Assembly (NCBI RefSeq): GCF_014279875.1
Contig: NZ_CP047952.1
Location: forward strand, 372,001 to 436,000
DNA: 64,000 nucleotides
Direction of reading: 5' to 3'
DNA from: Synechococcus sp. MEDNS5
GTDB taxonomy: Bacteria > Cyanobacteriota > Cyanobacteriia > PCC-6307 > Cyanobiaceae
In this document: piece by piece, positions 1 through 64,000 of the stretch
Layout of the letters: every line of letters begins with the position of its first letter
Position numbering within the stretch: the stretch's first letter is position 1
The notes under the pieces: generated by a model
Seen by the model: only the letters and a program-made list of their open reading frames with translations
What the model was told of the DNA's origin: nothing
The model's database searches: none
Translations under genes and position numbers: made by a program

Positions 1-1058
1 CCTGTTCCGGATTCGGTGGTGATGTACTCGCCGCCGATCACCACTGGGCTGGTGCGATCCAGCAGCGGATGCCGGTAGGTGAGCCCGGCAAGCTGAGCCC
101 CCTTCACCGTGGCGCGACGCTTGAGGGGGCGCTCCAGGGTTTTGGAGAGCGATTCGATCAGATCGGCTGCCACCACCAGCATTCGGCCGTTGCCATCGTC
201 GACCAGGGCGTAGTCGAGCCGTTCGTTAACCGACACCGCCAGGTTGGCCGGAAGCGTCCAGGGAGTGGTGGTCCAGATCGCCACCTGCAGGGCATCGCCC
301 AGGGGAGCCGCCTCAGTGGGCAGGTCGATGCCATCGCTCTGCAGGGCCTCCCGCAGGGGGGAGGGGACTTCCACCGCTGGAAACGCCACATACACGCTGG
401 GGCTGGTGTGGCCGTCGGGATATTCCAGTTCGGCCTCGGCCAGGGCGGTGCGGGAACTGGGACTCCAGTGCACCGGCTTCAGGCCCCTGTAGATGTGCCC
501 CTTGAGCACCATCTCGCCGAACACCTTGATCTGGGCGGCTTCGTACTCCTTCTGCAGCGTGAGATAAGGCTGCTCCCAATCGGCCCAGATGCCCCAGCGC
601 TGGAAGCCCTTCATCTGGCCATCCACCTGCTTGCGGGCGTAAGCAGCAGCTTTCTTGCGCAGCTTGATCGGCGTCAGCGCCTGGCGCTGTTCCGGATCCA
701 TCGACTGCAGCACCTTGAGTTCGATCGGCAGGCCGTGGCAGTCCCAGCCCGGCACGTAGCGCACCTTGCGGCCCCGCAGTACTTGGTATTTGTTGATCAC
801 GTCCTTGAGCACCTTGTTCAGGGCATGGCCCATGTGCAGGGCACCGTTGGCGTAGGGAGGCCCGTCGTGGAGGGTGAACGTGGGGCCACTGTTTTGGAGC
901 CCCAGCTGCCCATCAATGCCGTTCTCGCTCCAGAAGGTCTGCAGTTCCGGCTCCCGCTTCACCGCATTGGCACGCATGCCAAAGCCTGTTTGCAGCAGGT
1001 TGAGCGTGTCCTTGTAGGAGGGACGTCCCTCGGCGGCGTCGCGGGTCTCCTTGCTCAC
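1..1058 (-). CDS. ileS: Isoleucine-tRNA ligase, N-terminal part (cut by window edge)
   Basis: Class I aminoacyl-tRNA synthetase that charges tRNA-Ile in the cytoplasm. About 352 codons of the N-terminal half are visible; the 3' end lies off the left edge. The translated start reads MSKETRDAAEGRPSYKDTLN, followed by the class I HIGH signature as HDGPPYANGALHMGHA, then the start of the editing region (WTTTPWTLPANLAV). The start is a GTG at 1058; no better in-frame start is seen nearby. It lies 22 bases downstream of the Ycf66-like gene on the same strand, so the two are probably co-transcribed. Identification is firm because long stretches match the family; the missing 3' part prevents a length check. 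Confidence 0.95.
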   Translation of the reverse strand, partial: MSKETRDAAEGRPSYKDTLNLLQTGFGMRANAVKREPELQTFWSENGIDGQLGLQNSGPTFTLHDGPPYANGALHMGHALNKVLKDVINKYQVLRGRKVRYVPGWDCHGLPIELKVLQSMDPEQRQALTPIKLRKKAAAYARKQVDGQMKGFQRWGIWADWEQPYLTLQKEYEAAQIKVFGEMVLKGHIYRGLKPVHWSPSSRTALAEAELEYPDGHTSPSVYVAFPAVEVPSPLREALQSDGIDLPTEAAPLGDALQVAIWTTTPWTLPANLAVSVNERLDYALVDDGNGRMLVVAADLIESLSKTLERPLKRRATVKGAQLAGLTYRHPLLDRTSPVVIGGEYITTESGT

Positions 1059-1080
1059 GTTGGGGCAGCTGCAACCGGAA

Positions 1081-1635
1081 TTATCCGTCTTCGCTGGGTG
1101 GGGTTGCGGCTTCTGGATCAGGCGTTCTCGGTTCCGCTGCTTTTTGGGCAGGTGCTTCAGCTTTGGCTGCTTCAGCTTTGCCTGCTGCAGACTCCGGTTC
1201 GGGCCTGACCCAGCGCTTGCCTGTGCGGCTGCTGCCTTCAGGGCGGTCAGCGGCTGGCGCTTTGGGCTTGAGGCTGCCCAGGGCCTGGCCGGCATTGCTC
1301 AGCAACGTGCTCGATGTTGCGGTGAGCTGCTGCAGGCTGGTGGACCAGCGCTCACTGGATTTCAATCGCTGCTGCTCCTCGGGGCTCAGCTGCTGCCAGC
1401 GGGCCTGAGCCACTTCGCTTCCGAGGCGGCTGATCAGCAGCCCTGCGCAAACCACCGCCAGCATCGGTGCTCCCCGGAGGCGGTCGCTGCTGGTCACCAG
1501 CACAAGCCCCAGCAGCAGAACCACGGCACCCCACACTCCATCGCGCGGTCTGCTCAGTTCCGTGACCAGAAGCGGAAGCACCAGCACCGCCAGGCCCAAC
1601 ACCAGACAGAGATCTCCTGCAAGGGTGGCCAGCAT
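1081..1635 (-). CDS. Ycf66-family membrane protein
   Basis: Small membrane protein of unknown role. About 184 residues: an N-terminal hydrophobic block with two probable membrane spans (LATLAGDLCLVLGLAVLVLP, then a second span after TELSRPRDGVWG), a middle amphipathic section, and a long Ala/Pro/Glu/Lys-rich tail. The pattern of two spans linked by an ELSRP-type loop resembles Ycf66 of cyanobacteria and plastids; this is recognition without a search. A longer frame opens at an ATG at 1695, but that codon lies inside tRNA-Leu on the other strand, so I prefer ATG 1635 (GTG 1638 is adjacent). It precedes ileS by 22 bases in a likely operon. Function unknown. Confidence 0.65.
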   Translation of the reverse strand: MLATLAGDLCLVLGLAVLVLPLLVTELSRPRDGVWGAVVLLLGLVLVTSSDRLRGAPMLAVVCAGLLISRLGSEVAQARWQQLSPEEQQRLKSSERWSTSLQQLTATSSTLLSNAGQALGSLKPKAPAADRPEGSSRTGKRWVRPEPESAAGKAEAAKAEAPAQKAAEPRTPDPEAATPPSEDG

Positions 1636-1689
1636 CACGAGGTCCAGGGGATTTACCCATTCTGGGCTGCTGCCTAAAGTTGCAACCTT

Positions 1690-1771
1690 GCCCATCTGGC
1701 GGAATTGGTAGACGCGCTGGTTTTAGGTACCAGTGGCTTCGGTCGTGGGGGTTCAAGTCCCCCGGTGGGCA
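1690..1771 (+). tRNA. tRNA-Leu (anticodon UAG)
   Basis: An 82-base type II tRNA folds cleanly. The acceptor arm GCCCATC pairs with GGTGGGC, followed by discriminator A. The anticodon loop TTTAGGT sits between CTGGT and ACCAG, giving anticodon UAG (reads CUA and related Leu codons). A variable arm follows, and the T arm contains GTTCAAG. No CCA is encoded. It is divergent from the Ycf66-like gene and 53 bases upstream of crtR. Confidence 0.97.
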
Positions 1772-1824
1772 TCCGTTTTCCTAATTTGGTAGCTCTTAGC
1801 AGTCGGCTGACGCTCCTTCGCTGA

Positions 1825-2853
1825 ATGACCCAGGCTTTCGTACAACCTGAAATGCCTGTTGCGGAGGTTCGTTTGCGTTCTGTTCCCAAACAGTTTGTAG
1901 ACCCTCCTGCGGCCTGGAATCCCACGGTGGGCTTGTTTCTGGGCGGTTATGCCCTGGCTGCGCTCACCATCTGGGGCTGGTTTTCAGCCGGTTGGCCGTT
2001 GCCGGTGATGTTGGTCACTGGCTTTCTGGCGTTGCACCTGGAAGGAACCGTGGTTCACGACGCTTGCCATAAATCGGCCCATCCCGTGCCTTGGGTGAAT
2101 CAATTGATGGGGCATGGGTCGGCGTTGTTGCTGGGTTTCAGTTTTCCGGTTTTCACGCGGGTGCACCTCGAGCACCACGCCCATGTGAACGATCCGAAGA
2201 ATGATCCCGACCACATCGTGAGCACCTTTGGCCCGCTGTGGTTGATCGCTCCGCGATTTTTCTATCACGAGGTTTTTTTCTTTCAGCGCAAGCTCTGGAA
2301 GCGCTGGGAGCTGATGCAGTGGGGCTTCGAGCGTGCCGTGTTCTTCACAATCGTTGCCGCTGCGGTCAGCTTTGATTTCCTGCCATTCATCTTCAACTGC
2401 TGGTTCGCGCCGGCCCTGATGGTGGGTGTCACCCTTGGGCTTTTCTTCGACTACCTGCCCCATCGCCCCTTCACGTCCAGGAATCGTTGGACGAACGCCC
2501 GGATCTACCCAGGCAGGCTGATGAACTGGCTGATCATGGGTCAGAACTATCACCTCGTGCACCATCTCTGGCCCTCAGTGCCCTGGTTTGAGTACAAGCC
2601 CGCCTACGAGGCCACCAAACCCCTCCTGGATGCCAAAGGTTCACCGCAACGGCTTGGAATTTTTGAAACCCGTGCGGATGGCGCCAATTTCCTCTACGAC
2701 ATTCTTGTGGGGGTGCGCAGTCACAAGCACCGCAGAGGGAAGATGCGCCGCGCTGCTCGCTTTATTCCTGGCCGCGCTTTGCAGCGCACTTGGTTGGGCT
2801 TTGTGGACCGCATCGCCATCAAAACCCAGCCACGCCGGCCTCACTCTCCCTGA
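1825..2853 (+). CDS. crtR: Beta-carotene hydroxylase (fatty-acid-desaturase superfamily)
   Basis: Membrane di-iron hydroxylase that adds the 3-hydroxyl groups to beta-carotene to make zeaxanthin, the main photoprotective carotenoid of marine Synechococcus. It has 342 residues and several hydrophobic segments. Histidine-box motifs ligate iron: HDACH near residue 80, HLEHHAH near 115 and HLVHHLW near 235. The spacing and the PHRPF segment fit CrtR rather than a lipid desaturase. The start is ATG at 1825. It lies just after tRNA-Leu and ends 16 bases before the convergent gatC stop. The last 40 residues are basic and less conserved-looking. Confidence 0.9.
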   Translation: MTQAFVQPEMPVAEVRLRSVPKQFVDPPAAWNPTVGLFLGGYALAALTIWGWFSAGWPLPVMLVTGFLALHLEGTVVHDACHKSAHPVPWVNQLMGHGSALLLGFSFPVFTRVHLEHHAHVNDPKNDPDHIVSTFGPLWLIAPRFFYHEVFFFQRKLWKRWELMQWGFERAVFFTIVAAAVSFDFLPFIFNCWFAPALMVGVTLGLFFDYLPHRPFTSRNRWTNARIYPGRLMNWLIMGQNYHLVHHLWPSVPWFEYKPAYEATKPLLDAKGSPQRLGIFETRADGANFLYDILVGVRSHKHRRGKMRRAARFIPGRALQRTWLGFVDRIAIKTQPRRPHSP

Positions 2854-2856
2854 CTG

Positions 2857-2882
2857 ATTCGGCCAGGTCTCATTCGGCCAGG
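2857..2882. repeat. 11-base direct repeat across the gatC stop
   Basis: ATTCGGCCAGG occurs twice, starting at 2857 and 2872, with four bases between. The second copy contains the last codons and stop of gatC and the first lies just beyond it, in the short gap between convergent crtR and gatC. It looks like a small local duplication; no hairpin or terminator is formed. Confidence 0.8.
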
Positions 2883-3163
2883 ATCTTCGGGACACGGAAG
2901 AAATCCCCTTCCCGAAGCGGGGCTTGATTCAGCAGATCGTCCCTCACTTCGGTCGCTTCGACGGTGTCCTCACGGGTGACGTTGACCACTTCCACAGCGC
3001 GGGTGGTTGCCGGCACTCCTTCGGTATTAACGGCCTGCAGCTGGTCGACATAATCCAGGATCCGCTCCAGCTGACCGGTGTAGGTGGCGATGGTGTCCTC
3101 AGGGAGATCGAGCCTGGCCAGATGGGCCACCTTGCGCACGTCGTCGGCCGTGATGTTGCTCAT
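2870..3163 (-). CDS. gatC: Aspartyl/glutamyl-tRNA amidotransferase subunit C
   Basis: Small subunit of the GatCAB complex that converts Glu-tRNA(Gln), and Asp-tRNA(Asn) where needed, to the correct amidated species. It has 97 residues, the usual length, with the family pattern [15 protein letters not shown] at the N-terminus and [15 protein letters not shown] at the end. The ATG overlaps the stop of the upstream creatininase-family gene by four bases (ATGA at 3160-3163), so translation is probably coupled. gatA and gatB are not in the window. Confidence 0.95.
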
Positions 3164-3948
3164 GCGGCGGTGAGGAAAGTGCTGAGATCCTCGCGCAACG
3201 CCTCCGCGGCTGTGTTCAGCAGCTCCTGACCATGCTCAGGCTTGGCCAGATAGGGATCGGATCCCATGCGGCCATCGGGGTGACGGCGGCGGAAGTCCTG
3301 CGGACCATGAATGGCCCCGCAGGGTGCGGCTTCGGGAAGGGGGCGCTGCTTCTCCTGCAGGCAGCGGTGCAGATGCAAGGTGACGGCGATTTCGCTGGGG
3401 GTGGCGTGTTGCCCTTCACGGTCTGCGTAGAGCTCCCTGGCGCGGCGCATCACCGGCCCGGCCATGAACCAGTTAGAGAGCTTGCAGCGCAGTCTGGGGG
3501 CCACCTCGAGGCCGCGGCTGGCAGCCGTGCCGTAGGCCTGGGCAAAGGCGGCTCTGGTGGTGGCGATGTTGCCTCCGTGCCCATTCACCACCAGGATCCG
3601 CTCGAATCCATGGGTGGCCAGAGAGAGCACAAGATCATGGAGCACCGCCAGGAGCGTGGCGGGTTGAAGGCTCATGGTGCCGGCAAAACCGAGGTGGTGC
3701 TCTGCCATGCCGAAGGCTTGCACCGGCGTGACCAGCACACCGCTGCGGCGTCCCAGTTCGAGAGCCACCGCTTCAGCGGTGAGCGCATCGGTGCCGATGG
3801 CACCGGTGGGCCCGTGCTGTTCGGTGGAACCCAGGGGGATGATCACGCCTTTGCAGCTCTGCAGGTACCGGTCCACGTCCGGCCAGCTCTGCAGGGCCAG
3901 GCGAATGGCATCGGTACTGTCCACCGGGCCGGGGAGCGATGGGGTCAT
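3160..3948 (-). CDS. Creatininase-family metal-dependent hydrolase
   Basis: 262-residue member of the creatinine amidohydrolase fold, cytoplasmic. Metal-site motifs are visible: STEQHGP near residue 43 (Glu and His ligands), the TDAL Asp shortly after, and VNGHGGN near 120. True substrates of cyanobacterial members are mostly unknown; creatinine is unlikely. Other members act on formamide-type ring intermediates in cofactor pathways, so the call stays at family level. The start is ATG 3948, about 32 bases after the 47-codon membrane peptide gene, and its end overlaps gatC by four bases. Confidence 0.85.
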
Positions 3949-3980
3949 GCCTTGCTGACAACTGCTGTTGATCCTGGCGC

Positions 3981-4124
3981 TCAGTGGGCGGTGCCGTTGC
4001 CGTCGTACTGATCGGTGTTGTAGTACCCACCCCTGGTGCCGAAGAAGAGGGTGGCGATCACGAACAGTCCACTGCCGAAGAGCAGAACCGTACCCAGGTT
4101 GAATCCGGAGAGGGCGGCGTCCAT
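3981..4124 (-). CDS. 47-residue single-span membrane peptide, unknown
   Basis: A short gene between two well-identified genes on the same strand. The product starts MDAALSGFNLGT, has one hydrophobic span of about 20 residues (VLLFGSGLFVIATLFF), then a polar tail GTRGGYYNTDQYDGNG and ends TAH. Size and topology resemble the single-span subunits of photosystems, cytochrome b6f and NDH-1, but I do not match it to a named one. It starts four bases after the upstream transporter stop and ends 32 bases before the creatininase-family gene, so it sits in a compact operon. Real coding is likely because of composition and tight spacing. Confidence 0.7.
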   Translation of the reverse strand: MDAALSGFNLGTVLLFGSGLFVIATLFFGTRGGYYNTDQYDGNGTAH

Positions 4125-4128
4125 CTGA

Positions 4129-4905
4129 TCACATTCGTTTGTCCAAGCCTGGCAGGGATGACTCTGTTGTCATGCCCTGCATGGTGGGATCGTGATCTCC
4201 GCCGATCTCACTGCCGGTGCGAGGCACGGCCAACCACTGGCGCAGCCAGCCGGTGATCCAGATGAAGGGCATGGTGTCGATCAGTGCGGCCATGGCCTTG
4301 AACAGATAGCCGCTGGCGATGAATGACACCAGCTGCGGAGCCACCGGTTCCCCGGGGCGAACGGGCAGCACGCCGGAGGCGTAGTGGCTGATCAGCACCA
4401 CAGCGCTGGTGTCCACCAGTTGACTCACCAGGGTTGAGCCGTTGTTGCGCAGCCAGAGCGCCCGTCCGCCGCTGAACTGTTTCCAGAAATGGAAGAGGCG
4501 CACGTCCACGAACTGGGCTGTGAGATAGGCCGCCATGGAGGCCAGCACGGAGCCGAACGCCAGTCTCTGAATTTCGAAGAATGTGGAATCCGGAGCGCCT
4601 TCAACGCCGGGCAGCAAGCCGCCCAGCCAGAGAATCAGCACGACCCAGCCGTTGAGCAGCAGGCCAACCCACACCACCTGGCCGGCTCTTTTTTCACCCC
4701 ACAACTCACTGATCAGATCCGTGCATAGGAAGGTGATCGGATACGGCAAGGCGCCAACGGCCACCACGATCGGCCACGACCCGATGTGCCCCAGTTCGAG
4801 GAAGCGGGTGAGTCCGAGGATGTTGAGCATCCCCAGAGTGCCGAGGAACAACCCCGCCAGAGTTAAAAAGACAAAGTCGCGGCGTGCCTGGATTGAGGCG
4901 TCCAT
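4129..4905 (-). CDS. YhhQ/queuosine-precursor transporter-like membrane protein
   Basis: Integral membrane protein of about 258 residues with six or so hydrophobic segments, resembling the DUF165/YhhQ family ([36 protein letters not shown], then [14 protein letters not shown]). Family members import queuine precursors or related purine-like bases for tRNA modification; the exact substrate here is inference. An upstream ATG at 5001 would overlap the divergent glycosylase gene, so I choose ATG 4905 ([13 protein letters not shown]), which begins right before the first span. The 47-residue peptide gene follows after four bases. Confidence 0.8.
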
Positions 4906-4993
4906 CGCTGCGAGCATGGGGATTGATTGCAGCCTGGCGGCAGTTTGCATCCCTGTCACCACTTCAGCAGGCTTGAATCGATGCGTGGGAAGC

Positions 4994-5671
4994 ATGGCCA
5001 TTGCTTTATCTGAGTTCTCTTCCCTCTCTCACACCTTCTTCTGTCGCCCTGCCGAGGTGGTTGCCCCTGAGTTGATTGGCTGCCTGCTGGTGAAACGCCA
5101 AGAGACTGGTGAGTTGCTTTGGGGCGTGATTGTGGAAACGGAGGCGTATTCCCAGGAGGAGCCCGCCTGCCACGGCTATCGGCGCAGGAGCCCTCAAAAC
5201 GAAACCCTGTTTGGCGAGCCTGGGCGGTTTTATGTGTATGTGAGTTATGGCATCCACCACTGCGTGAATGTGGTCACCGATCGGGCTGGCTGGGCCAACG
5301 GTGTGTTGCTTAGGGCCGTGGCGCTGCCTGGTGAACCTGAGCGTGTGGCGGCGGGGCCTGGGCTGCTGGCCCGTCGCTTCGGGATCGACCGGCAGATGGA
5401 TGGTTGCTCTGCCTGCAAAGGGAAGGATCTCTGGATTGCCCCGCGTCTTTCAAATCTGCTTGAGCCAGTGCTGTTCACCACCACCCGCATCGGGATTGCC
5501 AGAGGCCAGGAGCTGCCATGGCGCTGGTATCTCCAGGCGAGCCGCAGCGTGAGCAAACGGGCCAAGGGAGACCGCAAGCCGCTGCTGGAGGCTGCATACC
5601 AGCCCAGTGCCGCCTGGGCGAATGGATCACCTCCCTCTAAACTTCAGCAGAGTGAGCGGACGCCCAGTTGA
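4994..5671 (+). CDS. DNA-3-methyladenine glycosylase (AAG/MPG family)
   Basis: Base-excision repair enzyme that removes alkylated purines. About 225 residues. Family blocks are clear: [11 protein letters not shown], then the catalytic-region [18 protein letters not shown] (the Glu of this block is the catalytic acid in the family), [16 protein letters not shown]-like segment, GVLLRAVAL, and [14 protein letters not shown]. An open frame extends far upstream, but that part is antisense to the transporter gene; ATG 4994 is the first sensible start (GTG 4985 is possible). Its stop overlaps the pyrB start by three bases, suggesting a two-gene transcription unit. Confidence 0.9.
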
Positions 5672-6696
5672 GCGCGTGGACCCACCGCCACATCCTCGAT
5701 CTCTCCACCTTCTCCAGGGAGGATTACGCGGCCGTTCTGGAGCTGGCCCATCGGTTCAGCGCGATGCCGGTCACTGGCGCGCGGCGGCTGCCGGCGCTCC
5801 AGGGGCGGCTGGTGGCCACCCTCTTCTTTGAACCCAGCACCCGCACCCGCAGCAGCTTTGAGCTGGCAGCCAAGCGGTTGTCTGCCGACGTCTCCAGTTT
5901 CTCGCCCTCAAGCAGTTCGCTCAGTAAGGGAGAGTCCCTTCTCGATACGGCACGCACCTATGTCGCCATGGGCGCGGATGTGCTGGTGGTGCGCCACCGC
6001 TGCACTGGCGTGCCTAGGCAGTTGGCCGAAGCCCTCGAAGGCACGGGCGAGCGCACCGTTGTGCTCAACGGGGGGGATGGCCTGCACAGCCATCCAAGCC
6101 AGGGGCTGCTTGATCTCTACACCTTGGCGCAGCATTTCGATCCCAGTCATCCGCTGCCGGAAGCCCTGCGCGGACGCCGCATCGTGATCGTGGGAGATGT
6201 GCTGCATTCCCGGGTGGCGCGCTCCAATCTCTGGGCCCTCACCGCCTGCGGCGCGGATGTGATTCTCTGCGGCCCGCCAAGTTTGGTGCCTGACGCCTTT
6301 GCGCAGTTCGTTGCGCAGCCGCCACCTGGCCAATCCTCAGACCCTGTTGCCAACCGGGGAGCGTTGACGGTTGTGCGCAATCTTGATGATGCGCTTGCCG
6401 GAGCCGATGCGGTGATGACCCTGCGTCTGCAGAAGGAGCGCATGCGCCAGCACATGCTCACCAGCCTGGATCGCTATCACCGCGATTTCGGGCTCAGCCA
6501 TGAGCGGCTGCAGGCCTGCCCGGTTGCGATCCCTGTGCTCCACCCAGGCCCAGTGAACCGGGGTGTGGAGATGAGCGGTGCCCTTCTCGATGATCTGAGC
6601 GCCAATCGTGTGGAGGATCAGGTGCGCAACGGCATCCCGATCCGCATGGCGCTGCTTTACTTGATGGCGGCTGCGGAGTCACCGCTTTCGCTCTGA
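5668..6696 (+). CDS. pyrB: Aspartate carbamoyltransferase catalytic subunit
   Basis: Catalyses the first committed step of pyrimidine synthesis, carbamoyl phosphate plus aspartate to carbamoyl-aspartate. It has 342 residues. The carbamoyl-phosphate loop [12 protein letters not shown] is near residue 53, followed by the SSLSKGES loop, the [11 protein letters not shown] block, and [10 protein letters not shown] near the C-terminus. No regulatory pyrI gene is adjacent, as in other cyanobacteria. The only in-frame start near the beginning is a TTG at 5668, whose TTGA overlaps the glycosylase stop. The 3' end overlaps the convergent dehydrogenase gene by 40 bases. Confidence 0.95.
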
Positions 6697-8150
6697 GTGG
6701 GGAGACCGGACACCTGGTTGGAGTAGTAATCCATCGCGGCCCGTAATGCAGCACCGGGTTCGGCGATCGAAGGGCCCGATCCAGACTGCATTGGGAATGC
6801 AGCATCCGGGGCGTCCAGTCCCATGTGCTGACTGGGCATCCCCGTGAGCAGCATCGATGCTCTCGACTGCGACACCACCGCAAAGATCCATTTGATCAAC
6901 AGGCTGTAACGGTTTTCTCGATCGGGCATGAAGGCGAGGTGCGCGGCAGCCCAGAGCAGCCAGCCGATGCCCCCTTTGAACTTGAAACCGCGTAGATCGG
7001 CGACCGCGTCCACCCGGTCGAGCACAGCCATGCTGCCGAAGTCGAACCAGCTGAACGTTGGACGTGATTGTCCACTCTCCATGGCGGCGATGTCTTTGCC
7101 AACGAAGCCGCCGGCCTGGGTGGCGGGTCCCGCCATTCCAGGCAGGGGATTGCCGTCCCGGGTGTGCTTGTAGGAGCAGAGGTCGCCAACCACGCGAATT
7201 TCCGGGTGCCCTTGCACCGAGAAGTCCGGTTCCACGATCACCCGTCCGCGCCGGTCGGTTTCGCAGCCGATGGCGTCGGCCAATTTCTTCCCGAGATGGG
7301 AGGGGCGCACACCGGCTGTCCAGATCACAGTGGCGGCCTGAAGGCGTTGGTCTCCATCGGGTGTGCCCACGGTCACCTCGCCGGGCTGCATCGTCTGCAC
7401 CCGACCCTTGAAGAGCATTTCCACGCCAAGGGCCTCAAGGGTTTCCTGGGCAGCTTGAGACAGCGCTTCCGGCATCGCCCTCAGCACACGGTCGCCCGGA
7501 TCCACCAGGATGATGCGAGTGTCAGCCGGATTGAGCTGGCGGAACTCACGGCGCATGGCATTGCGCATCAGTTCCGAGGTGGCGCCTGCCATTTCGCAGC
7601 CCGTGGGGCCGCCGCCCACGATCACAACGGTTTGCAGGAAACGACGCGCTTCTGGGTCAGGGGTCTGTTCCGCCTGCTCCATCGCCATCAGCAGCCGCCG
7701 GCGGATTTCTTCAGCGTGCTCGAGGATCTTCATCGGTGGCGCGAAGGTGCGCCAGTTTTCATGGCCGAAGAACGTGCTGCCTGAACCGGTGGCAAGAACG
7801 AGATAGTCGTAGCCGTAGGCCTTGCCGTTGAAAACGATCTGCTTGCCTTCAGGGTTGATCTGGGTCACTTCACCCAACAGCACCTGCACGTTGCGCTGCC
7901 GTCCAACCAGCTGCCGCAGGGGCGTTGCCACATCCCCGCGGGAGACCAGCCCGGTGGCCACCTGGTACAGAAGCGGCTGAAACAGATTGAAGTTGCGTTT
8001 GTCGATCAAGCTGATGCGAACGTCGGCATTGGCGAGGGCCTTGCAGGCTCTGACGCCGGCGAAGCCGCCGCCAACAATCACCACGTGGGGGGCGTGGCGC
8101 AGGCGTTCTTCAGGGGGCTCTAGCTCGAGGTAGAAACGCTCACCAGCCAT
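6657..8150 (-). CDS. Type II NAD(P)H dehydrogenase (FAD-dependent)
   Basis: Non-proton-pumping NAD(P)H:quinone oxidoreductase on the membrane surface. About 497 residues. An FAD-binding Rossmann motif [14 protein letters not shown] is near the N-terminus, a second nucleotide motif [15 protein letters not shown] lies mid-protein, then [10 protein letters not shown] and the FAD motif [12 protein letters not shown] followed by [14 protein letters not shown]. The C-terminus has a hydrophobic segment ([15 protein letters not shown]) typical of membrane-associated Ndh-2. An upstream ATG at 8333 would add a poorly conserved tail over the Ycf20-like gene, so ATG 8150 ([15 protein letters not shown]) is chosen. 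The 3' end overlaps pyrB by 40 bases. Confidence 0.88.
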
Positions 8151-8230
8151 GGCCAGAACTTCAGCAGATCTGTCCGTAGGGTATGGATTGAAATTGATTT
8201 TGTCCGTGCTCTGTGGCGCACACCAGGGCA

Positions 8231-8572
8231 TCAGAGCAGCTTGAATCCCTCGAGCAGAAGCCCATAGAGAAGACCGATCCGGACCATGTCGAGAAGCTGC
8301 CTTCCCAGATGGGTCTGGTGGTCCCGAGCCCAATGACGCCTCACCCGCACCATCACCTCCAGCACGCCCACGGTGAGCATCGATGCCAGCGGATCCATCA
8401 AATTCAAAGATCCGGAAATCGCGGCGATTCCGTTGCCCAGCATGAAACTTCCCGTCAAGGCGATCAGGAGCAGGGAGATGCGACGCCAGGGATTAGTCGC
8501 CCAATGATCGAGACGGGTCGAGGCCTCACCAAGGCTGCGTTGAAGCCTGGTTGACTGAAGACGGGCGGTCAT
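8231..8572 (-). CDS. Ycf20-like (DUF565) membrane protein
   Basis: 113-residue protein with a short basic N-terminus, the block LDHWATNPWRRISLLLIAL, a glycine-rich first span (LTGSFMLGNGIAAISG), a second span and the ending MVRIGLLYGLLLEGFKLL. This layout matches Ycf20/DUF565 proteins of cyanobacteria and plastids; plant relatives are linked to non-photochemical quenching (established for the family, not shown here). It precedes the NAD(P)H dehydrogenase gene by 80 bases on the same strand. Start ATG 8572. A weak TATACA-like box lies on the minus strand at 8650-8655. Confidence 0.75.
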   Translation of the reverse strand: MTARLQSTRLQRSLGEASTRLDHWATNPWRRISLLLIALTGSFMLGNGIAAISGSLNLMDPLASMLTVGVLEVMVRVRRHWARDHQTHLGRQLLDMVRIGLLYGLLLEGFKLL

Positions 8573-8705
8573 GAAAGGAGCCGCTCAGAGAAGAGGCAGG
8601 GAGGTGCACTGGTGATCCCCATCACCCGACCCAGGCCCTGCCGCCCTTTGTATACACCATTCATGGTGCTTTTGCCTTTATCAAGCGCTACATCTTGGTC
8701 TTCCA

Positions 8706-8732
8706 AGAGAAAAGCCCAGGCTCAGCCTGGGC
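8706..8732 (-). terminator. Rho-independent terminator
   Basis: On the minus strand GCCCAGGC-TGA-GCCTGGGC forms a perfect 8-bp stem with a 3-base loop, followed by TTTTCTCTT. It lies about 65 bases after the stop of the 66-residue gene and would end the small-gene transcription unit running from 9376. Confidence 0.85.
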
Positions 8733-8796
8733 CGGATGATGGGGTCTGGCGAAGGAAAGCTTGAACTGCACCACTTGGCAAGTGGCGCAGTTGAAA

Positions 8797-8997
8797 TCAG
8801 TCGGATTCAGCCTTGGCCTTGCGAGAGCTCTTGCCCTCGAGAAGTTCGAGCAGGGCTTCCATCTGTGCCATCACGCCACGAACCTCGCCGGCTTCCGGGA
8901 GAAGGCCGTCTTCCATGACGCCCTGGTGCATTTCCCGCAGTTCCTGGCGGATATAGCGCAGGTGACTCACAACCTGTTCTCGTTTTGACTGAGACAT
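8797..8997 (-). CDS. Conserved-looking 66-residue hypothetical protein
   Basis: Small soluble, charged, probably helical protein starting MSQSKREQVVSHLRYIRQE and rich in Glu, Leu and Met (MAQMEALLELLEG), with a Lys-rich end. No family recognised. ATG 8997 is chosen; the frame extends upstream to 9264, but that part would overlap two other small genes. It is the last gene of a minus-strand run (PCP_red-like, 49-residue protein, this gene) and is followed by a good terminator at 8706-8732, which supports it being a real transcribed gene. Confidence 0.65.
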   Translation of the reverse strand: MSQSKREQVVSHLRYIRQELREMHQGVMEDGLLPEAGEVRGVMAQMEALLELLEGKSSRKAKAESD

Positions 8998-9062
8998 CAA
9001 CCAAGGGCTTTTCAGCTTCTCTTTTACCGCATGGCCTGCAAAGGCCGACAGTCTGCTCCGGA

Positions 9063-9212
9063 TCAGCGGCGTGCCAGGCCGCCCGCCACAAGGATCAGGA
9101 TGTAGGTGGGCAATGCCGAGGGCCGCACGGGAATCGATGCCAGAACGGTGCATCCCAACAGCGTCATCAGCAGCGGTCGCATGCTTCTGCGGGTGATGCC
9201 AAAAGAGGTCAT
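9063..9212 (-). CDS. 49-residue hydrophobic peptide, unknown
   Basis: Short gene whose product begins MTSFGITRRSMRPLLMTLLG and contains two hydrophobic stretches (LLMTLLGCTVLASI and LPTYILILVAGGLA), so it is probably membrane-bound. Its ATG overlaps the stop of the PCP_red-like gene by four bases (ATGA at 9209-9212), a strong sign of translational coupling and of being real. The 66-residue gene follows 65 bases later. No homology recognised. Confidence 0.6.
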   Translation of the reverse strand: MTSFGITRRSMRPLLMTLLGCTVLASIPVRPSALPTYILILVAGGLARR

Positions 9213-9376
9213 GGCGAGCGACGAGAGAACTTGGCGCGAGCCTCTTTGTAAAAAGCCTCGTCAATCAGTTGCTGTTTGTGGTCTGTTGCTAACGCTTCGA
9301 TTTTGCGGCGCACAGCGGGACGAACAAAAAATGGAACTTCGCGAAGCGCCTGTTCAGCCTCGGACGTCCACTTCAT
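9209..9376 (-). CDS. PCP_red-domain small protein
   Basis: 55-residue protein MKWTSEAEQALREVPFFVRP, continuing AVRRKIEALA and ending with a Tyr/Ala/Lys-rich helix. This W-[ST]-x-A-x-x-x-L-x-x-VPFFVR-x-x-x-R-x-x-x-E pattern is that of the PCP_red domain, also found at the C-terminus of the BchB/ChlB subunit of light-independent protochlorophyllide reductase, where it helps bind pigment. Stand-alone copies occur in cyanobacteria and their role is unclear. It heads the small-gene run and overlaps the next gene by four bases. A 13-base direct repeat lies immediately upstream at 9389-9415. Confidence 0.72.
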   Translation of the reverse strand: MKWTSEAEQALREVPFFVRPAVRRKIEALATDHKQQLIDEAFYKEARAKFSRRSP

Positions 9377-9388
9377 CACGCCCATCTC

Positions 9389-9415
9389 TGTGTCTGCACG
9401 TTTGTGTCTGCACGT
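9389..9415. repeat. Tandem 13-base repeat in the PCP_red-like leader
   Basis: TGTGTCTGCACGT occurs at 9389-9401 and again at 9403-9415, a 14-base period, between the tRNA-Ala 3' end and the PCP_red-like start at 9376. It is outside any convincing coding frame. It could be a paired transcription-factor site or just a local duplication. Confidence 0.7.
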
Positions 9416-9426
9416 CTATGTGTACA

Positions 9427-9499
9427 TGGAGGATAGGGGATTCGAACCCCTGACCTCTGCGGTGCGATCGCAGCGCTCTACCAGCTGAGCTAACCCCCC
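9427..9499 (-). tRNA. tRNA-Ala (anticodon CGC)
   Basis: A 73-base tRNA on the minus strand. The acceptor GGGGGGT pairs with ATCCTCC with two G-U pairs, and the discriminator is A. The D arm contains AGCTCAGCTGGTAGAGC, the anticodon loop ATCGCAC gives CGC (reads GCG), and the T arm has GGTTCGAATCC. No CCA is encoded. Confidence 0.95.
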
Positions 9500-9545
9500 G
9501 TGCTTGAAACCTAGCGTCTGTCTTTCGTGCAAGACGCCAGGCACA

Positions 9546-9773
9546 ATGACGGAAGCGTCCACGCTCTGCATGCCGATCACGCCGGAGCGTCTGGCTTCCT
9601 TCGATGAAGCGTCGGTGGCCTCCCTGGCCCGTCGCCTGGAAGACGACGACTATCCGACCCCGTTTGCGGGCCTCAGCGACTGGCACCTGTTGCGTGCTCT
9701 TGCGATTCACCGTCCTGAGCTCACCCGCCCCTACGTCCACCTGATCGATCAGGAACCCTTCGACGAGGACTGA
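9546..9773 (+). CDS. DUF2555-family protein
   Basis: 75-residue acidic soluble protein of a cyanobacteria-specific family with no known function. Signature segments are SVASLARRLEDDDYPTPF and GLSDWHLLRALA followed by RPEL and an acidic end (QEPFDED). ATG 9546 (MTEASTLCM) is chosen over an upstream in-frame ATG at 9504, which would lie very near the tRNA. It ends three bases before coaBC, so the two are probably one transcript. Confidence 0.75.
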   Translation: MTEASTLCMPITPERLASFDEASVASLARRLEDDDYPTPFAGLSDWHLLRALAIHRPELTRPYVHLIDQEPFDED

Positions 9774-9776
9774 TCC

Positions 9777-11033
9777 ATGGCTGGGCTCCTGCAAGGACGG
9801 CGGGTGATTGTTGCGGCCTGCGGAAGCATCGCCGCTGTGAAGACTCCACTGCTGGTGAGTGCGCTTGTCAAGGAGGGAGCTCAGGTCCGCTGCGTGGTCA
9901 CCAGCAGTGGTTCTCAACTTGTGAGTCCTGTTGCACTCGCGTGTCTCAGTCGCAATGCCTGCCTTCAGGACGCCGATCAATGGGATTCGTCATGCCCGCG
10001 GCCCCTGCACATCGAGCTAGCGGAATGGGCCGACCTGGTGATTGTTGCGCCCCTCAGCGCCAGCTCTCTGGCGCGCTGGGTGCATGGTGATGGCGAGGGA
10101 CTGCTGGCCAGTCTGCTGTTGGCCTGCGAGTGCCCGGTGCTGGCCGCAAGCGCCATGAACACCGCCATGTGGCAACACCCGGCGGTTCAGCGCAACTGGA
10201 GCACGCTCCACGACGATCCTCGGGTGCTGCCCCTGGCTCCGCAGGCCGGACTGCTGGCGTGTGACCGCGTCGGCACCGGCCGGATGGCAGCTCCGGAGTG
10301 CATCGTGCTGGCTGCCGCCAGCATGCTTCTACAGGCTGACAACGAGGGGAAGCTGCGTTCCGATTGGCGCGGCAAGCATGTGCTGATCAGCGCTGGCCCC
10401 ACCCAGGAACCGTTGGATTCAGTGCGTCTGATCAGCAACCGCAGCAGCGGGCGTATGGGCGTTCTGCTTGCCCAAGCGGCCCGCTTCCGCGGTGCGGACG
10501 TGGATCTGGTGCATGGTCCGCTGACTGTTCCAGAGGCCTGGCTGGAGGGTTTGTACTGTCTGCCGGCGTTCAGTAGCGCCGCCATGGAGGTCTGCCTGTT
10601 GGAGCGTCAACCCCGCGCTGATGCCGTGCTGATGTGCGCAGCCGTTGCGGATGTGCGGCGCGAGCGCTTGGACAACTCCTCCAAGCTTCCCAAGGGCGAG
10701 CTCATGGAGACGATCGCTCAGGGCTGGGAGCAGGTGCCGGATCTGCTGCAGTTGCTGGGGTCACGACGTCCCTCCCGGCAACGCCTGCTGGGTTTCGCTG
10801 CCTTGGCAGGAGACGATGAAACCCTCCTCCAGCGCGGTCGTGAGAAGTTCAAGGCCAAAGGGTGTGACCTGTTGATGGTCAATCCGATTGATCGCCCTGA
10901 TCAGGGCCTTGACAGCGACCTGAACGGTGGATGGCTTCTCGGGCCAGGTGACCGACAGGAGGCCATTCCCGCTATGCACAAGCTCGCTCTGGCGCACGAC
11001 CTGCTGGATCGGCTCAGCCAGCTTGGCGATTAG
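9777..11033 (+). CDS. coaBC: Bifunctional phosphopantothenoylcysteine decarboxylase / phosphopantothenate-cysteine ligase
   Basis: Catalyses two consecutive steps of coenzyme A synthesis. It has 418 residues. The N-terminal CoaC flavoprotein domain shows GRRVIVAACGSIAAVKT, the catalytic His of the ELAEWADLVIVAPLSA region and PVLAASAMNTAMW; the C-terminal CoaB domain starts near residue 200 with HVLISAGPTQEPLDSVR, then LISNRSSGRMG and the AAVADVR block. Start ATG 9777. The stop overlaps the stop of the convergent hypothetical by four bases. Confidence 0.95.
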   Translation: MAGLLQGRRVIVAACGSIAAVKTPLLVSALVKEGAQVRCVVTSSGSQLVSPVALACLSRNACLQDADQWDSSCPRPLHIELAEWADLVIVAPLSASSLARWVHGDGEGLLASLLLACECPVLAASAMNTAMWQHPAVQRNWSTLHDDPRVLPLAPQAGLLACDRVGTGRMAAPECIVLAAASMLLQADNEGKLRSDWRGKHVLISAGPTQEPLDSVRLISNRSSGRMGVLLAQAARFRGADVDLVHGPLTVPEAWLEGLYCLPAFSSAAMEVCLLERQPRADAVLMCAAVADVRRERLDNSSKLPKGELMETIAQGWEQVPDLLQLLGSRRPSRQRLLGFAALAGDDETLLQRGREKFKAKGCDLLMVNPIDRPDQGLDSDLNGGWLLGPGDRQEAIPAMHKLALAHDLLDRLSQLGD

Positions 11034-11314
11034 GCCGCCATGTCGGCAGGTCCCTGATCGAGAAGGGCGATGAAGGTTTTCAGTTGCAGCCGAGGGATGT
11101 AGGGCCAGCCGCCGCTGCGTTCCAGGGTCTGAAGAAAGCCGAACAACTGCTGGCGGTCTTCCGGAAGGCTGTTGCGAAATGCTCCCTCTTGAACGTCGCG
11201 GTGAAGGGCCTCGAGTTCTCTGAGGAAGAGCAGGAGTGCTTCGGGGTCTTCGCGGTGGTTGTCGGCGAGCGCACGAAGCTGCTCCAGCAGGGGTTGAAGC
11301 TGAGCCTGAATCAT
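11030..11314 (-). CDS. Hypothetical helical protein next to psbO
   Basis: About 94 residues, soluble, predicted mostly helical: MIQAQLQPLLEQLRALADNH, then a segment rich in Glu/Leu (LLLFLRELEALHRDVQEG) and an ending with WPYIPRLQLKTFIALLDQG. No family recognised by name. A GTG seven codons upstream (11335) is an alternative start. Divergent from psbO (139 bases between starts) and tail-to-tail with coaBC with a four-base overlap. Good coding composition supports it being real. Confidence 0.65.
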   Translation of the reverse strand: MIQAQLQPLLEQLRALADNHREDPEALLLFLRELEALHRDVQEGAFRNSLPEDRQQLFGFLQTLERSGGWPYIPRLQLKTFIALLDQGPADMAA

Positions 11315-11452
11315 GGAGTCACCGTTGCTCTGCACGCCGATCGCTTCACGTTGTTGAGAGGTTGCGAACCTAGCTGGAGTGGCCGATCAACTTCTGTAGG
11401 ATCCGCCTCATCGGTGGACATTGTCACCACCCGGCCACTCGGCAACTCTCCC

Positions 11453-12274
11453 ATGCGCTTCCGTCCTTTGCTGGCCCTCGTGCTGGCTTTCTGTCTCACG
11501 GTTGTGACCGCCTGCAGCGGCGGTGCTCAAGCCGTTGATCGCTCCAATGTCACCTACGACGACATCCGCAATACGGGTAAGGCCAACGACTGCCCAACCC
11601 TTTCAGACTCGGCCCGAGGCTCCATAGCGCTGACTGCGGGTGATGCCTACGAGCTCAGGGGGATCTGCATGCATCCCACGCAGGTGTTCATCAAAGGTGA
11701 GCCTGCCAACAAGCGCCAGGAAGCCCAGTTTGTTGAAGGCAAAATTCTCACCCGCTACACCTCCAGCCTTGATGAGGTTTACGGCACGCTCACCGTGGGT
11801 GAGGACAGCATCAGTTTCAAGGAAGAGGGTGGAATTGATTTCCAGCCGATCACAGTGCTGATCCCCGGTGGCGAGGAGTTCCCCTTCACGTTCTCCAGCA
11901 AGAATCTCGATGCTGTGGCCAATGGTGCCGCCATCACAACCAGCACTGATTTCGAAGGCACCTACCGCACCCCCAGCTACCGCACCAGCAACTTCATTGA
12001 CCCCAAAGGCCGCGCTCTCACCACGGGTGTCGACTACCCCCAGGGCCTGATCGGCCTCGGTGGCGATTACAAGGAGCTGGAGTCGGAGAACGTCAAGCGC
12101 TACATCGACGGTCAGGGCGTGATGAGTCTGTCCATCACCAAGGTTGATCCTGAAACCGGAGAATTCGCTGGCGTGTTCTCAGCCATACAGCCTTCGGATT
12201 CCGATATGGGTGGCCGTGAAATCGTTGATGTGAAGATCAACGGCGAGCTCTACGGACGGCTCGAGGAGGCTTGA
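11453..12274 (+). CDS. psbO: Photosystem II manganese-stabilizing protein
   Basis: Lumenal extrinsic 33-kDa-type subunit that stabilises the Mn4CaO5 cluster of photosystem II. 273 residues including an N-terminal export signal MRFRPLLALVLAFCLTVVTA. Family blocks are VTYDDIRNTGKANDCP, GICMHPTQVFIKGEP (the two Cys would form the conserved disulfide), GIDFQPITVLIPGGEEFPF and IVDVKINGELYGRLE. The signal region contains both a type I cleavage site (AQA before VDRS) and a lipobox-like VTAC. ATG 11453 is chosen. A strong terminator at 12305 follows, so it is probably monocistronic. Confidence 0.97.
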   Translation: MRFRPLLALVLAFCLTVVTACSGGAQAVDRSNVTYDDIRNTGKANDCPTLSDSARGSIALTAGDAYELRGICMHPTQVFIKGEPANKRQEAQFVEGKILTRYTSSLDEVYGTLTVGEDSISFKEEGGIDFQPITVLIPGGEEFPFTFSSKNLDAVANGAAITTSTDFEGTYRTPSYRTSNFIDPKGRALTTGVDYPQGLIGLGGDYKELESENVKRYIDGQGVMSLSITKVDPETGEFAGVFSAIQPSDSDMGGREIVDVKINGELYGRLEEA

Positions 12275-12304
12275 TCGCCGAGGCTCTCGTGCAAAAACTC
12301 AGAG

Positions 12305-12332
12305 AAAGGGGGGCCTGATGCTCCCCTTTTTT
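12305..12332 (+). terminator. Rho-independent terminator of psbO
   Basis: AAAGGGGGGC, loop CTGAT, GCTCCCCTTT, then further T bases: a 10-bp stem with one G-U pair and a T tail, 31 bases after the psbO stop and 48 bases before sat. Confidence 0.9.
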
Positions 12333-12379
12333 GTGATCTGGGAGAATCGCGTCGTCTCACGATCGAGCGAAGGCCCGTC

Positions 12380-13549
12380 ATGACCGCCAGCACCACCTCC
12401 ACGCAGCCCTCAGACGTGATTGCCCCCTACGGAGGGACTCTGGTGGATCTGATGGTGCCGGAAGCCGATCGGGCTTCTGTGAAAGCCTCGGCAACAACGT
12501 GTCTTGAATGCTCTGACCGCAATGCCTGCGATGTGGAGCTTCTCATCGTTGGCGGCTTTTCACCTGAGCGCGGATTTATGCATCAGGCGGACTATGCCGC
12601 CGTGGTGGAAGGCCATCGCACCACGTCTGGGCATTTGTTCGGACTCCCAATCGTGATGGATACCGACAGGGAGGATGTGAGCGTCGGAGACAAGGTTCTG
12701 CTCACCTACAAGGGCCAGGAGCTGGCTGTTCTCACGGTGGAGGACAAGTGGGAGCCCGACAAGGTGGTTGAAGCCAAGGGCTGCTACGGCACCACATCCC
12801 TTGAGCACCCTGCGGTGCGCATGATCGCGACCGAACGCCGTCGTTTTTACCTCGGTGGCTTGATCGAGGGCCTTGAGCTTCCGAAGCGGGTGTTTCCCTG
12901 CAAAACCCCTGCGGAAGTGCGTGCCGGGTTGCCTGCTGGTGAGGATGTTGTCGCCTTCCAATGCCGTAATCCCATTCACCGTGCCCACTACGAACTTTTC
13001 ACCCGTGCTCTCCATGCGCAGAACGTGAGCGAGAACGCCGTGGTGTTGGTGCATCCCACCTGCGGGCCCACCCAACAGGACGACATTCCTGGTGCGGTGC
13101 GCTTTCAGACCTATGAACGTCTCGCCGCTGAGGTGGATAACCCGCGCATTCGCTGGGCCTATCTCCCCTATGCCATGCACATGGCCGGGCCCCGCGAAGC
13201 CTTGCAGCACATGATCATCCGCCGCAATTACGGCTGTACCCACTTCATCATCGGCCGCGATATGGCTGGCTGTAAGTCGTCCCTCACGGGCGAGGATTTT
13301 TACGGCCCTTACGACGCTCAGAATTTCGCCAAGGAATGTGCGCCTGAGCTCACGATGGAGACCGTGCCTTCGCTCAATCTCGTCTACACCGAAGAAGAGG
13401 GCTACGTGACGGCCGAACATGCCGAAGCACGTGGCCTGCACGTGAAGAAACTCAGTGGTACGCAGTTCCGCAAGATGCTGCGCAGTGGCGAGGAGATTCC
13501 GGAATGGTTCGCATTCCGTAGCGTGGTCGAAGTGCTTCGAGCCTCCTGA
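12380..13549 (+). CDS. sat: Sulfate adenylyltransferase (ATP sulfurylase)
   Basis: Activates sulfate to adenylylsulfate, the first step of assimilatory sulfate reduction. 389 residues, the single-polypeptide Sat type rather than CysD/CysN. The nucleotide motif FQCRNPIHRAHYE carries the HxxH pair; ALVHPTCGPTQ-like and FIIGRDMAGC segments follow, as does HVKKLSGTQFRKMLRSGEEIP near the end. Start ATG 12380, after the psbO terminator. It is followed 45 bases later by ftsH on the same strand. APS kinase is not in the window. Confidence 0.95.
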   Translation: MTASTTSTQPSDVIAPYGGTLVDLMVPEADRASVKASATTCLECSDRNACDVELLIVGGFSPERGFMHQADYAAVVEGHRTTSGHLFGLPIVMDTDREDVSVGDKVLLTYKGQELAVLTVEDKWEPDKVVEAKGCYGTTSLEHPAVRMIATERRRFYLGGLIEGLELPKRVFPCKTPAEVRAGLPAGEDVVAFQCRNPIHRAHYELFTRALHAQNVSENAVVLVHPTCGPTQQDDIPGAVRFQTYERLAAEVDNPRIRWAYLPYAMHMAGPREALQHMIIRRNYGCTHFIIGRDMAGCKSSLTGEDFYGPYDAQNFAKECAPELTMETVPSLNLVYTEEEGYVTAEHAEARGLHVKKLSGTQFRKMLRSGEEIPEWFAFRSVVEVLRAS

Positions 13550-13594
13550 CCTCTCAGGATCCCATTAACATTCCTTCACCCCAGGCAAAAAACC

Positions 13595-15448
13595 TTGAAC
13601 AAGCGCTGGCGCAACGTAGGGCTGTACGTCCTCTTAGTGGTCGTGGTGATCGTGGTCGGAACGGCCTTCCTCGACCGTCCGGATCCCGCAGCAACGGCTC
13701 AGAATCTCCGTTACAGCGATTTCGTTGAACAGGTTCAGGAGGATCAGGTCAGTCGGGTTCTGCTCTCGCCCGATCGCGGGACGGCACAGGTTGTGGCAAC
13801 CGATGGCCGTCGTTCTGAAGTGAATCTGGCTCCAGATAAGGATCTGCTCAAGATGCTCACGGATCACAACGTGGACATCGCTGTGCAACCTTCCAGGCAA
13901 CCCGGAGCATGGCAGCAGGCTGCTTCGAGCTTGATCTTCCCGCTCCTCCTGCTTGGTGGCCTGTTCTTCCTCTTCCGTCGGGCTCAATCCGGTGGCGGTG
14001 GCGGCGGCAACCCCGCCATGAATTTCGGCAAGAGCAAGGCCCGCGTTCAGATGGAGCCTTCCACCCAGATCACCTTCGGAGATGTGGCTGGAATTGAGGG
14101 CGCCAAGCTTGAACTCACTGAGGTGGTGGATTTCCTCAAGAACCCCGACCGCTTCACCGCTGTTGGCGCCAAGATCCCCAAGGGTGTATTGCTGGTCGGC
14201 CCTCCTGGAACAGGTAAAACGCTGCTCGCCAAGGCGGTGGCAGGTGAGGCCGGCGTTCCGTTCTTCTCCATCTCCGGTTCGGAGTTTGTGGAAATGTTTG
14301 TCGGTGTCGGTGCCAGCCGCGTCCGTGATCTGTTTGAGCAGGCCAAGAAAAATGCTCCTTGCATCGTCTTCATCGATGAAATCGATGCGGTGGGCCGCCA
14401 GCGTGGAGCTGGCCTTGGTGGTGGCAACGATGAGCGAGAACAAACTCTGAATCAGCTGCTCACCGAAATGGATGGTTTCGAGGGCAATACAGGAATCATC
14501 ATCGTGGCTGCCACGAACCGTCCTGATGTGCTGGATGCAGCGCTGATGCGTCCTGGTCGTTTCGACCGTCAGGTTGTCGTGGACCGTCCTGATTACGCCG
14601 GTCGTCTGCAGATTCTCAATGTTCATGCCCGAGGCAAGACCCTCTCGAAGGACGTCGATCTCGACAAAGTGGCTCGCCGAACCCCTGGTTACACAGGTGC
14701 TGATCTCTCCAACCTCCTGAATGAAGCTGCAATTCTTGCGGCCCGCCGGGATCTCAGTGAGGTGAGCAACGACGAAATCAGCGATGCCATCGAACGGGTG
14801 ATGGCCGGCCCCGAGAAAAAAGATCGTGTGATGAGCGAACGTCGCAAACGTCTGGTGGCTTATCACGAAGCGGGTCATGCTTTGGTTGGGGCGCTGATGC
14901 CCGATTACGACCCGGTTCAGAAGATTTCGATCATTCCCCGAGGCAATGCCGGGGGACTGACGTTCTTCACCCCCAGCGAAGAACGGATGGAGTCGGGTCT
15001 GTACTCACGTACTTATCTTCAAAATCAGATGGCCGTGGCCCTTGGCGGACGCGTGGCCGAAGAGATCGTCTACGGCGAAGACGAGGTCACCACCGGTGCC
15101 TCCAACGATCTTCAGCAGGTGGCCCAGGTGGCTCGTCAGATGGTGACTCGCTTCGGCATGAGCGACAAGCTTGGTCCGGTGGCGCTGGGTCGATCCCAGG
15201 GTGGGATGTTCCTGGGTCGGGATATTGCCGCTGAACGTGATTTCTCTGAGGACACTGCTGCCACCATCGACGAGGAGGTCTCTGAGCTTGTGGATGTCGC
15301 TTACAAGCGTGCCACCAAGGTGCTCGTGAGCAACCGAAGTGTTCTCGACGAGCTCGCAGACATGCTTGTTGATCTTGAGACGGTCGACGCCGAGCAGCTT
15401 CAGGAACTTCTGATTCGCAGTGACGTCCGGGTTGCTGAATACGTCTGA
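13595..15448 (+). CDS. ftsH: ATP-dependent zinc metalloprotease FtsH, thylakoid type
   Basis: Membrane-anchored AAA protease. Its closest-looking relatives (FtsH2 of Synechocystis) degrade photodamaged D1 during photosystem II repair; this assignment is by resemblance. 617 residues: an N-terminal span ([14 protein letters not shown]), a lumenal domain, a second span ([16 protein letters not shown]), a Gly-rich linker, Walker A GPPGTGKT near residue 202, Walker [13 protein letters not shown] region [20 protein letters not shown], and zinc motif HEAGH near residue 424. The start is a TTG (13595); no ATG or GTG fits. Its end overlaps the aldolase-family gene by 29 bases. Confidence 0.95.
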
Positions 15449-16076
15449 TCCATCGGAGCGGCTGATCAGGTCGTTGACCGATCAGCCGCTTCTGGTCGTG
15501 ATGCGACCGGGATCCAACGACTACCAAAATCCCTTTGAAAGCACCGGCCTTTGCCATCAGCTCGATCAGCTGGTAGCGGCGGGTGTTTTGCATGTTGAGC
15601 TCGCCTGGGCGGCCCATCCCCGCTGGCCCTCACTGGTGGAAGCGATCGGGAAGCGTCACCCCAAGCTCAGGCTGGGTGCAGCATCCGTGTCCACACTGCC
15701 GGCCCTGCAGGAGGTCGCCGACCTGGGTCTTGGCTATGCCATGTCTCCCCTTCTGGATCCCGAGTTGCAATCCAAGGCCAGAGCGTTGTGCTGTGTTCTG
15801 GTGCCAGGGGTGATGACCCCTTCTGAAATTCGATCAGCGCAAGCGCTTGGCTGCAGCCTGGTGAAGCTCTTTCCTGCTTCAGTCTTGGGCGTCGACTATC
15901 GGCGTCAGATCTCGGTTCCCATGGGTGAGCTTCCGTTCATGATTGCTGCTGGGGGGTTGCGATGCACCGATCTGGTTCCTTGGTTGGCGGCCGGCTACAA
16001 CGCCATTGCCCTGGGCCGCACCGTGTTCATCGACGATGCCCTGGATCCCGGCATGACGCCATGGCTGACTGGATGA
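15420..16076 (+). CDS. KDPG/KHG aldolase family protein
   Basis: 218-residue class I aldolase of the Eda family, which cleaves 2-keto-3-deoxy-6-phosphogluconate (Entner-Doudoroff route) or 4-hydroxy-2-oxoglutarate. The Schiff-base lysine lies in SLVKLFPAS, and PGVMTPSE, IAAGGLRCTDL and GYNAIALGR are typical. Which substrate is used cannot be told from sequence; an Entner-Doudoroff shunt has been reported in cyanobacteria. The GTG at 15420 overlaps ftsH by 29 bases; a TTG at 15432 is an alternative. Confidence 0.85.
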   Translation: MTSGLLNTSDPSERLIRSLTDQPLLVVMRPGSNDYQNPFESTGLCHQLDQLVAAGVLHVELAWAAHPRWPSLVEAIGKRHPKLRLGAASVSTLPALQEVADLGLGYAMSPLLDPELQSKARALCCVLVPGVMTPSEIRSAQALGCSLVKLFPASVLGVDYRRQISVPMGELPFMIAAGGLRCTDLVPWLAAGYNAIALGRTVFIDDALDPGMTPWLTG

Positions 16077-16083
16077 TCTGAGA

Positions 16084-16102
16084 CTCATCTGCTACAGATG
16101 AG
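16084..16102. promoter_or_regulatory. Perfect 8-bp inverted repeat upstream of the H1-like gene
   Basis: CTCATCTG-CTA-CAGATGAG, 7 bases after the aldolase-family stop and 18 bases before the next ATG. It is not followed by a T run, so it is not a clear terminator; it could be an operator or an RNA hairpin overlapping the ribosome-binding region of the next gene. Confidence 0.6.
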
Positions 16103-16120
16103 AGAGATGTTTCTGCACTG

Positions 16121-16720
16121 ATGTCTCAGTTATCCATCAAGTTGAGCGACAAAGCCGATGCTCTTGTCGCCCAGCTTCAAAAAGAGATCTTCAACCGTCG
16201 CCGCAAGAAGGTCACTGCCGCAGGGGTTGTGGAAACCCTGGTTGAAAGCGGTGCCCGTTCGCAATCCGATAAGCGGTTCGCGACCTCCTGGGTGAATCTG
16301 ATCAAGGACATTGAAAAAGCTGCCAAGCTTGCCAATGCCCATGGCAGCAAGCCCGCGTCACTAACCGATGAGGAGTGGGTGATGGTGTTGAGCCATCGCA
16401 ATCGCGCTGCGTCAGTCAAACCGGCCCGCAAGAAACCGGCGACGGCATCCAAGAAAGCCACGACCTCCAGGTCTGCCAAGGCTGCGTCGAAATCGACCGC
16501 CAAGCCAGCAACCGCTAAGCCAGCCGCCGCCAAGAAGCAGGCTTCAGCGAAAACGGCTTCAAAAGCATCGTCAGCGACCGCTGCTAAACCCCGGCCTGCC
16601 AAGCGGGCGCGCAAGCGCACGCAGGCATCTGTTGCTTCCGGCACCGTGGCGGGGCGGATGGCCAAGGCCGCAGCCCAGCTGGTCAGTGCCAACGGCATCA
16701 ATTCGCCGGCCCGCAGCTAA
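16121..16720 (+). CDS. Small protein with histone-H1-like Lys/Ala-rich tail
   Basis: 199 residues in two parts. The first ~95 are a folded-looking domain (MSQLSIKLSDKADALVAQLQ, then RRRKKVTAAGVVETLVESGARS) whose short beta-like start and two helices recall ribbon-helix-helix DNA-binding proteins (inference). The rest is a low-complexity tail of Lys, Ala, Ser, Thr and Pro with many AKPA/AKKA units, like the H1-type tails of some bacterial nucleoid proteins. The last 25 residues (VAGRMAKAAAQLVSANG) may form a helix. A 19-base inverted repeat precedes the ATG. It is tail-to-tail with aroC. Function unknown; DNA or RNA binding is likely. Confidence 0.7.
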   Translation: MSQLSIKLSDKADALVAQLQKEIFNRRRKKVTAAGVVETLVESGARSQSDKRFATSWVNLIKDIEKAAKLANAHGSKPASLTDEEWVMVLSHRNRAASVKPARKKPATASKKATTSRSAKAASKSTAKPATAKPAAAKKQASAKTASKASSATAAKPRPAKRARKRTQASVASGTVAGRMAKAAAQLVSANGINSPARS

Positions 16721-16736
16721 GCGCTGTTGCGAGCCT

Positions 16737-17825
16737 TCACCACAAACTGCACTGGCCTTGCTGTCTCAGCAGATGATCGGCCAGCACGAGATTCACCATC
16801 GCTTCCACCATTGGAACGGCCCTGGGCAGAACGCAGGGGTCGTGTCTCCCTTTGGCGGCAAGGGTGGTGGCTTCGCCACGGTCGTTGATGGTCTGCTGCT
16901 CCTTGCGGATCGTTGCGGTTGGTTTGAAGGCCACGCGGATCACGATCGGCTCACCATTGCTGATTCCTCCTTGGATTCCCCCGGAATTGTTGGAGGCCGT
17001 GCGCAACCGTCCGTCATCACTGGGGAGAAAAGCGTCATTGTGCTCGCTCCCTTTGAGCAGGGTGCCCGCGAAGCCTGAGCCGATTTCGAAGCCCTTGGTG
17101 GCAGGCAGGGACATCACGGCTTTGGCCAGATCCGCTTCCAGCTTGTCGAACACCGGCATCCCCAGGCCGACGGGCGGTCGTCTCACCACGCATTCGATCA
17201 GGCCACCGCAGGAGTCACCATCCTGTCCGATCGCTTCGATCCGTTCGATCATCCGATCAGCCATCTCTGCGTCCGGGCAACGCACGATGTTGGCGTCCAC
17301 CGCGTCACGCGTCACGGTGCTGGCGTCCACCTGGGCCTCCAGATCGTGGATGCGTTTCACCCAAGCCACAACCTCGGTGCCATGGGATCGCTGCAGCATT
17401 TGCCGGGCAATGGCTCCAGCCGCCACCCGTCCGATGGTTTCCCGGGCCGACGCTCTCCCGCCACCGCTGCGGGCCTGAATCCCATATTTCGCCTGATAAG
17501 TGGCGTCGGCATGGGAGGGGCGGAAAGCGACCTCCACCTCCTTGTAATCCTGCGGACGTTGATCTTTGTTGCGTACCACCATGGCGATCGGTGTGCCAAG
17601 GGTGACCCCATCCATCACACCGCTGAGGATCTCCACCTGGTCGGCTTCCTTTCGCGGTGTGGTGATCTTGCTTTGCCCAGGACGTCTGCGATCCAGTTCA
17701 GCCTGAATGGCCACCTGGTCTAGTTCCAGTCTTGGCGGGCATCCTTCCAGGATCACCCCCACGCCGCCGCCATGGGACTCGCCGAAGGTGCTGATGCGGA
17801 ACAGGGTGCCGAAACTGCTGCCCAT
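16737..17825 (-). CDS. aroC: Chorismate synthase
   Basis: Last step of the shikimate pathway: EPSP to chorismate, using reduced FMN. 362 residues. Family signatures are [17 protein letters not shown] near the N-terminus, [16 protein letters not shown] mid-protein and [16 protein letters not shown] further on, with FKPTATI before the end. The start is ATG 17825. Tail-to-tail with the H1-like gene (16 bases) and 30 bases downstream of the DUF985 cupin on the same strand. Confidence 0.97.
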
Positions 17826-17855
17826 GGAATGCCATCGATCGCCAAAGCGTAGATG

Positions 17856-18359
17856 TCAGAGCAGGTCAGGCAGCGCTCCCGGTGGATGCTGAGCCGCGGG
17901 TCGCGATCTCAGCATCTCGAAATCTTCGAACTGAAATCCTGGGCCAACGCAGCAGCTCACCAGGCTGTACTGCCCTTCCGTGCGGGCTGCCTGCCAGTGA
18001 CCCGCCGGAACCGCGTGCAGAGGCTGGTGAAGCGACAGAACGTGTTGAAGGGCTTTGCTGCCATCCGGCGCCAGCGTCCAGAGGCTCAGGGGTGATCCCT
18101 GCAGATGGATCCAGATTTCGTCGGCATTGTGCACGGCATGCCAGCAACTTTTGGATTCGGCATCCAGGAGAAAGAGGATGGTGGTGATGCTGCTGCGTTG
18201 CGCACCGTCGCTGCGGGTGACCTGTTCCAGGCTGCGGTGCATTTCCCTGTACCAGCCGCCCTCGGGATGGGGGTGCAGATCCCAGTCTTTGATGAGCTGC
18301 TCCACCACTTCGCGGGGGGTGTGGTCGGAGGATTGCGTTTGCTTGTCAGGTGTGTCCAT
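17856..18359 (-). CDS. DUF985 (cupin_5) protein coupled to betaine synthesis genes
   Basis: About 167 residues, single cupin barrel of the DUF985 type. Typical blocks: LIKDWDLHPHPEGGWYREM, RSSITTILFLLDAESKSCWH, DEIWIHLQGSPLSLWTL, VPAGHWQAAR and LVSCCVGPGFQFEDFEML. Known relatives are small sugar- or metal-binding cupins with unsettled functions. The ATG at 18359 overlaps the stop of the dimethylglycine methyltransferase by one base (TGATG), so its translation is probably coupled to that gene. A longer frame starting at 18398 would overlap the methyltransferase and is not needed. The role in osmoadaptation is inference from position only. Confidence 0.8.
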   Translation of the reverse strand: MDTPDKQTQSSDHTPREVVEQLIKDWDLHPHPEGGWYREMHRSLEQVTRSDGAQRSSITTILFLLDAESKSCWHAVHNADEIWIHLQGSPLSLWTLAPDGSKALQHVLSLHQPLHAVPAGHWQAARTEGQYSLVSCCVGPGFQFEDFEMLRSRPAAQHPPGALPDLL

Positions 18360-19219
18360 CAGTGCAGGGGTTTGCTGAAGCGCATCAGGCCCCAACACAG
18401 TCGGCCGGCTTCACCCCCTTCCACCCAGTGGCCGAGGCCAGCATCCATGCGCTCGAGATAGTCGGCGCTAATCGTGCGGTTCAGAAGCTCACGGCGCTGC
18501 CTGAGCTCTTCACGTACGCGGCTGTAGTGCCTGATCAGCATGGGAGTCCGATCGTCCCAGTGCGTTCGTTCAAGCCCAGCTGCGTCGCCCCAGTTTTTGT
18601 ACCGCTCCGGGGAGCCAAGGTCTTGCAGGTGGATCCGCTTCAGGATTGCCGAGAGCGACTCTGCGGGAACGCCATCGGCGGCCATGGGATCGGTCATCAC
18701 CATCACTCCGCCAGGTTTCAGCAGGCGCGACGCCTCATGCATCACGGTCTGACGGTTGCCGGAGTGCAGGATTGCATCCTGGCTCCAGATCACATCGGCA
18801 CAGCCATCCGCCAGAGGAACCGATTCGAAGGAGGCGTTGTGAACGGTGATTTTCTGGTCGACACCGGCCTCGCGGTTGAGAAGTCGATGACGATCATTCT
18901 CAACGGCGGAAATATTGATGGCTTCGATCCGCACGTTGGGGTGTTGGCAGAGACGGCGAGCGGCGCCCCCGTAGCCGGAGCCGAAATCCACCACAAGGCG
19001 CTCAGCTTCACCATCGCTCAGACCATCGCGGCCAATCAGGTCGATCAGGGTGTCGACCGTGCGCCGACTGGCAGTAGCGATCGCTTCATCGGCATCGGCG
19101 TAGAGACCGATGTGGATGTCCTCGCCTCCCCAGATGTCGGCATAGAAGTGATCGGCATCGGCGCTGTCGTAGTAACTGGCAGCCGTGGCCGCGGCATCGG
19201 AGTAGGGGTTTTGCGTCAT
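18359..19219 (-). CDS. Sarcosine/dimethylglycine N-methyltransferase (glycine betaine synthesis)
   Basis: SAM-dependent methyltransferase that carries out the last methylations to glycine betaine (sarcosine to dimethylglycine to betaine). 286 residues. The N-terminus ATAASYYDSADADHFYADIW and GGEDIHIGLY are hallmarks of the SDMT family; the SAM motif is VVDFGSGYGGAARRL, followed by AINISAVEND and the SQDAILHSGNR segment, with MVMTDPMAAD as motif post-I. It lies five bases after the glycine/sarcosine methyltransferase and overlaps the DUF985 cupin, so these three form an operon. Confidence 0.9.
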   Translation of the reverse strand: MTQNPYSDAAATAASYYDSADADHFYADIWGGEDIHIGLYADADEAIATASRRTVDTLIDLIGRDGLSDGEAERLVVDFGSGYGGAARRLCQHPNVRIEAINISAVENDRHRLLNREAGVDQKITVHNASFESVPLADGCADVIWSQDAILHSGNRQTVMHEASRLLKPGGVMVMTDPMAADGVPAESLSAILKRIHLQDLGSPERYKNWGDAAGLERTHWDDRTPMLIRHYSRVREELRQRRELLNRTISADYLERMDAGLGHWVEGGEAGRLCWGLMRFSKPLH

Positions 19220-19224
19220 GGGGT

Positions 19225-20067
19225 TTAGATGGCGGTCATATCGGTGTTGAAGAGGTATTCCTTTTCCGCAACGTGCACGTAGAAATCAGGATCGTCGTGG
19301 CCACGTTGGTAGTCGCCATAGGTGGTGATGCGTTGGAAGCCCACCTCGCGCATCAGCCTTCTCACGTAGCCATGACGCAGAGGGAACATGTTGAGGTGGT
19401 ACGTGCTCCCATCGCTGAAGGCGTAGCGGAAGCGCGCGAGTCCGTCATCCACATGCTCAGGACCAACCTCCACATCCTTGCCGCAATACACGTTGCTCTT
19501 GCCACTGGTTGAAGTTCCTTCCAGCAGCCTGTCGTAGTTCCGATGGTCGAGAATCAGGATGCCGTTGTGCTTGAGAACGGCGTAGTACTCCGCCAGGGCT
19601 TTGCGCCGATCCCTCTCCCGGAACAGATGGGTGAACGAGTTGCCCAGGCAGATCACGGCGTCGTATTCGCCGTGGATGTCGCGGTTCAGGAAACGCCAGT
19701 CGGCGTGAACCGTTCGCATCAGCAGGTCTCGACTCCGAGCATTCTTGAAGGCCCGGGCCAGCATGTTCGGGCTCCCATCCACGCTCACCACCTCGAAGCC
19801 TTCGCGCAGCAGGCGCACGGAATGAAACCCGGTTCCCGTGGCCACATCCAGCACAGACTTGGCCCCATGCTCCCGCAGCAGTTTCACGAAGAAATCCCCT
19901 TCGGCTTCCTCCCGTGCTTGCCAATCGATAAGGCGATCCCAGCGGTCAGCGAACTGCTCGATGTACTCCTGCTGGTAGTGGTCCGTTTCCCTCACGCTTT
20001 CGGGGGTCTCGCCGAACCGCTGAGCATCACCGGACTCCGCTGAAGGGTGGCTCTTGGTTGAGGTCAT
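19225..20067 (-). CDS. Glycine/sarcosine N-methyltransferase (glycine betaine synthesis)
   Basis: First enzyme of de novo betaine synthesis by stepwise methylation of glycine. About 280 residues. SAM motif SVLDVATGTGFHSVRLLREG; VVSVDGSPNMLARAF, DAVICLGNSFTHLF and GILILDHRNYDRLL are characteristic of GSMT. ATG 20067 (MTSTKSHPSAES) is chosen; the upstream extension to 20133 is Cys/Ile-rich and atypical. It heads the minus-strand GSMT-SDMT-DUF985 operon and is divergent from the betaine transporter, so synthesis and uptake share a 293-base control region. Confidence 0.92.
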   Translation of the reverse strand: MTSTKSHPSAESGDAQRFGETPESVRETDHYQQEYIEQFADRWDRLIDWQAREEAEGDFFVKLLREHGAKSVLDVATGTGFHSVRLLREGFEVVSVDGSPNMLARAFKNARSRDLLMRTVHADWRFLNRDIHGEYDAVICLGNSFTHLFRERDRRKALAEYYAVLKHNGILILDHRNYDRLLEGTSTSGKSNVYCGKDVEVGPEHVDDGLARFRYAFSDGSTYHLNMFPLRHGYVRRLMREVGFQRITTYGDYQRGHDDPDFYVHVAEKEYLFNTDMTAI

Positions 20068-20360
20068 GCCGAATTCGCTCTTGAATGCACTGGAGATGGC
20101 AGCGATGCCGCAGATGCTTTGACTGCAGTGCACGCAACACCATTGATGTGAACGATGAACAATATTCTCGCTCCATCTGCAAGCTAACCATGAAGTGCAT
20201 GGTTGTCAGTGTTCTGGTGCAATCGGTCATTCAGAGATCATGCGCAAATTGGCGAAAAACAAAGGGGCACAGTCGGTTTCAGCAATGCAAAAGTGTGCGT
20301 ATTTGAGGCTTTTCTGCTGGGATCCTTCATGCCTCTGCCTGTTTTTGCTATAAGGCTCAA
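20068..20360. promoter_or_regulatory. Divergent control region between betaine synthesis and uptake operons
   Basis: 293 bases without a convincing gene between the GSMT start (minus) and the proV start (plus). It is clearly more A/T-rich than its neighbours, fitting promoters for both directions. I see no certain -35/-10 pair, no terminator and no perfect long palindrome. A salt- or osmotically regulated pair of promoters is expected from the flanking functions (inference). Confidence 0.6.
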
Positions 20361-21518
20361 GTGGTGCTGGAGGCCTCTGAAGTGAAATCAGAGATCTCTA
20401 TACATTCTGTTTGGAAAATATTCGGTGGTTCTCCCTCCGACGTGATCCATCAATTGCGCAAGGGCGCAGATCCTGAGCAACTCCACCAGCAACTGGGTGC
20501 CAGGGCTGCTCTGCAAGATGTTTGTCTTGACATTCGGGAGGGCGAGATCTTCGTCGTGATGGGCCTGTCTGGCTCGGGGAAGTCCACATTGCTGCGACTG
20601 CTCAATGGGTTGATTCGACCGTCCGCTGGTGATGTTTTTGTGCAAGGGCGTTCGCTCGCTGGGTTAACGCCCTCCGAGCTGGCTGAAGTGCGCCGGCGTC
20701 AGATGGCCATGGTCTTCCAATCCTTTGCGCTGTTCCCCCATCGGAGCGTTCTCGACAACGCGGCTTTCGGCCTTGAGGTGGCCGGTGTTCCACGCAGAGT
20801 CCGGCAATCCCGAGCCATCGAGGCGCTGGAGCGGGTTGGCCTGGGACAGGAATTGCGCAAGCGACCCGCGCAACTCTCCGGAGGTATGCAACAGCGCGTG
20901 GGCCTGGCGCGAGCGTTGGCGCTCGATCCCCCGATCCTGCTGATGGATGAGGCATTTTCCGCCCTCGACCCTCTGATTCGCGTCGACATGCAAAATCTGC
21001 TGCTCGATCTCCAGGCGGAGCAGCGCCGCACGGTTGTTTTCATTACCCACGACCTTGATGAAGCCATTCGGATCGGTGACCGGATCGCTCTGATGCAAGG
21101 GGGGCGACTGCTCCAGTGCGATACGGCCCAGACCCTGCTGCATCAACCCGCCAGCGAGGAGGTTCGCCGTTTTTTCAGGGACGTGGATGTGGCATCGGTG
21201 CAGACCGTCGACCGTGTGGCAACGCCAACCAACCGTGAGCTGGTGCTTGAGCACGGCGCCCCCCGACCTGAGCGCTCTCAGAACACGCTGTACGTCGTCA
21301 ACTCCGAGCGTCGCTTCTTGGGGATAGTCACTGCGCAAAAGGGTTGGCTTGACGCTTCGGAAACCACCGTTTTGCAGTCGGGGACTCGCGTCAAGGACGC
21401 AATCCAATCGGTGGCTCTCTGCTCCGATCCAGTGCCGGTGCTGGACTCTGAGCAGCGATTGATCGGTGTGATCAGCGCCCAGCAACTGCTCAGATCGATG
21501 GAGGGATTTGGCTCATGA
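20361..21518 (+). CDS. proV: Glycine betaine/proline-type ABC transporter ATPase
   Basis: ATP-binding subunit of a QAT-family osmoprotectant importer. 385 residues with an N-terminal extension typical of ProV (VWKIFGGSPSDVIHQLRKG), Walker A GLSGSGKSTLLR near residue 70, Q-loop VFQSFALFPHRSV, signature LSGGMQQRVGLARAL, Walker B ILLMDEAFSALD, switch His in FITHDLDEA, and two C-terminal CBS-like segments that in relatives sense ionic strength. The start is GTG 20361 (GTG 20364 is adjacent). Its stop overlaps the proW ATG by four bases. Confidence 0.93.
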   Translation: MVLEASEVKSEISIHSVWKIFGGSPSDVIHQLRKGADPEQLHQQLGARAALQDVCLDIREGEIFVVMGLSGSGKSTLLRLLNGLIRPSAGDVFVQGRSLAGLTPSELAEVRRRQMAMVFQSFALFPHRSVLDNAAFGLEVAGVPRRVRQSRAIEALERVGLGQELRKRPAQLSGGMQQRVGLARALALDPPILLMDEAFSALDPLIRVDMQNLLLDLQAEQRRTVVFITHDLDEAIRIGDRIALMQGGRLLQCDTAQTLLHQPASEEVRRFFRDVDVASVQTVDRVATPTNRELVLEHGAPRPERSQNTLYVVNSERRFLGIVTAQKGWLDASETTVLQSGTRVKDAIQSVALCSDPVPVLDSEQRLIGVISAQQLLRSMEGFGS

Positions 21519-22411
21519 CTCTCCTTGCAGCGGCACACCAGGCCGGTTGGCTCGGACAAAGCGTCGATGTCATCGTTGCCTGGCTGCTCGCCAATGCGCA
21601 GGGCGCTTTTGATGTGATCAAGGTCTCGGTCCTCGCCGTGGTCTCCTTCACCGAGATGCTTCTGGAAAGTCCTCCGGCCTGGTTGCTCGCCTGGGGTGTG
21701 GCCGCGATCGGCCTATGGAGAGTGAGTGGAGGCTTCGCTCTCTTCGTGCTTCTCGGCCTCAACCTTGTGCTCTCCCTCCAGCTCTGGAATGAGATGATCG
21801 CCACCCTGGCTCTGGTGATCACGGCCTCGCTGTTGGCTCTCGTGATCGGGTTGCCCCTGGGTATCCTCTCGGCCCGATACCGCTCGGTTTGGCGTCTGGT
21901 GAGGCCCTGTCTCGACTTGATGCAGACCATGCCGGCATTCGTTTATCTGATTCCTGCTGTGATGCTGTTCAGCACGGGTGCGGTGCCTTCGATCCTGGCC
22001 ACCCTGATCTTTTCCATGCCTCCTGTCGTCCGATTGACGCAGCTCGGATTGTCCCAGGTGCCTGCTGATCTGATCGAAGCAGGACGCTCCTTCGGATGCA
22101 GTGAACGCCAGCTTCTCTGGAAAGTTCAGATGCCGAGTGCTCTGCCAACGGTGATGACGGGCGTTAATCAAACGATCATGCTGGCTCTGTCCATGGTCGT
22201 TATCGCCTCCATGATTGGCGGAGGCGGATTAGGCGATGTGGTGTTGCGTGGCATTCAGCAGCTCGACGTGGGTCTGGGTTTCGAGGGTGGAATCGCTGTT
22301 GTGATCCTTGCCGTGATCCTCGACCGTCTCAGTCAGAGCTTCACAGCCCGCGAAGTGCAACCCCTTCGTCAGCGCTGGCGCACGTGGATGTCTCCCTGGA
22401 GGTCGTCATGA
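21515..22411 (+). CDS. proW: Glycine betaine/proline-type ABC transporter permease
   Basis: Inner-membrane permease partner of ProV. 298 residues, about seven hydrophobic spans. The cytoplasmic EAA loop that contacts the ATPase is visible as LIEAGRSFGCSERQLLWKVQMPSALPT-type sequence (short form: EAGRSFGCS). The conserved LGLPLGI-like block occurs as VIGLPLGILSARYRS, and MTGVNQTIMLALSMVVIASM is typical. ATGA overlaps join it to both neighbours (21515-21518 and 22408-22411). Confidence 0.93.
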   Translation: MTLLAAAHQAGWLGQSVDVIVAWLLANAQGAFDVIKVSVLAVVSFTEMLLESPPAWLLAWGVAAIGLWRVSGGFALFVLLGLNLVLSLQLWNEMIATLALVITASLLALVIGLPLGILSARYRSVWRLVRPCLDLMQTMPAFVYLIPAVMLFSTGAVPSILATLIFSMPPVVRLTQLGLSQVPADLIEAGRSFGCSERQLLWKVQMPSALPTVMTGVNQTIMLALSMVVIASMIGGGGLGDVVLRGIQQLDVGLGFEGGIAVVILAVILDRLSQSFTAREVQPLRQRWRTWMSPWRSS

Positions 22412-23376
22412 GTGATCACAACCGCATCCGTCGACGCGCTGTGTTGCTCGGAGGCCTGGGGCTTGCGGGGGCTTCGATGGCCAGCTTGGTGAATCTCAGT
22501 CAACCTTCGGTTCGGAAGTCCCAGGTCGCAGGTGCGGAGACTGGAGGTGCACCGCAGCCCATCTCGGCATCGTCAGGATTTACCCTGCGACTGGGCTGGT
22601 CTCCCTGGGCTGATGCCGAGGTCATCAGCCTGATCGCTCAGAAAGTGATTCAGCAGGCTTACAACATCGAGGTGGAGAGAGTTCTCGCCGACATCGGCAT
22701 TCAATACGCCTCAGTTGCTCGCGGCGATCTCGACATGATGCTCATGGCCTGGTTGCCGCTGACCCATCGTGACTACTGGCGACGGGTACGCGACCGCGTG
22801 CTCGATTTCGGGTCCATGTATTCCGGCCGTCTGGGCTGGGTGGTTCCCGACTACATCCCGAAGGCTGAGCTCTCATCGATCCAGCAGTTGCGGAACCCTG
22901 CCCTGGCCGCTCGTTTTGAGAACCGTGTTCAGGGGATCGATCCCGGTTCAGGCCTGAATCAGGCGTCTGCAGAGGCGCTCAAGAGCTACCAACTCAATGA
23001 CCTGGACTTGGTGGCGTCGAGCAGTGCGGCGATGACGGCGGTGCTTGACCAGGCCATTCGCAGGCAGCAGTGGGTGATCGTGACCAGCTGGATGCCGCAT
23101 TGGATGTTCGCCCGCTACAAGTTGCGTTTTCTCGAAGACCCGAAGCGTGTGTTTGGGGGCATTGAGTGGATTCACGCGCTGGGTCGGCCGAGTCTTGATC
23201 TTGATGCTCCCGATGTCGCCGACTTCTTGACCCGTTTCCATCTCCCGGATCAGGAGATGTCGGACCTGCTGCTCAAGGCCAATGATCGATCAGCTGAGAT
23301 TGCTGTGGATGAGTACCTCGACACCCATCCCGCACGCGTTCGCTACTGGACCACCGGCCAGATCGCCGCTGGGTGA
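22408..23376 (+). CDS. proX: Glycine betaine-type substrate-binding protein (Tat signal)
   Basis: Periplasmic ligand-binding subunit of the transporter. About 322 residues. The N-terminus MSDHNRIRRRAVLLGGLGLA is a twin-arginine-type signal followed by a hydrophobic core. The mature part has the OpuAC/ProX-like pattern: LGWSPWADAEVISLIAQKV, DLDMMLMAWLPLTH, DPGSGLNQASAEALKSYQLND, and WVIVTSWMPHWMFARY with Trp residues suited to a cation-pi betaine pocket. ATG 22408 overlaps the proW stop (ATGA); a GTG at 22384 is less likely. It ends three bases before the convergent YHS-permease stop. Confidence 0.9.
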   Translation: MSDHNRIRRRAVLLGGLGLAGASMASLVNLSQPSVRKSQVAGAETGGAPQPISASSGFTLRLGWSPWADAEVISLIAQKVIQQAYNIEVERVLADIGIQYASVARGDLDMMLMAWLPLTHRDYWRRVRDRVLDFGSMYSGRLGWVVPDYIPKAELSSIQQLRNPALAARFENRVQGIDPGSGLNQASAEALKSYQLNDLDLVASSSAAMTAVLDQAIRRQQWVIVTSWMPHWMFARYKLRFLEDPKRVFGGIEWIHALGRPSLDLDAPDVADFLTRFHLPDQEMSDLLLKANDRSAEIAVDEYLDTHPARVRYWTTGQIAAG

Positions 23377-23379
23377 TCA

Positions 23380-24825
23380 TCAGTCGCGGTGATCAAAGGC
23401 TTCTGCGCAGCGGGTGCTGCAGAACCAGACGTTGGTGTCCCCTTGCTTTCGATGGGGTGTGCTGGCAGTGATGGAAACCGTCATTCCGCAGATGGGATCC
23501 TTCGCCTGTGCCTTGCCAAGCACGTTGGCTTCAAGAGATGGCGAAAGGTTTGCCTGAACAAGTGATGTCGAGGGGGTGCCACCGCTTTGGTCGAAGTGTT
23601 CGGCGCAGTGGTCGGAACAGAACCAGAAGCGCTTTCCGGCCCGTTCGCGCGTGGCGGGAGCATTCACCTTCTCAACTTGCATGCCGCACACTGGATCGAC
23701 TGCGTATCCGGAACCCCCTCCAAATCGTTCCTTGTGGCGGGCCATCCACCAGGCCGAAAGCAGTCCGGCAAGGGCAACGAGATTGAGCCATGTGGTGCTG
23801 TTCCATCCCATGGCCAGGCTCTGCCCAGCGTGCGTTCGGACGCTGGGAATCCATCCAGCGGCATGGAAGAGACCTTCCACGATCAATCCGCTAATTGACA
23901 TCAGCAGCCACAGGCTGACCATCAGCCGCAAGGCCAGTTTGGGGCCGTAGTACTTCCGATAGATCAGCAACAGCGGCAGGGTGATCAGGTCACCGAAGAT
24001 GAATGCAATTACGCCTCCAAAGGAGACACCACCAGTCCAAAGGGCAGCGGCCATTGCCACATTGCCCACGGAGCAGACGAAGCTGATCACGGCAATCAAA
24101 GGTCCTATGAAGGCGTTCTGGATCGAGGTCCAGATCCCTTGGTTCTGAAGAAACACCACCCTCCAGACCGCATCGGGAATCACGGTGGTCAGCAATCCCG
24201 CCACGACGAAGCCGATCAACAGCTCTTTGCGCAACATCGTGATGTCCGCCAGGGTGTATCCAGCTGCATTGGCCCAGGTCGCTGGAGTGCTCAGCTTTCT
24301 GCGGAGACCCTCCATTCCCGGTGCAGTCTCACTTGCTTTGTCGGCTGTTGAACCTTCCTGTAGACGTGCCTGTGCTGGTTGGGTAAGGCGTTTGGGAAAA
24401 AGCCGTGCCCCCCACCAAGCCAGGAGAACAATCATGATCGGTCCCCCAATGAACTCAGCTGCTGCAAATGGCCAGCCCAGCAGCACGATCAGTACCAAGC
24501 CAATCTCAATGACCAGATTGGTGGAGGCCAGCATGAAGACCTGTGCGGTGATGAAGTCAGCACCCTTGGCAAAGAGGTTCTTGCTCATTGCCGAGGCTGC
24601 ATACGAGCAGGACGATGACAACATCCCCAAGGCCGATGCCCTCACGACAGCTCCAGGCCGGTGGGATCCCATGACGCGTTCCATCCCCGAACGACTGGCA
24701 CAGGCCTGGACGACTCCGGAGATCCCAAAGCCAAGGGCAAGCGGCCAGAGCGTTGCCCAGAACATCAGCCACCCGGTCCAGAGTCCCTCGGCTATCAGCA
24801 GCGGAAGCTCCAGCTGAGCATTCAT
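23380..24825 (-). CDS. DUF318/ArsP-like permease with two C-terminal YHS domains
   Basis: 481 residues. The N-terminal 350 form a permease with eight or so spans and the motif MLSSSCSYAASAM, the Cys-containing signature of the permease/ArsP (DUF318) family; some members export trivalent organoarsenicals. The C-terminus carries two YHS-type metal-binding domains: DPVCGMQVEKV with FWFCSDHCAEHFD, and DPICGMTVSIT with VWFCSTRCAEAFD. Such a double-YHS tail on this permease suggests metal sensing or handling. It follows the symporter-family gene by 75 bases on the same strand, so the two may be co-transcribed. Substrate is unknown. Confidence 0.82.
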   Translation of the reverse strand: MNAQLELPLLIAEGLWTGWLMFWATLWPLALGFGISGVVQACASRSGMERVMGSHRPGAVVRASALGMLSSSCSYAASAMSKNLFAKGADFITAQVFMLASTNLVIEIGLVLIVLLGWPFAAAEFIGGPIMIVLLAWWGARLFPKRLTQPAQARLQEGSTADKASETAPGMEGLRRKLSTPATWANAAGYTLADITMLRKELLIGFVVAGLLTTVIPDAVWRVVFLQNQGIWTSIQNAFIGPLIAVISFVCSVGNVAMAAALWTGGVSFGGVIAFIFGDLITLPLLLIYRKYYGPKLALRLMVSLWLLMSISGLIVEGLFHAAGWIPSVRTHAGQSLAMGWNSTTWLNLVALAGLLSAWWMARHKERFGGGSGYAVDPVCGMQVEKVNAPATRERAGKRFWFCSDHCAEHFDQSGGTPSTSLVQANLSPSLEANVLGKAQAKDPICGMTVSITASTPHRKQGDTNVWFCSTRCAEAFDHRD

Positions 24826-24900
24826 TGGTGATGAAGTGATTCACCCACTTCATAGACAGGAATGGAAAGTTTTCCTACGTCGTTTGATTTACTTTTGGGA

Positions 24901-25794
24901 TCAGCAGTTGATCTCAGCTTGAGGTGAAGCTGCGAGCGAAGGGAGGCTTCGTCTCCAGGCAATGAACGGAATGATGGTGACTGTCATCAGCACGCCGTAA
25001 ACAGCAGACGGAAGGCTGAAGCTGTTGAGCTGGCTTTGCATCAGGTCTGGCCCGAGCAACGATCCCACGACGATGCCCACGGTGCCGTTTTGAAATCCCG
25101 CTTCGATGGACAAGCTGGTGGTCTGTTCTGTTGGCATCGTCAGAAGATTGCCGAGGCTCAGTCCGATGGCCAGCATCAGCAGATTCAGCGCCAGAAGGGT
25201 TGGACCAATCGTCTTCAGGTTGCTCGTAAACACGGACCATTGGCTGATCAGGGTTCCGGCCACGATCAGCACAAACAACAGATTGGCGAGTTGTTCCGCC
25301 TTTTGTCTGTTGCGTTTGCAGAAGCCAGGTGCCTGCTGAGCGATCCATACCCCGATCATCACCGGCACGGTGGAGATGGAAAACACCTTGAGACTGAGAG
25401 GGAGGATGGATAGCTCGAGGGTTTGGCTCGGAAGCAACAACGGTGCTGTGAGGCTGAGAACCACCGGCAAGGTGAATGCTGTCACCAGGCTTGCCAGCGC
25501 TGTGTAGGAGATCGATAGCGCCACGTCTCCGCGGGACAGTCTTGTCATCACATTGGAGGTGATTCCTCCCGGGCAGCAGCTCAGGATCATGACCCCCAAG
25601 GCAAGGTCGCCATTCAGTCCGAACAAGCGCAGAAGAGCGAAGGCCACGAGTGGCAGAAGAATGAGCTGAGCCACTGCTCCGCCCATGAGGGCGCGCGGCT
25701 GGCCAAGAGCCCTGCTGAAATCAGTCGGTTGGAGCGACAGGCCCAGGCTCAGCATGATCAAAGCCAGGCCGACGGACAGAACGAGTTCGATCAA
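24901..25794 (-). CDS. Bile acid:sodium symporter (BASS/SBF) family transporter
   Basis: About 297 residues with nine to ten hydrophobic segments. SBF-family blocks are LSLGLSLQPTDFSRAL, ILSCCPGGITSNVMTRLSRGDVALS (the GG and substrate-loop region) and SLSIEAGFQNGTVGIVVGS. Characterised relatives move bile acids, pyruvate or other organic anions with sodium; ACR3 arsenite exporters are a sister group but lack exactly this pattern. The start is uncertain: TTG 25794 (encoding LIELVLSVGLALIM) gives a family-like N-terminus, while the longer frame to 25893 runs into the psbA terminator. It precedes the YHS-permease in a probable operon. Confidence 0.78.
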   Translation of the reverse strand: MIELVLSVGLALIMLSLGLSLQPTDFSRALGQPRALMGGAVAQLILLPLVAFALLRLFGLNGDLALGVMILSCCPGGITSNVMTRLSRGDVALSISYTALASLVTAFTLPVVLSLTAPLLLPSQTLELSILPLSLKVFSISTVPVMIGVWIAQQAPGFCKRNRQKAEQLANLLFVLIVAGTLISQWSVFTSNLKTIGPTLLALNLLMLAIGLSLGNLLTMPTEQTTSLSIEAGFQNGTVGIVVGSLLGPDLMQSQLNSFSLPSAVYGVLMTVTIIPFIAWRRSLPSLAASPQAEINC

Positions 25795-25852
25795 GGTCGA
25801 TGGACGCGAAGCGTGAAAGGTGCAGCAGGCTAAACGCCGATGTTTAGGCGCA

Positions 25853-25886
25853 ACAAAAAGCCCCCACTTTGAGGTGAGGGCTTTCC
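25853..25886 (-). terminator. Rho-independent terminator of psbA
   Basis: On the minus strand AAAGCCCTCAC, loop CTCAAA, GTGGGGGCTTTTT: an 11-bp stem with one G-U pair, followed by a T run, about 40 bases after the psbA stop. Confidence 0.9.
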
Positions 25887-25926
25887 GATTCAACTGACGC
25901 TGAATCTTTTGGTAGAGACTTCAGCC

Positions 25927-27006
25927 TCAGCCGATGGCGGGTGCTTGCAGAGCCACAGGAGTGGACTCAGCAGCTGCCAGGTCGAGGGGGAAGTTGTGAG
26001 CGTTGCGCTCGTGCATCACTTCCATGCCGAGGTTGGCGCGGTTCAGCACATCAGCCCAGGTGTTCAGGACGCGGCCCTGACCATCAAGGATGGACTGGTT
26101 GAAGTTGAAACCGTTCAGGTTGAAAGCCATGGTGCTGACGCCCAGGGCAGTGAACCAGATGCCGACCACAGGCCAGGCAGCCAGGAAGAAGTGAAGGCTG
26201 CGGCTGTTATTGAAGGAGGCGTATTGGAAGATCAGGCGACCGAAGTAACCGTGGGCAGCCACGATGTTGTAGGTCTCTTCCTCTTGACCAAACTTGTAGC
26301 CGTAGTTCTGGGACTCGCTCTCGGTGGTTTCACGCACCAGGGAGGAGGTCACCAGGGAGCCGTGCATGGCGGAGAACAGGGAGCCACCGAACACACCTGC
26401 GACGCCCATCATGTGGAAGGGGTGCATCAGGATGTTGTGCTCTGCCTGGAACACCAGCATGAAGTTGAAGGTGCCGGAGATGCCCAGGGGCATGCCGTCA
26501 GAGAAGGAACCCTGACCGAAGGGGTACACCAGGAACACGGCGGAGGCAGCAGCCACAGGTGCGCTGTAAGCAACGCAGATCCAGGGGCGCATGCCGAGGC
26601 GGTAGGAAAGTTCCCACTCGCGGCCCATGTAGCAGAAGATGCCGATCAGGAAGTGGAAGACAACCAGCTGGTAAGGACCGCCGTTGTACAGCCACTCGTC
26701 GAGGGAGGCAGCTTCCCAGATGGGATAGAAGTGAAGGCCGATGGCGTTCGAGGAAGGCACAACAGCACCGGAGATGATGTTGTTGCCATAGATCAGGGAG
26801 CCGGCGACGGGCTCACGGATGCCGTCGATGTCGACGGGGGGCGCTGCGATGAAAGCAACGATGAAGCAGGTGGTGGCAGCCAGCAGGGTGGGGATCATCA
26901 GCACACCGAACCAGCCCACATACAGGCGGTTGTTGGTGGAGGTGACCCACTCGCAGAAGGACTGCCAGCCATTGGCGCCGGAGCGCTGCTGAATGGTGGT
27001 GGTCAT
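25927..27006 (-). CDS. psbA: Photosystem II D1 protein, Glu130 (D1:2, high-light) form
   Basis: Reaction-centre subunit binding P680, pheophytin, QB and the Mn cluster. 359 residues, five transmembrane spans, and a C-terminal extension after LDLA (Ala344) that is removed during maturation. Residue 130 is Glu ([14 protein letters not shown]), the state that in cyanobacteria marks the D1:2 high-light form, in contrast to Gln130 in D1:1. Antisense frames here are shadows. It is divergent from a radical-SAM gene by 174 bases and followed by a clear terminator. Other psbA copies must exist elsewhere, as in all marine Synechococcus (established), but are not in this window. Confidence 0.98.
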
Positions 27007-27045
27007 GAGTACGGAAAAGAAGGCTCAAAAGAGCGGTTACGGAAG

Positions 27046-27062
27046 GGCAGGAGTGCCCTGCC
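27046..27062 (-). promoter_or_regulatory. Hairpin in the psbA leader
   Basis: GGCAGG-5-base loop-CCTGCC, a perfect 6-bp stem about 40 bases upstream of the psbA ATG on the minus strand. No T run follows, so it is not a terminator. A pyrimidine-rich stretch without a clear Shine-Dalgarno lies between it and the ATG. It may affect message stability or translation (inference). Confidence 0.6.
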
Positions 27063-27180
27063 AAACAGGAGTGTAAAGCAACATTGCGGAAGTTTTCCGT
27101 TTCTTTATGAAGTCGTTGTGAAGAAGCGTTGAGCTCCAGCCCGTCTCGCCTCCTGGGGAGTGCTTGTTAGCGTCCATTTT

Positions 27181-28797
27181 ATGGATGATTTCCCGCAGCT
27201 GTCAGCGCTCGCAGCCCCGAGCTCAGCCGCCGACGAGCGCGTGTTGTTGGTGCGGCTTCCCTGCAATCCGATCTTTCCGATCGGTCCGATCTACCTGGCA
27301 GACCATCTGCACAAGTGCTTCCCAGGTTTGCCCCAGCGCATTCTGGATCTTGCCGCCTTGCCGGTGCTAGACGTTCATCGTGTTCTGCGCATCACGATTG
27401 ATCAGTTCCAGCCCACGCTGCTGGTGTTCTCCTGGCGAGACATTCAGATCTACGCCCCGGTGGATGGCAGGGGCGGAAATCCTCTTCAGAACTCATTTGA
27501 AGTGTTCTATTCGCGGAATCCCGTGAAACGCCTGCACGGTGCTCTGGGTGGTCTGCGCTTGATGACCAGTCACTACGGGGAGCTTCGTCGCAATCAGTTG
27601 CTTGTGAAACAGGGGCTGCGTCGGGCGCGTCGCTATCAGCCTCAAGCCAGGGCTGTTCTTGGTGGTGGAGCCGTCAGTGTGTTCTACGAGCAGCTTGGCC
27701 GCTCCTTGCCGAAGGGGACCATCGTCTCCATCGGAGAGGGGGAACCTCTTCTTGAAAAGCTATTGAAGGGCCAGAGTCTCGAAGGCGAACGCTGCTTCGT
27801 GGTCGGAGCGCCTCCTCGCCCGGGCCTGATCCATGAACAGCCGGAGAGTCGGCCGAAAACGGCTTGCGATTACGACTACATCGCCTCCATCTGGCCCCAA
27901 CTTGACTGGTATCTCGAGGGCGGCGATTTCTATGTGGGCGTGCAGACCAAGCGGGGCTGCCCCCACAACTGCTGTTACTGCGTTTACACGGTGGTCGAAG
28001 GCAAGCAGGTTCGCCTCAATCCTGTGGACGAGGTGGTGAAGGAGATGCGCCAGCTCTATGACCGTGGCGTTAGAGGTTTTTGGTTTACCGACGCCCAGTT
28101 CATCCCAGCTCGGCGTTACATCGAAGATGCGAAAGAGTTGCTGCGTGCGATCAAGGCCGAGGGTCTCACTGGCATTCGCTGGGCTGCTTACATCCGTGCC
28201 GACAACCTCGACCCCGAGTTGGCCCAGCTCATGGTGGACACGGGCATGAGCTATTTCGAAATCGGCATTACATCAGGTTCCCAGGAGCTCGTTCGCAAAA
28301 TGCGCATGGGCTACAACCTGCGCACTGTTCTCGACAGTTGCAGAATGCTCGCCAATGCGGGCTTTAAGGATCACGTCTCCGTGAACTATTCGTTCAACGT
28401 GATTGATGAGCGCCCCGAGACCATTCGTCAGACCGTGGCTTACCACCGTGAGCTGGAAGCCATCTTCGGCGTTGATCGCGTGGAGCCTGCGATTTTCTTC
28501 ATCGGCTTGCAACCCCACACCCATCTTGAGCAGTACGGATTCGATCAGGGACTGATCAAGCCTGGCTACAACCCGATGAGCATGATGCCTTGGACGGCAC
28601 GGAAGCTTCTTTGGAACCCGGAGCCCATGGGCAGCACCTTCGGACGTGTGTGTCTGGAAGCCTTTGACTCCAACCCATCGGATTTCGGGCGAACGGTGAT
28701 GAGCCTTCTGGAAAGGGATTACGGCGCTTCAAGCCTCAATGAAGCCTTACGGGCTCCGGTTCAGGGGCGCGGCGCTCTTGCTAACGCTGTCAGCTGA
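27181..28797 (+). CDS. B12-binding-type radical SAM protein, psbA neighbour
   Basis: About 538 residues. The N-terminal third resembles a cobalamin-binding-like fold without an obvious DxHxxG; the radical-SAM core has KRGCPHNCCYCVYTVVEG (CxxxCxxC for the 4Fe-4S cluster), then FWFTDAQFIP, RWAAYIRADNLDP and FEIGITSGSQELVRKMRMGY. Close relatives are labelled photosystem II high-light acclimation radical SAM proteins in cyanobacterial annotations (recalled, not searched); the reaction is unknown. ATG 27181 is chosen over GTG 27160. It is divergent from psbA, and its last 37 bases overlap the convergent CPBP protease gene. Confidence 0.85.
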   Translation: MDDFPQLSALAAPSSAADERVLLVRLPCNPIFPIGPIYLADHLHKCFPGLPQRILDLAALPVLDVHRVLRITIDQFQPTLLVFSWRDIQIYAPVDGRGGNPLQNSFEVFYSRNPVKRLHGALGGLRLMTSHYGELRRNQLLVKQGLRRARRYQPQARAVLGGGAVSVFYEQLGRSLPKGTIVSIGEGEPLLEKLLKGQSLEGERCFVVGAPPRPGLIHEQPESRPKTACDYDYIASIWPQLDWYLEGGDFYVGVQTKRGCPHNCCYCVYTVVEGKQVRLNPVDEVVKEMRQLYDRGVRGFWFTDAQFIPARRYIEDAKELLRAIKAEGLTGIRWAAYIRADNLDPELAQLMVDTGMSYFEIGITSGSQELVRKMRMGYNLRTVLDSCRMLANAGFKDHVSVNYSFNVIDERPETIRQTVAYHRELEAIFGVDRVEPAIFFIGLQPHTHLEQYGFDQGLIKPGYNPMSMMPWTARKLLWNPEPMGSTFGRVCLEAFDSNPSDFGRTVMSLLERDYGASSLNEALRAPVQGRGALANAVS

Positions 28798-29564
28798 CGA
28801 CAAAGCAGAACTGTGAGAGCAGCGATTCCCACCAGGCCTCCCAGGGGGTTGGGATGGGCACCACCAGGTCCGATCAGCCAATGGGGTGCGCTTGGCGAGA
28901 TCTGAAGCAAGCCTCCCTGGAGAGCGAACCACCCGCCGACGAGTCCGCCGTGCAAGCCGACGCATCCCCAAAGAGAGCCATCATTGAGTCGTCTTTGAAC
29001 AGCCAGAATCAGGCCGAGCAAGGTCAGTCCCACAAGCAGGCCGACCATGGGAAGAACGCCGAGATTGAATCGGGTATGCACCAAGCTGAAGATCAATGCC
29101 TGGGTCACAACCGCGGTACGAGGCCCGGTGTATTGAGAGAGTTCTCCCCAAAGCCATCCCCGGAACAGCAGCTCTTCTGCTAGCCCAACGCCGAAGCACA
29201 GTGCCAGAGCATTGAGAGCATCCGCAGCGTTGAGTTCACCAAGCCAGCGTCCCCAGGATCCGAGCAGAAGCGGCAAGCTGATCAAGGTGAGAAGTGCGAC
29301 CGACTGCAGTAAGCCCGCGACAAGGCATCGACCGGAGGAGGGGGCCTGTCTGCGGCTACGCAAGCCCAGCATCCGCCAGGGATGACGACTGTTCCAGCGT
29401 TGTCGGACCCAGCTCGGAAGGATCAGAACAAAGAGCACCAGACTCAAGACGGTGCCGATCAGGCTCAGTCTTGATGCCGTGGTTTCAGGGAGAATGAGCC
29501 CCAAAGGCTGCGTCAGGACCCACCCCAGCCCGTAAAGGGCAGGAATCAGAACAACGGTGGCCAT
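28761..29564 (-). CDS. CPBP (CAAX-type) intramembrane metalloprotease
   Basis: 267 residues with about seven hydrophobic spans. The ABI/CPBP motifs are present: GLAEELLFRGWLWGEL (EEXXXR) near residue 130, FSLVHTRFN (HxxxN/B) and GLHGG near the end. Bacterial members act in protein processing or as bacteriocin self-immunity factors; the target here is unknown. The ATG at 29564 is the first start in frame. Its end overlaps the radical-SAM gene by 37 bases and it follows clpS by 56 bases on the same strand. Confidence 0.87.
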   Translation of the reverse strand: MATVVLIPALYGLGWVLTQPLGLILPETTASRLSLIGTVLSLVLFVLILPSWVRQRWNSRHPWRMLGLRSRRQAPSSGRCLVAGLLQSVALLTLISLPLLLGSWGRWLGELNAADALNALALCFGVGLAEELLFRGWLWGELSQYTGPRTAVVTQALIFSLVHTRFNLGVLPMVGLLVGLTLLGLILAVQRRLNDGSLWGCVGLHGGLVGGWFALQGGLLQISPSAPHWLIGPGGAHPNPLGGLVGIAALTVLLCRQLTALARAPRP

Positions 29565-29620
29565 CCAGCGCGGACGCGCTTCGAGAAGGGCTTTCCAGGT
29601 CTGGACGATGGAATGGAAGA

Positions 29621-29935
29621 TCAGTTTTCCGGTTCGATGGTGCTGGTAAGGCCCTTACCTTTCAGGGTCTCGCAATAGAACTCAGCCGGCTCGAGATCAC
29701 ACACGATCACCAACCCCACGCCCGTGTTGTGCGCTTCGAGCATGACCGCCATCGCGTCCTGTTCGCTCAGCTGCGGCACCACCTGCCTGAGAGTGGACAC
29801 CACGTACTCCATGGAGTTCACAGGGTCGTTGTGGAGCAGCACCTTGTAACGCGGCGATTGCTTGCGCACGCGCTCAGGGGCTTTGTCCAGCACTGCTGCT
29901 CCACCGGGGGTGCTGCTGGGGGTCTCCACGGCCAT
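29621..29935 (-). CDS. clpS: ATP-dependent Clp protease adaptor ClpS
   Basis: 104 residues; delivers N-degron substrates to ClpA/ClpC unfoldases. The core is clear: YKVLLHNDPVNSMEYVVSTL (with the substrate-pocket NDP and E/M residues), AMAVMLEAHNTGVGLVI and AEFYCETLKGKGLTSTIEPE. The first 25 residues are a Pro/Gly-rich tail. ATG 29935 chosen over 29980. It lies 51 bases downstream of the dapL stop on the same strand. Cyanobacteria often have two ClpS paralogs; which one this is cannot be told. Confidence 0.93.
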   Translation of the reverse strand: MAVETPSSTPGGAAVLDKAPERVRKQSPRYKVLLHNDPVNSMEYVVSTLRQVVPQLSEQDAMAVMLEAHNTGVGLVIVCDLEPAEFYCETLKGKGLTSTIEPEN

Positions 29936-29986
29936 AACTACCGAGCTCGGCTTGTTTAAATCTAAAGCGATTCGGTACACGTCTGA

Positions 29987-31213
29987 TCAGAGTGCCTTGA
30001 TCCTGGCCATCGCCGAGTTGACGTTGTCTCGGCTGTTGAAGGCCGAGAGGCGGAAGTAGCCCTCGCCTGCGGCACCGAATCCACTGCCGGGAGTGCCCAC
30101 CACATTGGCTTTGTGGAGCAAGTGATCGAAGAAGCCCCATGAGTCCATGCCGTCTGGAGTCTTGATCCACACGTACGGCGCGTGCTCACCCCCATAAATT
30201 GTGAGGCCCGCCGCACTGAGCTCGCGACGGATGATGGTGGCGTTGTCCATGTAAAAGCTCACGAGACCCTTCACCTCGGCCTGGCCGGCTTCGGAATACA
30301 CCGCTTCGGCACCGCGTTGGATGATGTAGCTCACGCCGTTGAACTTGGTGCTTTGACGGCGGTTCCACAAGCTCCAAAGCTCCACGGCCTCACCGTTGGC
30401 AGCCTTGCCTTTCAGCCCCTTCGGAACGACGGTGAAGGCGCAGCGGGTGCCTGTGAAACCAGCATTCTTGGAGAAGGAGCGGAATTCGATGGCGCAATCA
30501 CGGGCGCCTTCGATCTCAAAAATCGAATGGGGCAGGCTGGGATCCTGAATGAAGGCCTCGTAGGCCGAATCGAACAGGATCAGAGCATCGTTGGCGCGGG
30601 CGTAATCCACCCAGGCCTTCAACTGTTCTTTGGTGGCAACGGCCCCGGTGGGATTGTTAGGGAAGCACAGATAGATCAGATCAACCGGATCCGTGGGGAT
30701 CTGGGCCGTAAAGCCGTTGTCGGCGCTAATTGGCAGGTAGGTCAGCCCCGCGTAGCGGCCTTCATCGCCCGCCTCACCGGTGCGGCCGGCCATCACGTTG
30801 CTGTCGACGTACACCGGATAAACAGGATCGGTGACAGCAACACGATTGCCTTCACCAAGGATGTCGAGGATGTTGCTGCTGTCGCATTTGGATCCGTCGG
30901 AGACGAAGATCTCTTCAGCGCTGATGTCGCAGCCGCGGGCCTTGAAATCGTGGGTCGCGATGGCCTCACGCAGCCAGCCGTAGCCCTGCTCGGGGCCGTA
31001 GCCATGGAAGCCTTCGGCCGTTCCCATGGCATCGATGGCGGTTTTCATCGCTTCGCGGCAGGCCTGGGGCAGTGGCTCTGTCACATCACCGATACCGAGG
31101 CGGATCAGGGCAGCGTCGGGATGGGCGGCACTGAAGGCCTTCACGCGGCGGCCAATTTCTGGGAAGAGATACCCAGCTTTGAGTTTGAGGTAGTTGCCGT
31201 TGACCTGAACCAC
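29987..31213 (-). CDS. dapL: LL-diaminopimelate aminotransferase
   Basis: PLP enzyme converting tetrahydrodipicolinate directly to LL-diaminopimelate for lysine and peptidoglycan, the pathway used by cyanobacteria and plants. About 408 residues, the normal length with GTG 31213 (then [16 protein letters not shown]); ATG 31237 adds eight residues. Conserved blocks are [40 protein letters not shown], and the PLP-lysine region [15 protein letters not shown]. Divergent from the fused radical-SAM gene, 62 bases apart. Confidence 0.95.
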
Positions 31214-31275
31214 GGGGAAACCGATGTCTGGGGGCATCCTGCTACATACGATGCAGTGAGCCGGGTCGGGACGTC

Positions 31276-33930
31276 TTGACCGTCTCCGTGAATACAGAGC
31301 TCCAGACAGCGCCGTTCGATGAGCTCGTGGATGCGGGCATCAACCGGCCCGCCCGCTACATCGGCCATGAACTTGGTGTCGTCCCCCGGGACTGGGCTGG
31401 TGCGCGGGTCCGCTGGGCACTCACCTACCCCGAGGTCTACGAGGTCGGAGCCAGCAATCTCGGGCACATCATTCTCTATTCGATTCTCAATGCCGTTCCA
31501 GGTCAGGTCTGTGACCGGGCTTATTTGCCGGCATCCGATCTCGCGCAGCGTCTAAGAGAGAAGGATCAAGCGCTGTTCGGCGTGGAAAGCCGTTGGTCTT
31601 TGAATGCCTTCGACATTCTTGGATTCAGCCTCAGCTACGAGCTTGGTGCCACCAACATCTTGGAGATGCTGGCGTTGTGTCAGGTGCCGATCCGCGCGGA
31701 CGCCCGTGGGGACCTTCCCCTGAATGCCCCAGGAGCTCCGCCGCTGATTTTCGCCGGAGGCCCAACAGCCACAAGCAATCCCGAGCCCTATGCCCCTTTC
31801 TTCGATTTCATTGCCCTTGGCGATGGTGAGGAGCTGCTGCCCGAGATCGGATTGGTGGTGGCTGAAGCGAAGGCCGATGGCCTGACCCGCTCACAGCTGC
31901 TTCGGGATCTGGCTCAAGTGCCAGGGATCTATGTGCCGTCGCTGTATGAACCGGGTGACGACGGCGTCACCCTGCAGCCCCTTGATCCGGCGCTGCCCCG
32001 ACGCGTCCTGCGCCGGGTGGCCACACCGATGCCTCACTACGCAATGGGGCTGGTCCCTCACGTGGAGACGGTGCATGACCGACTCACCGTGGAAATTCGG
32101 CGCGGCTGCACCCGCGGATGCCGTTTCTGTCAACCGGGGATGCTCACCCGCCCTGCCAGGGATGTTGAACCGGAGGCTGTGATTGAGGCTGTTGAAACCG
32201 GCATGGAACGCACCGGTTACAGCGATTTTTCACTGTTGTCTCTCAGCTGCAGCGATTACCTCGCTCTGCCGGCGGTGGGGGTGGAGCTGCGCAACCGCTT
32301 GGCCGACCGCAACGTCACACTCCAGCTACCCAGCCAGCGGGTGGACCGCTTCGACGAGGACATCGCTCATATCCTCGGTGGTGCGAGGCAGGCCGGGCTC
32401 ACCTTCGCGCCTGAGGCCGGTACCCAGCGGTTGCGCGACATCGTGAACAAGGGCCTCACGGATGAGGACCTGGTGCAAGGCATCCGCACGGCCATGCAGA
32501 ACGGTTACCGCAAGGTGAAGCTCTATTTCATGATCGGGTTGCCGGGAGAGACCGATGCGGATGTGCTCGGCATCGCCGAAACCTGTCGGATGCTCCAGGA
32601 CTGTTGCCGGGATCTCGGACGCCTCAGTCTCAATATCACGATCAGCAACTTCACTCCGAAGCCACACACGCCGTTTCAGTGGCACAGCGTCTCCACGGAG
32701 GAGTTCCTGCGTCGTCAGCAGCTGCTTCGGGAGGCAGGGCGGAGACTGCGTGGGGTGCGGTTCAATTTCACGGATGTCCGCCTCTCGGCCATGGAGGATT
32801 TCGTGGGCCGCGGAGACCGCCGCTTGGCTCCGGTGATCGAAGCGGCGTGGCGTGCGGGGGCAGGGATGGATGCCTGGTTCGAGGCTCTTGATCGCACCTA
32901 TGAGGCCTGGACCGGGGCCATCGCTGCCGCCGGGCTGCAGGGGCGCTATCGAGCCATGGAGCTCGGGAGCTGGAGTGCGGTGGCTGCGCTTGAGCGGCAC
33001 GATCTGCAGGCGTTCTGCCGTCAGCCGCTTCCGTGGGATCACATCGACAGCGGCATCGAGAAGCAGTGGCTTGCTGGCGATCTCCAGCAAGCGCTCGCCG
33101 CCACAGTCGTTCCTGACTGCTCCTTTGATGGCTGCAGCAGCTGCGGGGTCTGTGGCCCTGATCTGGGCCATAACGTTGTGGTGCCGCCTCCATCGATTCC
33201 TGAGGCAAAGCCTCAACGGTCTCCGGCCAGCGAGCGCATTTGCAGGATCCGCTTCCGCTTCAGCAAAACCGGAGCCATGGCACTGCTAAGTCACCTCGAC
33301 CTTGTGCGTCTGTTTGAGAGAGCACTGCGGCGATCGGGGCTGCCGGTGAGCTTCACGGGAGGATTTCATCCCCTTCCCCGCTTGCAGCTCGCACTGGCGC
33401 TTCCTCTGGGTGTCGAGGCCGAGGGCGAGTGGATGGATTTGGAATTCACCGACCCTGTGGATCCTCAAGTCGCACAAGAGTCCTGGCAGGCTCGGTTGCC
33501 TCCTGGGCTGCGCCTCCTGGCCGCTGAAGAGGTTCCTGTGTCCTCTCCGAGCCTCTCCCAAAGGATTGTGTTCAGCCGCTGGTGTTTCACCCTGAGCGCT
33601 CAATCCGTTCAGGCGGATTGCTCCAGAGCCAAGTGGGAGGGTGCGATTGCGGAGATGCTCCGCGCTGATGAACTGATCTGGGAGGACACAGACAAGAAGG
33701 GGCGACCTCGGCGGCGTGATGTCAGGGCTCTGCTGAAGACCCTGCACCTGATCTCCGTGGATGCTGCCGATCCACCGCTGTCGGCCCAGCTGGAGTTGAT
33801 GGCCGCTGTGGATGAACTGGGCCGCAGTCTCAAACCTGCCCAGCTCTGCCACTGGCTGTCTGAGCGACTGGGTGAAGAGCTGACGCTCTCCCGGGTTCGG
33901 CGCGTGGAGTTGGGACTCCTGCGGTGCTAG
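31276..33930 (+). CDS. Fused B12-binding radical SAM / DUF2344 protein
   Basis: 884 residues. The N-terminal part ([20 protein letters not shown] and [17 protein letters not shown]) is a cobalamin-binding-like domain; the radical-SAM core has [18 protein letters not shown] (CxxxCxxC) near residue 280, with [18 protein letters not shown] and [16 protein letters not shown]. The last 230 residues are DUF2344 ([38 protein letters not shown]). Fused and separate versions are often found beside ribonuclease E/G genes, as here, but the modification they make is unknown. A TTG at 31276 is the first start; GTG 31288 is possible. Confidence 0.88.
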
Positions 33931-34179
33931 GTTTCGTTCAGGACGTCACATCAAGGGCTTACGCCACAGATTCGTCCCGGTCTTCTTGTCCAGATTCGTT
34001 GGAACGAGAGGTCCATCGCCTCTTCTTCAATCTTCGTGTACACGTTGATTGTTCTGAAAGGAGTGATCCACTCCGCATCATTTCGGCCTTCGGGCTTTCA
34101 GCTTCAACTCCCTTCCGTGCGGTGCGCTGTTCAGTCCACCGATCGGCTTCTGTCCTGACGGGCGTCGTCAGTTCTGTTT
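33931..34179 (+). promoter_or_regulatory. Long pyrimidine-rich leader of the RNase E gene
   Basis: 249 bases between the radical-SAM stop and the rne ATG, with no gene. It is T/C-rich on the coding strand and contains a perfect hairpin at 34060-34074 (GGAGTG-ATC-CACTCC). RNase E messages are commonly autoregulated through their 5' leader (known in E. coli, and U-rich rne leaders are known in cyanobacteria), so this is a good candidate sensor region (inference). No terminator separates it from the upstream gene. Confidence 0.5.
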
Positions 34180-36117
34180 ATGCCCCAGCAAATTGTCATC
34201 GCTGAACAGCTGCGCATCGCAGCGGTTCTGACCGATGACCGTGTGGATGAGCTGATCGTGGCCCAGGGCCGCTATCAGATTGGTGATGTTTATCTCGGCA
34301 CAGTTGAAAATGTGCTTCCGGGAATTGATGCCGCTTTCGTCAATATCGGTGAAAGCGAAAAGAACGGTTTCATCCACGTCACCGATCTTGGTCCTCTGCG
34401 CCTGAAGAAAGGTGCTGCTGGCATCACCGAATTGCTCGAGCCCCGCCAGAAGGTGCTGGTGCAGGTGATGAAGGAGCCCACCGGCACCAAAGGGCCCAGG
34501 CTCACAGGAAATCTGGCTCTGCCAGGGCGTTACCTCGTGCTTCAGCCCAGTGGCCAGGGGGTGAACATCTCCAGGCGGATCAGTTCTGAAGGCGAGCGCA
34601 ACCGCCTTCGTGCCCTTGGGGTCCTCGTGAAACCACCGGGCGCGGGTTTGCTGATTCGCACCGAAGCCGAAGAGGTGAGCGAAGAACTCCTGATCGATGA
34701 TCTTGAGTCTCTGCTGCGTCAGTGGGAGGCCATCCAGAAGGCTGCAGAGACGGCATCACCCCCAGTGCTTCTCAATCGCGATGAGGATTTCATCCACCGA
34801 ATCCTGCGTGATCACATCGACCCAGAACTCAGCCGCGTGGTTGTTGATGATCCGGCAGCCGTGGAGAGAGTCAGCGGATTTCTTGGTGAGGAAGGGGCTC
34901 ACGTCAGTGTGGAAGCCCACGGTGAGCCTGATGAGCTCCTCGAGCATTTCAAGGTCAATGCGGCGATCCGCGATGCCCTGAAGCCCAGGGTTGACCTTCC
35001 TTCGGGCGGGTACGTGATCATCGAACCCACCGAGGCGCTCACGGTTATCGACGTGAACTCGGGATCTTTCACGCGCTCCGCGAATGCCAGAGAAACCGTG
35101 CTCTGGACCAACTGTGAGGCCGCTGTTGAAATTGCGCGGCAGCTCAAGCTGCGCAATATCGGCGGCGTGATCATTGTCGATTTCATCGACATGGATTCAC
35201 GTCGTGATCAGCTTCAGCTCCTGGAGCACTTCACTACGGCGATTCGTGACGATTCGGCCCGTCCTCAGATTGCCCAGCTCACCGAGCTAGGTCTGGTGGA
35301 GCTGACCCGTAAGCGTCAAGGTCAAAACATCTACGAATTGTTTGGCCGTGCCTGTCCAAGCTGTGGCGGTCTCGGCCATGTGGCTGTTCTGCCCGGCAAA
35401 GATCTTCTCCAGCCCCTCGCGACAGCCACCGGCCTGGTGCGTTCGGCTGCGTCAGCGCGCGCTGAGGTGTCCGCGTCCACGGAGTCAGCCAACGGCAAAC
35501 GTCGACGGGGTGGCCGCGGACGCTCTCCGGTTAATACGGACACTCCCGTCCTCGAGGAAGGCCTGGAGCCTGGAGTGTCCGGGGAATCGTCGAGTGAAGC
35601 CACTGAGCCAGCACCGGTCACACGGCGTCAGGATCCCGAACTGGTGGCTGTTCCCATGGATGATGAACAGGAGAAGGTTTACGGCTGGCTTGGTCTGAAC
35701 CCTGTTCTGCTTCTGGACCCGCCGCCATCCCAGGACAATCTCCTTGTACGTGTGGTTCGTCCAGGAGAGGATGCGGAAGCCGTTCTTGATGAAGCACGCC
35801 AGCAGATGGCGGCCTCATCAGGCCGGCGTCGGCGCCGCGGTGCCCGTGGCAGCCGCGGTGCCGGGAAGAGCATGAATGGCCCCGCCGTGCCCCCCCCAAC
35901 CTCCGAGCTCGATGTTCAGGCCTCGCCTGCGATGGAGTCGCCGCTGTTGGTGGAGATCACACCCCTTGAGGTGGCTCCAGTGCCAGAGGTGGCCGCTCCT
36001 CCTGCTCTTCCTGATGCCGAGCCCTCTCCGGTTCAGGCGCTGCAGGATCCCGATGGCGCAGGGGCTGAAGAGCGGCCCGGTCGTCGTCGGCGGCGCTCAT
36101 CTGCAACGGCAGGGTGA
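34180..36117 (+). CDS. rne: Ribonuclease E/G
   Basis: Endoribonuclease of RNA processing and decay. 645 residues: S1-like N-terminal domain ([28 protein letters not shown]), RNase-H/5'-sensor region, the DNase-I-like catalytic segment [14 protein letters not shown] and [11 protein letters not shown] with metal-ligand Asp residues, and the zinc-link CPSCGGLGH. The C-terminal third is low complexity and ends [12 protein letters not shown]; a similar terminal Arg-rich motif binds PNPase in other cyanobacteria (established for relatives). The stop is inside the rnhB start (GTGA). Confidence 0.93.
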
Positions 36118-36698
36118 TCGTCGGTGTTGATGAGGTCGGCCGCGGTTGTCTGTTCGGCCCGGTTTTTGCAGCAGCAGTCAGCCTCCCTCACGATGCGGTG
36201 GCTGAGCTCACGGCGCTGGGGCTGACTGACAGCAAGGCCCTCTCCGCTAGACGGCGGGTTGATCTGGTTCCCCATATCCAAGCCAAGGCTTCGGCCTGGG
36301 CTCTTGGCCAGGGGTCAGCAAGGGAAATCGATGCGCAGGGCATCAGGGTGGCGACGGAATTGGCCATGCTCAGGGCCCTGCAGAAGCTGCCGAAAGAGCC
36401 TGAGCTTGTGCTTGTGGATGGCGTTCTGCCCTTGCGCCTCTGGACGGGAGCTCAGCGCACGATTGTGCGAGGCGACAGCCAAGAGGCTTCGATCGCTGGT
36501 GCCAGCGTTCTGGCGAAAGTGGCCCGTGACAGGCTGATGTGCCGACTGGCAGAACGGTTTCCTGGTTATGGCCTTGAACGTCATGCCGGCTATGGCACTG
36601 CCCAGCACCGCCAGGCCCTGATTGCTTCAGGCCCTACGTCTCTGCATCGGCGGTCCTTTTTAACCCGGTTGCTTCCCAGTGATGGAGTCCCGAGTTGA
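36114..36698 (+). CDS. rnhB: Ribonuclease HII
   Basis: Removes ribonucleotides and RNA-DNA hybrids. 194 residues, normal size. The catalytic DEDD set is visible: [16 protein letters not shown] (Asp, Glu), then VDGVLPLR (Asp) and [19 protein letters not shown] with its Asp. GTG start at 36114 overlaps the rne stop by four bases, indicating coupling to RNase E. The last 39 bases overlap the convergent DUF1997 gene. Confidence 0.93.
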
Positions 36699-37229
36699 CG
36701 GCGTGGTTTGCCCTTCGTTGGCGTGCCGGCACCAGTCTTGAAAGTCGTTGACCAGCTGACGGCCGACTCTGCCTTTGATCGTGATCAGGATGCCGTTGAG
36801 GATGGATTCTCCAGTGCTTTCCAGAACCCGCTTGGGGATCAGTCGAAGCAGCGGGGGTTGACTGACATTGACCGCTAGCGTTGCCTGCCCCTGCAGGCCG
36901 CGCTCCGTCGCTTCCAGCAAGGCCTCGAGGTTGAGTTGGAAGTCATCAACGAGTCCCAGTCCGTCGAGGGTCGCATCTGTGGCCTTGATGCTGAGGATGC
37001 CTTCACTGAGCCCGACGGCCAGGGAAACGACAGGTCGCACCTGCAGTTGAAACACCTGGAGTGTGGTGACTGTGTAGGTGTAGGTCCCTTCGCCTGTTTT
37101 CGAGAGCTGACGGGGATCGAGCAGAGCTTTGATCACGCGATCCTTCTCTTGCAGGTAAGCCCCCAGGAGGGCCTTCTGGGCCACAACCGGAAGATCGAGC
37201 TTTTGACTGGCGTTGAAGGCCAGAGCCAT
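36660..37229 (-). CDS. DUF1997-family protein
   Basis: 189-residue soluble protein of a family found in cyanobacteria and plant chloroplasts, with no known function. It has the START-like pattern [42 protein letters not shown] and a helix near the end ([24 protein letters not shown]). Start ATG 37229. Convergent with rnhB (39-base overlap) and divergent from pheA. Family call by recognition only. Confidence 0.7.
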
Positions 37230-37279
37230 GGACCTTCCGCTGACGCGGCATGATCCTATCGATGCAAGGGACGGTCTTC

Positions 37280-38119
37280 ATGCCGATGCGTTTGGCCTTT
37301 CTGGGGCCAGAGGGAACCTACGGAGAACGGGCAGCGAGGGAGATGCTCACTCTTGAAGACATCCCCGATGGAGAGCTTGTGGCGTGCACTGGATTGCGCG
37401 CGGTTGTGGACCATGTGGCCGATGGCCGCTGCGATGGTGCTGTGGTTCCCGTGGAGAACTCAGTGGAGGGGGGCGTGACCGCCAGCCTCGATGCTCTCTG
37501 GTCCCATCGGGACCTTTCGATTCGCAGAGCCGTGGTGCTCCCGATTCGTCATGCCCTGCTCAGCAGCGGATCGTTGGATGACATTACGGAGGTGCTCTCC
37601 CATCCCCAGGCCTTGGCGCAATGCAGCGGATGGCTTTCCACCAATCTTCCTAGAGCCTTGCAGCTTCCCACCAGCTCAACGGCTGAAGCCGCTCGGATGG
37701 TGCGGGGGAGCCGCTTTCGTGCAGCGATCGCTGATCGCGCCGTTGGGGCACGCCTGGAGTTGCAGCAGCTTGCATTCCCGGTGAATGACGTGGCTGCGAA
37801 CTGCACCCGCTTTCTGCTTCTGAAACGGGGTGAACGGCTGCGGGACGGCGATGTTGCCAGCCTGGCTTTTTCGTTGCATCGCAATGCACCTGGTGCACTG
37901 ATCGAGGCCCTCCAGGCCATCGCTGGGCTTGGACTGAACATGAATCGAATCGAATCACGACCTTCCAAGAGGGAGCTCGGCGAATATGTGTTTTTTGTGG
38001 ATGTGGAGCTCCCGAAGGGGATGGCTTCGGTAAGTCTTGATGCACTCGAGTCCCACCTTGAACCGCTCTGTGAGCATCTGGCCCAGTTTGGTGCCTATCC
38101 GAGCTCAGATCTGTCCTGA
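37280..38119 (+). CDS. pheA: Prephenate dehydratase
   Basis: Converts prephenate to phenylpyruvate for phenylalanine synthesis. About 279 residues: dehydratase domain MRLAFLGPEGTYGERAA, VPVENSVEGGVTASLDAL, the SSTAEAARMV block and the TRFLLLKRG motif, then a C-terminal ACT domain (ALIEALQAIAGLGLNMNRIESRPSK with the ESRP motif that binds phenylalanine for feedback inhibition). Start ATG 37280 (ATG 37286 also possible); an upstream extension to 37250 is less likely. No chorismate mutase domain. Its end overlaps the convergent methyltransferase gene by 25 bases. Confidence 0.95.
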   Translation: MPMRLAFLGPEGTYGERAAREMLTLEDIPDGELVACTGLRAVVDHVADGRCDGAVVPVENSVEGGVTASLDALWSHRDLSIRRAVVLPIRHALLSSGSLDDITEVLSHPQALAQCSGWLSTNLPRALQLPTSSTAEAARMVRGSRFRAAIADRAVGARLELQQLAFPVNDVAANCTRFLLLKRGERLRDGDVASLAFSLHRNAPGALIEALQAIAGLGLNMNRIESRPSKRELGEYVFFVDVELPKGMASVSLDALESHLEPLCEHLAQFGAYPSSDLS

Positions 38120-39060
38120 ACGTTATCGAGGCGAAACACACCGAACTGCATCATTTCCCGGGCAAAGGCCCAGCGCATCAACAGCAGGGTCGGTGTTTCG
38201 CGCAACCCCTGAAGGATGGCCGAGGGGCCGAGTCGCAACACCGCTGCGGGGCGCCGTAGGCCTTCCAGAATTGACTCGTTCCATGAGGGCAAAGTCGCCT
38301 GGTTCCAATTGGCCACTGCGATCGGACCTTTGGAATAGGCACTGGTTTCCAGATTGTGTTGCAGCCCACGGATGCTGGCGAATTCAGGGTGCGCCCATTG
38401 GGTGAGCAGCTGATGCATCACCCAGCGCTCTTGGCCATTCAAAGGTCCATCCAGCGGGTCACGACGATTCCAATCGGCGACGGCCAGGATTCCACCAGGA
38501 CGGAGCATGCGCAGCAACTCATCGGCATAACGCTGTTTGTCCGGCATGTGCGGACCGGCTTCAACACTCCAAACAGCGTCAAATCCCCCATCGTTCAGTT
38601 CCAGATCCAGGGCATCCATGACGGCGAACCGGCAGGTCATTCCCTCCGGAGTTAGCTCGGTGGCTCGCCGGATCTGCCCTGGGCTGATGCTCACTCCCAG
38701 AACGTCAAAGCCGTAATCCCGGGCAAGAATCCTGGCGCTGCCGCCGATGCCGCAACCCACATCCAGCACTTTCGCTCCTGTGGGCAGGCGATCCAGGCCG
38801 CTCCAACGAACCAATTCATGGACGAAATCGGCCTTGGCACGACGGAAATCCTTGCTGCGGGGAGGATTTCCGTAGTGACCTAGGTGAACATGCTCGCCCC
38901 AAAGGGTTTCAAGAAGTTTGTCCTCCGTCCAGGCGTCGTAAGCCGAAGCAACACTCTCACTGGAGAGGTACGCGCGATTACGCCGAGACCACAGCGCATA
39001 CCCGCCGGCGATAGCAACCACACCGATCGCGGCTGGTCCGAGAAAAGCGGGCAGGGGCAT
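38095..39060 (-). CDS. MPBQ/MSBQ-type methyltransferase (plastoquinone/tocopherol)
   Basis: 321 residues: one N-terminal membrane anchor (AFLGPAAIGVVAIAGGYALW), then a SAM-methyltransferase fold with KVLDVGCGIGGSARILARDYGF, VWSVEAGPHMPDKQRYADELLR and GGILAVADWNRRD. This arrangement closely resembles Synechocystis Sll0418, the 2-methyl-6-phytyl- and solanesyl-benzoquinone methyltransferase of tocopherol and plastoquinone synthesis. Marine picocyanobacteria may use it mainly for plastoquinone (inference). Its ATG overlaps the LON-domain gene stop by one base (TGATG). Confidence 0.85.
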   Translation of the reverse strand: MPLPAFLGPAAIGVVAIAGGYALWSRRNRAYLSSESVASAYDAWTEDKLLETLWGEHVHLGHYGNPPRSKDFRRAKADFVHELVRWSGLDRLPTGAKVLDVGCGIGGSARILARDYGFDVLGVSISPGQIRRATELTPEGMTCRFAVMDALDLELNDGGFDAVWSVEAGPHMPDKQRYADELLRMLRPGGILAVADWNRRDPLDGPLNGQERWVMHQLLTQWAHPEFASIRGLQHNLETSAYSKGPIAVANWNQATLPSWNESILEGLRRPAAVLRLGPSAILQGLRETPTLLLMRWAFAREMMQFGVFRLDNVQDRSELG

Positions 39061-39722
39061 CAGCCGTCATCCGAATTGGAGGACGACAGAGTGTCCCGCA
39101 GGACGGTGCGAGCTGCCAGTTGACGGCGTGTTTCATCCAGCATGCTGAACTCCTGTTCAAGTCTGCTGCGGGTGCTGGTGAGCTCAAGAAGTTCCTGTTG
39201 CTGATCGGCAACGGGGCCGCCCAGGTGAGCACCGATCCAGAAGGAGAGCTCCCTGGGGAGATCAGGAAGATCGTCCGGAAGTGCAGTCGGTGAATCGGTG
39301 AGTTTGCCAGTGAGCTCGACGACATCCTTCAAGGCAGATGCAACCGATTCCGTCAGGGAGTGGAGCGAATGAATGTCTTCAACTGGATCGTCTTCGATCC
39401 AACTGACCATGGCAGAACGGAAGGGCGTGTCACGGGTCACGTTCAGAACCCGGAAGCGCTGCTGGCCAAGTGTGACGATGTTGCTTCGCCCATCCTCACC
39501 GGTTTGATGCTGAATCACTTCGGCACAGCAGCCGATGGAGGCCATGCTTTGGCTGCGAGGATCCCACCGGACGACGCCGAAGCGCCTGTCAGTCTCCAGG
39601 ACGCTTTGGAGCATCATCCGGTAGCGAGATTCAAAGATGTGCAATGGCAGCACATCGCTCGGGAAGAGCACGACGTCCGGCAGAGGGAAAAGAGGAAGTT
39701 CTCTGACGGACAGGTCAGCCAC
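39060..39722 (-). CDS. LON-domain (Lon substrate-binding) protein
   Basis: 220 residues consisting of the N-terminal domain of Lon protease without ATPase or protease parts: ELPLFPLPDVVLFPSDVLPLHIFESRYRMM, FGVVRWD, and IGCCAEVIQHQ, VTLGQQRFRVLNV, followed by a helical C-terminus with an acidic end (SSSNSDDG). Such stand-alone proteins are widespread in cyanobacteria; their role is unknown. ATG 39722. Lies upstream of the methyltransferase gene (one-base overlap) and downstream of rpsJ by 57 bases. Confidence 0.88.
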   Translation of the reverse strand: MADLSVRELPLFPLPDVVLFPSDVLPLHIFESRYRMMLQSVLETDRRFGVVRWDPRSQSMASIGCCAEVIQHQTGEDGRSNIVTLGQQRFRVLNVTRDTPFRSAMVSWIEDDPVEDIHSLHSLTESVASALKDVVELTGKLTDSPTALPDDLPDLPRELSFWIGAHLGGPVADQQQELLELTSTRSRLEQEFSMLDETRRQLAARTVLRDTLSSSNSDDG

Positions 39723-39778
39723 GCACGCATCAATCGGGGAATTGATCCTAGGAAGCTGACCGGTTCATCGAGCTGACT

Positions 39779-40099
39779 TCAAAGCTTCACTTCGATATCA
39801 ACGCCACTGGGAAGATCCAGCTTCATCAAAGCGTCGATGGTTTTGGCTGAAGGGCTGTAGATGTCGATGATGCGCCGATGGGTGCGGGTCTCGAAGTGTT
39901 CACGGGAATCCTTGTCCACGTGAGGGGAACGCAGCACGCAGTAGATCTTGCGCTTGGTGGGGAGGGGGATGGGGCCGATGGCAGTCGCTGCCGTGGTGTC
40001 GGCCGTTTCAATGATCTTGTCGCAAGAGAGATCCAGCATGCGGCGATCAAACGCCTTGAGACGGATGCGGATCTTCTGCTGAGCAATGGCAGTTGACAT
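39779..40099 (-). CDS. rpsJ: 30S ribosomal protein S10
   Basis: 106-residue small-subunit protein; also the NusB partner in antitermination. Clear family pattern: [44 protein letters not shown] and the ending [17 protein letters not shown]. Last gene of the str operon on the minus strand. A 151-base gap with a hairpin separates it from tuf. A small inverted repeat at 40113-40127 includes its Shine-Dalgarno-like GGAG. Confidence 0.97.
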
Positions 40100-40112
40100 G
40101 AAGCGCGATGGA

Positions 40113-40127
40113 ATCTCCTGAGGAGAT
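40113..40127 (-). promoter_or_regulatory. Inverted repeat containing the rpsJ ribosome-binding-like GGAG
   Basis: Minus strand ATCTCC-TCA-GGAGAT, 13 bases before the rpsJ ATG. The right arm contains the only GGAG near the start. Folding would hide it. Spacing to ATG is long for a ribosome-binding site, so this is tentative. Confidence 0.4.
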
Positions 40128-40198
40128 CACGAGAGGTGGATTGTCGAGGTGCAGTTCAGCTTGTTCGCAAACACTGCTGACTCCATTTCAAAAGATTA

Positions 40199-40230
40199 GG
40201 GGATGAACCGACCGTGGTCGGATCATCCCC
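40199..40230 (-). terminator. Strong hairpin after tuf, possible partial terminator
   Basis: GGGGATGA-A-CCGACC-GT-GGTCGG-A-TCATCCCC: a near-perfect 15-bp stem with one A-A bulge, 20 bases after the tuf stop. On the minus strand only TAATCTTTTG follows, a weak T run. It may act as an attenuator or processing site between tuf and rpsJ. Confidence 0.6.
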
Positions 40231-40249
40231 GCGTCTGGATGGCTTTAGA

Positions 40250-41449
<1,200 letters not shown>

Positions 41450-41492
41450 TTTTTGTGAAGAATCGAGGGGGTGAATTAAGGGGGGTTAGAGA

Positions 41493-43568
41493 TCAGGAAT
41501 TGCCCTGATTCTTGGAGATGATGGCCTCGGCCACGTTGCGAGGAACATCCTCGTAGTGGCTGAATTCCATCGAGAAAATACCCCGACCCTGGGTCATGGA
41601 TCGGAGTTCGGTGGCGTAGCCGAACATCTCGGCCAGGGGCACCTTGGCCGAGACTTTCGACGTGCCATCGTCAATCGCCTGACCTTCAACCTGACCCCGA
41701 CGGGAGGACAGGTCGCCGATGACCGAGCCGAGGAAATCCTCGGGAACCTCGACCTCGACCTTCATCATCGGTTCAAGAAGCACAGGATTGCACTTCTTGA
41801 CGGCATCTTTGAAGGCCATGGAGCCTGCGATCTTGAACGCCATCTCCGAGGAGTCGACGTCGTGATAGGAGCCGTCGACCATCGTGACTTTCACGTCGAT
41901 CAGCGGGTAACCGGCAATCACGCCGGATTCGCAGGTCTCCTTCATGCCCATTTCAGAGGGCTTGATGTATTCCTTGGGAACAACACCACCAACGATCTTG
42001 TTGATGAATTCGAATCCGGATTCCGGCTCACCGGGTTCCATTTCGATCACCACATGACCGTACTGGCCTTTACCTCCGGTCTGGCGGGAGAACTTGCCCT
42101 CGCCCCGTGAGGACGCGCGGATTGTCTCCCGGTAGGACACCTGCGGTGCACCGATGTTGGCTTCGACCTTGAACTCCCGAAGCATCCTGTCCACCAGGAT
42201 CTCCAGATGAAGTTCTCCCATGCCGGCAATCACGGTCTGACCTGTCTCTTGGTCAGTGTTCACGCGGAAAGTGGGGTCTTCTTCTGCCAGAGCCACCAGT
42301 GCCTTGGAGAGTTTCTCCATGTCTCCTTTGGTCTTGGGCTCCACGGCCACTGAGATCACCGGTTCAGGAACGAACAGGGTCTCGAGGACAATCGGATCTT
42401 CAGCGGAACAAAGGGTGTCTCCGGTGGTGGTGGCCTTGAGGCCAAGCACGGCCCCGAGGTCGCCGGCGCGCAGCTCGTCGACCTCTTCACGATCGTCGGC
42501 TTTCAGCACCACCAGACGGGAAATGCGCTCCTTGGAATCCTTCGTGGAGTTCAAGACGTAGCTGCCCTTCTGCAGCACACCGGAGTACATCCGAACAAAG
42601 GTGAGTTTGCCGTAAGGATCAGCCATCACCTTGAAGGCGAGTGCACTGAAGGGAGCGCTGTCATCGGAAGGACGAACCGCTTCTTCTCCGCTGGGAAGTA
42701 AACCCTGAATCGGGGGAACATCGATCGGAGCCGGAAGGTAGTCGACAACAGCATCGAGAACCAGTTGTACACCCTTGTTCTTGAAGGCAGAGCCACACAG
42801 CACGGGCACCAAGCCATGCTTCAGCACGCCCTTGCGGATTCCGGCTTTGAGCTCCTCAACGCTGAGTTCGCCAGTTTCGAGGAACTTCTCGATCAGCGCT
42901 TCGTCGGTCTCTGCGACGGCTTCCATGAGGTAGTTGCGCCATTCAGCGACCTGATCCTTCATGTCGTCAGGGACATCCGTCACTTCGATGTTCTGACCAA
43001 GGTCATCCTTGTAGATGTGGGCCTTGTTCTCAACCAGATCGATAATGCCGCTTAGATCACCCTCAGCACCGATGGGGAGTTGGATCGGGGCCGCATTGGC
43101 TTTGAGTCGATCCTTGATCTGACCGTGAACCTTGAGGAAGTCCGCACCAGTGCGGTCCATCTTGTTCACGAACACCATCCGGGGAACGGAATAGCGATCG
43201 GCCTGACGCCAAACGGTTTCTGATTGTGGTTGAACGCCGCCAACAGCACAGAACACAGCGATCACACCATCCAGCACGCGCATGGAGCGCTCCACTTCGA
43301 TCGTGAAGTCGACGTGCCCAGGGGTGTCGATGATGTTGATGCGGTGGTCGTTCCAGCTCGTGGAAATGGCAGCCGCAGTAATCGTGATGCCACGTTCCCG
43401 CTCCTGGGCCATCCAGTCGGTCACGGCGGCGCCATCGTGCACCTCACCGATCTTGTGAACCACACCTGAATAGAACAGGATGCGTTCGGTGGTTGTGGTT
43501 TTGCCGGCATCGATGTGAGCGGCAATACCTATATTTCTGACGCGTTCCAGGGGAAAGGCGCGAGCCAC
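41493..43568 (-). CDS. fusA: Elongation factor G
   Basis: 691-residue translocation GTPase. G1 motif [15 protein letters not shown], switch-[11 protein letters not shown]4 NKMDRTGAD; domain IV and V blocks such as VSYRETIRA and [13 protein letters not shown] are in place. Length normal. Same strand and operon as rpsG (87 bases upstream) and tuf (43 bases downstream). Confidence 0.99.
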
Positions 43569-43622
43569 AGGAAACTCCGGGGTGGGGCGTTAAAAGGCGG
43601 GTGAGACTCTACAGCTCAGCCC

Positions 43623-43639
43623 CCGGCCGGTGAGGCCGG
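43623..43639 (-). promoter_or_regulatory. GC-rich hairpin between rpsG and fusA
   Basis: CCGGCC-GGTGA-GGCCGG, a perfect 6-bp stem about 15 bases after the rpsG stop on the minus strand and 55 bases before the fusA ATG. No T run; probably an RNA-stability or processing element rather than a terminator. Confidence 0.5.
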
Positions 43640-43654
43640 CAGGGCGACCGCGGA

Positions 43655-44125
43655 TCAGTAGCGGTAGTGGGCGAAGGCTTTGTTGGCCTCGGCCATTTTG
43701 TGAGTCTCTTCGCGCTTGCGTACAGCGCTGCCGGCCTCATTGGCCGCATCCATCAGTTCACCGGCCAGCTTCTGGGCCATGCTGCGGCCGTTGCGCGCAC
43801 GGGAGAAGCTCACCAGCCAGCGCAGGGCCATGGCTGTTCCCCGTTCCTGACGAACTTCCATCGGCACCTGATAGGTGGCACCACCCACGCGACGTGCTCG
43901 CACTTCCACGAGGGGGGTGGCATTTTTGACTGCCGTTTCGAACAGCTCGATCGGATCACCACCGGTCCGCTCCCCGATCAAGCCGAAGGCATCGGAAAGG
44001 ATGCGTTGCGCCGTGGCCTTCTTGCCGTGTTTCATGAGCCTGGCCACGAGCATCGTTGCAAGGCGATTGTTGAACTGAGGATCCGGGAGGACCGGACGCT
44101 TGACGGCGGCATTACGGCGTGACAT
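43655..44125 (-). CDS. rpsG: 30S ribosomal protein S7
   Basis: 156-residue 16S-rRNA-binding protein. Family blocks: [52 protein letters not shown] and [15 protein letters not shown] 44125. Between rpsL (81 bases upstream) and fusA in the str operon. Confidence 0.98.
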
Positions 44126-44206
44126 GGACTGTCAGTGGGAGGGAACGATGAGGGGTGGATGGATGGTGGATGAAAACAGGCGATCCAATGGACGGATCGC
44201 TCGGTA

Positions 44207-44581
44207 TCACTCCTTGGGCGTCTTGGCGCCGTACTTGGACCGGGACTGTCGGCGATCCTTCACGCCGGCAGTGTCGAGCGTTCCGCGGATGATGTGGTAG
44301 CGAACGCCTGGGAGGTCTTTGACACGGCCTCCGCGGATTAACACAACCGAGTGCTCCTGAAGGTTGTGACCGATGCCTCCGATGTACGCCGTCACCTCAA
44401 AACCGGATGTAAGGCGCACACGGGCCACCTTGCGAAGAGCAGAATTCGGCTTCTTCGGCGTGGAGGTGTACACACGGGTGCAGACCCCGCGACGCTCAGG
44501 GCAGGATTTGAGCGCGGGTGATTTGGTCTTCGCTTTAGAGCTCTGGCGCTCGGTGCGGATTAGTTGCTGAATGGTTGGCAT
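44207..44581 (-). CDS. rpsL: 30S ribosomal protein S12
   Basis: 124-residue decoding-centre protein, first gene of the str operon. [13 protein letters not shown] at the start, [31 protein letters not shown], and [21 protein letters not shown] are diagnostic. ATG 44581 gives the normal N-terminus; the 14-residue upstream extension is spurious. The promoter of the operon should lie in 44582-44660. Confidence 0.98.
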
Positions 44582-44660
44582 CGACGGTCGGTATGCGGCC
44601 GGGGACCCGACCTGGTTCGACAATCCACAACATTACCGGGTCGCCCCCCCCCTGCACCGC

Positions 44661-44987
44661 TCAGTTGCGGCTGAAAGCACTTCCACAGGCGCAGCAGCGC
44701 ACCTGATCACTGCTGAGAATCAGGAACCCACCGCCGCTGATGTCGCTTCTGTAGTCGAGGGTGAGTCCTTCAAGCAGCTCGATCTGGGGTTCAGGCGCAT
44801 GAAGAGTGACTCCGTCAGCCCTTGCGATCGGTCTCCCGGAGAGGTGCCCAGGCTGCAGGCGGATCACGTGCTTTTCGCAGTGTCCGTGCTGCAGATCAAG
44901 GTGCATTAGCCCTGGGGTCCCCGCCACGGCAGCCTGGCGACCGAGTTCGGCAGCGGCAGCTGCGGTGATCTGAAGGATTGCGCCCAC
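44661..44987 (-). CDS. A-type iron-sulfur carrier-like protein (HesB/IscA family)
   Basis: 108 residues. The fold pattern ILQITAAAAAELGRQ, IELLEGLTLDYRSDISGGGF and the C-terminal CxC (Cys99 and Cys101 in CCACGSAFS) fit IscA/SufA proteins that bind or carry Fe-S clusters. The usual GGCSG around the first Cys is GHCEK here, so Cys37 is kept but its surroundings are unusual, and the middle loop is short. It lies just upstream of the rpsL promoter region, same strand. Could be a divergent paralog with a different client. Confidence 0.75.
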   Translation of the reverse strand: MGAILQITAAAAAELGRQAAVAGTPGLMHLDLQHGHCEKHVIRLQPGHLSGRPIARADGVTLHAPEPQIELLEGLTLDYRSDISGGGFLILSSDQVRCCACGSAFSRN

Positions 44988-45030
44988 CGTCGTGCATCAA
45001 CAGGTGAATTCAGTTTCGCAGCTTTCCCAG

Positions 45031-46755
45031 TCAGGGTTTGATCAACCCCAAGCCGTTCTGGATCCTCGGCGGTACGCCCCGTCCTGTCATGACGGTCCTG
45101 TTGGCGATGAGCATGGTGGTAGAGCTCCCACCGTCGAGATTCAGGGCGTCGCTCAGGCCCAGTTGCTGGAGGGCCAGCGTGGTTTCCAGCAAGGTTGGAT
45201 CGCTGCCGCTTTGTCCTTCAAGCGTCAGCATCCAGCGGTGCTTTGAGTCTTGCGCCACCACGGTCCGAGGAGCGGCCTGGCCGAGAAATCCTGGGCTGAA
45301 TCCTTCCTGTCGTCCACGTAGCACCACCTGTCCTTTTTTCAGCAACAGGGGGCCGCCCGCCATGACCTGATGGCGTTCTCCCACCGGGCTTGATGCCCTC
45401 AGGCGAATCACGACCTCGTCACCGGGCCTGGCTGGAAGGGGTGCACTGGCGCGAGCCACAACGAGGGATGCGCCTTGGGGAAGAGGAACCCCACGAGCGA
45501 GTTCAGTCCGGGAAAACTGATCGGTGACCCGTCCATCGCGGATCAGGATGGCCTGTTCCTCCCCACTGAGAGATCGGTAGATGGGACCCCATGCCCGGGT
45601 GTACCGGCTCAAGCCCCGCTGTACGTAGCCGCTGTTCAGAAATCCAAGTCCCCAGCGACGTCCACCGTTCACGCGTATCTCTTGATCGAGGCGAAGCCGG
45701 TCGAACAGAAGCGGGCCTGGCCCATCCCAGCCCACGGCTCCACGGTTGAGAATCGGACCGGAAAGCCAGACCCCGTCGAGGCGTACGGCTCCCAGGGGCA
45801 GTTGACGCACACGGTTGAAGAAACCGCCGTTGATGGCGGCCAGGGCGTTCGCTGGCTGGGCGAGCTGGTTGAGGAACCGAAGCCCGGTCTGGGCCCTGAC
45901 AGGGGCCAGTGGACGCAGCAGAAGGCTCTCGTTGCCCAGAGGCCACCCTGCGCGATAGACGCGCAGAGGCTTGACCCCAACCTGCACGGGCCGGATGTCC
46001 AGGATCAGCCCCTCGCGAATTGCCTGCTGGATCTCAGGGGTGAAACGTGCCGCCCGAAAAGGCGAGGTGCGAGCCCTCCCACTGATGACCGATCGGCGCT
46101 GGGTCCCGTCCATGACGATGCGCCACGGGGCTTTGAGCGTGAAAAAGTCGAGGTCGCCACCTCTGCTCGTCAGTCGCAGGGCCTCTTGGAGCGTCTGCGG
46201 GGATAGGCCCAGCCTGCGCAGCAGATTGTTCTGGGATCGGTTGCTCTTCACGCCCAACACCAACCCCTGCTGATCGCGCTGGATCAATGCTGGAGCTGAA
46301 AGGTCGAGCACCACGCGGCCAGCTGTGCTTCCACGGCCCTGGCGGATCGAGACAATCCGCGGTGATGCCAGAGAGAGTTCAAGGGTTGTCTCCCGCCGTT
46401 GCACCGAGACGCCGATGGCGCGGAACCAGGGCCAGGCATCCACCGCTACCTCGTCCTTCAGGGTGCGTGTCTCGAGATCACTGAGGAGTTGATCACGCCC
46501 GAACCATTCGAGCTGCTCACCCGCGGCCGTTGTTGTTCTGCGGAATCCAAGGCGGCCGGTCAGGACGTCTAAGGGCAGCCAGAGTTGATTGGGGGAGTTT
46601 CCCTTGCCTGCGATCCAAAGCCAGGCGCTTTTCTGAGAGATCTCACCGACCCTTACTCTGCTGCCGATGCTCTGATCAGCTTGACGCACTTCAGCGACAG
46701 GAGCAGGCGGGGGAGGCGGTAACGACATGCGCCAGACGCTAGCCGGGCTGATCAA
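45031..46755 (-). CDS. Phosphodiester glycosidase (NAGPA/DUF2233) family protein
   Basis: 574 residues (ATG 46728 would give 565). The C-terminal half is the NAGPA domain: AINGGFFNRVRQLPLGAVR, LGFLNSGYVQRGL, VMAGGPLLLKKGQ and LNLDGGSSTTMLI. Human NAGPA removes a GlcNAc mask from mannose-6-phosphate; bacterial relatives act on cell-wall or exopolysaccharide phosphodiesters, exact role unknown. The N-terminus (SLPPPPPAPVAEV) is Pro-rich; there is no clear signal peptide. Several SH3-like or copper-amine-oxidase-like repeats (e.g. VRVGEISQKSAWL) lie before the domain. Divergent from glutamate synthase. Confidence 0.78.
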   Translation of the reverse strand: MISPASVWRMSLPPPPPAPVAEVRQADQSIGSRVRVGEISQKSAWLWIAGKGNSPNQLWLPLDVLTGRLGFRRTTTAAGEQLEWFGRDQLLSDLETRTLKDEVAVDAWPWFRAIGVSVQRRETTLELSLASPRIVSIRQGRGSTAGRVVLDLSAPALIQRDQQGLVLGVKSNRSQNNLLRRLGLSPQTLQEALRLTSRGGDLDFFTLKAPWRIVMDGTQRRSVISGRARTSPFRAARFTPEIQQAIREGLILDIRPVQVGVKPLRVYRAGWPLGNESLLLRPLAPVRAQTGLRFLNQLAQPANALAAINGGFFNRVRQLPLGAVRLDGVWLSGPILNRGAVGWDGPGPLLFDRLRLDQEIRVNGGRRWGLGFLNSGYVQRGLSRYTRAWGPIYRSLSGEEQAILIRDGRVTDQFSRTELARGVPLPQGASLVVARASAPLPARPGDEVVIRLRASSPVGERHQVMAGGPLLLKKGQVVLRGRQEGFSPGFLGQAAPRTVVAQDSKHRWMLTLEGQSGSDPTLLETTLALQQLGLSDALNLDGGSSTTMLIANRTVMTGRGVPPRIQNGLGLIKP

Positions 46756-46820
46756 TCCTTAGGATTCGAGACTATCCCGCCTTGGATCGCCGATTCCACT
46801 GGTGGTGATTGTCCGAATCC

Positions 46821-49800
46821 ATGAAGGTCATGTCTCATCCCACCGGATCCCTCTGGCCCTACAGCGACAGTGCTGCGCCTGAGGCGGTGGCCGGTGAGAA
46901 AGATGCCTGCGGCGTGGGTTTCCTGGCGCAACTGTCCGGTGAGACCAGTCACTGGGTGCTGCAGCAGGCCTTGCGCGGTCTCGGTTGTATGGAGCATCGC
47001 GGCGGCTGTGGGGGAGATGGTGATTCCGGCGATGGTGCCGGCGTGCTCTGCCAAATCCCCTGGAGCTATCTGAAGGCGGTCTGGCCCGAGGCGGCGTCGG
47101 CCCGTGGGCTCGGGATGATGTTCATGCCTCAGGACCCCGAGAGGCGGGAACTGGCGCGCCAGTTCTGCAATGAGGAAGCCGAGTCCCTCGGCCTGACATC
47201 CGCAGGCTGGCGGGTGGTTCCGGTGGATCCATCTGTGTTGGGCCCCATGGCGCGGGACACCGCCCCTGTGATCGAGCAGTGGAGTCTCGCCGGCGGTCCC
47301 GATGGTGATGGCTTCGAGGCATTGTTGCTGCGACTGCGTCGTCGGATCGGTGCCCGCGCCCGCAAGACCTGGGGTTTTGAGGGGTCCCGTGACCTGTATG
47401 TGGCCTCCCTTAGCAGCCGCACCGTTGTGTACAAGGGCATGGTGCGCTCCGAGGTGTTGGCGCAGTACTTCGCCGATCTGCGTGATCCGCGCTTTGAGGT
47501 GAGCTTTGCTGTGTATCACCGCCGCTTCAGCACCAACACCCTGCCGCGCTGGCCTCTGGCTCAGCCGATGCGGCTGCTTGGCCACAACGGTGAAATCAAC
47601 ACGCTGCTGGGCAACCTCAACTGGGCCAAGGCTTCAGAAGCCAGCCTCGCTGACGTTTGGGGTGAAGCCGCGGATGATCTAAACCCCGTGGTGAACCCGG
47701 CTTTCAGTGATTCGGCCAACCTCGACGCCACCCTGGAGCTGATGGTGCGCAGCGGTCGCTCAATCACCGACAGCTTGATCACCCTGGTGCCTGAGGCCTT
47801 CCGTAACCAGCCGGACCTGGAGGATCGTCCTGAGGTGACGGCGATGTACGAATTCAATGCCGGCATCCAGGAGCCCTGGGACGGTCCAGCCCTGCTGGTG
47901 TTTGCTGACGGCAAACGGGTGGGTGCCACCCTGGATCGGAACGGGCTACGACCGGCTCGCTGGTGCACCACCGCCGACGGTTTCGTGATCATGGGATCGG
48001 AAACCGGTGTGGTGGATCTCAGCGGCAAGACCGTTGTTCAGAAGGGTCGTCTCGGCCCCGGCCAGATGGTGGCTGTGGATCTGGAGAACGGTCAGCTGCT
48101 CGACAACTGGACTGTGAAGGAGGACGCAGCAGGACGCTTCCCCTATGGCGACTGGCTGCAGCAGCACCGCCGCAGCGTGGCGGCCCAACCCTGGGCTCAA
48201 GATCGACAGATCGGCGAGCTGGATCTGCTGCGGCTGCAGACCGCCATGGGCTTCACCGCCGAAGACTTCGATCTGGTGATCGAGGACATGGCCGGACTGG
48301 GCAAGGAGCCCACCTATTGCATGGGAGACGACATCCCCCTCGCGGTGTTGTCGGACAAACCCCACCTTCTCTACGACTACTTCAAACAGCGCTTCGCCCA
48401 GGTCACCAACCCGCCGATTGATCCCCTGCGGGAAAAGCTGGTGATGAGCCTGGAAATGCATCTGGGTGAGCGCCGGCCGGCGCTGAAGCCCCAGCCCGAG
48501 GCGGCCGCCGTGATCCATCTGGACACTCCGGTTCTCAATGAAGCCGAACTTGCAGCGATCAGCGAGCAGGGACTCCCCGTCGCAACCCTGTCGACCCAGG
48601 TGGCCGTTGAGGCCTGCGCCGGTGGCTTGTCATCGGCCCTTCAAGGGCTGTGTCAGGCGGCTGAGGAAGCTGTGCGCAGCGGTGCCCAGGTGTTGGTGCT
48701 CTCCGATCGTGTTGATAGGTCCGGTGCCGCTGCCCAGCTGACCGCCACCAGCGTGGCGATGCCGGCCCTCCTGGCCGTGGGGGCGGTGCATCACCACCTG
48801 CTGCGGCAGAAGCTGCGTTTGCGCTGCTCCTTGGTGATCGACACCGCCCAGTGCTGGAGCACCCACCACATGGCCTGCCTGATCGGCTACGGCGCCAGCG
48901 CGGTTTGCCCGTGGCTCACCTGGGAGACAACCCGCCACTGGCTCGCCCACCCCAAAACCCAGAAGCGGATCGAGCAGGGCAAGCTGCCCGTTCTAGACGC
49001 CGACAAGGTGCAGGCCAATGTGCGCGTTTCCCTGGAAAACGGCCTGCGCAAGATCCTCTCCAAGATCGGCATTTCGCTGCTGGCCAGCTACCACGGTGCC
49101 CAGATTTTTGAAGCGATCGGTCTCGGGGCCGATGTGATCGACACCGCGTTCACCGGCACCACCAGCCGTGTGGCGGGCATGACCCTGGCGGAGCTGGCCA
49201 ATGAAACGCTCTCACTGCATGCCAAGGCCTTCCCGGAGCTCAACCGCAGCAAGCTTGAGTTCATGGGCTTTGTGCAGTACCGCACTGGCGGTGAGTACCA
49301 CCTCAACAGTCCTGATATGGCCAAGGCTCTGCATAAGGCCGTGGCTGAAGGGCCGGGCTATGACCATTTCTCCACTTACAAAACCCTGCTGGAGAACCGG
49401 CCGGTCACAGCCCTGCGGGATCTGCTGGAGTTCAAGCTGGCTCCAACACCGCTGCCCTTGGATCAGGTGGAGAGTGCGGAAAGTCTCTGCAAGCGTTTCT
49501 GCACCGGTGGCATGAGCCTCGGTGCTTTGTCGCGGGAAGCCCACGAGGTGCTGGCGGTGGCGATGAACCGCATCGGCGGTAAGAGCAACAGTGGTGAAGG
49601 CGGCGAGGACCCGGCCCGTTTCCAGGTTCTTCATGATGTGGACGCCGAAGGCCGCTCGCAGGCCTTCCCGAGCATCGGTGGCCTCCGCAACGGCGACACC
49701 GCCTGTTCGGCGATCAAGCAGATCGCTTCCGGACGCTTCGGTGTGACGGCCGAGTACCTGCGTAGCGGCAAGCAATTGGAGATCAAGGTGGCCCAGGGGG

Positions 49801-51428
49801 CCAAGCCCGGTGAGGGCGGTCAGCTGCCCGGCCCGAAGGTGGATGACTACATCGCCTGGCTTCGCAACAGCAAACCCGGCGTGGCGCTGATCTCACCGCC
49901 GCCCCATCACGACATCTATTCGATCGAGGATCTAGCTCAGTTGATTCACGATCTGCACCAGGTGCACCCGAAGGCGCCGGTGAGCGTGAAGCTGGTGGCC
50001 GAGATCGGTATCGGCACCATCGCCGCCGGTGTGGCCAAGGCCAATGCAGATGTGATTCAGATTTCCGGCCACGACGGAGGTACCGGGGCCTCGCCGCTGA
50101 GTTCGATCAAACATGCCGGAAGCCCCTGGGAGCTGGGTCTCACCGAAGTGCACCGCAGCCTGGTCGAGAACGGCCTGCGGGATCGGGTGCTGCTGCGGGC
50201 CGATGGCGGCCTCAAGACCGGCTGGGATGTGGTGATCGCAGCCCTGCTTGGCGCTGAAGAGTATGGCTTCGGCTCAGTGGCGATGATCGCCGAGGGCTGC
50301 ATCATGGCCCGCGTCTGCCACACCAACAATTGCCCAGTGGGCGTGGCCACCCAGAAGGAGGCCCTGCGCAAGCGCTTCACCGGTGTGCCCGAGCACGTGG
50401 TGAATTTCTTCTGGTACGTGGCGGAAGAAGTGCGTCAGCTGCTCAGCCTCCTCGGTGTGGCCAAACTCGAGGACCTGATCGGCCGCAGCGATCTGCTTCA
50501 ACCCCGTGCGGTGGATCTGGCCAAGACCCAGGGAGTGGATCTCTCCAGCCTGTTAGCACCGATCCAGGGTTCAGAGGACCGTTCCTGGCTGCGCCACAGT
50601 GCTGAAGCCCATGGCAATGGGTCGATCCTGGAGGATCAGTTGCTGGCCGATGCCGAGCTGATGGCAGCGGTGGAGAGTCATGGTTCCCTCAGCCGCACGA
50701 TCGCGATCGTCAACACCGATCGCAGCGTGGGGGCCCGCCTGGCCGGTGAGATTGCCCAGCGCCACGGCAACCGCGGCTTCAGCGGCCAGCTCAACTTCAC
50801 CTTCCAGGGTGCTGCCGGCCAGAGCTTCGGTGCCTTCCTGGTTCAGGGCATGAACGTGCGCCTGGAGGGGGAAGCCAACGACTATGTGGGCAAGGGCATG
50901 AACAGCGGTCGCATCAGCCTTGTGCCGTCTGATGGCTGTGCCAATCCAGGCGATCAGGTGATCCTCGGCAACACCTGCCTCTACGGCGCCACGGGCGGAG
51001 AGCTGTTTGCCCTCGGTCGCGCCGGTGAGCGCTTCGGGGTGCGCAACAGCGGGGCCCGCACCGTGGTGGAGGGAGCCGGCGACCACTGCTGTGAATACAT
51101 GACCGGCGGCGTGGTGGTGGTGCTGGGCAGCACCGGCCGCAACGTGGGTGCAGGCATGACCGGTGGCGTCACCTTCCTGCTGGACGAAGGCGACCGCGTC
51201 GCCTCCAGGGTCAATCCTGAGATCGTTGCGGTGTGCAGCCTCACCACCGCGCAGCAGGAGGCCACGCTCAAAGGGCTGCTGGAAGCTCACGTGGTTGCCA
51301 CTGGCAGCAGCAAGGCCTCAGCGCTGTTGGCCGACTGGGCCGCGGCCAAGGGGCGCTTCAAGGTGCTGATTCCTCCCAGTGAACGGGCGGCGATGGGCCT
51401 GGTGGATCAGCAGGCGGTGGCGGCCTGA
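46821..51428 (+). CDS. glsF: Glutamate synthase, large (ferredoxin-type) subunit
   Basis: Transfers the glutamine amide to 2-oxoglutarate to make glutamate, the main entry of nitrogen after GS; single-subunit ferredoxin-dependent form is inferred because no small-subunit gene follows. About 1535 residues. The N-terminal glutaminase has EKDACGVGF with the catalytic Cys exposed after propeptide removal; FMN barrel blocks IKHAGSPWELGL and LRADGGLKTGWDV; a 3Fe-4S Cys cluster in GCIMARVCHTNNCPVGVATQ; and the C-terminal right-handed-helix GXXGXXXG repeats. Start ATG 46821; TTG 46809 and ATG 46830 are alternatives. Confidence 0.96.
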   Translation: MKVMSHPTGSLWPYSDSAAPEAVAGEKDACGVGFLAQLSGETSHWVLQQALRGLGCMEHRGGCGGDGDSGDGAGVLCQIPWSYLKAVWPEAASARGLGMMFMPQDPERRELARQFCNEEAESLGLTSAGWRVVPVDPSVLGPMARDTAPVIEQWSLAGGPDGDGFEALLLRLRRRIGARARKTWGFEGSRDLYVASLSSRTVVYKGMVRSEVLAQYFADLRDPRFEVSFAVYHRRFSTNTLPRWPLAQPMRLLGHNGEINTLLGNLNWAKASEASLADVWGEAADDLNPVVNPAFSDSANLDATLELMVRSGRSITDSLITLVPEAFRNQPDLEDRPEVTAMYEFNAGIQEPWDGPALLVFADGKRVGATLDRNGLRPARWCTTADGFVIMGSETGVVDLSGKTVVQKGRLGPGQMVAVDLENGQLLDNWTVKEDAAGRFPYGDWLQQHRRSVAAQPWAQDRQIGELDLLRLQTAMGFTAEDFDLVIEDMAGLGKEPTYCMGDDIPLAVLSDKPHLLYDYFKQRFAQVTNPPIDPLREKLVMSLEMHLGERRPALKPQPEAAAVIHLDTPVLNEAELAAISEQGLPVATLSTQVAVEACAGGLSSALQGLCQAAEEAVRSGAQVLVLSDRVDRSGAAAQLTATSVAMPALLAVGAVHHHLLRQKLRLRCSLVIDTAQCWSTHHMACLIGYGASAVCPWLTWETTRHWLAHPKTQKRIEQGKLPVLDADKVQANVRVSLENGLRKILSKIGISLLASYHGAQIFEAIGLGADVIDTAFTGTTSRVAGMTLAELANETLSLHAKAFPELNRSKLEFMGFVQYRTGGEYHLNSPDMAKALHKAVAEGPGYDHFSTYKTLLENRPVTALRDLLEFKLAPTPLPLDQVESAESLCKRFCTGGMSLGALSREAHEVLAVAMNRIGGKSNSGEGGEDPARFQVLHDVDAEGRSQAFPSIGGLRNGDTACSAIKQIASGRFGVTAEYLRSGKQLEIKVAQGAKPGEGGQLPGPKVDDYIAWLRNSKPGVALISPPPHHDIYSIEDLAQLIHDLHQVHPKAPVSVKLVAEIGIGTIAAGVAKANADVIQISGHDGGTGASPLSSIKHAGSPWELGLTEVHRSLVENGLRDRVLLRADGGLKTGWDVVIAALLGAEEYGFGSVAMIAEGCIMARVCHTNNCPVGVATQKEALRKRFTGVPEHVVNFFWYVAEEVRQLLSLLGVAKLEDLIGRSDLLQPRAVDLAKTQGVDLSSLLAPIQGSEDRSWLRHSAEAHGNGSILEDQLLADAELMAAVESHGSLSRTIAIVNTDRSVGARLAGEIAQRHGNRGFSGQLNFTFQGAAGQSFGAFLVQGMNVRLEGEANDYVGKGMNSGRISLVPSDGCANPGDQVILGNTCLYGATGGELFALGRAGERFGVRNSGARTVVEGAGDHCCEYMTGGVVVVLGSTGRNVGAGMTGGVTFLLDEGDRVASRVNPEIVAVCSLTTAQQEATLKGLLEAHVVATGSSKASALLADWAAAKGRFKVLIPPSERAAMGLVDQQAVAA

Positions 51429-51441
51429 ACAGGCCGTTTCC

Positions 51442-51750
51442 ATGCCTTGGTTTGTCAAACACGAAACCTTCACGGCGGAAACGGCCGCTCTTTCGCTCGA
51501 GCGACGGCGGCCCCACCTGGAGGCTCACCGTGCCTGGGTGGCAAGAGAAACCCAGGCGGGTCGGCGGATCCGCAGTGGTTTCCTTGTGGATGAGCGGCGG
51601 CGCCCCGGTGGCGGAGGCTTGTTGATCTTTGAGGCTGAGTCCTTCGAGGAGGCGTTGGCCTGGGTGTCGCACGACCCGATGATTCAGGCCGGCTTGGTGG
51701 CCTGGACCCTGCAGGAGTGGATCCCCGTCAGCGGGGATGGCTGGCCATGA
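51442..51750 (+). CDS. YCII-related domain protein
   Basis: 102-residue soluble protein with the YCII fold pattern: [67 protein letters not shown] and [16 protein letters not shown]. Small stand-alone YCII proteins are metal-free or metal-binding enzymes of largely unknown role. ATG 51442 is 13 bases after the glutamate synthase stop, so it is probably co-transcribed. Its end overlaps the convergent lipA by 23 bases. Confidence 0.8.
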
Positions 51751-52606
51751 GCCGCTGCACCTCGCCGGCGTGGTAACTGCTGCGGGTGAGCGGCGTGCTC
51801 ACCACCTGCAGAAAGCCCAGCTCCTCTTCGCCGATGCGGCGATAGGAGTCGAACTGCTCGGGCGTCACGTAACGATCCACAGCCAGGTGCTTGGGGCCTG
51901 GGGAGAGGTACTGGCCGATGGTGACGATGTCCACCCGGTGGGTGCGCAGATCGCGCAGCACCCCGATCACTTCATCGTCGGTTTCACCAAGGCCCACCAT
52001 CAGCCCCGACTTGCTGTAAGCCCGCGGCCAGTCGTCTCGAACCCGCTGCAGCAGCTCAAGTGAGCGTTCATAAATGCCCTGGGGACGGGCCAGGCGGTAC
52101 ATCCGCGGCACCGTTTCGATGTTGTGGTTGAGCACATGGGGGGCGGCGGCCATCACCGTGGCCAGGGCATCCCAGTTGCCGCAGAAGTCGGGAATCAGCA
52201 GCTCGATCGTGGTGAGCGGTGAGCGTTGCTTCACCTGCTCGATGCAGGCCACGAATTGGGAGGCTCCCCCATCCGGCAGGTCGTCGCGGTTCACCGAGGT
52301 GATCACCACATGCTTGAGGCCCAAGCGAGCCACCGCTTCACCGAGTCGTTCTGGTTCGGTGGGGTCGAGCGCACGGACGCTCTTGTCGAAGTCGATGTCG
52401 CAGTAAGGGCAGGCGCGGGTGCAGCCCGGCCCCATGATCAGAAAGGTGGCGGTGCCGCCGGCGAAGCACTCACCGATGTTGGGGCAGCTGGCCTCCTGGC
52501 AGACCGTGTTCAACTTCAGGTCGAGCAGAAGATCGGCAACGGCACCGATGCGCTCCCGCTGCGGCGCTTTCACGCGCAACCACTCGGGTTTCAAGGCGGA
52601 GGTCAT
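51728..52606 (-). CDS. lipA: Lipoyl synthase
   Basis: Radical-SAM enzyme inserting two sulfurs into octanoyl groups of the pyruvate and glycine systems. 292 residues. Auxiliary-cluster Cys in [16 protein letters not shown], radical-SAM [12 protein letters not shown] (CxxxCxxC), [19 protein letters not shown] and the closing RSSYHAGE. Normal length, ATG 52606. Divergent from tRNA-Pro (18 bases apart). Marine Synechococcus may have a second lipA; this one looks complete. Confidence 0.95.
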
Positions 52607-52624
52607 CTTCTACAGTCGATCCAT

Positions 52625-52698
52625 CGGGATGTAGCGCAGCTTGGTAGCGCACTTCGTTCGGGACGAAGGGGCCGCAGGTTCGAATCCTGTCATCCCGA
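52625..52698 (+). tRNA. tRNA-Pro (anticodon CGG)
   Basis: 74 bases. Acceptor CGGGATG pairs with CATCCCG, discriminator A; D arm AGCGCAGCTTGGTAGCGC; anticodon loop TTCGGGA between CTTCG and CGAAG gives CGG (reads CCG); T arm GGTTCGAATCC. No CCA encoded. Its 3' end is 16 bases from the cobalamin gene stop. Confidence 0.96.
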
Positions 52699-52713
52699 CT
52701 GCACGCGATTCCA

Positions 52714-54393
52714 TCAGCTGAGTTCGGCTCCCGGGTACCCCCTCGGTGTCACCATGCGCCCGCCCTCTATGGTGCTGCTGCTGTTGCCGATCACCAGCAC
52801 CGTGAGCATGTCCACGCTGTTGATGGGCAGAGCATTGAGGCAATGCAGGGTCACCTGCTCTTCCGCGCGGCCCAGCTGACGGGCCATCACCACCGGGGTG
52901 TGATCGGGACGATGGCCAAGAAGAATCTCTTGGGCCCGTTGCAGCTGCCAGTCGCGGCCTTTCGATCGAGGGTTATAGAGAGCCACTACGAAGTCACCGG
53001 CGGCGGCGGAGTGCAGCCGTTGTTCAATCACAGGCCAGGGCGTGAGCCGATCGCTGAGGCTGATGGTGCAGAAGTCATGCATCAGTGGCGCTCCCGCCCG
53101 GGCAGCCGCCAGTTGAAGGGCGGAGAGGCCCGGATGCACCTCGAATAAGGGCCGAGAGCCATCAACCAGCTCCATCCAGAGCTCAAGGGCCAGCCCGGCC
53201 ATGCCATAAATGCCGCTGTCGCCAGACGACACCAGTGCCACTTTGGCCCCCTGCTGAGCAAGGGACAGAGCCTGCTGGCAACGGTCCCGTTCGCGGGTGA
53301 GTTGACCGTCCAGGCGGACCTGATCCTGGCGGCGAAGCGGTTCGAGGAGATCCAAGTAAAGCCCGTATCCCACCCAGACCCCGCAGCGGCTCAACGCGCG
53401 GCGGGCATCGGGGGTGAGCAGGCTGAGATCCCCCGGGCCGCTTCCGATGAGATGCAGTTCTCCCCGTTGCGGTGCAAAGGGCAGCGCTGCTTCGGCGATC
53501 GCCACGGTGACAGCGCCCTGTTCCTCTGGCCCGGCATGGAGGATGCGTTTGGTCTGCAAGAGCCGGGCATCCTCACCAGCGGCCAGCAGAGCCGCAGCTT
53601 CCGCAACGGATGCTGTGCCCATCTCCGCTTCAACCACGGCCGAAGGTGTAGGCACCGGCATTGCCGCGAGGGCTGATGCGCTGAACAGCCGGAATCTCCA
53701 GTCGCGTTCCTTTGCCAGGGCGAGCAAAGCCGGCTCATCGCCCTTGGCGTCAATGCTCCCGAAGCCAGCAACAGCCTCGGCGGCCAGCCCTGCGTTCTCC
53801 AGTGCTTGATGAACGGCTCGTTCGATCAGGCGATGGCTCGTGTTGCGTTCGCAGCCGAGGCCCAGCCACAAGGTGGCCGGATGCCAGCGACAGGGTGCGG
53901 CTTCAATTCCAGGACCAATCGCCAGCTCGGAGGTGCCATCAGGACCTGAGGTGAACGCCAAGGTGCTGGCTGAGGCACAAGCACGCCAGTGTCCGCTGCC
54001 GCTGTGCTGCCTCACCGCAATCGGACGTCCCTGGGCCTGGTGGATCATCAACCGGCGCCAGGCATCGGCATCGCCACTGCGCCGAAACCCCCAGATCTCT
54101 CCGAAGGAGTCGAGCGGAAGCCGCCCCTGAGTGGCTGCATCACCGGTGATCACAGCGGTGCCTCCCAGCGCTGCTGCGAGTTCCCTGGCCAGTTGTTCTC
54201 CTCCGGCTCGATGCCCTCCCAACAGAGGGACTACCTGCAGACCCTGGGCATCGAGCACCAGAACGGCTGGATCGCTCTCCTTGTCTTTGAGAAAAGGTGC
54301 AATCAGTCGGGTGACGGCTCCCAGAGCTCCGACCACAATCAGGCGACCGCCCTCGATCCAGTGCGTCTGCAAGAGGTCACTGGCTGTTGCCAC
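52714..54393 (-). CDS. cobJ: CbiG-CobJ fusion (cobalamin biosynthesis)
   Basis: Two consecutive steps of pseudo-B12 ring formation: CbiG opens the lactone of cobalt-precorrin-5A, CobJ/CbiH methylates C17 and contracts the ring. CbiG_N: VVGALGAVTRLIAPFLKDKESD near the start; the CbiG C-terminal domain (WLGLGCERNTSHRLIERAV); and CobJ from about residue 310: LHLIGSGPGDLSLLTPDARRAL, VGYGLYLDLL, LVSSGDSGIYGMAGLALEL and VVALYNPRSKGRDWQLQRA. From GTG 54393 the protein is 559 residues, but homologous-looking sequence continues upstream in frame without ATG, GTG or TTG (see findings), so a CTG at 54564 is a possible true start. Confidence 0.9.
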   Translation of the reverse strand: MATASDLLQTHWIEGGRLIVVGALGAVTRLIAPFLKDKESDPAVLVLDAQGLQVVPLLGGHRAGGEQLARELAAALGGTAVITGDAATQGRLPLDSFGEIWGFRRSGDADAWRRLMIHQAQGRPIAVRQHSGSGHWRACASASTLAFTSGPDGTSELAIGPGIEAAPCRWHPATLWLGLGCERNTSHRLIERAVHQALENAGLAAEAVAGFGSIDAKGDEPALLALAKERDWRFRLFSASALAAMPVPTPSAVVEAEMGTASVAEAAALLAAGEDARLLQTKRILHAGPEEQGAVTVAIAEAALPFAPQRGELHLIGSGPGDLSLLTPDARRALSRCGVWVGYGLYLDLLEPLRRQDQVRLDGQLTRERDRCQQALSLAQQGAKVALVSSGDSGIYGMAGLALELWMELVDGSRPLFEVHPGLSALQLAAARAGAPLMHDFCTISLSDRLTPWPVIEQRLHSAAAGDFVVALYNPRSKGRDWQLQRAQEILLGHRPDHTPVVMARQLGRAEEQVTLHCLNALPINSVDMLTVLVIGNSSSTIEGGRMVTPRGYPGAELS

Positions 54394-54582
54394 CAGAACC
54401 GAATCTGGGCAGGGATCGAGGGATGCTGCGGCACCCGGGGACAGCGCAATGCGTTCGCTAAGGCCTTGGTGTGACAGGCGCTGAAGCAGCGGCCATGCGC
54501 TCCTTGAGAGTCCGATGGCCAGCGATGCAGCACCAGAGCGTGATGGGGAAGACGTGTCGTTCAGAACTGCAGCCTCGGATGG

Positions 54583-55878
54583 TCAGCGCTGGGTGCCATC
54601 AGCGTTCAACAGCTCCCTTGCTGATCCTCCCAGGCTGCTGGATGGTGCTGCCTGCGGTGTTTGCTGTTGCGGCGGTGGCTCAGGGGCGCTTTGGGCACTG
54701 GGGGGTACGTCCTCGGGGGGTGCTTTCTCGGGGGGTGCCTCTTCTGAGGTTGGATTCTCTGCAGCGATGGCTTCCGGGAGGGGGTCTTCCTTAATGGGCT
54801 CGACCATGGGCTCGAGCGCGACTGGCTCCTGAACAACTGGTTCCTTAACAACCTGCGGTTCTGTTGCGGGTTTCGGTTCTGGGTCATCAGAGAGCACCGG
54901 TTGCTCTGCCTGCTCAGGGGTGGGCGATTCTTCCTTCATGAAAATGTCTCCCAGTAGGCGGGCGATCTGCTCGTCGCTGAGCCGGGATTGCATCCAGACG
55001 GGGCGGGATCCCGGCTGATGGGGAATCGCCCGAAGTTGGTTGTTGAAGACAGGGCTCATCGGTTCACCCACGCCATCCAGCAACTCCATCTGAACGCGCC
55101 CAGAACCATTGCCGCTTCCCTTGATCCAGAGAGACTCCTGTCGGCCCACCAAGAAACTGTCTCCGTTGACGGAGATCCGCAGCCTCCAGCGACCGTCTCC
55201 TTCGCGCAGGTTCTGCAGCGGTGCGTTCCAGATCAGCCAGTCGAGAAGAAGTGGCTCGTCGCTGCCAAGGTCCGCCGGGCTGATCATGGCAAGCCAGGGA
55301 GAGTCCGGCGCTGGCTGAGTGCCTGCAAGGCCCTGAAGCTGATCAAAACGCCATTGCAGGCTGGCTCCAGGGGATTTCACCGCTTCGCCCCAGGGCATGG
55401 CTGCATAGGCCGAGAAACGATGGCTTCCCGGCGTGAGCGATGGAAGTTGGATCCGCAGGCGCCCGCCGTCAGCCTCGCTGAATCGAAGCGGAGACTGATC
55501 ATCGATCTGGAGGGCGACATGGGCTCCCAGACCGAGTTCGGGATCTTCAGCCAGGGGCCAGTCACTGACTTCGAGCACCAGGGTGTTTTGGCCCGACTGG
55601 AGCACCGTGCCGTCGGCAGGGCTGATCAGCTTCAACTGAGGGTGATGGCCAGAGAGGGCTGTCTGCAGCTGCTGAACTGCGCCCGGAGGAGCCACTTCCT
55701 GCAGGCGCCCGGTTGGGGCAGTGGGATTCATGGGATCCGTCGTGGACCCAGTGTCCATGGACCCCATCCGTCCCCATCCCCAGGCTGAGGCCGGCTCTGC
55801 GCTCGTGACCAGCAACACAACGCACAGAAGGGCAGTGATCCAGCGGAGGCGGGATTGAAAGCGGCCCGAAGCCGTCAT
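54583..55878 (-). CDS. Exported protein with Pro/Glu-rich C-terminal tail, unknown
   Basis: 431 residues. A clear N-terminal signal or anchor (MTASGRFQSRLRWITALLCV, continuing hydrophobic to ASA), a short Gly/Met-rich linker, then a roughly 280-residue domain of mostly beta-like sequence (LISPADGTVLQSGQNTLVLEV, SHRFSAYAAMPWGEAV, LLLDWLIWNAPLQNLREGD, LRISVNGDSFLVGRQESLWI). The last 110 residues are Pro, Glu, Val, Ala-rich (PEPKPATEPQVVKEPVVQEP). It is in the same frame as the CbiG-CobJ gene and only a TGA separates them, so they are likely one transcript. No domain recognised; it may act at the cell surface or in the periplasm. Confidence 0.75.
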   Translation of the reverse strand: MTASGRFQSRLRWITALLCVVLLVTSAEPASAWGWGRMGSMDTGSTTDPMNPTAPTGRLQEVAPPGAVQQLQTALSGHHPQLKLISPADGTVLQSGQNTLVLEVSDWPLAEDPELGLGAHVALQIDDQSPLRFSEADGGRLRIQLPSLTPGSHRFSAYAAMPWGEAVKSPGASLQWRFDQLQGLAGTQPAPDSPWLAMISPADLGSDEPLLLDWLIWNAPLQNLREGDGRWRLRISVNGDSFLVGRQESLWIKGSGNGSGRVQMELLDGVGEPMSPVFNNQLRAIPHQPGSRPVWMQSRLSDEQIARLLGDIFMKEESPTPEQAEQPVLSDDPEPKPATEPQVVKEPVVQEPVALEPMVEPIKEDPLPEAIAAENPTSEEAPPEKAPPEDVPPSAQSAPEPPPQQQTPQAAPSSSLGGSARELLNADGTQR

Positions 55879-56294
55879 GGGGACAAATTCGAGTTCAGTT
55901 CATTCTGAATGCCCATGCCGGAGCCAAGGAGATTTGGGGTTGTTTGTATCACTTAGTGGCCTGCATTGGGCCTTGCGTAAATAGTTTCTTGTGTGATTTG
56001 GATCTTTTTGTTGATAGCGAGCTGCGCAAAGATGCCAGGCCCAGACAGGCGCGCGGCCGGATTGAACCTTTGTAACTCCATGGGGACTTCTGTGCATCTG
56101 CGCCCCTATGCTTCCGCCAGCGGTCCCCTCTTTGGGGCCCAGCGCTCCAGTGGTGGCCAGGGGTTTGCGCTCCTGGTGCCATTGGCGCCCGGTCGCGGTG
56201 ACGCTCTGCGGAGCTGCGTCCGGGGCCCCGGTGAACATTTGTTCACCGGAGGGGTGGCCCACCACCTCGATCCCGTCCCTCGAGGAACGACTCG
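55879..56294 (+). promoter_or_regulatory. psaA upstream region
   Basis: 416 bases between the divergent exported-protein gene and psaA, without a convincing gene. It must hold the psaA-psaB promoter(s), which are light regulated in cyanobacteria (established). Visible elements: a perfect 10+2+10 inverted repeat at 56228-56249 and a good Shine-Dalgarno GAGG at 56282-56285, nine bases before the ATG. On the minus strand at 56066-56079 lies GTTACAAA followed by GGTTCAAT, only a partial match to the RpaB HLR1 repeat; I would not rely on it. Confidence 0.6.
56228..56249. promoter_or_regulatory. Perfect 22-base inverted repeat upstream of psaA
   Basis: CCGGTGAACA-TT-TGTTCACCGG, 45 bases before the psaA ATG. 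The two arms match without mismatch. As DNA it looks like a dimer operator; as RNA it would be a stable hairpin in the leader. No T run follows. Confidence 0.8.
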
Positions 56295-58598
56295 ATGACC
56301 ATCAGCCCACCAGAGCGTGGGAGCACCGCGAAGACTCAGGTCGAGAAGGTTGACAATCCAGCAACCTTTGAGCTGTTCGGCAAGCCCGGACACTTCGACC
56401 GTGCTCTCGCGAAAGGTCCCAAAACCACCACATGGGTTTGGAACCTCCACGCCAATGCTCACGATTTCGACAGCCACACGAGTGACCTTGAGGAGGTCTC
56501 TCGGAAGATCTTCAGTGCTCACTTCGGCCATCTGGCCGTGATCTTCATCTGGCTGAGCGGTGCCTTCTTCCATGGAGCCCGCTTCTCCAACTTCTCCGGT
56601 TGGCTTGCTGACCCCACCCACGTGAAGCCCAGCGCTCAGGTGGTGTGGCCGGTGTTCGGCCAGGAGATCCTCAATGGCGATATGGGTGCCGGTTTCCAGG
56701 GCATCCAGATCACCTCAGGCCTCTTCCATGTGTGGCGTGCCTGGGGCATCACCAACGAAACACAGCTGATGTCTCTGGCCATCGGCGCCCTGGTGATGGC
56801 CGGCCTGATGCTGAATGCAGGCGTTTTCCACTATCACAAAGCAGCTCCAAAGCTGGAGTGGTTCCAGAATGTTGAGTCGATGCTCAACCACCACCTTGCT
56901 GGACTGCTCGGCCTCGGGTCACTGTCCTGGACAGGTCACCTTCTCCATGTGTCCCTGCCCACCACCAAGTTGATGGACGCCATCGACGCCGGCCAGCCGC
57001 TGGTGCTCAACGGCAAGACCATCGCTTCTGTGGCGGACATTCCCCTGCCGCATGAATTTTTCAATCAGGATCTGCTGGCGCAGCTCTATCCAGGATTCGG
57101 TGCCGGCATCGGTGCTTTCTTCTCGGGTAACTGGGCTGCCTACAGCGATTTCCTCACCTTCAAGGGTGGTCTGAACCCTGTCACCGGCAGCATGTGGATG
57201 AGCGACATCGCTCATCACCATCTGGCGATCGCGGTGCTCTTCATCGTGGCCGGTCACATGTACCGCACGAACTGGGGCATCGGTCACTCCATCAAGGAGA
57301 TCCTCGAAGGTCAGAAGGGCGATCCCCTTCTCTTCCCTGCCACGAAGGGCCATGACGGCCTGTTCGAGTTCATGACCACGAGCTGGCATGCCCAGCTGGC
57401 TGTGAACCTCGCCATGCTCGGCTCCCTGAGCATCATCGTGGCTCAGCACATGTATGCGATGCCTCCCTACGCCTACATGTCAATCGACTATCCGACGCAG
57501 ATCGGCTTGTTCACCCATCACATGTGGATTGGTGGCTTCCTGATCGTTGGTGCCGCAGCGCACGCTGCCATCGCGATGATCCGCGATTACGACCCTGCCA
57601 AGCACGTCGACAACGTGCTGGACCGGGTGCTGAAGGCTCGTGACGCCCTGATCAGCCACCTCAACTGGGTGTGCATCTGGCTTGGCTTCCACAGCTTCGG
57701 CCTCTACATCCACAACGACACCATGCGTGCCCTGGGACGTCCCCAGGACATGTTCAGCGACTCAGCGATTCAGCTGAAGCCTGTGTTCGCTCAGTGGATT
57801 CAGGGTCTGCATGCCGCTGCTGCTGGCAGCACCGCTCCCAATGCCCTTGCGGGTGTGAGCGAGGTGTTCAACGGTTCCGTCGTTGCCGTGGGTGGCAAGG
57901 TCGCAGCTGCGCCGATCCCCCTGGGCACCGCCGATTTCATGGTGCACCACATCCACGCCTTCACGATCCACGTGACGGTGTTGATCCTGCTCAAGGGTGT
58001 GCTCTACGCCCGTAATTCCCGCCTCATCCCTGACAAGGCCAACCTTGGCTTCCGTTTCCCTTGCGACGGCCCCGGCCGTGGCGGCACCTGCCAGGTGTCT
58101 GCATGGGACCACGTGTTCCTGGGTCTGTTCTGGATGTACAACTCCCTGTCCATCGTGATCTTCCACTTCTCTTGGAAGATGCAGAGCGATGTCTGGGGAA
58201 CGGTGAATGCTGACGGTTCCGTTCAGCACATCACCAACGGCAATTTCGCCAACAGCGCCATCACCATTAATGGCTGGCTGCGTGACTACCTGTGGGCTCA
58301 GGCCGCTCAGGTGATCAATAGCTACGGCTCCAACACCAGCGCCTATGGCCTGATGTTCCTCGGTGCCCACTTCGTCTGGGCCTTCAGCCTGATGTTCCTG
58401 TTCAGCGGCCGCGGCTACTGGCAGGAGCTGATCGAGTCCATCGTCTGGGCTCACAACAAGCTGAAGGTGGCCCCGGCCATCCAGCCCCGTGCGCTGTCCA
58501 TCACCCAGGGCCGTGCCGTGGGTGTCGCCCATTACCTCTTGGGCGGCATTGCGACCACATGGGCCTTCTTCCACGCCCACATCCTTGTGGTCGGCTGA
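56295..58598 (+). CDS. psaA: Photosystem I P700 chlorophyll a apoprotein A1
   Basis: Core subunit of photosystem I. 767 residues, eleven spans, with numerous chlorophyll-binding His (e.g. [30 protein letters not shown]). Cys near residues 590 and 599 in [12 protein letters not shown] ligate FX jointly with PsaB. Typical C-terminus AHILVVG. ATG 56295 with GAGG at nine bases. 22 bases precede psaB; both form the standard operon. Confidence 0.99.
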
Positions 58599-58620
58599 CC
58601 TCTCCTGACCTTTCCCTCTA

Positions 58621-60837
58621 ATGGCAACGAAATTTCCTTCGTTCAGCCAGGGTCTGGCACAGGACCCGACAACCCGCCGCATCTGGTACGGGATCGCCAC
58701 GGCTCACGACTTCGAGAGCCATGACGGAATGACGGAGGAGAAGCTTTACCAAAAGCTCTTCTCCACCCATTTCGGCCATCTCGCGATCATCGGCCTTTGG
58801 GTTTCGGGAAACCTGTTCCACATCGCCTGGCAGGGCAACTTCGAGCAGTGGGTCGCCGACCCTCTGCACGTGCGCCCCATCGCTCACGCAATCTGGGATC
58901 CCCACTTCGGGCAGGGCGCCATTGACGCCTTCACCCAAGCGGGTGCCTCCTCCCCGGTGAACATCGCCTATTCGGGCCTGTATCACTGGTTCTACACAAT
59001 TGGCATGACCACCAATGCCGAGCTGTATCAGGGTTCCATCTTCATGATGATCCTGTCGGCTTGGGCCCTGTTCGCCGGTTGGCTTCACCTTCAGCCCAAG
59101 TTCCGCCCGTCCCTGGCTTGGTTCAAAAACGCGGAATCTCGCCTGAACCACCACCTGGCAGTTCTCTTCGGCTTCAGTTCCATTGCCTGGACCGGTCACC
59201 TGGTTCACGTGGCGATTCCTGAGTCCCGTGGTCAGCACGTTGGTTGGGACAACTTCCTCAACGTGATGCCCCACCCCGCCGGTCTGGGACCCTTCTTCAC
59301 TGGCAACTGGGGTGTGTATGCCCAGAATCCCGACACCATGGGCCAGGTGTTCGGTACAGCTGAAGGATCTGGCACCGCGATCCTCACCTTCCTGGGAGGT
59401 TTCCACCCTCAGACTGAGGCTCTCTGGCTCACCGATATCGCCCATCACCATCTGGCCATCGGCGTGATCTTCGTGATCGCCGGCCACATGTACCGGACGA
59501 ATTTCGGAATCGGTCACTCCATCCGCGAGATCCTCGAAGCCCATAACCCTCCCCAGGGCACCCCTGGAGATCTGGGCGCAGGCCACAAGGGTCTCTACGA
59601 CACCATCAACAACAGCCTGCACTTCCAGCTCGGTCTGGCCCTCGCATCCCTGGGCGTTGTCACCTCCTTGGTGGCCCAGCACATGTATGCGATGCCGTCG
59701 TATGCCTTCATCGCGAAGGACTACACAACACAGGCTGCGCTTTACACCCACCACCAGTACATCGCCATCTTCCTGATGTGCGGTGCCTTTGCGCACGGTG
59801 CGATCTTCTTCATCCGTGACTACGACCCCGAAGCCAACAAGGACAACGTCCTGGCTCGGATGCTCGAGCACAAAGAAGCGATCATCAGCCACCTGAGCTG
59901 GGTGTCCCTCTTCCTCGGTTTCCACACCCTCGGCCTCTACGTTCACAACGACGTGGTCGTGGCCTTTGGAACTCCTGAGAAACAGATCCTGGTGGAGCCA
60001 GTCTTCGCTCAGTTCGTTCAGGCCGCCTCCGGTAAGGCGATCTACGGCTTCGATGTTCTGCTCGCCAATACCGGCGGTGTCGCAGCCAATGCCAATGCTG
60101 CCTACATGGGTGGCTGGATGGATGCCATCAACGGTGTACGTGGCAGCAATGATCTATTCCTGCCCATCGGCCCTGGTGACTTCCTTGTTCACCATGCCAT
60201 CGCTCTGGGACTGCACACCACCACTCTGATCCTGGTCAAGGGTGCACTGGATGCCCGTGGTTCCAAGCTGATGCCTGACAAGAAGGACTTCGGCTATTCC
60301 TTCCCTTGCGACGGCCCAGGCCGTGGCGGCACCTGCGATATCTCGGCTTGGGACGCCTTCTATCTGGCTGTCTTCTGGGCCTTGAACACCGTGGGTTGGG
60401 TCACCTTCTACTGGCATTGGAAGCACCTCGCCATCTGGCAGGGCAACGTGGCTCAGTTCAACGAATCCAGCACTTACCTGATGGGCTGGTTCCGCGATTA
60501 CCTGTGGCTCAATTCCTCTCAGCTGATCAACGGTTACAACCCGTTTGGCAGCAACAACCTCGCCGTCTGGGCCTGGATGTTCCTGTTCGGTCACCTGGTG
60601 TGGGCCACCGGTTTCATGTTCCTGATCTCCTGGCGTGGTTACTGGCAGGAGCTGATCGAGACCATCGTCTGGGCTCATCAGCGCACGCCCCTGGCCAACC
60701 TGGTTGGCTGGCGCGACAAGCCAGTGGCACTGTCCATCGTTCAGGCTCGTGTTGTGGGTCTCGCCCACTTCACGATCGGCTACATCCTGACGTACGCCGC
60801 ATTCCTGATCGCCTCGACCTCTGGCAAATTCGGTTGA
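58621..60837 (+). CDS. psaB: Photosystem I P700 chlorophyll a apoprotein A2
   Basis: Second core subunit. 738 residues, eleven spans. Starts [18 protein letters not shown], as in all PsaB. FX Cys near residues 563 and 572 in [12 protein letters not shown]. The frame on the opposite strand (442 codons) is a shadow. Ends 47 bases before a strong terminator, so psaA-psaB is a two-gene unit here; psaI and psaL, often nearby in other strains, do not follow. Confidence 0.99.
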
Positions 60838-60883
60838 TCCAACTGAGCTGCCTTTGAAGTCAGCAGTCGTTCCTCGTTTCCTT

Positions 60884-60913
60884 CCCCGTCCGGTTATTCG
60901 GACGGGGTTTTTT
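60884..60913 (+). terminator. Rho-independent terminator of psaA-psaB
   Basis: CCCCGTCCG-GTTATT-CGGACGGGG-TTTTTT: a perfect 9-bp stem, 6-base loop and T run, about 47 bases after the psaB stop. It sits just before the convergent bicupin gene's end. Confidence 0.95.
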
Positions 60914-60920
60914 ATGGCGA

Positions 60921-61862
60921 TCAGCCGCTGAAACGGATGTCGAGCGTGCGCAAATAGGTGTGCAGGCCAGCGTCCTGAATCGGCAGCACATAAGCGTCTG
61001 CACCGGATTCGTTGTGATGGGAATGCCAGTAGCCAGGCGGTGTGACAAACGCTGCACCTGGCGCCCAGTCTTCCCGATGCGGGTTGATGATGCACCCCTT
61101 TTCATTCAGCTCCGTCCCAATCAGCGTGTAGCAGCCCGGTTCACAGGCCACTGCGAAGTCCAAGGCGATGGACTGATGGCGGTGGGGCATCTGCTCTTGG
61201 TTCGCTGGAAGAATGCCGAGCATGGCCCAGAGGGTGTGGCTCACTGTGCGTGACTGGGGAAACGCGCTGTTCCCCAGGAGCACACTGACGCGGTTGGCCT
61301 TCGAACCACTGGCGCTGTCAGCAATCTCCGCGAGCTTCTGCTCACTGTCCTGATGGCTGTAGAAGGTGGGTTCGAAGCGAGCTTGGCTGGGCGCCACTCC
61401 CAGATGCCTTAGCAGTGGAGCATCGTGCACCCAGTAGATGGCCGCTTTGTCCGAGCTGGCGTGAATGGCGTCGCCGCCCGCCGGCAACACAAGCATGTCG
61501 CCTTTGGTCCAGGTGAAGCGTTGACCGCAGGCAGCAGTTTCACCCTGGCCTTCGGCCACGAAGAACAGCTGGCTGGTGGCCACTGCGGATGTTCGCAACT
61601 CCCCTTGATCCAGGCGAATGAAGTTGGCGCAGAGGGAGGGGCCAGTGGCTGGACCTGCGCAGCCCAGTGATTCACTCAGATCCAGCGGCAGTACTTCGCT
61701 GCCAGGTTCCTGGAAGAAGGCAGGCGAGAAGCTTCGATAGGGCACGAGCTCTGTCAGGCCCTTGCGAATCGGATTGGCCGCTTCTCCGTAGGAAAAGAAC
61801 TGTGCCTGCTCCGATGAGGCGCATCGTTCGGTTGCACTGCTCACCATGCGCTCGTCACCCAA
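60921..61862 (-). CDS. Two-cupin-domain protein, gentisate-dioxygenase-like
   Basis: 313 residues, probable bicupin. The first half contains SQLFFVAEGQGETAACGQ and MLVLPAGGDAIHAS; the second MPHRHQSIALDFAVACE and AFVTPPGYWHSHHNESGADAY with His clusters suited to metal binding. This resembles gentisate 1,2-dioxygenase-type bicupins, but the ring-cleavage role is not shown and no aromatic degradation genes are near. Start ATG 61862 (ATG 61847 is an alternative). Tail-to-tail with psaB, separated by its terminator. Confidence 0.7.
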   Translation of the reverse strand: MGDERMVSSATERCASSEQAQFFSYGEAANPIRKGLTELVPYRSFSPAFFQEPGSEVLPLDLSESLGCAGPATGPSLCANFIRLDQGELRTSAVATSQLFFVAEGQGETAACGQRFTWTKGDMLVLPAGGDAIHASSDKAAIYWVHDAPLLRHLGVAPSQARFEPTFYSHQDSEQKLAEIADSASGSKANRVSVLLGNSAFPQSRTVSHTLWAMLGILPANQEQMPHRHQSIALDFAVACEPGCYTLIGTELNEKGCIINPHREDWAPGAAFVTPPGYWHSHHNESGADAYVLPIQDAGLHTYLRTLDIRFSG

Positions 61863-62005
61863 GTCTTAAAAAGAGACCCACCTTACGGATCAGTGGTTCG
61901 GGCATCGGTATGCACCGCGTCATGTTTTCGTTGAGGCTCAGTCACGTTTCTGCGGCTCTCGGACGCTGAACTAAGGCATCCCTGCTTTTCCCTCGGGCCA
62001 AGACC

Positions 62006-62311
62006 ATGCCAACGCTGCCCCCCCGCCTCGAACTCGTGTTGCTTCTTTCTGCCGCAGCGACTGGTTACAACCTCACGATGCAGATCCTGCCCAGTCAGCG
62101 CATCGACCTTGCGCAATTAGAGGCCGAAGAGCGCATTCAGGCTTCAGAGGCCTCTCGCCCAACTCAATCTGCGTCTGCTGCGAGAGCCTCCGTGAGCAGG
62201 AATTCCACACCAGCTGTCGTGATGGATGTGGCCGTTGTGAACAAACGAGGGATCTGTGCTGTGCCTGCGACAGGTGGTCCCGCCCTGAACGACCAGTTTG
62301 AACCCTGTTAA
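62006..62311 (+). CDS. Small hypothetical with N-terminal membrane segment
   Basis: 101 residues: MPTLPPRLELVLLLSAAATG gives a likely signal or anchor, followed by a Ser/Ala/Thr-rich low-complexity middle and a short conserved-looking end VVNKRGICAVPATGGPALN with a Cys. No family recognised. ATG 62006. Its stop overlaps the RND gene stop by four bases (convergent). Moderate confidence as a real gene. Confidence 0.5.
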   Translation: MPTLPPRLELVLLLSAAATGYNLTMQILPSQRIDLAQLEAEERIQASEASRPTQSASAARASVSRNSTPAVVMDVAVVNKRGICAVPATGGPALNDQFEPC

Positions 62312-64000
62312 CCATCCAGCTCCGGCATGGATGGGCCCACGCCGCGCCAGCGCTTGAGCTGTAGGTAGATCGCCGGGATTACGAACAGGGACAGCAGAGT
62401 GGACACCAGCAATCCACTGAAGACCACTGTTCCGATGCTGATCCTGCTGGCTGACCCGCTTCCGCTGGCCAGAAGCAGGGGCAGGAAGCCTGCGAGCGAC
62501 GTGACTGCTGTGAGCAGGATCGGTCGCATCCGATTGATGGCCGCTTCCTCAATCGCCTCAAGCAGGGGGATGCCTTGCTCGAGGCGTTGATTGGCGAATT
62601 CCACAATCAGGATGCCATTCTTTGCTGCCAAGCTCACCAGAACGAGCAGACCCATCTGGGCATAGACATCCAGCGTGAGACCCCGAAGCTTCAAGCCGAT
62701 CAAGGCACCGAGCAAGGCCATGGGCACGGTGAGCAGGATGATCAGTGGGTCGAGGAAACTTTCGTAAAGCCCTGCCAACAGCAGATACACAACCGTGAGG
62801 CCCAGGGCAAACAGCACCCAGGTCACCGATTCAGCCCGGGTCTCTTCTTTGGCCAGTCCTGTGAAGGTGAGAGCCAGATTGGTTCCGCCGGTGCGATCGC
62901 TTAGGGCTTGGAGTGAATCGATGGCCTGTCCGCTGCTCACAGCGTCGGTCGGCACGGCGGTGATGCTGATTGAGCGGTTCTGGTTGTAGTGGGTGATGCT
63001 GTTGGCCCCGGAATCCCGTTTCAGCGTCACAACGTTGGCGACCGACACCAACTCACCGCTGCGATTGCGCACCATCAGGCTTGTCAGGTCCCCTGGAGTG
63101 CTGCGATCGGATCCCTCGAGCTGAACGTAGATACTGCGGATCTGCCCGCCTTCAAACGTGTCATCGATGTAGCGGCCGCCGATGGCCGTTCCGATGTCGC
63201 GAAGGGTCGGGCCTACCGGCAAGTCGAGCGCTGCCATCTGGCTTCTGTCGATCTCCAAACGCCATCGCGGTGAACTGGCATCAAACCGGGTGCTCACCCG
63301 CTGGAAGAGGCCGGACTCCTGTGCTGATCGAATGAACCGCTGGGCCTGGGCTTCGAATTCTTGAAGACTCAGCTGGCCACCACTGCGGTCCAGCAGTTCC
63401 AACTGCAGACCTGATTCGCTGCTGAATCCCCGCACCGTGGGGGGTGTGGTGACAATCACCCTCGCTTCCGTAATTTGTTGCTTGAGGGCCTTGTTCAGGC
63501 GTTTCTTCAGAGCCTCGCTGCTGTTCTCGCGTCCCGGTCGTTCCTTGAGGGGGGCCAGACGCAGGTAGAACGCTCCCCGGTCTTCTCCGCTCTGACCGAA
63601 CGAACGGCCGGCATAGAAATTGCCACTGCGGATCAGTGGCTCCTCTGCGATCACCTGACGGATCCGTTCCATGACCGCTTCGGTGCGCTCAAGGCTGGCG
63701 CCTTCAGGCAGGGTGAAATACCCCCGCACTTGGCCCTGATCTTCATTGGGAATGAAGGAGGTAGGAATCGTGGCCAGTCCGATGCCCGTGAGCATCAAAC
63801 CCGTGAGGATCAGGCCCAGAACGATGCGACCGCGAGGGAGCCAGAGCGCCAGGGCTCGGCCATACCAGCTCTGCAGACGACGCATCCCATGACGCAGCCT
63901 CTGGCTGATGCGTTTCACAGGCCCGGGTAAGCGGCCGCTCCCTGAACTGAGCACTCGGGCACAGGCCATGGGGGTGAAGGTGAGGGCGTTGAAGGTTGAG
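62308..64000 (-). CDS. RND-family efflux transporter, C-terminal part (cut by window edge)
   Basis: About 563 codons; the N-terminal half lies beyond the right edge. Proton-driven tripartite-pump component of the inner membrane. AcrB-like features: the segment after TM6 with STFNALTFTPMACARVL, FIPNEDQGQVRGYFTLPEGAS, a periplasmic porter domain (VQLEGSDRSTPGDL), LALTFTGLAKEETR, and TM spans LLAGLYESFLDPLIILLTVPMA, MGLLVLVSLAAKNGILIVEFAN and INRMRPILLTAVTSLAGFLPL. Ends GVGPSMPELDG. The drug, metal or lipid substrate cannot be told. Confidence 0.92.
   Translation of the reverse strand, partial: STFNALTFTPMACARVLSSGSGRLPGPVKRISQRLRHGMRRLQSWYGRALALWLPRGRIVLGLILTGLMLTGIGLATIPTSFIPNEDQGQVRGYFTLPEGASLERTEAVMERIRQVIAEEPLIRSGNFYAGRSFGQSGEDRGAFYLRLAPLKERPGRENSSEALKKRLNKALKQQITEARVIVTTPPTVRGFSSESGLQLELLDRSGGQLSLQEFEAQAQRFIRSAQESGLFQRVSTRFDASSPRWRLEIDRSQMAALDLPVGPTLRDIGTAIGGRYIDDTFEGGQIRSIYVQLEGSDRSTPGDLTSLMVRNRSGELVSVANVVTLKRDSGANSITHYNQNRSISITAVPTDAVSSGQAIDSLQALSDRTGGTNLALTFTGLAKEETRAESVTWVLFALGLTVVYLLLAGLYESFLDPLIILLTVPMALLGALIGLKLRGLTLDVYAQMGLLVLVSLAAKNGILIVEFANQRLEQGIPLLEAIEEAAINRMRPILLTAVTSLAGFLPLLLASGSGSASRISIGTVVFSGLLVSTLLSLFVIPAIYLQLKRWRGVGPSMPELDG

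Follow-up and report, generated by a model that had tools for sequence, protein, structure and literature searches.

A YHS-tailed ArsP_1-family permease of marine Synechococcus as a candidate soft-metal exporter, apparently independent of its SBF neighbour

The window (the whole stretch of 64,000 nucleotides of Synechococcus sp. MEDNS5 DNA that was analyzed) codes for an ArsP_1-family permease with two C-terminal YHS domains, which may serve as a stand-alone exporter of a soft metal, most likely Cu(I), with Ag(I), Zn or Cd as possible substrates. We assign this reading a probability of roughly 0.55. Its basis lies in the domain content and ligand residues of the protein, its orthologs, the lack of linkage to the adjacent SBF transporter gene and the copper or heavy-metal genes that surround many of its relatives; from these we infer the substrate, the direction of transport, the membrane side and the role of the tail.

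The permease gene opens with an ATG codon, and its product scores above the curated Pfam cut-offs both for ArsP_1 (PF03773; cut-off 32.3 bits, residues 21-317) and for YHS (PF04945; cut-off 30.3 bits, for the whole protein over two stretches). The main features are collected in Table 1. The signature SSSCSYAASA, pointed out in the initial annotation, is present with its Cys as residue 73, and the two extra C-terminal YHS domains described there, each with a CGM motif and a second Cys pair, are confirmed as well. Both copies read D-P-x-C-G-M ... C-x3-C and thereby carry the set of one Asp and three Cys residues that has been proposed as the copper ligands of YHS domains (PMC4626032). Cys73 is found in 30 of the 30 aligned permeases that cover the site, the window protein included (one of the 31 sequences is cut short there); a Cys in this first membrane motif is a trait of the sequences collected here and stands outside Pfam's definition of ArsP_1. 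Cys251, located in the motif FVCSVGN, is Cys in 16 of the 31 aligned sequences and Gly in 15. The permease is the sole PF04945 match in the whole window genome, a single contig of 2.44 Mb. Among solved structures, phmmer matched none with either the whole permease or the YHS tail as query, and the AlphaFold model (3 sequences) was poor, with a mean pLDDT of 56.4 and blocks of 57-75 in the first YHS domain and 79-83 in the second. The G+C content of the gene, 0.584 (0.672 at third positions), is close to that of its neighbours (0.574-0.603) and thus gives no sign of recent foreign DNA; the permease had no match in phage records and none in a pattern-limited scan of viral contigs.

Table 1. Positions in the window of the permease gene, its motifs and the adjacent transporter gene
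Feature	Position	Strand	Basis
ArsP_1-family permease gene with two C-terminal YHS domains, 481 aa	23380..24825	(-)	Pfam ArsP_1 189.2 bits, YHS 52.1 bits
First YHS copy, residues 377-413 (D377, C380, C403, C407)	23587..23697	(-)	Pfam and motif
Second YHS copy, residues 443-481 (D443, C446, C469, C473)	23383..23499	(-)	Motif
Codons Cys73-Ser74 of membrane motif SSSCSYAASA	24604..24609	(-)	Alignment
SBF (BASS-like) transporter gene; neighbour, judged to lie outside the permease system	24901..25794	(-)	Pfam SBF

The surroundings of the gene are as the initial annotation had them, with the permease and the SBF gene lying between betaine-type ABC genes and psbA (25927-27006, minus strand, named by eye), which is upstream of the SBF gene. 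The SBF homolog does end (at 24901) 75 bases upstream of the permease on the same strand; its product reaches 107 bits for Pfam SBF against a cut-off of 24.3 and 160.3 bits for NCBIfam TIGR00841 against a cut-off of 326.3, and the gene would begin with TTG if the start assigned to it earlier (about 25794) is right, the reading frame being open to 25893. The stop codon of the permease lies 3 bases from that of proX on the opposite strand, and further neighbours are betaine/choline-type ABC genes. The latter adjoin two methyltransferase genes. One codes for a glycine/sarcosine methyltransferase (NF051855, 444.5 bits against 350), and the other resembles a sarcosine/dimethylglycine methyltransferase (302.9 bits, under the cut-off of 550). 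The methyltransferase and ABC genes (18359-20133 and 20361-23376) probably form a cluster for making and taking up betaine. A scan for promoters and terminators gave 0 promoter-like sites (0.7 in shuffled sequences) and 3 terminator-like sites (2.5 in shuffled sequences); a terminator-like site at 25874-25862 fits the end of psbA.

This arrangement had led to the proposal that the SBF transporter and the permease form one metal or metalloid module. The shared strand, the 75-base gap and the lack of a promoter- or terminator-like site between the two genes speak in its favour, yet the distribution of the genes across genomes contradicts a conserved module, and we consider the proposal extremely improbable. 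Among 31 genomes of the genus, the permease is found in three, the window genome (G000), G008 and G028, while an SBF ortholog (at least 56% identity) is found in 17, with G020 and G027 counted from partial matches; ten of the remainder have more distant homologs only and four have no match. The two genes are found together in the window genome alone among these 31, i.e. in one of three permease genomes of the genus (Fisher p 0.58). When 400 sampled genomes of the family were searched, 29 showed some match at E 0.001, and four permease orthologs at 65% identity or more were recovered, those of the three genomes above and of G426, which belongs to another genus; the remaining hits either covered a short YHS portion of some other protein or aligned weakly with part of a permease. 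An SBF ortholog is present in none of G008, G028 and G426, and the pair is thus limited to one of four permease genomes in all. In the class, 22 of 388 sampled genomes had a match.

The gene orders argue in the same direction. In G022, G002 and G004, whose SBF and three ABC proteins share 88-99% identity with those of the window, the SBF gene directly follows proX at the same site and the permease is absent; when the DNA of G022 and G002 is aligned with the window, the difference lies right after the proX stop codon. The order is psbA, permease and proX in G008, a glycosidase-like gene (PF01229), permease and proX in G028, and psbA (PF00124), permease and a ZnuA/ABC/ABC-3 metal transporter in G426. 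No other genome among the neighbourhoods read has the SBF-permease pair. The two-gene module was therefore rejected, since SBF keeps its site without the permease and the permease orthologs occur without SBF; a strain-specific co-transcript of both genes is possible.

The slot downstream of psbA (window 25800-27006; L066, L106, L068-L073) differs in its contents among relatives, where it holds the SBF transporter, the permease, an unknown of 444 or 512 aa, or a metal ABC transporter; it may thus be a site of variable gene content in these organisms. In G028, the place upstream of the permease that psbA occupies in G008 is taken by the glycosidase-like gene (L067:259-2208), and a sequence resembling the psbA terminator of G008 is, by eye, still present. 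The genes in this slot vary, the SBF gene and the permease look like separate residents, and the SBF gene looks like an unrelated neighbour that occupies the variable slot independently.

The window permease is 71-72% identical to its ortholog in G008, 69-70% to that in G028 and 65-66% to that in G426. For the remaining genes that the G008 stretch has in common with the window, identity is 64-93% (one paralog match left out); the permease lies within this range and thus diverges like its neighbours. In a FastTree phylogeny of 31 permease domains, the four marine copies group together (support 0.993) and are joined by a permease from an actinobacterial metagenome-assembled genome (MAG), L036 (support 1.0), while the haloarchaeal copies branch elsewhere. 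An early gain followed by losses would account for this pattern, as would exchange between strains, two histories that four copies cannot separate.

The YHS domains, whose absence or degeneration in orthologs would have spoken against the module proposal, are retained: the motif reveals three copies each in G008, G028 and G426, and Pfam alone reveals two of the three in G008 and G028 and all three in G426. The motif search demands the ligand residues, so that ligand conservation in these copies is circular, and Pfam scans show no further copies. The first YHS domain of the window protein is 60-79% identical to the first of G008, G028 and G426, and its second shares 55-57% identity with the third of G008 and G028; in G426, identity between the second and third copies is 79%, which may reflect a separate duplication. 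Judged from sequence, the YHS tail is changeable within the marine lineage. A speculative extension, to which we give little weight, would have the tail act as an adjustable copper antenna, whereby the gain and loss of YHS domains would set both the catch of Cu(I) and the gating, near psbA and copper-sensitive photosynthesis; behind it stand the two copies in the window genome, the three in G008 and G028 and the three of partly separate make in G426.

More distant relatives provide the genomic context for a substrate. A tblastn search returned 149 plasmid records with a match, some of them only to the YHS parts of P-type ATPases. From these, 16 neighbourhoods were chosen by hand for variety and read, a set that is biased, as the query carried YHS. 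A neighbourhood was considered positive when a gene within 6 kb was named as a heavy-metal or copper P-type ATPase, an HMA protein, a multicopper or copper oxidase, a plastocyanin, or a copper, heavy-metal or metal-sensitive regulator, product names being tallied by eye. By this measure 12 of the 16 hold copper or heavy-metal genes, two of them weakly (L121 by one multicopper-oxidase-domain protein, L122 by one metal-sensitive regulator), and four are negative (L081, L116, L117 with CDF and ArsR/SmtB genes only, and L119). Seven of the 16 (L075, L077, L078, L079, L118, L120, L121) have a gene within 6 kb whose name includes copper, multicopper or plastocyanin; the multicopper oxidase and the copper ATPase of L123 are farther from the permease, at 6.0-9.6 kb. 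All seven YHS-bearing relatives are positive, four with copper-type names and three with heavy-metal names only within 6 kb, as are five of the nine plasmid relatives that lack YHS. Control stretches 47-59 kb away, on six plasmids picked after their permease neighbourhoods had proved positive, gave 0/6 by the same words, or 1/6 when one sulfocyanin, a blue copper protein, is counted (12/16 versus 1/6, Fisher p 0.023); the control stretch L136 also holds ArsR/SmtB- and MerR-type regulators. Among 19 aligned sequences without YHS, the last 60 residues contain 9-15 His in three and 6-7 His in five, as if the His-rich C-termini were putative metal-binding tails of another kind.

A scan of genome contigs yielded two relatives from 28 candidate stretches. 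The MAG relative L037 lies one ORF from a PF02583 metal-sensitive repressor, and among the freshwater cyanobacterial relatives L107 follows by 31 bases a DUF326 gene, which we take to encode a Cys-rich copper-binding motif, L108 has COX1/COX2 genes nearby, and for L110 an ABC-3 transporter gene is located at a distance of about 5 kb. In the other six of the nine freshwater neighbourhoods one or two ORFs each were annotated, and none of these is a metal gene.

The distribution of charge suggests how the protein may be oriented. The central loop has nine Lys and Arg residues and the loop 289-297 has three, the last helix is followed by the positive stretch RHKER, and the loops 221-242 and 317-343 have one positive charge each. 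By this count the YHS tail would lie inside, on the assumption that the segment around Cys251 is re-entrant. Cys73 and Cys251, in the two conserved motifs of the core, would line the metal path, and the two YHS domains would extend from the last membrane helix into the cytosol, each binding one metal ion via its putative Asp and three Cys ligands. They may hand the metal to the pore, or gate it when cytosolic copper rises. The ligand set, taken together with the charge-based topology, thus suggests that the tail captures metal in the cytosol and that the core exports it, a task that the permease would perform alone, without the SBF transporter. The YHS domain of the Mycobacterium phlei adenylyl cyclase is reported to be required for activation by Cu2+, and copper binding by the YHS/TRASH domains of copper ATPases is described as not shown as of 2015 (PMC4626032). 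A COG0701 permease of Haloferax, in which YHS is not known, rose by 3.49 log2 at the highest silver dose (PMC10694973).

Two considerations place copper ahead of zinc, cadmium and organoarsenicals, namely the neighbours of the relatives and the phenotype of Shewanella SO_0444, which is required under CuCl2 or ZnSO4 stress (PMC3219624). Several observations stand against copper: Gly replaces Cys251 in nearly half of the aligned sequences, the cut-off of the SO_0444 family model is missed by far, no copper gene was identified either beside the window permease or around any of its three orthologs, and the permease of G426 adjoins a ZnuA/ABC-3 metal transporter, as L110 lies near an ABC-3 gene. 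The neighbours in G426 and L110 would suit a permease that exports another metal (Zn, Cd) or serves Zn/Mn homeostasis, its YHS domains binding Zn or Cd. To this may be added the need for SO_0444 under zinc as well as copper (PMC3219624), the induction of a family member by Cd (PMC10092412), the binding of Cd by a TRASH-type L24e protein in a crystal (PMC4626032) and an Amnibacterium relative near CDF and ArsR/SmtB genes. We nevertheless hold a substrate of this kind to be unlikely, given the copper-named genes in seven of the 16 plasmid neighbourhoods, four of them among the seven with YHS, a comparison in which zinc- and cadmium-specific genes were tallied less strictly than copper ones.

Less probable still is that the protein acts as a genuine ArsP and carries trivalent organoarsenicals, methylarsenite for example, out of the cell. 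The permease belongs to the same Pfam family, ArsP of Campylobacter jejuni exports MAs(III) and trivalent roxarsone (PMC6205960), and an Arthrobacter plasmid carries a COG0701 permease with an ArsR regulator beside a copper module (PMC6305408). Yet an arsenic enzyme or arsenite pump is annotated in none of the 16 plasmid neighbourhoods, ArsR/SmtB-type regulators occur in two, the three methyltransferases tested from the surroundings of plasmid relatives fall below every ArsM cut-off, and a review divides arsP into two groups of probably different function. The initial idea of metal or metalloid handling is supported for a soft metal by the family, the ligand residues and the neighbourhoods of relatives, and the 16 plasmid neighbourhoods lend no support to a metalloid.

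The toxicity of copper is regarded as a factor in the distribution of marine picocyanobacteria. If the export of copper by this permease is true, a patchily kept exporter with two to three tail domains could mark copper tolerance among close strains. Permeases with zero, one, two and three YHS copies could also serve as a natural series for the role of YHS in transporters.

The description of the system as previously undescribed can be upheld in part. A Halovivax ruber permease, AGB15007.1, already appears among YHS/TRASH proteins (PMC4626032), while no report of a cyanobacterial YHS permease was found in the accessible literature, most subscription journals lying outside the search. Compared with known systems, the methylarsenite efflux permease ArsP shares the ArsP_1 family, and the window protein differs from it in its YHS tail and in the 16 neighbourhoods of relatives without an annotated arsenic enzyme. 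The model of the SO_0444 Cu/Zn efflux family (NF033936; 351 positions, covering the permease part only), whose namesake has the metal-stress phenotype in Shewanella, matches the permease region, yet at 44.1 bits against a cut-off of 300; the SaoE efflux transporter (NF040736) gives 52.3 bits against 325. The haloarchaeal YHS permeases (seven plasmid copies: L075, L076, L077, L082, L118, L121, L123) resemble the window protein in combining ArsP_1 with YHS (Pfam was run on L075 only), in a C-terminal YHS in six of seven and in copper or heavy-metal neighbours in all seven. They differ in being 33-36% identical to it and on separate tree branches, in having one YHS domain in the central loop in all seven (the only position of YHS in the Halomarina copy) and in Gly for Cys251 in six of the seven. 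Also related is the actinobacterial MAG permease L036 (CAILJM010000026.1), which is 49% identical, sister in the tree and equipped with a C-terminal YHS, yet in a single copy, and no ORF in its 13 kb matches the window SBF or proX. What is new is an apparently separate lineage, made up of marine Synechococcus and a single actinobacterial MAG, whose permeases bear one to three YHS copies.
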